Shown here: positions 1-24,901 of the stretch, in pieces
Layout of the letters: each line of letters begins with the position of its first letter
Numbering within the stretch: the stretch's first letter is position 1
IMG/VR virus record: IMGVR_UViG_3300002933_000469
Coordinates: 1 to 24,901 of that record
Origin: a virus
Length of the DNA stretch: 24,901 bases
Direction: 5' to 3' (one strand)
Made by a program: the position numbers and the translations under genes
Notes under the pieces: model-generated
Database searches by the model: none
Seen by the model: only the letters and a program-made list of their open reading frames with translations
What the model was told of the DNA's origin: nothing

Positions 1-462
1 GCCGTAGATAACTATTCAGAAAGCTATCCGCACTACTCTACAAGTCCAGAAGCAGACTGCCGCCATAATGTGGCTACTGTTAAGATTGACACAGCCAATC
101 TTGAGTTATTATTAAATCAAGCATTTGAAACATTTGAACCTGCTCCATATGGTCCATTTAACGTTTACATGTATGATGGTTACCACGATGAAGAAAGTCA
201 ATTCCAAGGCATTGACAAAGTTGCTCCTTGCTTAGAAGAGATTAGTTTAATTGTAGTTGATGATTGGAACGATAACGAATACTTCCCAACTGAATACAAA
301 GGTGTTACATATGGTAGCCGCGAAAAAGCTGGAACATATCGTGCATTTGATCAAGTTGGTCTAGAGCTACTATACAAGATTGAAGTTGAAACAGGTGAAA
401 ACCCAATGTTCCCAAGTGATTGGCACAACGGATACGGAATCTTCTTAGTTAAAAAGATCTAA
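1..462 (+). CDS. C-terminal part of a probable SAM-dependent methyltransferase (5' end outside window)
   Basis: The frame is open from base 1, so the gene starts upstream of the window. A GTG at 70 is an internal codon rather than a convincing start. The visible 153 residues include NVYMYDGYHDEESQ followed by an acidic strand ending VVDDWND. This arrangement is typical of the C-terminal half of Methyltransf_24-type class I methyltransferases, where the aspartates line the active site or metal site. The SAM-binding glycine loop would lie in the missing part, so activity cannot be judged. The stop overlaps the next gene's start by one base (TAATG), so the pair is probably translated together. 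The neighbour is glycosyltransferase-like, which suggests glycan modification. The family call is from remembered motif resemblance and is moderately sure. Confidence 0.55.
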   Translation, partial: AVDNYSESYPHYSTSPEADCRHNVATVKIDTANLELLLNQAFETFEPAPYGPFNVYMYDGYHDEESQFQGIDKVAPCLEEISLIVVDDWNDNEYFPTEYKGVTYGSREKAGTYRAFDQVGLELLYKIEVETGENPMFPSDWHNGYGIFLVKKI

Positions 463-1223
463 TGACAACATTTTTACATTCTGGAACTGCCGGTGATACT
501 GTATATAGTTTAGCCGCAGTTAAAAAAATGGGTGGTGGCGAGTTTCAGATTGGTATTCGCAACCTAGAGCGTATTTTACCTACATACGGCTATCGTGCAG
601 AGGATTGTGATCCAGCACACCGAGGTCGTTACACAGAACGAGACTACGAGCTATTAGCACCATTGATTGAGCGTCAAACGTATATAACTAAGGTTACTCC
701 TTGGCACGATGGTGATAATAGGCCGGATGTAAACTTAGATCAATATCGTGCAGTACTGTATCGTACATTCGAAGGCAATATTGTTGAAAGCTATTTTAAA
801 ACATTCAACTTACCTTTTATGATGCAAGATTACGATACACCTTGGTTAGAAGCAGACGCAATTACTGAAGCCGCTATTATTGTAAACTCAACACCACGCT
901 ATAGAGATCCAGAAGCATTTGGTACTTGGTTACAAATGTGTGCAGATGCCGAACTAGACAAAAATGGATTGTTTGTGGGCACTATTGCAGAATACGATGC
1001 GTTTGTTACCGCTACTAAATGTAATATTAAATATCGCCCGGTTAAGGACTTTTTGGAACTAGCCGGACTTATCGAAGGTGCAGACTTATTTTTGGGTAAT
1101 CAAAGTATGGCACTTAGTATTGCTATGGGTTTGGGCAAAGCTAGTGTAGTTGAATTGCATAAAATCAAACCGATGCAGTATAGAGAATGTTTCTTCCCTA
1201 GAACTAACATTACCTATTTCTAA
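462..1223 (+). CDS. Glycosyltransferase-like protein (GT-B / heptosyltransferase-like)
   Basis: A 253-residue protein. The N-terminus MTTFLHSGTAGDTVYSL resembles the first Rossmann strand and glycine loop of GT-B enzymes such as the GT9 heptosyltransferases. Near residues 205-235, ADLFLGNQSMALSIAMGLGK resembles the nucleotide-sugar site of that family, which usually reads VGNDSGLMHLAAALGKP. The protein is shorter than typical 320-350-residue GT9 enzymes, and I see no membrane segment. It starts at an ATG that shares its A with the upstream stop codon (TAATG) and has no separate ribosome site, which indicates translational coupling to the methyltransferase-like gene. A role in glycosylating phage or host surface material is inferred. 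The sugar donor and acceptor are unknown. Confidence 0.5.
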   Translation: MTTFLHSGTAGDTVYSLAAVKKMGGGEFQIGIRNLERILPTYGYRAEDCDPAHRGRYTERDYELLAPLIERQTYITKVTPWHDGDNRPDVNLDQYRAVLYRTFEGNIVESYFKTFNLPFMMQDYDTPWLEADAITEAAIIVNSTPRYRDPEAFGTWLQMCADAELDKNGLFVGTIAEYDAFVTATKCNIKYRPVKDFLELAGLIEGADLFLGNQSMALSIAMGLGKASVVELHKIKPMQYRECFFPRTNITYF

Positions 1224-1225
1224 AT

Positions 1226-1233
1226 GATAAATA
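1226..1233 (+). promoter_or_regulatory. Candidate T4-like late promoter (GATAAATA) upstream of groES
   Basis: The octamer GATAAATA matches the NATAAATA form of T4-like late promoters, which lack a -35 element. It lies just after the stop of the glycosyltransferase gene and about 90 bases before groES. With the sigma70-type promoter just downstream it could give groESL both early and late expression. The site is short and chance matches occur in A/T-rich DNA. Three other intergenic copies in the window raise its credibility. Confidence 0.4.
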
Positions 1234-1249
1234 ATTTTGTAAGTAGTTG

Positions 1250-1279
1250 TTGACAATACTTACAATTCTGTAGTACAAT
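1250..1279 (+). promoter_or_regulatory. Sigma70-type promoter of groESL
   Basis: TTGACA at 1250-1255, an 18-base spacer, and TACAAT at 1274-1279. The -35 is a perfect consensus and the -10 has one mismatch. It is the only strong promoter of this type in the 97-base gap before groES. No CIRCE-type inverted repeat (TTAGCACTC-N9-GAGTGCTAA) or sigma32-type promoter is visible, so host heat-shock control is not evident. Confidence 0.75.
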
Positions 1280-1320
1280 AAAAAATAAATTTAATTTAAT
1301 CATTCACAAAGGAGATCATG

Positions 1321-3248
<1,928 letters not shown>

Positions 3249-3268
3249 GTTAGTAAATGTAAAAGAAG

Positions 3269-3289
3269 AGCCCCTTAATTGGGGCTTTT
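3269..3289 (+). terminator. Intrinsic terminator after groEL
   Basis: AGCCCC (3269-3274), loop TTAATT, GGGGCT (3281-3286), then a T-rich run. The stem is six base pairs and G/C-rich in an otherwise A/T-rich gap. It closes the groESL unit about 20 bases after the groEL stop. Confidence 0.88.
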
Positions 3290-3297
3290 CCTTTTAT

Positions 3298-3305
3298 GAT
3301 AAATA
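3298..3305 (+). promoter_or_regulatory. Candidate T4-like late promoter (GATAAATA)
   Basis: GATAAATA lies between the groEL terminator and the small gene at 3328, with no sigma70 -35 element upstream. It is the same octamer as at 1226 and 18463. The predicted start of transcription would lie about six bases after the box, leaving a short leader with the ribosome site AAAGGA at 3316-3321. Confidence 0.55.
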
Positions 3306-3327
3306 CTTTATAGATAAAGGAAATATC

Positions 3328-3558
3328 ATGACAGTCACAGTACAACAAGTATATAACTATAACCATACACCGGAACAATCTGCGCCGTTTAGTTACAAAC
3401 TCGCAGAAATGAAAGAACTTGGAACATTTGTTGAAACAAACTTCCCCGAAGGTGAACCTGGCCCAATTCTTACATTTACCACAGAGGAAGCGGCTAATGA
3501 ATATGTTGCATTTATGAGTAACTTAAATCCAGTAAGTACCACTATTACTCCGGCATAA
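3328..3558 (+). CDS. Small protein of unknown function, probably late-expressed
   Basis: A 76-residue protein beginning MTVTVQQVYNYNHTPEQ. I do not recognise a family. It is soluble, mildly acidic and has no cysteines or membrane segment. The middle (about residues 45-65) reads like an amphipathic helix, TFTTEEAANEYVAFM. It is a one-gene unit between two terminators, with a late-type octamer 22 bases upstream and a good ribosome site. That arrangement suggests independent late expression, for example as a small virion or assembly protein. The function is not shown by the sequence. Confidence 0.7.
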   Translation: MTVTVQQVYNYNHTPEQSAPFSYKLAEMKELGTFVETNFPEGEPGPILTFTTEEAANEYVAFMSNLNPVSTTITPA

Positions 3559-3580
3559 GTTAGCACACACTAACATAATA

Positions 3581-3602
3581 AACCCGCTAAGGCGGGTTTT
3601 TT
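3581..3602 (+). terminator. Intrinsic terminator after the 76-residue gene
   Basis: AACCCGC (3581-3587), loop TAAG, GCGGGTT (3592-3598), followed by an uninterrupted T run to 3602. It is a strong hairpin of seven pairs. The next promoter begins two bases downstream. Confidence 0.92.
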
Positions 3603-3603
3603 G

Positions 3604-3632
3604 TTGACTAAAAATACCCAAAATAGTATAAT
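3604..3632 (+). promoter_or_regulatory. Sigma70-type promoter P0 of the repeated phage family, giving a near-leaderless mRNA
   Basis: TTGACT (3604-3609), a 17-base spacer, and TATAAT (3627-3632). The spacer contains ACCCAAAAT, matching the TTCCCAAAAT core of the promoters at 5522-6118; 12 of 17 spacer positions agree with the one at 6096-6112. Only nine bases separate the -10 box from the ATG at 3642. Transcription should therefore begin at or within about three bases of the start codon. No ribosome site is present. Confidence 0.8.
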
Positions 3633-3641
3633 AGAAGTATT

Positions 3642-3965
3642 ATGAAAATTGTAAAGCTATCTAATAGACACAAAGCCCATAAAAAGTGGGGATTTGCCAT
3701 TGGCTTACGTTTTACTGAGTATGGCAATGATGCTCGCCAAGTATGTGAGTATCTGGAAAACGCATACAAGACCTATAGTTTCCAAAAGCCAGACTGGCGT
3801 TGGTCAAATGCCAAGATTGAATGGTATGCGGACTTTGGTAATCGCCCAGCTCGATCAATTCATATTATGAATGACTATCGTCCACGTCCATATTGGATTT
3901 ATTTGAAAAATGATGCAGACGTTAGTATGCTTATATTAACTGGGCTACTAGATGAAAATCGTTAA
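3642..3965 (+). CDS. Small protein of a tandem family, copy 1
   Basis: A 107-residue basic, tryptophan- and tyrosine-rich protein starting MKIVKLSNRHKAHKKWGFAI. I know no family for it. It shares an MKI(V/I)KL start, an early basic/aromatic stretch and a C-terminal helix-like segment (VSMLILTGLLDE) with the next genes, so they are best read as divergent paralogues. The ATG lies just downstream of the P0 -10 box, so the mRNA is probably leaderless. The last 14 bases overlap the next gene, including the shared sequence GATGAAAAT. It is probably an early accessory protein. The function is unknown. Confidence 0.75.
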   Translation: MKIVKLSNRHKAHKKWGFAIGLRFTEYGNDARQVCEYLENAYKTYSFQKPDWRWSNAKIEWYADFGNRPARSIHIMNDYRPRPYWIYLKNDADVSMLILTGLLDENR

Positions 3966-4242
3966 ATTAGATCGTCGCTATACACAATGCCGTCTAAACA
4001 ACTACTGGATAGCCTTGCACTTTGATGAGGAATACGATAGTAAGCCTAACTGGGGTCAGCCATTTTGGATAAAGCGTAAACTAGTAGACCATTATGGCCC
4101 GGGTGGCTATGCTGTGTGTAATAATCCTAGTCCGTGGTATAATGAATATGTTGGTAACTATTTAGAAATAATATATCTAAGAGACGAGTCAATGTTGACC
4201 TTCTTAGAGTTGAGTGGAGCATTTTTTGATGAAAATAATTAA
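3952..4242 (+). CDS. Small protein of a tandem family, copy 2
   Basis: A 96-residue protein starting MKIVKLDRRYTQCRLNNYW. It aligns with copies 1 and 3 at the start (MKIxKL, then R-rich and aromatic residues) and at the end (DESMLTFLELSGAF). The ATG lies 14 bases inside copy 1, and the same 14-base overlap recurs with copy 3. This suggests the unit was duplicated together with its overlap junction and is translated by coupling. Rich in W, Y, G and P, no membrane segment, no cysteine motif. The function is not recognised. Confidence 0.75.
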   Translation: MKIVKLDRRYTQCRLNNYWIALHFDEEYDSKPNWGQPFWIKRKLVDHYGPGGYAVCNNPSPWYNEYVGNYLEIIYLRDESMLTFLELSGAFFDENN

Positions 4243-4513
4243 ACTAGATGGTAGATACGCAGGTTTCCCTAAGTGGAAATATGCCTTAGACTTTGGTAAG
4301 CACAAGTACGGCAAGCTACCTAGACTAAAATATGCTGTGGGATTTAAAAAGTTATTCGGCCCAGACCGTTGGCACAATCCTGACCCTACTGTACGAGTGT
4401 TTGACCGTAACTGGTATTTGTTTAACGAAAACTGGTATAACGACATCAAACACGGCCGTATCTTGTATAACAATGAATCGGACTTGAGTGCAGTACTACT
4501 CATGTTAGAATAA
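4229..4513 (+). CDS. Small protein of a tandem family, copy 3
   Basis: 94 residues from the ATG at 4229, giving MKIIKLDGRYAGFPKWKYAL. An in-frame GTG at 4214 would add five residues, but the ATG start restores the family start MKIxKL and the same 14-base overlap as between copies 1 and 2. Many lysines and aromatics. The C-terminus SDLSAVLLMLE corresponds to the C-terminal segment of the sister proteins. The stop is followed by the next ATG after one base (TAATATG). The function is unknown. Confidence 0.72.
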   Translation: MKIIKLDGRYAGFPKWKYALDFGKHKYGKLPRLKYAVGFKKLFGPDRWHNPDPTVRVFDRNWYLFNENWYNDIKHGRILYNNESDLSAVLLMLE

Positions 4514-4514
4514 T

Positions 4515-4787
4515 ATGACAACTATTAAAATACCACGTCAACCACAGCGTAATGGAATTAGGCTTAAAGAAGTAATTCCATTCCTTAAGGAAACACTTGG
4601 CGAATTTGAAGGACGCATGTATGCTGGCCCCGGCTGGCGGTTCCAAATTAAGGATTGGAAGAATATTGGATGTGGCCGAAAACTTGTCCCTAGTATGATC
4701 TACGGTGGCGATACTGAACCTGCACACTACTTGTTGGATGTACTAGATCCCGAAATGGCGTTGCTTATTAGTTTAAAGTTTGCTTGA
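4515..4787 (+). CDS. Small protein, probable divergent fourth member of the tandem family
   Basis: A 90-residue protein starting MTTIKIPRQPQRNGIRLKEV. It is basic and ends PEMALLISLKFA, comparable to the C-terminal hydrophobic segment of the three preceding proteins. Membership in the family is suggestive rather than certain. It starts one base after the stop of copy 3 at a TAATATG junction without its own ribosome site. Its TGA stop (4785-4787) lies within the -35 hexamer of the next promoter. No known domain. Confidence 0.68.
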   Translation: MTTIKIPRQPQRNGIRLKEVIPFLKETLGEFEGRMYAGPGWRFQIKDWKNIGCGRKLVPSMIYGGDTEPAHYLLDVLDPEMALLISLKFA

Positions 4788-4812
4788 CCAATAATTCCCA
4801 ATATTGTATAAT
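4784..4812 (+). promoter_or_regulatory. Repeated sigma70-type promoter P1
   Basis: TTGACC (4784-4789), a 17-base spacer containing AATTCCCAATATTG, and TATAAT (4807-4812). The TGA stop of the upstream gene is inside the -35 hexamer. A second TTGTAT copy begins 11 bases after the first. The leader carries AAAGGA at 4826-4831 before the ATG at 4837. Confidence 0.9.
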
Positions 4813-4836
4813 GGTTGTATTAATTAAAGGACATAA

Positions 4837-5307
4837 ATGCTCTACTTCGCTTATGGTATGAATACTAACCGGGCCCAAATGGCCGACCGTTGTCCGATGG
4901 CCAAAAGCCTCGGACGGGCAGTATTAATGAACCATGAATTTCGATTTGCCCGTCACGCAGATATAATCGTAAATCCCGAATATAATACCCAAGGAGTATT
5001 ATGGGATATTACTCCAGAATGTGAAAAGAATCTAGATGCATTAGAAGGGTTTCCTAATTATTATCTAAAGAAAACAGTTAGGGTATTACATAATAATAAG
5101 GCCGTAGAATGTATGACTTATTATATGGCTGGAGAGAATATAGATGAAATGCCGTCGGATGGGTATTTAGAAATGTTATTCGAAGGTTATAAAGCACATA
5201 ATGTTGATGATTATCAAATATATGAAAGTTTAGCATTAATCGATAGTATTAAAGAGCGTCAGAAACAAATACAAAACAAATATTTTAACGAACAATATTG
5301 GGAATAA
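4837..5307 (+). CDS. Gamma-glutamylcyclotransferase-like (GGCT/AIG2 fold) protein
   Basis: A 156-residue protein. MLYFAYGMNTN at residues 1-11 is the substrate-loop signature of the GGCT-like fold (YGxN at 6-9). GVLWDIT then LDALEGFPNYY place the conserved catalytic Glu at residue 70. Family members release 5-oxoproline from gamma-glutamyl peptides or amines. The actual substrate here (glutathione-derived, gamma-glutamyl-polyamine or a protein) cannot be told. The length is normal for the fold. The C-terminal 30 residues are a charged helix. Visibly A/T-richer than groEL. Driven by promoter P1, with a small acidic gene one base downstream. The family assignment is firm. The physiological role is open. 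Confidence 0.82.
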   Translation: MLYFAYGMNTNRAQMADRCPMAKSLGRAVLMNHEFRFARHADIIVNPEYNTQGVLWDITPECEKNLDALEGFPNYYLKKTVRVLHNNKAVECMTYYMAGENIDEMPSDGYLEMLFEGYKAHNVDDYQIYESLALIDSIKERQKQIQNKYFNEQYWE

Positions 5308-5308
5308 T

Positions 5309-5515
5309 ATGAAACTAAAGAATATGATTATCGAATCTGAATATGATAATGCTTTCCCTGAAAATCAAGAATTTATTGATTGGGTTAATTGTATTGATTA
5401 TGAATATAACGAAGCCGATAATGTTCCGGCATTAACAGTAACAGAACGCACTAATATTGTGTTGCATAAAAACAACACCGAAGACTATAGCCCGTATAGC
5501 ACCGTGAACAGTTGA
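5309..5515 (+). CDS. Small acidic protein of unknown function
   Basis: A 68-residue, strongly acidic protein (MKLKNMIIESEYDNAFPE at the start; many D, E and N). It has no recognisable domain, membrane segment or cysteine motif. It starts one base after the stop of the GGCT-like gene (TAATATG), so it is translated with it from the P1 transcript. Very acidic small phage proteins often mimic DNA or bind basic host proteins, but nothing here proves that. The stop lies seven bases before promoter P2. Confidence 0.62.
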   Translation: MKLKNMIIESEYDNAFPENQEFIDWVNCIDYEYNEADNVPALTVTERTNIVLHKNNTEDYSPYSTVNS

Positions 5516-5521
5516 TTTTGG

Positions 5522-5550
5522 TAGACCGCTAATTCCCAAAATGTTATACT
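5522..5550 (+). promoter_or_regulatory. Repeated sigma70-type promoter P2
   Basis: TAGACC (5522-5527), a 17-base spacer containing AATTCCCAAAATG, and TATACT (5545-5550) with a TGn extended -10. It has the same spacer core and the same 11-base spaced second TATA (GTTATACTATT then GTTATAGT) as its sisters. The leader TAATTAATAAGGAG matches that of P4. The -35 is one mismatch from the sister form TTGACC. Confidence 0.85.
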
Positions 5551-5579
5551 ATTGTTATAGTAATTAATAAGGAGTAGCT

Positions 5580-5819
5580 ATGAAATGTTTTACTTGCCGT
5601 ACAGAATATAATACTGGACCGTGCCCAACGTGTGAAAGAAACAGGTTATTGTCTGAACAAAATAAGATCTTAGAAAGATCGAATACATCTTACCGTTATG
5701 ATGGGCCACCTGCATCCGACGATCCTGTAATTATTTTTTGGTCTTGGGTGATTATGATAGTTATATTGGTCCCTCCACTATGTTTTTTCTATTATGTAGT
5801 AAGCGGTATGGCAAATTGA
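5580..5819 (+). CDS. Small zinc-ribbon membrane protein
   Basis: A 79-residue protein. The N-terminus has two CxxC knuckles (C3/C6 and C15/C18) that could bind one zinc. Residues 20-45 are a polar linker. Residues about 49-74 form one long hydrophobic membrane segment (IIFWSWVIMIVILVPPL with aromatic flanks). The arrangement suggests a cytoplasmic zinc ribbon tethered to the inner membrane. A good ribosome site (AAGGAG at 5569-5574) follows promoter P2. The TGA stop is inside the -35 of P3. I know no family name. It could be a host-takeover or membrane-stress protein. Confidence 0.75.
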   Translation: MKCFTCRTEYNTGPCPTCERNRLLSEQNKILERSNTSYRYDGPPASDDPVIIFWSWVIMIVILVPPLCFFYYVVSGMAN

Positions 5820-5844
5820 CCATTAATTCCCATAATGCTATAAT
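5816..5844 (+). promoter_or_regulatory. Repeated sigma70-type promoter P3
   Basis: TTGACC (5816-5821), a 17-base spacer containing ATTAATTCCCATAATGC, and TATAAT (5839-5844) with a TGn extended -10. The upstream gene's TGA (5817-5819) lies inside the -35. The ribosome site AAAGGAG precedes the ATG at 5875. Confidence 0.92.
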
Positions 5845-5874
5845 GTATGTATAGTGAAATTAAAGGAGTTATAA

Positions 5875-6093
5875 ATGTCAATGTTTAATACTTGTGTAGA
5901 TCAGTTAGTTAAAGTAACTCTTACAAACGAAAACGTAAAAACTGAGTTTTATAACGGTACCTTGTTTGTTAGCACTATTACAGAAGCTCAAGCTCGTAGC
6001 GTATTCCATAGACTGAGCGAAACTTTGGGATTGGGCAAAGTACTAGTAAGCCCAATTGGCGACACAGGCGAATATGCCTTTGATTTTGTTTGA
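5875..6093 (+). CDS. Small protein of unknown function
   Basis: A 72-residue protein, MSMFNTCVDQLVKVTLT at the start. Predicted by eye to be mixed alpha/beta, with alternating strand-like segments (VKVTLT, GTLFVSTI) and a helix (AQARSVFHRLSETLG). No recognised domain. The ATG at 5875 is favoured over the one at 5881 by its 6-base spacing from AAGGAG at 5863-5868. It is a single-gene cassette between P3 and P4, and its stop codon is inside the P4 -35 box. Confidence 0.7.
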   Translation: MSMFNTCVDQLVKVTLTNENVKTEFYNGTLFVSTITEAQARSVFHRLSETLGLGKVLVSPIGDTGEYAFDFV

Positions 6094-6118
6094 CCATTAA
6101 TTCCCAAAATGCTATAAT
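6090..6118 (+). promoter_or_regulatory. Repeated sigma70-type promoter P4
   Basis: TTGACC (6090-6095), a 17-base spacer ATTAATTCCCAAAATGC, and TATAAT (6113-6118) with a TGn extended -10. This is the best representative of the family. The upstream TGA (6091-6093) is inside the -35 hexamer. The leader ends in AAGGAG before the ATG at 6149. Confidence 0.93.
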
Positions 6119-6148
6119 ATTAGTATAGTAATTAATAAGGAGCGAGCA

Positions 6149-6337
6149 ATGCCAAAATTTTATGTAACCAAAGCAGTTTATTTGAGTCTAGAAGTTGAAG
6201 CCGAACTCGAAGAAGATGCGGTTAAAATTGCACAGGATATAGACTATACTGAGTGGGATGTCGACGATGAGGACGAGCCCGTAGCCGAAACTGATGTAGA
6301 CCCTATTGAAAATCCAGAGTACTACAGACAAGGTTGA
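6149..6337 (+). CDS. Small, very acidic protein of unknown function
   Basis: A 62-residue protein. The first half (MPKFYVTKAVYLSLEVEAEL) looks like a beta-hairpin. The second half is extremely acidic (WDVDDEDEPVAETDVD). The start resembles phage and bacterial small proteins with a strand-helix (EEDAVKIAQDI) fold, but I cannot name a family. It is a single-gene cassette between P4 and P5. The TGA stop lies in the P5 -35. DNA-mimic or protein-binding roles are possible but unsupported. Confidence 0.7.
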   Translation: MPKFYVTKAVYLSLEVEAELEEDAVKIAQDIDYTEWDVDDEDEPVAETDVDPIENPEYYRQG

Positions 6338-6362
6338 TCATTAATTCCCAATATTGTATAAT
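6334..6362 (+). promoter_or_regulatory. Repeated sigma70-type promoter P5
   Basis: TTGATC (6334-6339), a 17-base spacer containing ATTAATTCCCAATATTG, and TATAAT (6357-6362). It is closest to P1 in the spacer. The upstream TGA (6335-6337) is inside the -35. It drives the AAA/SPFH unit, with the ribosome site AAGGAG before the ATG at 6392. Confidence 0.9.
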
Positions 6363-6391
6363 AGTTGTATTGTTAATAAGAAGGAGCTAGA

Positions 6392-7435
6392 ATGACCGTA
6401 TCTTTTATTAAAATTAAAAACGGTGCATATCGCACTACAGAAGTAAGTGGTCAAGTATTCCAGTTAGTAGAACAATATAAAAACACAGCTAAAGGTGGAT
6501 ATGTGACTGTAAAGAATGGTGGTAAGTTTCCTGGATTCCCGGAAGACATCCGTGTCAAAGTAGAAGGTATGAGTGATTACGAGTTTGTAAGTGAACAAGA
6601 ATTTGTTGAAGCTGGCAATACCCCGGTGGCAGAAGCTAAGGCATTAGAAACAGCACAAGAGTCCGACGAAGAAGTTATTGAGCGTATTCGTCAGCGTTTT
6701 GAGATCTTAGACGAAATGGCTACTGCTGCTACCACAGGTGATATCCGTGCTATGATTGTAAGTGGCCCTCCTGGGGTTGGTAAGTCGTTTGGTGTAGAGC
6801 GCATTGTTGAAAAGGCCTGCTTGTTTGATCAAATCTCAGGTAAGCGACTACGTGCAGAAGTAGTTAAAGGTTCTGCTACAGCAATTGGTTTGTATACTAC
6901 ACTTTATAAGTATTCGGATTCAAATTGCGTATTAGTGTTTGATGACTGTGACTCAATCTTGTTAGATGACGTTTGCTTGAACTTGCTTAAAGGTGCTTTA
7001 GACTCAGGTAAGAAGCGTAAGATTAGCTGGTTGTCTGATAGTAACATGTTGCGTCGCGAAGGCGTTCCAGATACATTTAACTTTAATGGTTCAGTAATCT
7101 TTATTACTAACTTAAAGTTCGATCAAATGAAGTCGCAGAAGTTGCGTGATCACTTGGATGCACTACAATCACGTTGTCACTATTTAGACTTAACACTTGA
7201 CACAATGCGTGATAAAGTATTACGTATTAAACAGATTGCCAAAGATGGCGAGTTGTTTAGTGAATATGATTTTGATCAAGTGGTACAAGATGAGATCATC
7301 GAGTTCTTAGAAGAAAACAAGAACAAGATGCGTGAGATGTCGTTGCGTATGGCTATTAAGGTAGCAGACTTACGTAAGAGTTTTCCACTTAAATGGAAGG
7401 CTATGGCTCAAGTTACTTGTATGAAAGCGGCTTAA
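6392..7435 (+). CDS. AAA-family ATPase
   Basis: A 347-residue protein. Residues 1-90 form an N-terminal region without a recognised domain. An AAA core follows: Walker A GPPGVGKS at 125-132, Walker B VLVFDDCD at 180-187, and sensor 1 ending FITN at 237-240. The acidic residues of Walker B are DD rather than the usual DE. There is one AAA module, so a ring oligomer is likely. The target is not visible in the sequence. It leads the unit made from promoter P5. The following genes encode a small soluble protein, a membrane protein and an SPFH lipoprotein, which raises a membrane-complex role as an inference. Similar single-AAA ATPases are common in T4-like phages of aquatic bacteria, usually without a known function. 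Confidence 0.85.
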   Translation: MTVSFIKIKNGAYRTTEVSGQVFQLVEQYKNTAKGGYVTVKNGGKFPGFPEDIRVKVEGMSDYEFVSEQEFVEAGNTPVAEAKALETAQESDEEVIERIRQRFEILDEMATAATTGDIRAMIVSGPPGVGKSFGVERIVEKACLFDQISGKRLRAEVVKGSATAIGLYTTLYKYSDSNCVLVFDDCDSILLDDVCLNLLKGALDSGKKRKISWLSDSNMLRREGVPDTFNFNGSVIFITNLKFDQMKSQKLRDHLDALQSRCHYLDLTLDTMRDKVLRIKQIAKDGELFSEYDFDQVVQDEIIEFLEENKNKMREMSLRMAIKVADLRKSFPLKWKAMAQVTCMKAA

Positions 7436-7436
7436 T

Positions 7437-7667
7437 ATGTCTTACGAATGGTCAGCCCCGGATATTGAACAATCGGTTATTGAACGTATGGGAGAAATGT
7501 ATACTCAGTATGCTGGTACTCTGAGAGAATTGAATAACTTAAAATTTGGAAACAATGTAGTAGTTCCGGTAAGTGAAGAACACGCAAGATTTATGTTAGC
7601 AGTAGCACAGAGTTATTTAAGTAGACGCCATCAAGAAACCATTGATGTTTTAATGAAAGATTATTAA
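7437..7667 (+). CDS. Small helical protein of unknown function
   Basis: A 76-residue protein, MSYEWSAPDIEQSVIERM at the start. It appears mostly helical with a central turn (FGNNVVVPVSEE). No cysteines or membrane segment. It begins one base after the stop of the ATPase gene (TAATATG) and ends with the same junction before the next gene, so translation is chained. It may be a partner of the AAA ATPase by position, though nothing in its sequence tests this. Confidence 0.68.
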   Translation: MSYEWSAPDIEQSVIERMGEMYTQYAGTLRELNNLKFGNNVVVPVSEEHARFMLAVAQSYLSRRHQETIDVLMKDY

Positions 7668-7668
7668 T

Positions 7669-7845
7669 ATGATTAGAATTTGGGTAGGGTTTGCAATACT
7701 GTTCGCAGTATTCTATTTTGGTATTCCAGTTGTACGTCATATGTCTGGCGCAGAGAAATGGGACTTGACAAAAACCTTTTTGTTTAGTATGCTATGCAGT
7801 CTATTAGCATTTATTGTAATGATGTTATTTGTATTTTTATTCTAA
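7669..7845 (+). CDS. 58-residue inner-membrane protein with two predicted helices
   Basis: Open from the ATG at 7669 to the TAA at 7843-7845. Residues about 4-22 (WVGFAILFAVFYFGIPVV) and about 37-58 (FLFSMLCSLLAFIVMMLFVF) are hydrophobic. They are separated by a short polar turn containing SGAEKWDLTK. It begins one base after the preceding stop (TAATATG). The next gene's ribosome site AAGGA overlaps its stop. The setting between the ATPase and the SPFH lipoprotein supports a membrane-associated role. No family is known to me. It is short enough to be missed by automatic gene calling. Confidence 0.7.
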   Translation: MIRIWVGFAILFAVFYFGIPVVRHMSGAEKWDLTKTFLFSMLCSLLAFIVMMLFVFLF

Positions 7846-7853
7846 GGAACACA

Positions 7854-8651
7854 ATGAACAAGACTTTTAAATTAGGCGTACTGGTAGCGGCATTAGCGGC
7901 TACTACAGCATGTACTCGTATCGAAACAGGCACAGTAGGTCTGCGTGTTGATATGAGCAAACAGATTGCAGGTAACGAGTTACAGCCGGGTTCGTGGAAT
8001 CAAACAATGTTTGGCGATGTACTTGAGTTTCAAGTTCGCTCAATTCAAGTTGCGTGGGATAACTTAACTCCACAAACAGCAGATAACTCTACACTCAAAG
8101 ACTTTGACGTAGCAATGATTTATGAAATCAACCCAACCGCAGTAAGCGAGTTGTGGATTAATCAATCACGTAGCTTCCATACATATGATCACAGCGAATA
8201 CTACTTGATGTACAAGTATATGTCACAGTTGCTTAACTCTGCTACTGCAAAGGCTGTTCGCAAGTACAAGGCGCTTGATGTAGCTGATAATCGTGCTAAC
8301 ATCGAAGCTGATATCCGTACTATTGTAGACCAAATGCTTAAAGAAGAAAAACTAGACAAGTCAATTACTGTTAGTCAGATTCGTGTAACTAATGCTACTC
8401 CAGCAGATGACATTGTAGCAAGTGCAAATGCCGCAGTTAAAGCTACAAACGATTTGAAAACTAAACAAGTTGAAGTACAGATTGCTCAACAAGAAGCTAT
8501 CCGTATCCAAACATTGAATAGTAATTCACAGGCTATTCCATACATGAACGCAATGGCTACAATGGAAATTGCCAAAGCAGTACGTGAAGGCAAAGTCCAG
8601 ACTATTGTTGTGCCAGCAGACTTCAAAGGTATGCTGAACGTAGGCAAATAA
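7854..8651 (+). CDS. SPFH/prohibitin-like (Band 7) lipoprotein
   Basis: 265 residues from the ATG at 7854, chosen because AAGGA at 7844-7848 sits five bases upstream and the start gives a clean signal peptide (MNKTFKLGVLVAALAATTAC, Cys at 20). The lipobox is imperfect (TTA before Cys). An in-frame start at 7794 would wreck the signal. Next comes GTVGLRVDMSKQI, then the SPFH body with FDVAMIYEINPTAVSELW, and a long helical stretch (about 160-240) rich in A, Q and E, as in the prohibitin coiled coil. SPFH proteins build membrane cages around proteases such as FtsH. A lipidated version would sit at the periplasmic face. Terminators follow. The SPFH call is strong. Lipidation is probable. Confidence 0.8.
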   Translation: MNKTFKLGVLVAALAATTACTRIETGTVGLRVDMSKQIAGNELQPGSWNQTMFGDVLEFQVRSIQVAWDNLTPQTADNSTLKDFDVAMIYEINPTAVSELWINQSRSFHTYDHSEYYLMYKYMSQLLNSATAKAVRKYKALDVADNRANIEADIRTIVDQMLKEEKLDKSITVSQIRVTNATPADDIVASANAAVKATNDLKTKQVEVQIAQQEAIRIQTLNSNSQAIPYMNAMATMEIAKAVREGKVQTIVVPADFKGMLNVGK

Positions 8652-8663
8652 GTTTTGTAGTAC

Positions 8664-8698
8664 CCGTAGCTCGTTTTAGCTCCTGAGTTACGGTTTTT
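8664..8698 (+). terminator. Intrinsic terminator after the SPFH gene (first of two)
   Basis: CCGTAGCTC (8664-8672) pairs with GAGTTACGG (8685-8693) with one G-U pair, loop of 12 bases, then five T. A second hairpin follows three bases later. Confidence 0.75.
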
Positions 8699-8700
8699 AT

Positions 8701-8729
8701 ACCCCGGGTTTAACCACTCGGGGTTTTTT
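8701..8729 (+). terminator. Intrinsic terminator (second of two)
   Basis: ACCCCG (8701-8706) pairs with CGGGGT (8719-8724), 12-base loop, followed by a T6 run to 8729. Tandem with the preceding hairpin, so readthrough into the UvsW unit should be low. Confidence 0.85.
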
Positions 8730-8732
8730 AAT

Positions 8733-8761
8733 TTGCACTACTAAGAAAAATATGTTACACT
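8733..8761 (+). promoter_or_regulatory. Sigma70-like promoter, leaderless type
   Basis: TTGCAC (8733-8738), a 17-base spacer, and TACACT (8756-8761). The ATG at 8768 is six bases after the -10 box, so the start of transcription should coincide with the start codon. No ribosome site is present. The spacer lacks the TTCCCA core of the P0-P5 family. Confidence 0.65.
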
Positions 8762-8767
8762 AATGCT

Positions 8768-9952
8768 ATGGCACAATTTACATATTCCCACGTTGAAGAC
8801 TACATTGAAATCATTGCCGGACATAGACATCCTGGCGGAAAAAGCAAACACAGTATATTCCAACTTCCCGAAAGTCCTATTAATTTAGCACGATACGATG
8901 TTAAAGTTATGGAAAGTTTTGCTGAGCAATGCCATAATGGAGTTGCATTTACAGATCGCCAGGCTAAGTTAGCTACAGATTTAGTTGTTAAATATGAGCG
9001 CCAATTATTTAAACTAGGTGTAGATATTACTCCAGTTAAAACAAACGCAGAATTTAGGATACCATTGCGCGAAATAGATCGTACTAGCCGAGTGTGGGTA
9101 GAAAATGACTCTATAAATTTGAAATTTCCATACTTAGCAGATATAATTGAAACAGTTAGAGCAGAATCAAAATCTAGTAAAGGCAAAATACAATGGCAAC
9201 ACGAAAAAAAATATTGGTCTGCTGATTTAACTGAACACAATGTAAATTGGGTTTATACATTTGCTCGTCAACACAACTTTGACATTGACTCTAGTCTTAC
9301 TAAAGCAATGGACTTGTTGCTAGACGCAGAAAAAGAACCATACGCAATCGAATTACGTGCCGATGCTGATGTATTAAGTATTACTAATGCACATGATACA
9401 TTAACAGAATATGTTAATGAACAATTAGGTGGACTTAGTACAGATAATTTACTCACATTAGTTGACAATGCTCCTATACTTGGATATACAGTTGATAAAG
9501 TTATTGAGGAAGTAGTTATTGACGCATACGGTACACGATTCTGGAGTTTATGTGCTAACAGAGAACTTAAAGTTGATACAACAACTAGTAGTAACTTAGT
9601 TAAAGATATTGCCGAGTATGCTTGCGCTACTAATAGATTTCCTATATATGTGTACGAACCTGATTTAAGTAATCGATTAAAAACAGAATTTAATAAATTC
9701 TTCCCGGGTGCAATGATGACTCTTGATAATAAAGTAATGGATAAAGGAATTACCGAAGATATTAAGGTCGTATATACTACCAAAATTCCACGTGCGGCCA
9801 TTGCACGTATACCGTTGATGGTTAGTAGTGCTGGTATGTTATTTGGCGGTGACCGCCAAATGTGGATTCAAACAGCAGAAAAGGTTGTATACTTTACTAA
9901 AGATGTGTACAATAAAAACTCCAAAGGACCAGACGTGTGCAAGCTAAACTAA
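8768..9952 (+). CDS. Protein adjacent to UvsW, possible HARP-like or helicase-accessory protein
   Basis: A 394-residue protein. Around residues 120-170 the pattern NLKFPYLADIIE, then KYWSADLTEHNVNWVYTF, then NFDID recalls the HARP-type N-terminal module of some SNF2-like helicases, where a conserved W and polar strand are followed by a helix. This is resemblance only. No Walker A is present. The C-terminal half has strand-like segments (FPIYVYEPD, IKVVYTTKIP) of unknown type. The mRNA is probably leaderless. The last 16 bases overlap the start of uvsW, and AAAGGA near its end serves uvsW. A role with UvsW in branch migration or template loading is inferred from overlap and possible domain likeness. 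Confidence 0.55.
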   Translation: MAQFTYSHVEDYIEIIAGHRHPGGKSKHSIFQLPESPINLARYDVKVMESFAEQCHNGVAFTDRQAKLATDLVVKYERQLFKLGVDITPVKTNAEFRIPLREIDRTSRVWVENDSINLKFPYLADIIETVRAESKSSKGKIQWQHEKKYWSADLTEHNVNWVYTFARQHNFDIDSSLTKAMDLLLDAEKEPYAIELRADADVLSITNAHDTLTEYVNEQLGGLSTDNLLTLVDNAPILGYTVDKVIEEVVIDAYGTRFWSLCANRELKVDTTTSSNLVKDIAEYACATNRFPIYVYEPDLSNRLKTEFNKFFPGAMMTLDNKVMDKGITEDIKVVYTTKIPRAAIARIPLMVSSAGMLFGGDRQMWIQTAEKVVYFTKDVYNKNSKGPDVCKLN

Positions 9953-11424
9953 TAATCAAAGACGAAGTTAATCTAAAAATTGAAGGACTTGAACTAGCAG
10001 ATAGAACTGCATTAGTTAAGAAATTTAAATACGAAGTACCAGGCGCTAGATATCAGCCCGCTGTCAGACTAGGCAGGTGGGATGGTAAGGTTGCGTTCTT
10101 CCAACTTGGTGGTAGCAGTTATATCAACTTGCTTGCAGATATACTTCCTATCTTAGAACAGCGCAACTATGATGTTGAGATTGAAGATTTACGTGACTAT
10201 AGAACTAGTTTTACATTTGATCAAGTAACTGAAGATACCTTTGCACATATACTGTGGCCAAAAGGACATCCGCAAGAAGGTAAGCCTATCGTTCTGCGTG
10301 ATTATCAAATACAGATTTTAAACAACTTCCTAGCTAATCCACAAAGCATACAAGAAGTGGCAACGGGCGCAGGCAAAACTATTATGACTGCGGCGTTAAG
10401 TAAAAGCATTGAAGCTTATGGTCGTAGTATTATTATTGTTCCAAACAAAAGCCTAGTAACACAAACAGAAGCAGACTATATTAACATGGGGCTTGATGTT
10501 GGCGTGTACTTTGGTGATCGTAAAGAGTGGGGCAAAACACACACTATCTGTACTTGGCAAAGTCTAAACGTATTGCTAAAAGCAACACAAGCAGGCACAG
10601 CAGAAGTAACTATTGGTGAGTTTATTGAAGATGTTGTCTGCGTTATGGTAGATGAAGTACACATGGCCAAAGCAGATGCATTAAAGACTTTACTCACAGG
10701 TGTGTTTGCCAAGGTACCTATTCGTTGGGGATTAACTGGGACTATTCCGCAAGAAGAATACGAACGTGTTAGTTTGTTATGCAGTCTTGGTCCAGTCATT
10801 GGTAAACTAACTGCCAGTGAACTTCAAGAAGCAGGCCACTTGGCTAATTGTCATGTAAATATAGTACAACTTCAGGATAGTGTAGAGTATACAGATTATC
10901 AAAGCGAATTAAAATACCTGGTAACAAATACAGCACGTCTAGCATTTTTGGCCAGATTAATTGATGGTATTAAAGAAGGTGGCAATACACTTATTCTTGT
11001 TGATCGAATTGAAACAGGCAAGCTATTACAAGTAGAACTAAGCACGTTGTTTAGTTTACTCAGTAGCAAGCCTGACGTAGTCTTTGTTAGCGGAGCAACT
11101 AAGTCCGCAGAAAGAAAAGAAGAATATGATGAAATTGCAACAAGTACTAATAAGATTATTATTGCTACCTATGGTGTTGCTGCTGTGGGCATTAATATCC
11201 CTAGGATTTTTAATCTTGTGCTTATTGAGCCCGGTAAGTCCTTTGTTAGAGTTATCCAGTCCATTGGGCGTGGGATCCGCAAAGCGGAAGACAAAGATTT
11301 TGTCCAAATCTGGGACATAACAAGTACCTGCAAGTTTGCTAAACGACACCTTACTAAGCGTAAGCAGTTTTATAAAGAAGCAAACTATCCATTTACAATA
11401 GAAAAAACACCATGGCAAAATTAG
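9937..11424 (+). CDS. uvsW: UvsW-like superfamily 2 helicase
   Basis: A 495-residue protein starting at GTG 9937, supported by AAAGGA at 9923-9928 and by the conserved N-terminal domain (residues 1-85, including GRWDGKVAFF), which in T4 UvsW binds DNA. Helicase motifs: I ATGAGKT (142-148), II DEVH (239-242), III GLTGTIP (265-271), and VI QSIGRGIRKAEDKD near residue 440. The family remodels branched DNA and R-loops and helps switch T4 replication from origin-dependent to recombination-dependent mode. Length matches T4 UvsW (about 500 residues). The gene is nested by 16 and 13 bases with its neighbours. No frameshift seen. Confidence 0.93.
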   Translation: MQAKLIIKDEVNLKIEGLELADRTALVKKFKYEVPGARYQPAVRLGRWDGKVAFFQLGGSSYINLLADILPILEQRNYDVEIEDLRDYRTSFTFDQVTEDTFAHILWPKGHPQEGKPIVLRDYQIQILNNFLANPQSIQEVATGAGKTIMTAALSKSIEAYGRSIIIVPNKSLVTQTEADYINMGLDVGVYFGDRKEWGKTHTICTWQSLNVLLKATQAGTAEVTIGEFIEDVVCVMVDEVHMAKADALKTLLTGVFAKVPIRWGLTGTIPQEEYERVSLLCSLGPVIGKLTASELQEAGHLANCHVNIVQLQDSVEYTDYQSELKYLVTNTARLAFLARLIDGIKEGGNTLILVDRIETGKLLQVELSTLFSLLSSKPDVVFVSGATKSAERKEEYDEIATSTNKIIIATYGVAAVGINIPRIFNLVLIEPGKSFVRVIQSIGRGIRKAEDKDFVQIWDITSTCKFAKRHLTKRKQFYKEANYPFTIEKTPWQN

Positions 11425-12194
11425 TAGTATGCGGAGATTCGAATGCGGCTGCAAGTGTACATACTCCGGGAAAACACTTCAGTGAATTGCTTGCTGACCA
11501 ATTAGACTATGAGTTAATTAGTTTGGCTCGCGGTGGCATGAGTAATGCTGGTATTTGTTTGCAAATTGAATATGCTATTAATAAGATCAATCCACGCCCA
11601 GATTTTATTTTTATATCATTAACTGATAGTTCACGCACAGAAATACCATACACCCCAACTAACTCTGCTTTTTTTGATAACAGTACAGATCTATGGAATA
11701 AACTGCGCCGCGGATATGACATTACTCGCGGATTGGAAAACGTAGTATATGACCATGATAATTATCTAAGTTCTAGAAACTCTTTCTTAAACAAAAACCC
11801 AACTATACGATCTGATAATGTAGGATCAATGACGTGGGAGGGATTTTATAAAGTGCCAGCGCAACAAAAGGTTGCAATGCAGTATTATATTACAGAATTG
11901 TTTGACATGAACTGGAAAGAACAGCTCGATATTTGGTGTATTAAAAATTGCCTCAGAGATTTAGTCGATTCCGGAATTCCATTTTTAGTTAGACAAGAAC
12001 ACTTTTTAAGAAATTGTGCTTGGTTGCCCGAGATTAATTGTATTGATAGTAATCTATTAAATTATGGCATCTATTCGCAAGCGAGCTTTAAAGATCCAGC
12101 ATTTGTAGACCCAGGATATCATACCAAAGAGGAACACCAAGTTGAAATAGCCAACTTATTGTATCCGTATATAGAAAAAATACTACAACAATGA
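11412..12194 (+). CDS. SGNH-hydrolase-like protein, copy 1
   Basis: A 260-residue protein. LVVCGDSN at residues 4-11 matches the GDS nucleophile block of SGNH/GDSL hydrolases (Ser10). ARGGMSN fits block II with Gly. FISLTDSSR stands where block III usually has GxND. VDPGYHTKEEHQ near the C-terminus fits the Asp/His block, with one extra residue between D and H. The family includes esterases and carbohydrate deacetylases. The start overlaps uvsW by 13 bases and the end overlaps the next gene by ATGA. No signal peptide. The substrate is unknown. Sister to the genes at 12191 and 16110. Confidence 0.68.
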   Translation: MAKLVVCGDSNAAASVHTPGKHFSELLADQLDYELISLARGGMSNAGICLQIEYAINKINPRPDFIFISLTDSSRTEIPYTPTNSAFFDNSTDLWNKLRRGYDITRGLENVVYDHDNYLSSRNSFLNKNPTIRSDNVGSMTWEGFYKVPAQQKVAMQYYITELFDMNWKEQLDIWCIKNCLRDLVDSGIPFLVRQEHFLRNCAWLPEINCIDSNLLNYGIYSQASFKDPAFVDPGYHTKEEHQVEIANLLYPYIEKILQQ

Positions 12195-12988
12195 ATAAAT
12201 TAATAGTGTGCGGATGTAGCTTTAGTGCACCAGCAAAAGATTTACCAGGTACTGCCTATGGAGAAGTATTAGCTAACAAGCTAGGATGGGAAGTAGAGAT
12301 ACTAGCTCGACAAGGATGCAGTAATGGTGGCATTCGTATACAGATAGATGAAGTATTACGTCAACGCCCTACGTTTGCTATTATTGCCCCTACATTCCAT
12401 GACCGTATGGAAATCCCTGCAAGTGCTGCACCATATGTACCACCGCCAGAAGAAAACAAAGGATGGAATTCGGATTTACAAAAACATTTACAACATAGTC
12501 ATTTAAATGGATACAGCAAAGATGTTGGCATAGACAATGTAAATTATGGCAACAATCCGTATCGTATGATCTGCGAAACTATTTTTAGTCTAGTGGAGAA
12601 TTATGATCATCCATATCGTAGTGCTAAAATAGATAAGAATACCCAGTTAGCAATGAAGCAATATGTTAACTTTTTGTATGATAGTGAATGGAAACGTCAA
12701 CAAGACGAATGGATAATTCGTGATGGTATTATGCAGTTATATTATGCCGATATCCCATTCTTACTAGTAGCAAATAACCTATGGAATAGCAATACCGTAC
12801 GTGCGGCAATACCTAATGTAGTTGATGACAAATATATGACCCTTGCCTATGAAGAAACTCCTGCTTATGCAACAAATACCTGGCCGTTTACCACAAAAAT
12901 AGATCCCGGTTATCATGGTGATCCTAAGAGCCAAGAGTATCTAGCAGATACGTATTACAATATTATTAAAAATACTTGGAAATTATAA
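12191..12988 (+). CDS. SGNH-hydrolase-like protein, copy 2
   Basis: A 265-residue protein parallel to its upstream neighbour along its whole length: LIVCGCSFSA (Ser10), ARQGCSNGGIRIQID, APTFHDRMEIP, and a closing IDPGYHGDPKSQEYLAD. The GDS of copy 1 is GCS here. The Ser, Gly and Asp/His blocks are retained, so hydrolase activity remains possible. Start by a 4-base ATGA overlap. The stop shares a base with the methyltransferase start (TAATG). Copies 1 and 2 are tandem duplicates that diverged strongly. No signal peptide, so action would be inside the host cell unless a virion protein carries it. Confidence 0.66.
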   Translation: MNKLIVCGCSFSAPAKDLPGTAYGEVLANKLGWEVEILARQGCSNGGIRIQIDEVLRQRPTFAIIAPTFHDRMEIPASAAPYVPPPEENKGWNSDLQKHLQHSHLNGYSKDVGIDNVNYGNNPYRMICETIFSLVENYDHPYRSAKIDKNTQLAMKQYVNFLYDSEWKRQQDEWIIRDGIMQLYYADIPFLLVANNLWNSNTVRAAIPNVVDDKYMTLAYEETPAYATNTWPFTTKIDPGYHGDPKSQEYLADTYYNIIKNTWKL

Positions 12989-13929
12989 TGACAAATAATG
13001 CAATAACAACAACAGAAGCAGAGTTTAATTGGTTTAGTAATAATGGTGTGTTTATGCCAATGATCAATGATACTGGACGTAATATATTTTATAAAGCTGC
13101 AATCGAAAGTGCTGTAAAAGATAAGGTAGTATGTGATATTGGCACAGGTACTGGATTTCTAAGTGTTCTGGCCGCAAAAGCAGGCGCTAAAAAAGTATAT
13201 GCAGTAGAAATGGATCCGGGTCGTGCCGAATTTGCCCGTAATGTAATTGCCAAGGTTGGACTCGGGGATGTCATTGAAGTTATCAATGATAATTTTTTAA
13301 ATACAGATATTTCTGCAGACATTTATGTAAGCGAAACTATTGGCACACAGATATTCAATGAAAACATTATTGCCATTGCTAATCACGCTATCAGAAATGG
13401 CGGAGTGTTTATTCCTAGTCAATTTGAAATTGTAGCTCGTGTATATAAAAATCATCCAATATTCCCCATGGTGCAATCGAATAGTGATGCATTTGAGTTT
13501 CAACCAGACATCGAAATTGATCCAGAGTTTGAAAATATTATCAATACTGGATTCCAACAACAACATGGATTAGATAATACATTATATCGTGCTAACTGTA
13601 TTCACAATTTATTTTCACAGTTACACAAGTTCGACGATCTACGTTTAACAACATTATACGAAACAGAACCTTTAATAGTAGACTTAAACAAACCCAACGA
13701 TATTAATAATATACGTATTACAATTCCAAATTCTGCCGTTGATACATCTACGCAAGATATATGTGTAGTATTATTTTGGAAAGCACGGTATCAAGATCTA
13801 ACTATGAATGTAACAGATACTATCTGGGGAAATCCTAGTAAAATTATTTTGCCTCGTTGCCGTAAAGTAGGGACTGATATTGTAACATGGTATGATCCTG
13901 CTATCAATGATTGGAGATTTAGTTTTTGA
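12988..13929 (+). CDS. Protein arginine methyltransferase-like SAM enzyme
   Basis: 313 residues from the ATG at 12988, which shares its A with the previous stop. An upstream in-frame TTG at 12976 is less likely. Residues 25-31 (MINDTGR) match the M-x-x-D-x-x-R SAM-cap helix of PRMTs. Motif I is VCDIGTGTGFLS (48-59). AVE at 72-74 holds the acidic ribose-binding residue. SETIGTQIFNE (115-125) places two Glu nine residues apart, as in the PRMT double-E hairpin that grips the arginine. A C-terminal beta-barrel-like half includes LFWKARY, at the place of the THW loop. The protein target is unknown. The PIG-L-like gene follows with a TTGA overlap. Other class I methyltransferases remain possible. 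Confidence 0.75.
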   Translation: MTNNAITTTEAEFNWFSNNGVFMPMINDTGRNIFYKAAIESAVKDKVVCDIGTGTGFLSVLAAKAGAKKVYAVEMDPGRAEFARNVIAKVGLGDVIEVINDNFLNTDISADIYVSETIGTQIFNENIIAIANHAIRNGGVFIPSQFEIVARVYKNHPIFPMVQSNSDAFEFQPDIEIDPEFENIINTGFQQQHGLDNTLYRANCIHNLFSQLHKFDDLRLTTLYETEPLIVDLNKPNDINNIRITIPNSAVDTSTQDICVVLFWKARYQDLTMNVTDTIWGNPSKIILPRCRKVGTDIVTWYDPAINDWRFSF

Positions 13930-14474
13930 GAGCAGTCGCATTAGTAGCTCACCCCGACGATTGTGTTATCTTTGCTTGGCCTTTTATTGAAGCACATCCT
14001 GAGTTTGAATGGGTAATTGTTTACTTGACCTATCGAGCATCGGACCCACGTGGGCAAGAACTAAAAGCATATTGGGATAAGCGTGGTATAGCGACAGTAT
14101 TCATGGGTTATATAGATGACTACACAGATCAGCAGACTGGAAAATTTAACTTTTGGGATCCGGGATTAGTAGGAGAACATACCGCAACAATGGTTCGTGC
14201 TATTAATACAGACTTAATACTAACACATTACAAGGATGGCGACTACGGTCATATACATCATATGTTTATGTACCAAATAGCAGATTCATTAGATATACCA
14301 AAGGTTTACTTTGCAAGTACTTTCAATTATAATATAGAGTATGCAGTTGTAGATTCAGTTGCCATAGAAGAATTGCCGTTACACCAAGAAGTCATTGAAG
14401 GATTCCAGGATCGCAACATTGGCAGATATATTGTAACACCGGAAGCGGAACTTATACTAAAAGAAAAACAATGA
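13926..14474 (+). CDS. PIG-L / LmbE-family deacetylase-like protein
   Basis: A 182-residue protein starting at TTG 13926, forced by the 4-base TTGA overlap with the previous stop and by the family N-terminus. ALVAHPDD (residues 5-12) is the zinc-site signature, supplying H9 and D12. GDYGHIHHMF (105-114) supplies H109/H112 as the third zinc ligand. The usual Glu after AHPDD is Cys13 here. Family enzymes remove N-acetyl groups from sugars, for example GlcNAc of lipids or mycothiol precursors. The length is slightly short (usual 200-250). The SGNH and PRMT-like genes are in the same translated chain. The substrate is unknown; a nucleotide sugar or glycan is the natural guess. Confidence 0.82.
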   Translation: MRAVALVAHPDDCVIFAWPFIEAHPEFEWVIVYLTYRASDPRGQELKAYWDKRGIATVFMGYIDDYTDQQTGKFNFWDPGLVGEHTATMVRAINTDLILTHYKDGDYGHIHHMFMYQIADSLDIPKVYFASTFNYNIEYAVVDSVAIEELPLHQEVIEGFQDRNIGRYIVTPEAELILKEKQ

Positions 14475-14971
14475 GAATATTAACGTTAGACAACATAGCA
14501 TATCCAATGGACCAGATTCCAGATGAAATTGACGAAGTTAGGTTTTGTGTTTTGGATAATAGCGACCCTAAAGAACCGGATTATTTTTATATTCCCTTAA
14601 TTTTTTTAGAATCTTTTAACAGTCCAGCACTAGTACTAAAGATTGGTGAGAATACAATACGTATGCCAGTGGATTGGCAAATTCTTATTGGCGAACCAGA
14701 CTTTGGCGACTTAGAAGTTGTTCCACTAACAAGTATTAATGATCGTGGCTTTAATGTATTTTGTTTCAATCCATTAACAAGTTTCCGACCAGAATTTGCT
14801 CCTGTGGAAATCATTGATATATATCAAGACGTTAAGTGGTATTTTCCTAAACTTAAACCTGGCCAACTATTAGCCATTCCCTTAACCGAAGGTCCAGAAC
14901 CTATGTGTGCATATTTTATTAAAGATATCTCACGTCAAAGCGAGGTCATTAACTACGGTAAGGTTTGGTAA
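14471..14971 (+). CDS. Conserved-looking phage protein of unknown function
   Basis: A 166-residue acidic protein, MRILTLDNIAYPMDQIPDEI at the start. It has a beta-rich look (IPLIFLESF, LVLKIGENTIRMPVDWQILIG), a central DRGFNVFCFNP, and a C-terminal WYFPKLKPGQLLAIPL followed by SRQSEVINYGKVW. I recall similar proteins from T4-like phages of aquatic bacteria but know no function. It begins by a 4-base ATGA overlap with the deacetylase gene. The next gene starts one base after its stop (TAATATG). Confidence 0.7.
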   Translation: MRILTLDNIAYPMDQIPDEIDEVRFCVLDNSDPKEPDYFYIPLIFLESFNSPALVLKIGENTIRMPVDWQILIGEPDFGDLEVVPLTSINDRGFNVFCFNPLTSFRPEFAPVEIIDIYQDVKWYFPKLKPGQLLAIPLTEGPEPMCAYFIKDISRQSEVINYGKVW

Positions 14972-14972
14972 T

Positions 14973-15248
14973 ATGGGATTACTTAAACCTGGTGCTGCAT
15001 ACGTCTACGAACGAGCTGATGGTGTAACCTATGCTAGGGAAATAAATGCTCACCCCGGTGATAGAATAGCAATTGGCTGGGATTACGATTATAGACAAAA
15101 AACTGAACGTACTGAACGTATTAAGTTATGGGACAGTATCCATAATGCCGCAAAGACTAATCCTGCTTTACAAGATGCTATAGAACGTGTTATAATGTTA
15201 TATGAATTACAAAAAGGGGAAGATCCTCCCCAATGGCATCCGGTATGA
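14973..15248 (+). CDS. Small protein with LW-x-x-I C-terminal helix module
   Basis: 91 residues from the ATG at 14973. A longer frame start at 14907 lies wholly inside the previous gene and is rejected. MGLLKPGAAYVYERADGVTYA is an N-terminal beta segment. The C-terminal helices contain LWDSIHNAAKTNPALQDAIE. The module LWxxIxxxAKTxPxLQ recurs in the next gene, so the two are related. Starts by the TAATATG junction and ends in ATGA with the next gene. I recall relatives in T4-like phages, without a function. Confidence 0.72.
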   Translation: MGLLKPGAAYVYERADGVTYAREINAHPGDRIAIGWDYDYRQKTERTERIKLWDSIHNAAKTNPALQDAIERVIMLYELQKGEDPPQWHPV

Positions 15249-15409
15249 AAGAAGATAAATTTGGGCATAACGCTTTAATTGCAGAACTAAAAGAAGCTTC
15301 ATTATGGGGCAACATAAAGAGACTAGCAAAGACAGACCCAGAGTTGCAAGAGCAGTTAGATAAAATCATTGTTTACTATAGGTTAAAATATGAGCAAAGA
15401 AGAAGATAA
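15245..15409 (+). CDS. 54-residue partial copy of the preceding helix module
   Basis: From ATG 15245 (ATGA overlap with the previous stop) to TAA 15407-15409. The 54 residues have a charged start (MKEDKFGHNA) and then LWGNIKRLAKTDPELQEQLD, which lines up with LWDSIHNAAKTNPALQDAIE of the gene upstream. After that the closing IIVYYRLK matches IMLYELQ. It therefore looks like a standalone duplicate of the C-terminal module. The last 20 bases overlap the next gene. Short, so easily missed. Confidence 0.65.
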   Translation: MKEDKFGHNALIAELKEASLWGNIKRLAKTDPELQEQLDKIIVYYRLKYEQRRR

Positions 15410-15650
15410 AATCAAACATGGTACACGTATTCAACGTGCGTGGAATTCGATCAAACGGCAATTAAAGATTGCACGAGCACACGGCAATCCTGTAGCTGAA
15501 CCCCATCGCTATGCTAAACATCATGCAATGGATTGTGGGCAACCACATTGTACCTTGTGCGGTAATCCACGTAATAGTAAAGCAACTAAGGGCAAGGATA
15601 AGTTAACTACCCAAGAGAAACGTAACAATCAAAAAGCAAAAGATGAGTGA
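15390..15650 (+). CDS. Small basic zinc-knuckle protein
   Basis: An 86-residue, very basic protein. The N-terminus is charged (MSKEEDKIKHGTRIQRAW). The middle YAKHHAMDCG with PHCTLCGNPR has H44/H45, C49, C54 and C57, a plausible single zinc site. The C-terminal 30 residues are lysine-rich and probably disordered. The high charge suggests nucleic-acid binding. I recall similar small HHxxxC..CxxCGNPR proteins in phages and bacteria, with no function known to me. Overlaps its neighbours by 20 and 8 bases. Confidence 0.72.
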   Translation: MSKEEDKIKHGTRIQRAWNSIKRQLKIARAHGNPVAEPHRYAKHHAMDCGQPHCTLCGNPRNSKATKGKDKLTTQEKRNNQKAKDE

Positions 15651-16113
15651 TCCCTTAGATATTAAAAACGAAATGGCACAGTTTGATCGTAAGAATAGAG
15701 ATTTTTACGATAGTCTTGATGAGCAAAATAAAAAGAAATTTGCTCCATTCTTGATGATTCGTTGGGGTAGTAGTGTAGGCGGTAGCGTAGACTTACAAGC
15801 ATACTATCTAATGAGTTGCAATGAAAACTTAAACAAGAACTTCTTTGAGATTAGCGCCTCCAAACATAAAAAGCTACAATGGCTATTAGCAACAACTGTA
15901 AGTCCAGGTATGGGCAATCAATATCATCAATGGATTACTCCGAAGAAAAAAGGCGCAGGCGATAATAAGGCTGTTAAGTTTCTTAAAGAGTTATATCCTG
16001 AATTAAAAGAAGATGAGATTAAACTATTAGCGCAGATTAACACTAAAGATGATCTTAAAACTCATGCCAAATCGATGGGCTGGGATGATAAGAAGATCAA
16101 AGAATTAACATGA
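15643..16113 (+). CDS. Probable clamp-loader small subunit (T4 gp62-like)
   Basis: A 156-residue, lysine-rich protein. The core DLQAYYLMSCNENLNKNFFE followed by KHKKLQWLLATTVSPGMG and QYHQWI resembles the helical pattern I recall for phage clamp-loader A subunits (gp62). The C-terminal part (LYPELKEDEIKLLAQINTKD) would be another helical domain. Gp62 with gp44 loads the sliding clamp at primer ends. Length fits (T4 gp62 is 187 residues). No gp44 gene lies in the window. Starts by an 8-base overlap (ATGAGTGA) and ends in ATGA with the next gene. The assignment is from remembered resemblance. Confidence 0.5.
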   Translation: MSDPLDIKNEMAQFDRKNRDFYDSLDEQNKKKFAPFLMIRWGSSVGGSVDLQAYYLMSCNENLNKNFFEISASKHKKLQWLLATTVSPGMGNQYHQWITPKKKGAGDNKAVKFLKELYPELKEDEIKLLAQINTKDDLKTHAKSMGWDDKKIKELT

Positions 16114-16850
16114 TTCAAAACCTAGTTGTCAATGGATGTAGTTACATGGAGGGCTACGCCGCCGGCCTTGGTCACAATGACCTGGCTACCCAATTGGGAA
16201 TCTCTCATGCAGAAAGTTTAGCAATTGGTGGTAGTGCTAACAGTAGAATAATTAGAACAACATTAAAGCACAGTTATCAAACTACAGAGCCTACTTTCTA
16301 TATTATGGGATTAACATTTGTTAGTCGGTTAGAACTTCCAATCATTGGAATGGGGCTAGAAGAAGAAAAAACATCGTTTGAAGGACGGTGGTGTAACCCA
16401 CAAAATCAGGAGTTTTCTGATCGTTACGATCACTTTTGGAATAGAGCAGAAAGTGAAAAATTTGTAAAACAAAAAATAATGGTAGAAGCATACAGTCTAA
16501 TAGATCGTACAGAAGATTTAATGTACCGCATACTTTCTACTATAGATAATTTACAAGCAAGAGGTCACCAAGTATTAGTTTATCAACAAGCAGATGACAG
16601 TTATCAATATTTACTAGGACGTGATAGATTACATCTATTTCGTAGTAGTGAGAATATCATTGATGGGTTCAACTGGGCTGCAATTAAATACCAACATGAG
16701 CAAGGTGTTCCATTCAATGAATCCACGGGCCATGGGAACTTTATCGGTCATCAAAATACTCCGGAACATTTACGGCATCGTGCTACAGGTGCCCACCAAG
16801 TTCTTAATGAATACCTTGTAAAATATATCAATGATCGAAACCTTATATAA
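16110..16850 (+). CDS. SGNH-hydrolase-like protein, copy 3 (degenerate)
   Basis: A 246-residue protein. NLVVNGCSYMEGYAAG places the presumed nucleophile at Ser11 in GCS, as in copy 2. SLAIGGSANSRIIRTT fits block II. FYIMGLTFVSRLELP parallels the LTDSSRTEIP region of copy 1. Near the C-terminus GHGNFIGHQN takes the place of the DPGYH block, so the catalytic Asp/His pair is unclear and the protein may be inactive or use other residues. It lies four kilobases from the other two copies in the same gene chain, between the clamp-loader-like and zinc-finger genes. Confidence 0.6.
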   Translation: MIQNLVVNGCSYMEGYAAGLGHNDLATQLGISHAESLAIGGSANSRIIRTTLKHSYQTTEPTFYIMGLTFVSRLELPIIGMGLEEEKTSFEGRWCNPQNQEFSDRYDHFWNRAESEKFVKQKIMVEAYSLIDRTEDLMYRILSTIDNLQARGHQVLVYQQADDSYQYLLGRDRLHLFRSSENIIDGFNWAAIKYQHEQGVPFNESTGHGNFIGHQNTPEHLRHRATGAHQVLNEYLVKYINDRNLI

Positions 16851-17523
16851 GTGTAAATATTGTGAAAAAGACTTCCGTAAAGAATCAAGTCTTGCGGTAC
16901 ATCTCTGCGAGCAAAAGCGCCGTTGGCAACAAGAAAAGGAAGTGCCGGTCCAACTTGGGCTTAAGGCATACTTACGTTTTTATGAAATTACGCAGGGAAG
17001 TGCAAAGTTAAAAAGTTATATTGACTTTGCAAAGTCGCCGTATTATAATGCCTTTGTTAAGTGGGGCAGACATATGGTAGCCATTAGGGGTATTAATCCC
17101 ACACAGTTCTTAGAATGGTTATTAAAGAATAATAAGAAGCTAGACTTCTGGTGTAAGGATGAGTTTTACGTTACTTACTTACACGAATACTTAAAACGTG
17201 AAGCAGTACAAGATGCACTAGAACGTGCTTTAAAGGAAATGCAGAATTATGCGGAAGATCATTTGGAACTTAGGAATGGGTTTAGCGACTATTTTAGGTA
17301 TGGTAACGGGAATCGTATTTGTTATCATATCAGCACTGGCAGGATTAGTCCTTGGGTTGTATATAACTGCGACAGTGGAGTTGCCTTTTTGGATTCGCTC
17401 GGTGAAGAACAAGTTGAAATGATTATTCCTTGGATTGACCCCGAACACTGGCAACGCAAATTTAAAGATTACCTAGCCGATACTGAATGGGTTAAAGAAA
17501 TATTATCGAAAGCAGGATTATGA
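16831..17523 (+). CDS. Zinc-finger-containing phage protein
   Basis: A 230-residue protein. The N-terminus has a C2H2-like finger, YKCKYCEKDFRKESSLAVHL: C8, C11 and H24, with C26 the likely fourth ligand in place of the usual second His. After that the protein is helical and aromatic-rich, with KWGRHMVAIRGINPTQFLEW and the closing IPWIDPEHWQRKF. I recall long homologues in T4-like phages of aquatic bacteria next to the DnaE-like gene that also follows here. No function is known. DNA binding is inferred from the finger. It overlaps its upstream neighbour by 20 bases and the next gene by ATGA. Confidence 0.72.
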   Translation: MIETLYKCKYCEKDFRKESSLAVHLCEQKRRWQQEKEVPVQLGLKAYLRFYEITQGSAKLKSYIDFAKSPYYNAFVKWGRHMVAIRGINPTQFLEWLLKNNKKLDFWCKDEFYVTYLHEYLKREAVQDALERALKEMQNYAEDHLELRNGFSDYFRYGNGNRICYHISTGRISPWVVYNCDSGVAFLDSLGEEQVEMIIPWIDPEHWQRKFKDYLADTEWVKEILSKAGL

Positions 17524-18110
17524 AATTTAAATCGGATATTGACATTGATTTCGCAGACCGTACAAAGGCATTAGCATTACTTAAACATAATCCTGCAAGT
17601 ATCAATCGCGACGGTAATTGGGTTCCGCACAATACAGGGGTATATGTAACTGATGTACCAATTGATCCATTTACTGGTCGTGCCAGCATCGATCATAAGG
17701 TAGCAGAAGATCGCGGTTATATGAAATTGGACTTTTTGAATGTATCATTATATACTCAGATAAAAAGTGAGCAACATTTACAAGAACTTATTGCACAAGA
17801 ACCAGAATGGGATCGACTATATGATCCAGAATTTTGTAGTCGGTTAATACATATTGGTAATCACTACGAAACACTTATTAAGATGCCAGAAGCAGTTAAT
17901 AGTATACCTCGCATGGCGATGTTACTTGCAGTAATAAGACCTGCGAAGAGGCACTTAATAGGCGAAACCTGGGCAAATGTAGCTAAAACCGTATGGGAAA
18001 AGCCCCAAGATGATGGGTATTTCTTTAAACGTAGCCATTCTGTGGCCTATGCACACCTAGTGGTGGTTAATATGAATTTGTTAACTAACTCTACGAACGA
18101 GAGTAATTGA
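17520..18110 (+). CDS. Miniature DnaE-palm-like protein (C-family polymerase resemblance)
   Basis: A 196-residue protein. SDIDIDFADR (5-14) resembles the PDxDxDF segment of bacterial DnaE with its two catalytic Asp (here D8 and D10). HNTGVYVTDVP (37-47) resembles the DnaE HAGVHAGGV segment. YMKLDFLNVSLY (67-78) matches VKFDFLGL, which carries the third catalytic Asp (D71). FKRSHSVAYA (169-178) matches FxKSHSxAYA. The order is as in DnaE, but DnaE is about 1,160 residues and this protein lacks PHP, fingers and most of the rest. Synthesis of DNA is therefore doubtful. An accessory or decoy role is a guess. The 3' end overlaps the minus-strand gene by 30 bases. Confidence 0.6.
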   Translation: MKFKSDIDIDFADRTKALALLKHNPASINRDGNWVPHNTGVYVTDVPIDPFTGRASIDHKVAEDRGYMKLDFLNVSLYTQIKSEQHLQELIAQEPEWDRLYDPEFCSRLIHIGNHYETLIKMPEAVNSIPRMAMLLAVIRPAKRHLIGETWANVAKTVWEKPQDDGYFFKRSHSVAYAHLVVVNMNLLTNSTNESN

Positions 18111-18455
18111 TTTACGTTTACTACGCTTGGTAGCCATTTCTTTTAAGCTCACGTAAGGGCCCATTTTAATTTCTACATCCTTACTATTCATAGTACGTAG
18201 ACACGTTTTAAAAATGCCCCAATCTTGCTTTAAAAACACATTAATAGGCATAAGTCTATTACTTTCCCACCACCATGTTTCCCCTAAAATTAAGAATACC
18301 TTCTTAATTTCTGCGTCTTTGAGACTGCCAAAATCATAAAGTGTTGTTATAACTTCGTCAAAGTTTTGAATGATGCCGATGTAATCGTTGCCGCCATAGG
18401 TAATATAGCTAATGAATGGGTACTGACTTAAGAGTTGCTTGTAGTGATCTTCCAC
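18081..18455 (-). CDS. Conserved-looking minus-strand phage protein
   Basis: A 124-residue protein starting at GTG 18455 on the minus strand. Cohesive aromatic sequence (QYPFISYITYGGNDYIGIIQ), then LGETWWWESNRLMPINVFLK, and a basic end KEMATKRSKRKSITLVRR. I recall a family with the WWWESNR and NKRSKRR-type ends in T4-like phages. No function is known. It is the only convincing minus-strand gene in the window. It converges on the DnaE-like gene (30-base tail overlap) and is divergent from the virion gene at 18491. The protein composition and the absence of a competing plus-strand frame support it as real. Confidence 0.78.
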   Translation of the reverse strand: MEDHYKQLLSQYPFISYITYGGNDYIGIIQNFDEVITTLYDFGSLKDAEIKKVFLILGETWWWESNRLMPINVFLKQDWGIFKTCLRTMNSKDVEIKMGPYVSLKEMATKRSKRKSITLVRRVS

Positions 18456-18462
18456 GTTATCC

Positions 18463-18470
18463 GATAAATA
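18463..18470 (+). promoter_or_regulatory. Candidate T4-like late promoter (GATAAATA) of the tail genes
   Basis: GATAAATA lies 20 bases before the ATG of the virion gene at 18491, in the 35-base gap between divergent genes. No -35 is present. Position in front of a structural gene is as expected for a late promoter. Same octamer as at 1226 and 3298. Confidence 0.65.
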
Positions 18471-18490
18471 TGTTAAAGACGAGCAAATAA

Positions 18491-18985
18491 ATGATTACTG
18501 TCAAAACATATTTATATCCGAATACCATCGAGGTTCAAGTTTTTGATCCTACGATTTTCACAACAAGGAACCGCCAAGTGTATAGCCGCCCAATTAAAGT
18601 TTACCAAGGTGTAGACAATCCCGTTCAAGTTATCATGCGTAATCAAGACCAGAAATCAGTTAATCTAACTGGTTATGCTGTTCAAGCAGATATACAAGAT
18701 CCTACTAATCAAGTTACAATTAATAGTTTTGCTGTGTCATTTGCAGATATTACTAAAGGACTCGGTAACTTCGTAATTGATAAAGATACACTTGATAGTT
18801 TAGAACAACGTTTTTATAAACTAACATTTAAAACAATTAAACAATCCGATAACACAGAAGCTCCTATGTATATCGATGACAACTACGGTGTACCACTAGA
18901 TTTAGAAGTATTGCCAGCTTACTGGTCTAATACAAGTGGTGAACCCGGAGTAGAAGAAACAGTATTTGATGGTGGAACACTATAA
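18491..18985 (+). CDS. Virion structural protein, probable tail or baseplate adaptor
   Basis: A 164-residue, beta-rich protein starting MITVKTYLYPNTIEVQVFDP. The centre (VYQGVDNPVQVIMRNQDQKS, then LTGYAVQADIQDP) recalls the N-terminal domain of baseplate upper-protein-like virion proteins, which have Ig-like beta sandwiches. No membrane segment or cysteines. The TAA stop shares a base with the tail-fibre start (TAATG), which ties it to the fibre. It lies behind a late-type promoter. The structural role is inferred from fold feel and neighbour. The ribosome site is weak (GACGAG). Confidence 0.62.
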   Translation: MITVKTYLYPNTIEVQVFDPTIFTTRNRQVYSRPIKVYQGVDNPVQVIMRNQDQKSVNLTGYAVQADIQDPTNQVTINSFAVSFADITKGLGNFVIDKDTLDSLEQRFYKLTFKTIKQSDNTEAPMYIDDNYGVPLDLEVLPAYWSNTSGEPGVEETVFDGGTL

Positions 18986-20799
18986 TGACCGTAGCTAATG
19001 TACATATACAACAAGTCCTTTTGCGTAGAGGCAATACAATACAATCCAGCAGTTACACTGGCCCAATTGGTGAAGTTATTCTTGACACAGATTTGCATAC
19101 TCTCAGAATACAAGATGGTGTAACTACTGGCGGTGTGATGACCCTGGCAACACAAGCACAGATTGATACTTTAACTAATAATATTATTACTATTACTGGA
19201 GTTGACAGTAATATAGTTTCTGAAATTACAAACATATTAAATGGTAATGTTACATTTGGTAATCTAATTCCAAGCGCAGATAATACATACAATCTAGGTA
19301 CTCCAACAGAACAGTGGGAAAACTTATACCTAAGTGGTAATAGTATTTTTATCGGTGGCTCAGAGTTAAGTGTTATTAATGGAAACTTAACCATTGGCGG
19401 CAATGCAGTTACTGGCGGAACACAATGGAATATTCCTGTAGATGGTTGTCCAATCTATGCAGAATTAACAGCAGATCATTTTCGGGCATATACACAGAAT
19501 AGTCATTTAGATTTAGAAAATATTGGTTACTGGAGTATTGGTAGCAATGCCAATGGGTCTGGTATTTTTGGTACAGACACCGATTCTACATTATACTCCA
19601 ACTATGGCAATGTTTACATAAGAACCAATGACAGCCAGAGCTATTTTATATTTGATACCGCAGGAACTATGACAGTACCGGGCATTATTAATCTACCATA
19701 TGGTTCTATTACTACCGGATTTGGTCCTGGCATATCGCTATTAGCTAACGTAGATGCAAACCAATACTTTACAGTAATGGCCACTGGCAATGCAACTAAT
19801 ATCGGCCAAACGTTGATTTTTACAGAACAAAACAACATTGGATTTGAAATAGTTAACACTGAGAATGATAACAATTATAGTTGGCAATTTGATAGTCTAG
19901 GTCGTACAGTATTACCGGGTAACATCGTATTTTCTGACAGTACAGTACAAACAACCGCGGGTACTGTATGGACAGGAGCATGGGACCCAGAGGGTTACTA
20001 TACTAGCAATGTTAGCATAGTTACATACAATGGTAATGCGTTCATAAAAATTGGTGGCAATGGCAATTCTGGAAGTAGTCCAGACAACGATAATATTCGT
20101 TGGACTCCTTTTTCAACTGGAAGCACAGTAACAGGCAATATCGGATTTATCGGCGATGCTATGTATGACCTTGCTGGGATTACAATAGAGAACGCAGATT
20201 TGAGTCACGGTGCTACAGCGGCAGTTATTATTCCTCCCAATGGATCTAATAATTCAGTACAAGTAAACAATACCAATGGCGCTATCGCAGTACAAGCAGG
20301 CACAGGATCGGTCATTACAGCGTCTTGGACATTTGGCACAGATGGAAATTTAACACTACCGGGTAATCTAAACTTTACAGCAAGTCCGAACGCTATCTCT
20401 GGTGTCGGTATCATTAACGCACAATACTATTACGGTGATGGTAGCAATCTAACTAACTTACCATTGTCTACTCCTGCATTAATAGAGTTCTTAGCACAGG
20501 TTGGTAATGACACTTATGCAGCATCTACAACTGATAATATTATCGTTGCAGATAGCAATGGTGGATTTACTGCATTTATTGTATTGCCATCTAATCCCGG
20601 AAATGGTAAGCAATATACTATTAAGAAATCAACAACATTTAGTAGCCATCCGATTACAGTTAGTGCTGCCGGGGGCGCAAATATTGAGGGTAGCAACCAG
20701 ACTATAAGCTTCAATAATCCGTTTGGTTATATTACTTTGGTATACGATATTAATGCTGAGGGCTATTGGGTCATTGGTGGCAACTACGCATCAGTTTAA
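18985..20799 (+). CDS. Tail fibre / receptor-binding-type virion protein
   Basis: A 604-residue protein. The N-terminal LLRRGNTIQSSSYTGPIGEV then DTDLHTLRIQDGVTTGG resembles the MTD-type N-terminal segment (RRG...GEVxxDTDxxTLxxxDG) of phage tail fibres and tropism determinants. The body is T/N/G/S-rich and repetitive, with periodic units such as GTMTVPGIINL, GRTVLPGNIVF and GNLTLPGNLNF, and a YYGDGSNLTNLP unit near residue 490. The C-terminal part (GKQYTIKKSTTF) looks like a beta-domain. Trimeric fibre architecture is expected. No chaperone domain seen. Translation is coupled to the adaptor gene. Confidence 0.82.
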   Translation: MTVANVHIQQVLLRRGNTIQSSSYTGPIGEVILDTDLHTLRIQDGVTTGGVMTLATQAQIDTLTNNIITITGVDSNIVSEITNILNGNVTFGNLIPSADNTYNLGTPTEQWENLYLSGNSIFIGGSELSVINGNLTIGGNAVTGGTQWNIPVDGCPIYAELTADHFRAYTQNSHLDLENIGYWSIGSNANGSGIFGTDTDSTLYSNYGNVYIRTNDSQSYFIFDTAGTMTVPGIINLPYGSITTGFGPGISLLANVDANQYFTVMATGNATNIGQTLIFTEQNNIGFEIVNTENDNNYSWQFDSLGRTVLPGNIVFSDSTVQTTAGTVWTGAWDPEGYYTSNVSIVTYNGNAFIKIGGNGNSGSSPDNDNIRWTPFSTGSTVTGNIGFIGDAMYDLAGITIENADLSHGATAAVIIPPNGSNNSVQVNNTNGAIAVQAGTGSVITASWTFGTDGNLTLPGNLNFTASPNAISGVGIINAQYYYGDGSNLTNLPLSTPALIEFLAQVGNDTYAASTTDNIIVADSNGGFTAFIVLPSNPGNGKQYTIKKSTTFSSHPITVSAAGGANIEGSNQTISFNNPFGYITLVYDINAEGYWVIGGNYASV

Positions 20800-20808
20800 T
20801 CAATTGAT

Positions 20809-20837
20809 TTGATTTAATTTAGCATTCCTGCTATAAT
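20809..20837 (+). promoter_or_regulatory. Sigma70-type promoter of the primase gene, leaderless type
   Basis: TTGATT (20809-20814), a 17-base spacer ending in TGC (extended -10), and TATAAT (20832-20837). The ATG at 20845 lies seven bases beyond, so the start of transcription should fall on or next to it. No ribosome site. Restarts early replication genes after the late tail genes. Confidence 0.75.
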
Positions 20838-20844
20838 AGTAGAA

Positions 20845-21876
20845 ATGTTGAACTCTATCCGCGACGCCGTTACACAAATATTACCAGGAAAACGTAAAAC
20901 TAACTCTACTTCGGGTTGGATAAGTTTCAATGCACCCTGCTGTCATCATAACGGCGAATCAGCCGATACCAGATCACGTGGCGGTATGGTAATGAACCCA
21001 GACGGCGGCGTTAGTTATCATTGTTTTAACTGCAACTTCAAAGCAAGTTATGTTCCGGGTCGTCATTTAACATATAAATTCCGTAAGTTATTAAGTTGGA
21101 TGGGAGCAGATGATGGCACAGTCAAACGATTAGTTATTGATGCTATCCGTATCCAGGACTTAGTAGCACCAGAACAACTAGCAGAAGTAGTAGAACAAGA
21201 AGAAATTAAGTTTAAAGCGCGGCCTCTACCTAAAGATGCAAGCGACTTGGCGGAGCTTGGTCTAATGTATAAGCTCACAGACTATGTAGATATGCCAATG
21301 GAGTATGTGGCAGCAGTGGTATATGTCAATGATAGAAAAATTGATTTAAATAAATATCATTTCTACTGGACCCTTGATACATTACATAGCATGAACAAGC
21401 GTATAATTATTCCATTTACTTGGAAGAATCGAATTATTGGTTATACAGCAAGAACATTCGTTGAGGATGTAACGCCCAAGTATTATAACAGTCACGAAGG
21501 CAACTACGTATTCAACGTAGACAAACAATTAAAAGATGCTAAGTTTGTTATTGTAGTTGAAGGGCCATTTGATGCTATGGCAGTAGATGGTGTTGCTATT
21601 CTAGGCAATGAGTGCAGCGAAATACAAGCAGATATTATTGATAGCTTAGGACGTGAAGTTATTGTTGTACCCGATGCAGATCGAGCAGGCGCCAACTTGG
21701 TAGACAAGGCAATCGAATATGGGTGGAGTGTTAGCTTTCCTATATGGCAAGAAGAACACAAAGACGTTGCAAGCGCAGTAGAAGCATATGGTAAACTATT
21801 TGTTATTAAAAGTATTATAGATGCAAAACAATCAAATAAATTAAAAATTGAGTTAAGAAAAAAGAAATTAGTATGA
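20845..21876 (+). CDS. DNA primase (T4 gp61-like, TOPRIM)
   Basis: A 343-residue protein. The N-terminal zinc-binding domain has PCCHH (31-35) and HCFNC (59-63). Residues about 230-300 form a TOPRIM core: VIVVEGPFDA, with the metal-binding Glu at 238, and VVPDADRAG with D276 and D278. The T4 family makes pentaribonucleotide primers and works with the gp41 helicase, whose gene lies just downstream after one inserted gene. Length matches gp61 (342). The mRNA is probably leaderless. The stop overlaps the inserted gene by ATGA. Confidence 0.9.
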   Translation: MLNSIRDAVTQILPGKRKTNSTSGWISFNAPCCHHNGESADTRSRGGMVMNPDGGVSYHCFNCNFKASYVPGRHLTYKFRKLLSWMGADDGTVKRLVIDAIRIQDLVAPEQLAEVVEQEEIKFKARPLPKDASDLAELGLMYKLTDYVDMPMEYVAAVVYVNDRKIDLNKYHFYWTLDTLHSMNKRIIIPFTWKNRIIGYTARTFVEDVTPKYYNSHEGNYVFNVDKQLKDAKFVIVVEGPFDAMAVDGVAILGNECSEIQADIIDSLGREVIVVPDADRAGANLVDKAIEYGWSVSFPIWQEEHKDVASAVEAYGKLFVIKSIIDAKQSNKLKIELRKKKLV

Positions 21877-22757
21877 TTTTAATACCGTTTGTTCCAGGTT
21901 CGTTTGCATCAACAGTTGAATACGTTTTGCGGGCATTTACTAAAGAGTATAAAGAAGATCGGATTAATTCAATAATTTGTAACGATGGGTCAATGCATTC
22001 TTTTAAAAAGACAAATCATATTTGTGAAAATACTGTATTAATGGATCAAATTTTAGAGTCCAATTTTACAAATGATATTGTAACTCCAATATATCCTTTT
22101 ACAAATCTTCATGCAGATGAAACTATTAGGTTAATCAACGAAACGGTGTTAGAATCTACTAGAATTGTTTTTCTTTACATTGCTAATATAGAGTATGCTG
22201 AGATTAATATGTTATTTCAGTATTATAAAATTGCAATTGGATTAGGATTAGGAATAGATATATTCTGTGGTAAAAATCAAGATAACATAACTAATTGGAA
22301 TGCTAAGTATACACATTGGTCAGATATGCAAGTTTGGGAATTACGAGAATGGCTAAGTATATTTTATCCAATTTGGGTTAACGAATGGATAACTGCTGTA
22401 AATTATAACCCCCGGGGAATTAAGATTAGCACCGGCGACATACTCAATGATACTAGTAATACCTTTAAAAAAATTATCAATTATTGTAACTTAACTGAAG
22501 ATATTTTAGTAGACCAGTTTGCAGTAGAGTGGAGGCAAAAACAACAATATGTATTAGACGAATATGAATTAATAAAAGATATTGTTAACTATTCTATATC
22601 GGGCAAAGAATTAACATGGACTAAATTAAACATTATATCAGAATCGATAATACAACAAAAATTAAGATTGAATGGGTTTGAAATTAAATGCTATGATCTA
22701 AATGAATTTCCAACCGATTCGACAACATTAGGATCTCTACTAGAAAGTAATATATAA
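21873..22757 (+). CDS. A/T-rich gene inserted between primase and helicase, possible sulfotransferase-like fold
   Basis: A 294-residue protein. The start ILIPFVPGSFASTVEYVL has a PGS/T-type turn as in the phosphosulfate-binding loop of sulfotransferase-like proteins. TGDILNDTSNTFKKIINYC near residue 190 recalls their later motif, but the overall resemblance is weak. The codon mix is visibly richer in ATA, AAT and TTA than the flanking primase and helicase. This suggests later acquisition. It starts by ATGA overlap with the primase stop and ends six bases before the helicase ATG. The function is not established. Confidence 0.62.
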   Translation: MILIPFVPGSFASTVEYVLRAFTKEYKEDRINSIICNDGSMHSFKKTNHICENTVLMDQILESNFTNDIVTPIYPFTNLHADETIRLINETVLESTRIVFLYIANIEYAEINMLFQYYKIAIGLGLGIDIFCGKNQDNITNWNAKYTHWSDMQVWELREWLSIFYPIWVNEWITAVNYNPRGIKISTGDILNDTSNTFKKIINYCNLTEDILVDQFAVEWRQKQQYVLDEYELIKDIVNYSISGKELTWTKLNIISESIIQQKLRLNGFEIKCYDLNEFPTDSTTLGSLLESNI

Positions 22758-22763
22758 TATACT

Positions 22764-24203
22764 ATGGCAACTGAATACACACCAGAATTACAAAAATTGT
22801 TTTTAGAAATGATGATTCAAGACGCACAAAGTTTTGTGAGAATACAAAATATTTACAATCCAGAGAACTTTGATCGCAGTTTAAGAGAAGCTGCTAAATT
22901 TATTGCTAGCCACTCGGCTGAGTATAAAACACTTCCCACAGTAGAACAAATTAAAGCACTAACAGGAGTAGAACTTAGACCGATTCCCGATACTGTTGAA
23001 GGTCATCAAGAGTGGTTTATGAAAGAATTTGAGGGATTCTCACGTAAAGAAGAACTTAGTCGTGCTATTCTTAAAGCAGCAGATCTATTAGAAGAAGGCG
23101 ACTACGATCCTGTAGAAAAGTTAATTAAAGATGCAGTACAGATCAGTTTAACTAAAGACTTAGGTACAGATTACTTTGCTGATCCACATGCACGTATTGA
23201 CAAGTATTTTAATAGTGGTGGACAAGTAAGTACAGGGTGGCCACAAATGGATAAGATCTTATATGGCGGATTTAGTCGTGGCGAACTTAACATTTTTGCT
23301 GGCGGTTCAGGTTCGGGTAAGAGCTTGGTTATGATGAATATTGCATTAAGTTGGTTGCAAGCAGGACTAAGTGGTGTATATATTAGTTTAGAACTCAGTG
23401 AAGAACTAGTCGCACTAAGAACAGATGCTATGTTAACTAGCATGGGCACAAAAGACATTCGTAAGGATATTGATACTACAGAACTTAAAGTTAAGATGGT
23501 GGGTAAGAAGTCTGGCAAGTATCGTATTAAAGCATTACCGGCACAAAGTAACGTAAATGATATTCGTAGTTTCATTAAAGAGTATCAAATACAAACAAAC
23601 AACAAAGTAGACTTTGTCATGTGCGATTATCTAGACTTAGTAATGCCGGTATCGGTTAAAGTAAATCCAAATGATCAGTTTATTAAAGACAAATATGTAG
23701 CAGAAGAATTGCGTAACTTATCACAAGAGCTAGGCGTGTTGTTTGTAACAGCGTCGCAGTTAAATCGTAGTGCAGTTGAAGAAATTGAATTTGACCATAG
23801 TCATATTGCAGGTGGTATCTCTAAGATTAATACAGCAGATAACGTATTTGGTATCTTTACAAGTCGTGCCATGAAAGAACGTGGCAAATATCAAATTCAA
23901 TGTATGAAGTCACGTAGTTCAACTGGCGTAGGGCAAAAGATTGACTTAGAATATAACATTGAAACTATGCGTATTACTGACCCAGGCGAAGAAGTGGGTA
24001 GTGCCGGAGGCAATGGTTATAAGCCATCTGCAAGTATTATGAATCAAATTAAGACTACATCTACTATTAATCAAACAACTGGATTACCTGTAGCTAAAGA
24101 AGGGTGGAAATTAGATGAAAACACAGCACCGCCGCCAGGCAGTAGTGTAGAAAGCACTAAATTAAAGTCAATGCTCGCTGGCCTAAAAGCCAAGTCTGAA
24201 TAA
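22764..24203 (+). CDS. Replicative DNA helicase (T4 gp41 / DnaB-like)
   Basis: A 479-residue protein. Residues 1-130 form a helical N-terminal domain. The RecA-like core carries Walker A GGSGSGKS (180-187), the motif YISLELSEE (207-214), Walker B VDFVMCDYLDL with D288, and TASQLNRSA further on. The family forms hexamers that unwind the replication fork and recruit primase. Length fits gp41 (475). No inteins or frameshifts. The C-terminus is a low-complexity tail (PPPGSSVESTKLKSM). A TATAAT just before the ATG looks like chance (no -35). Confidence 0.92.
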   Translation: MATEYTPELQKLFLEMMIQDAQSFVRIQNIYNPENFDRSLREAAKFIASHSAEYKTLPTVEQIKALTGVELRPIPDTVEGHQEWFMKEFEGFSRKEELSRAILKAADLLEEGDYDPVEKLIKDAVQISLTKDLGTDYFADPHARIDKYFNSGGQVSTGWPQMDKILYGGFSRGELNIFAGGSGSGKSLVMMNIALSWLQAGLSGVYISLELSEELVALRTDAMLTSMGTKDIRKDIDTTELKVKMVGKKSGKYRIKALPAQSNVNDIRSFIKEYQIQTNNKVDFVMCDYLDLVMPVSVKVNPNDQFIKDKYVAEELRNLSQELGVLFVTASQLNRSAVEEIEFDHSHIAGGISKINTADNVFGIFTSRAMKERGKYQIQCMKSRSSTGVGQKIDLEYNIETMRITDPGEEVGSAGGNGYKPSASIMNQIKTTSTINQTTGLPVAKEGWKLDENTAPPPGSSVESTKLKSMLAGLKAKSE

Positions 24204-24208
24204 ATCCA

Positions 24209-24216
24209 TATAAATA
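24209..24216 (+). promoter_or_regulatory. Candidate T4-like late promoter (TATAAATA)
   Basis: TATAAATA is the exact T4 late-promoter octamer. It lies just after the helicase stop and 20 bases before the next start. No -35 element. Together with the three GATAAATA copies it defines a late class in this window. Confidence 0.7.
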
Positions 24217-24236
24217 CAACATAACTGGAGCATACC

Positions 24237-24485
24237 TTGCAAAAGAAGGCCCGTAGCATATTAGACGAACTAGACACGTTGCTAGTACACAAAGATCGTG
24301 AGAATCTTGTGGAAAGCCGTGCCTCCAACGTAATCGCTGGAGCAATCAATCTAATCAATTATATACGTGAAAATTACGATGCCGAACAAGCAGGAGAGCT
24401 GGAACGCCGATTAATCAATTCAATCCGTACCCAAGAGCCAGAGAAATTTAAACGTGGTGTACGGAGAATGAAAAGTGAAGATTAA
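24237..24485 (+). CDS. Small helical phage protein
   Basis: An 82-residue protein starting at TTG 24237, supported by CTGGAG at 24225-24230. MQKKARSILDELDTLL at the start, SRASNVIAGAINLINYIREN in the middle and LERRLINSIRTQ later indicate a helical bundle. I recall relatives in T4-like phages of aquatic bacteria without function. It is preceded by a late-type promoter. Its last 11 bases overlap the next gene, a probable virion protein, so the two are probably co-translated. Confidence 0.75.
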   Translation: MQKKARSILDELDTLLVHKDRENLVESRASNVIAGAINLINYIRENYDAEQAGELERRLINSIRTQEPEKFKRGVRRMKSED

Positions 24486-24901
24486 CGAGGTTATTGTAGA
24501 AGCATTAAACACAGATACTGGCACACCTAATCCATCGGTATTTAAACCAAATCCTGCGCGAACCATACCACACCCAAAACTACAACAAAAGCCAACTTTA
24601 TGGAATAAAATTAAAGCAGGAGCTAAAAGTTTTGTACAACCCGATGCCCAAGACACACAAAATACAAAAACAGAAGTTACAGCTCAACGATCTTCGCAAC
24701 CTTGGATACGTTTATGGAATAGTAAAATAGCAAAAAATCCAAGTCTTGCACAAAATCCAACAGAGTTATTAGCTTTCGCTAAAACAATTTTTGGAAATAG
24801 AATTCCTGTAGACCAAATTCCTGCACCAACTGATATGAGTAGTGCAGGTGTTTCACAGTATATAACAAAATTAACTGATACATTTATGCAAACTCCAATA
24901 C
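24475..24901 (+). CDS. Start of a probable virion or assembly protein (3' end outside window)
   Basis: Open from GTG 24475 to the window edge, at least 142 residues. Start MKINEVIVEALNTDTG, followed by a P/Q-rich linker (NPSVFKPNPARTIPHPK) and two short segments with LWNKIKAGAKSF and PWIRLWNSKIAKNPS. An MKIxEV start is common in T4-like phage proteins of this size class, but I claim no named family. It overlaps the previous gene by 11 bases. The late-type promoter upstream supports late expression. The true start could be GTG 24475 only, since no ATG lies nearby in frame. Confidence 0.6.
   Translation, partial: MKINEVIVEALNTDTGTPNPSVFKPNPARTIPHPKLQQKPTLWNKIKAGAKSFVQPDAQDTQNTKTEVTAQRSSQPWIRLWNSKIAKNPSLAQNPTELLAFAKTIFGNRIPVDQIPAPTDMSSAGVSQYITKLTDTFMQTPI

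What the first reader, a model, noticed from the sequence alone, without database searches (positions are those of the whole stretch)
17520..18110. Miniature protein carrying the three catalytic-Asp segments of the DnaE polymerase palm
In 196 residues the protein keeps, in DnaE order, segments like PDxDxDF (D8, D10), HAGVHAGGV, VKFDFLGL (D71) and KSHSxAYA, yet it has none of the PHP, fingers or clamp-binding parts. T4-like phages normally use a B-family polymerase. This may be a stripped-down nucleotidyltransferase, a regulator that occupies host clamp/polymerase complexes, or an ancestral-type palm. I recall similar phage proteins but no published role.
Basis: partly seen in the sequence, partly recalled or inferred. 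Interest (0 to 1): 0.72.

Follow-up and report, generated by a model that had tools for sequence, protein, structure and literature searches.

The report
One half of a split DNA polymerase
The gene encodes one of two small proteins that together match the catalytic core of the bacterial DNA copying enzyme DnaE, found in large phages that also carry their own main polymerase; this split enzyme was predicted in print in 2021 but, as far as I found, nobody has tested what it does.

Summary
The 196-aa ORF (17520-18110, +) is DnaE-like along its whole length: profile-profile 97%, E 6e-11; AlphaFold2 pLDDT 95, and the 14 best PDB folds are all Pol III alpha. Two details need correcting. The catalytic Asp equivalents of E. 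coli D401/D403/D555 are D6, D8 and D71, not D8/D10/D71 (D10 = D405). The fingers are not entirely absent: the O-helix with the steric-gate His (H760 = H173) remains.

It is not a complete miniature palm but the C-terminal half of a two-gene enzyme. Related large phages carry the other half (about 175 aa, with the GRGS dNTP-binding motif) at a distant locus. The halves meet at E. coli residue ~393/400, a uniform seam. 21 of 22 records of at least 200 kb have both halves; all 16 tested have a family-B polymerase; none has PHP or HHH domains. Key residues are invariant in 151 sequences. The C-half lies between uvsW and primase/helicase, the N-half upstream of the clamp loader, so a replisome-linked accessory polymerase is most likely.

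Iyer et al. 2021 (PMC7824862) already described this split minimal Pol III alpha; the window gene is a new member. No activity has been shown.

The parts
17520..18110 (+). C-terminal half of a split minimal DNA polymerase III alpha (phrog_11778), 196 aa
   Evidence: ORF; phrog_11778 E 9e-60; hhalign to DnaE profile 97.3%, E 5.9e-11; AF2 pLDDT 95.1, Foldseek PDB hits 1-14 all Pol III alpha
17535..17549 (+). Codons of D6-I7-D8-I9-D10 = E. coli D401/D403 (metal ligands) and D405
   Evidence: Invariant Asp in 151/151 sequences; numbering; roles from PMC3919608 and PMC8485763
17628..17642 (+). Codons of HNTGV (H37-V41), counterpart of DnaE HAGGV
   Evidence: H37 and G40 invariant 151/151; aligned by hhalign
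17724..17732 (+). Codons of K69-L70-D71 = E. coli K553-F554-D555
   Evidence: K69 and D71 invariant 151/151; hhalign register
17937..17948 (+). Codons of R140-P-A-K143, counterpart of the DnaE FRPGP finger segment
   Evidence: R140, P141, K143 invariant 151/151; PF17657 partial hits on this gene in relatives
18024..18053 (+). Codons of F169-A178 (FKRSHSVAYA), O-helix with H173 = E. coli steric-gate H760
   Evidence: K170, H173, Y177 invariant 151/151; hhalign; steric gate in PMC8485763
16831..17523 (+). Upstream gene (phrog_11058, N-terminal zinc-finger-like), overlaps the start of the polymerase gene by 4 bp (ATGA)
   Evidence: found upstream in 139/143 eligible loci
18081..18455 (-). Convergent gene (phrog_11637), tail-to-tail overlap with the polymerase gene
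   Evidence: found in 135/138 eligible loci, always opposite strand
9937..11424 (+). UvsW-type helicase, part of the conserved replication/recombination cluster
   Evidence: Pfam ResIII/Helicase_C/UvsW_N; 45/45 eligible loci
20845..21876 (+). DNA primase (Toprim, DnaG-like)
   Evidence: 55/73 eligible loci
22764..24203 (+). DnaB/gp41-like replicative helicase
   Evidence: 38/40 eligible loci

Best explanation
The protein is the metal-binding C-terminal half of a minimal DnaE-type (C-family) DNA polymerase encoded as two proteins. The N-half brings the first palm elements and the GRGS motif that in the Pol beta fold holds the dNTP phosphates. This C-half brings the catalytic Asp residues D6, D8 and D71, K69, the HxxGV strand, a short finger remnant and the O-helix with the steric-gate His. 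The two assemble non-covalently into one palm with a shared active site. Because a family-B polymerase is always present and the Pol III processivity parts are missing, the assembled enzyme most likely acts as an accessory polymerase at the phage replisome, for example extending primers before hand-over to Pol B, or in recombination/repair synthesis. Shown here: homology, the seam, co-occurrence, invariant active-site residues, gene neighbourhoods. Inferred: assembly, catalysis, role.
For: Profile-profile match over the full length to DnaE (C-half 97.3%, E 5.9e-11; N-half 99.2%, E 1.4e-18, ending exactly at E. coli residue 393). The N-half ends 33 residues after GRGS in 65 of 84 cases, range 31-42; the C-half starts just before DxDxD; no fused ORF among 173 C-half and 89 N-half frames. 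AF2 pLDDT 95.1 and 91.6; leading PDB folds of both halves are only Pol III alpha/PolC (first 14 and first 12 hits). Both halves in 21 of 22 records of at least 200 kb. Pol B in 16/16, PHP and HHH_6 in 0/16. Fifteen C-half residues invariant in 151 sequences, including all metal ligands and the steric-gate His. C-half sits in an SSB-uvsX-uvsY-DnaQ-like exonuclease-uvsW-...-primase-helicase cluster; the N-half lies upstream of a clamp loader on the same strand in 40/60 eligible loci.
Against: No biochemical data. The two halves were not folded together (no complex prediction available). Fold superposition is partial: TM-score over the query 0.33-0.49, Foldseek E 1.6e-3 at best. Most of the fingers is missing (25 residues against 113 between RPG and KSHS), so template/dNTP handling would be unusual. 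The window's own record is a 35.5 kb fragment without the N-half, so pairing in this phage is inferred from relatives. One 222 kb record has the C-half without a detected N-half (possibly incomplete).
Confidence: 0.75

Rival explanations
1. The C-half works alone as a minimal metal-dependent nucleotidyltransferase or nuclease, with the N-half unrelated to its function.
For: All metal-ligand Asp residues and K69 are in this one chain and invariant; AF2 predicts a compact confident fold without the partner.
Against: The GS motif of the same fold is missing and exists as a near-perfectly complementary, co-occurring gene ending where this one begins. The steric-gate O-helix is kept, which points to dNTP selection rather than nuclease action.
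Confidence: 0.1
2. The pair is a catalytically dead or mainly structural/regulatory relic, for example a decoy or adaptor that occupies host or phage clamp/polymerase complexes.
For: A family-B replicase is always present, so a second polymerase is not obviously needed; most of the fingers and the PHP and HHH parts of DnaE are lost.
Against: Metal ligands, Lys, steric-gate His and N-half GRGS are invariant in 151 and 82 diverse sequences; relics usually lose catalytic residues first. No clamp-binding region remains to support a decoy.
Confidence: 0.12
3. It is a fragment of a full-length DnaE that is broken or spliced (degraded gene, frameshift, trans-splicing intein).
For: Split DnaE with inteins is known in cyanobacteria (cited in PMC3919608).
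Against: The same two complete small ORFs recur in about 150 sequences with uniform ends and no fused form; PHP and HHH_6 domains are absent from whole genomes.
Confidence: 0.03

Closest known systems
Split minimal DNA polymerase III alpha of group 2.2 jumbo phages (Iyer et al. 2021, PMC7824862)
   [quoted passage not shown] Iyer et al. name Atu_ph07 as one of group 2.2, and it is among the relatives tested here.
   Different: This is a new environmental member. Added here: exact seam, steric-gate and D405 retention, invariance across 151 sequences, clamp-loader neighbourhood of the N-half, convergent overlapping neighbour.
Bacterial DnaE (Pol III alpha), e.g. E. coli DnaE
   Same: Order and identity of catalytic motifs; D401/D403/D405/D555, K553, H760 equivalents kept.
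   Different: Split in two; no PHP, HHH or other C-terminal domain; large internal deletions (between DxDxD and HAGGV, and in the fingers).
phrog_11778 and phrog_11127 (PHROGs 'DNA polymerase')
   Same: phrog_11778 is this C-half family (E 9e-60); phrog_11127 is the N-half.
   Different: The PHROGs labels do not state that the two are halves of one enzyme.
PolC (Gram-positive Pol III alpha)
   Same: C-family palm; PolC structures are among N-half fold hits.
   Different: PolC has Asn in place of D405 (PMC3919608); the phage protein keeps Asp (D10), as DnaE does.

Membership tests
C-family DNA polymerase (Pol III alpha), catalytic core | Three metal-ligand Asp residues (E. coli D401, D403, D555) | tested here: met
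   D6, D8, D71 invariant in 151/151
C-family DNA polymerase (Pol III alpha), catalytic core | GS motif (GRGS) in the same palm | tested here: inconclusive
   Absent from this protein; present in the separate N-half gene; joint palm not shown
C-family DNA polymerase (Pol III alpha), catalytic core | Same fold as Pol III alpha palm/fingers | tested here: met
   Foldseek PDB hits 1-14 all Pol III alpha, though best E is 1.6e-3 and TMq 0.33-0.49
C-family DNA polymerase (Pol III alpha), catalytic core | Steric-gate His in the O-helix (H760) | tested here: met
   H173 invariant 151/151
C-family DNA polymerase (Pol III alpha), catalytic core | Template-directed DNA synthesis | not testable with these tools
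   Needs purified proteins
Full-length DnaE architecture | PHP, full fingers and HHH domains | tested here: not met
   PHP and HHH_6 absent from all 16 related genomes; only a finger remnant
Split minimal Pol III alpha of jumbo phages (Iyer 2021) | Stand-alone C-terminal part starting at DxDxD | tested here: met
Split minimal Pol III alpha of jumbo phages (Iyer 2021) | Distant gene for the N-terminal part in the same genome | tested here: met
   In relatives: 21 of 22 records of at least 200 kb; not seen in the window's own 35.5 kb fragment
Split minimal Pol III alpha of jumbo phages (Iyer 2021) | Family-B polymerase in the same genome | tested here: met
   16/16 related genomes; own fragment not testable

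The most novel reading that the evidence does not exclude
Two separately encoded half-palms of 170-200 residues assemble non-covalently into the smallest working C-family DNA polymerase, acting beside Pol B and the phage clamp loader as a primer-extending or repair polymerase, either as a reduced DnaE or as a survivor of an ancestral two-piece form.
Probability: 0.5. Interest if true: 0.75.

Novelty: new member of a known kind. Interest (0 to 1): 0.42.

Why it matters
If the two halves reconstitute a polymerase, it would be a C-family enzyme reduced to about 370 residues and cut through its active site, a simple system for asking what the fingers, PHP and thumb parts of bacterial replicases add. 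It would also show that large phages run a bacterial-type and an archaeal/eukaryotic-type polymerase together. The sequence constraints and precise seam found here make a clean two-protein reconstitution test possible.

Tried and rejected
Pfam and PDB sequence searches with the single protein gave nothing, and a 40-row profile against PDB gave only chance hits. hhalign against the single E. coli sequence gave only weak probability (13-16%), although in the right register; a 16-sequence DnaE profile was needed. Searched for fused N+C genes: none. Searched for leftover DnaE domains (PHP, HHH_6) elsewhere in the genomes: none. A regex count of clamp loaders was too strict and was replaced by an HMM count. 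The genome scan with DnaE returned only gammaproteobacteria, so phage DnaE proteins were added for diversity. Not attempted: a tree to decide reduced versus ancestral (too little alignable sequence) and coevolution between halves (too few paired genomes).

Full report
OBSERVATION. The ORF 17520-18110 (+) encodes 196 aa. Its motifs follow DnaE order: SDIDIDF, HNTGV, MKLDFLNV, RPAK, FKRSHSVAYA. None of 200,000 shuffles of the protein contained the motif string. Alone it hits no Pfam family but is a clear member of phrog_11778 'DNA polymerase' (E 9e-60), with weak KSHS-region hits to large phage DnaE families. Against E. coli DnaE (L177), PDFDVDF is 400-406, so D6 = D401, D8 = D403, D10 = D405, K69 = K553, D71 = D555 and H173 = H760. 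D401, D403 and D555 are the magnesium ligands, and D405 is conserved in all DnaE but Asn in PolC (PMC3919608). H760 is the modelled steric gate (PMC8485763).

FAMILY. tblastn finds 90 phage records, among them 121Q and other Asteriusvirus, RaK2, GAP32, CBB, PA5oct, Atu_ph07, Phosso and Vibrio phage 2.275.O. In 151 distinct sequences D6, D8, D10, H37, G40, K69, D71, W97, R140, P141, K143, K170, H173, Y177 and N186 never vary.

THE OTHER HALF. A DNA_pol3_alpha (PF07733) search of seven cultured relatives found in each a second, distant gene matching only positions ~20-96. These are ORFs of about 170-200 aa ending ...GVGRGSSVASY..LIG.H..DS..Y.LD..EFLK and then a stop. In 65 of 84 the end lies 33 residues after GRGS, range 31-42. 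The profile aligns to DnaE (99.2%, E 1.4e-18) and ends exactly at E. coli residue 393, seven residues before PDFDVDF at 400; the C-half begins a few residues before its DxDxD and its profile matches the rest of the core (97.3%, E 5.9e-11). These E-values are for single pairwise comparisons, and the automatic alignment misplaces the first ten residues of the C-half because of the deletion behind them; the DxDxD correspondence rests on motif identity and order. No fused frame was seen. The N-half is phrog_11127.

CO-OCCURRENCE. Both halves are present in seven of seven cultured phages, in the 354 kb record G001, the long record closest to the window, in eight of eight N-half records of 200 kb or more and in five of six further C-half records of 200 kb or more: 21 of 22 records. 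The single miss, G035, is 222 kb and may be incomplete. Shorter fragments often show one half only, as expected for distant loci. All 16 genomes tested carry a family-B polymerase; none has PHP or HHH_6. DNA_pol3_finger gives only sub-threshold matches, and in all 12 genomes with any such match one falls on the C-half gene, which shows that a finger remnant is kept.

STRUCTURE. AF2 of the C-half with 45 sequences: mean pLDDT 95.1. Foldseek against PDB: ranks 1-14 are all Pol III alpha-type structures, best E 1.6e-3, probability up to 1.00, TM over query 0.33-0.49; against BFVD, the named leading hits are phage DnaE-type polymerases. AF2 of an N-half: pLDDT 91.6; PDB ranks 1-12 are all Pol III alpha or PolC. 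Superpositions are partial because of large deletions: 103 to 24 residues between DxDxD and HAGGV, and 113 to 25 between RPG and KSHS (from motif positions). The complex was not modelled.

NEIGHBOURHOOD. In cultured relatives the C-half lies in SSB-uvsX-uvsY-DnaQ-like exonuclease-uvsW-...-C-half-...-primase-helicase. Among eligible loci uvsW is found in 45/45, helicase in 38/40, primase in 55/73, the upstream phrog_11058 gene in 139/143 and a convergent phrog_11637 gene in 135/138, usually overlapping tail to tail by 4-47 bp. The N-half is followed by a small gene (76/89 loci), a GroES-like gene (83/89 loci; Cpn10, phrog_931/3188) and a clamp loader (phrog_168) on the same strand in 40/60 loci with room. 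Both halves therefore sit in replication contexts.

MECHANISM. In C-family polymerases the GS motif positions the incoming dNTP and the three Asp residues hold two metals (established for Pol beta-fold polymerases). Here these are on two chains, so neither half should be active alone and both should be active together (inference). The kept O-helix with the His gate suggests dNTP use. With Pol B present and no Pol III processivity parts, an accessory role in primer extension or repair is the likeliest (inference; Iyer et al. suggest cooperation with Pol B in synthesis of one strand or repair).

KNOWN? Yes. Iyer et al. [quoted passage not shown] Earlier papers noted a truncated alpha (CBB_328, 172 aa, PMC5259590) and alpha plus epsilon in Atu_ph07 (PMC6102473). 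No later experimental paper was found, within the held library only. New here are the exact seam, the residue mapping including steric gate and D405, invariance in 151 sequences, the co-occurrence count, the clamp-loader neighbourhood and the convergent partner gene. Whether the form is ancestral, as Iyer et al. suggest, or reduced is not decided by these data; D405 retention fits a DnaE-type origin.

Noticed in passing
window 18081-18455 (-): Convergent gene of unknown function (phrog_11637) overlapping the polymerase gene tail to tail; this arrangement is kept in 135 of 138 eligible loci.
   Followed up: partly
window 16831-17523 (+): Zinc-finger-like protein (phrog_11058) directly upstream with ATGA overlap, kept in 139 of 143 loci; a candidate partner of the polymerase.
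   Followed up: partly
L123 about 3001-5006; L102 4073-4717: The N-half gene is followed by a GroES-like gene and a gp44/RFC-type clamp loader on the same strand in many IMG/VR phages.
   Followed up: partly
window 1318-3248 (+): The phage fragment appears to carry its own groES and groEL genes (by eye from the translations).
   Followed up: no
window 11412-12194, 12191-12988, 16110-16850 (+): Three proteins with a shared N-terminal pattern (LVVCGDSNAA / LIVCGCSFSA / LVVNGCSYME), which look SGNH/GDSL-hydrolase-like by eye; the two that were searched gave no Pfam or PHROG match.
   Followed up: partly
window 3642-3965, 3952-4242, 4214-4513 (+): Three small adjacent ORFs containing MKIVKL/MKIIKL starts look like tandem paralogues.
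   Followed up: no
window 12976-13929 and 13926-14474 (+): A methyltransferase that looks arginine-methyltransferase-like by eye, overlapping a PIG-L deacetylase gene (PF02585, E 4e-9).
   Followed up: no
MF403008.1 212336-213688 and NC_071039.1 217618-221395: The family-B polymerase matches fall in two open frames in Atu_ph07 and PA5oct; in the PA5oct relative MIJ3 this was reported as an intein split (PMC6892783).
   Followed up: no
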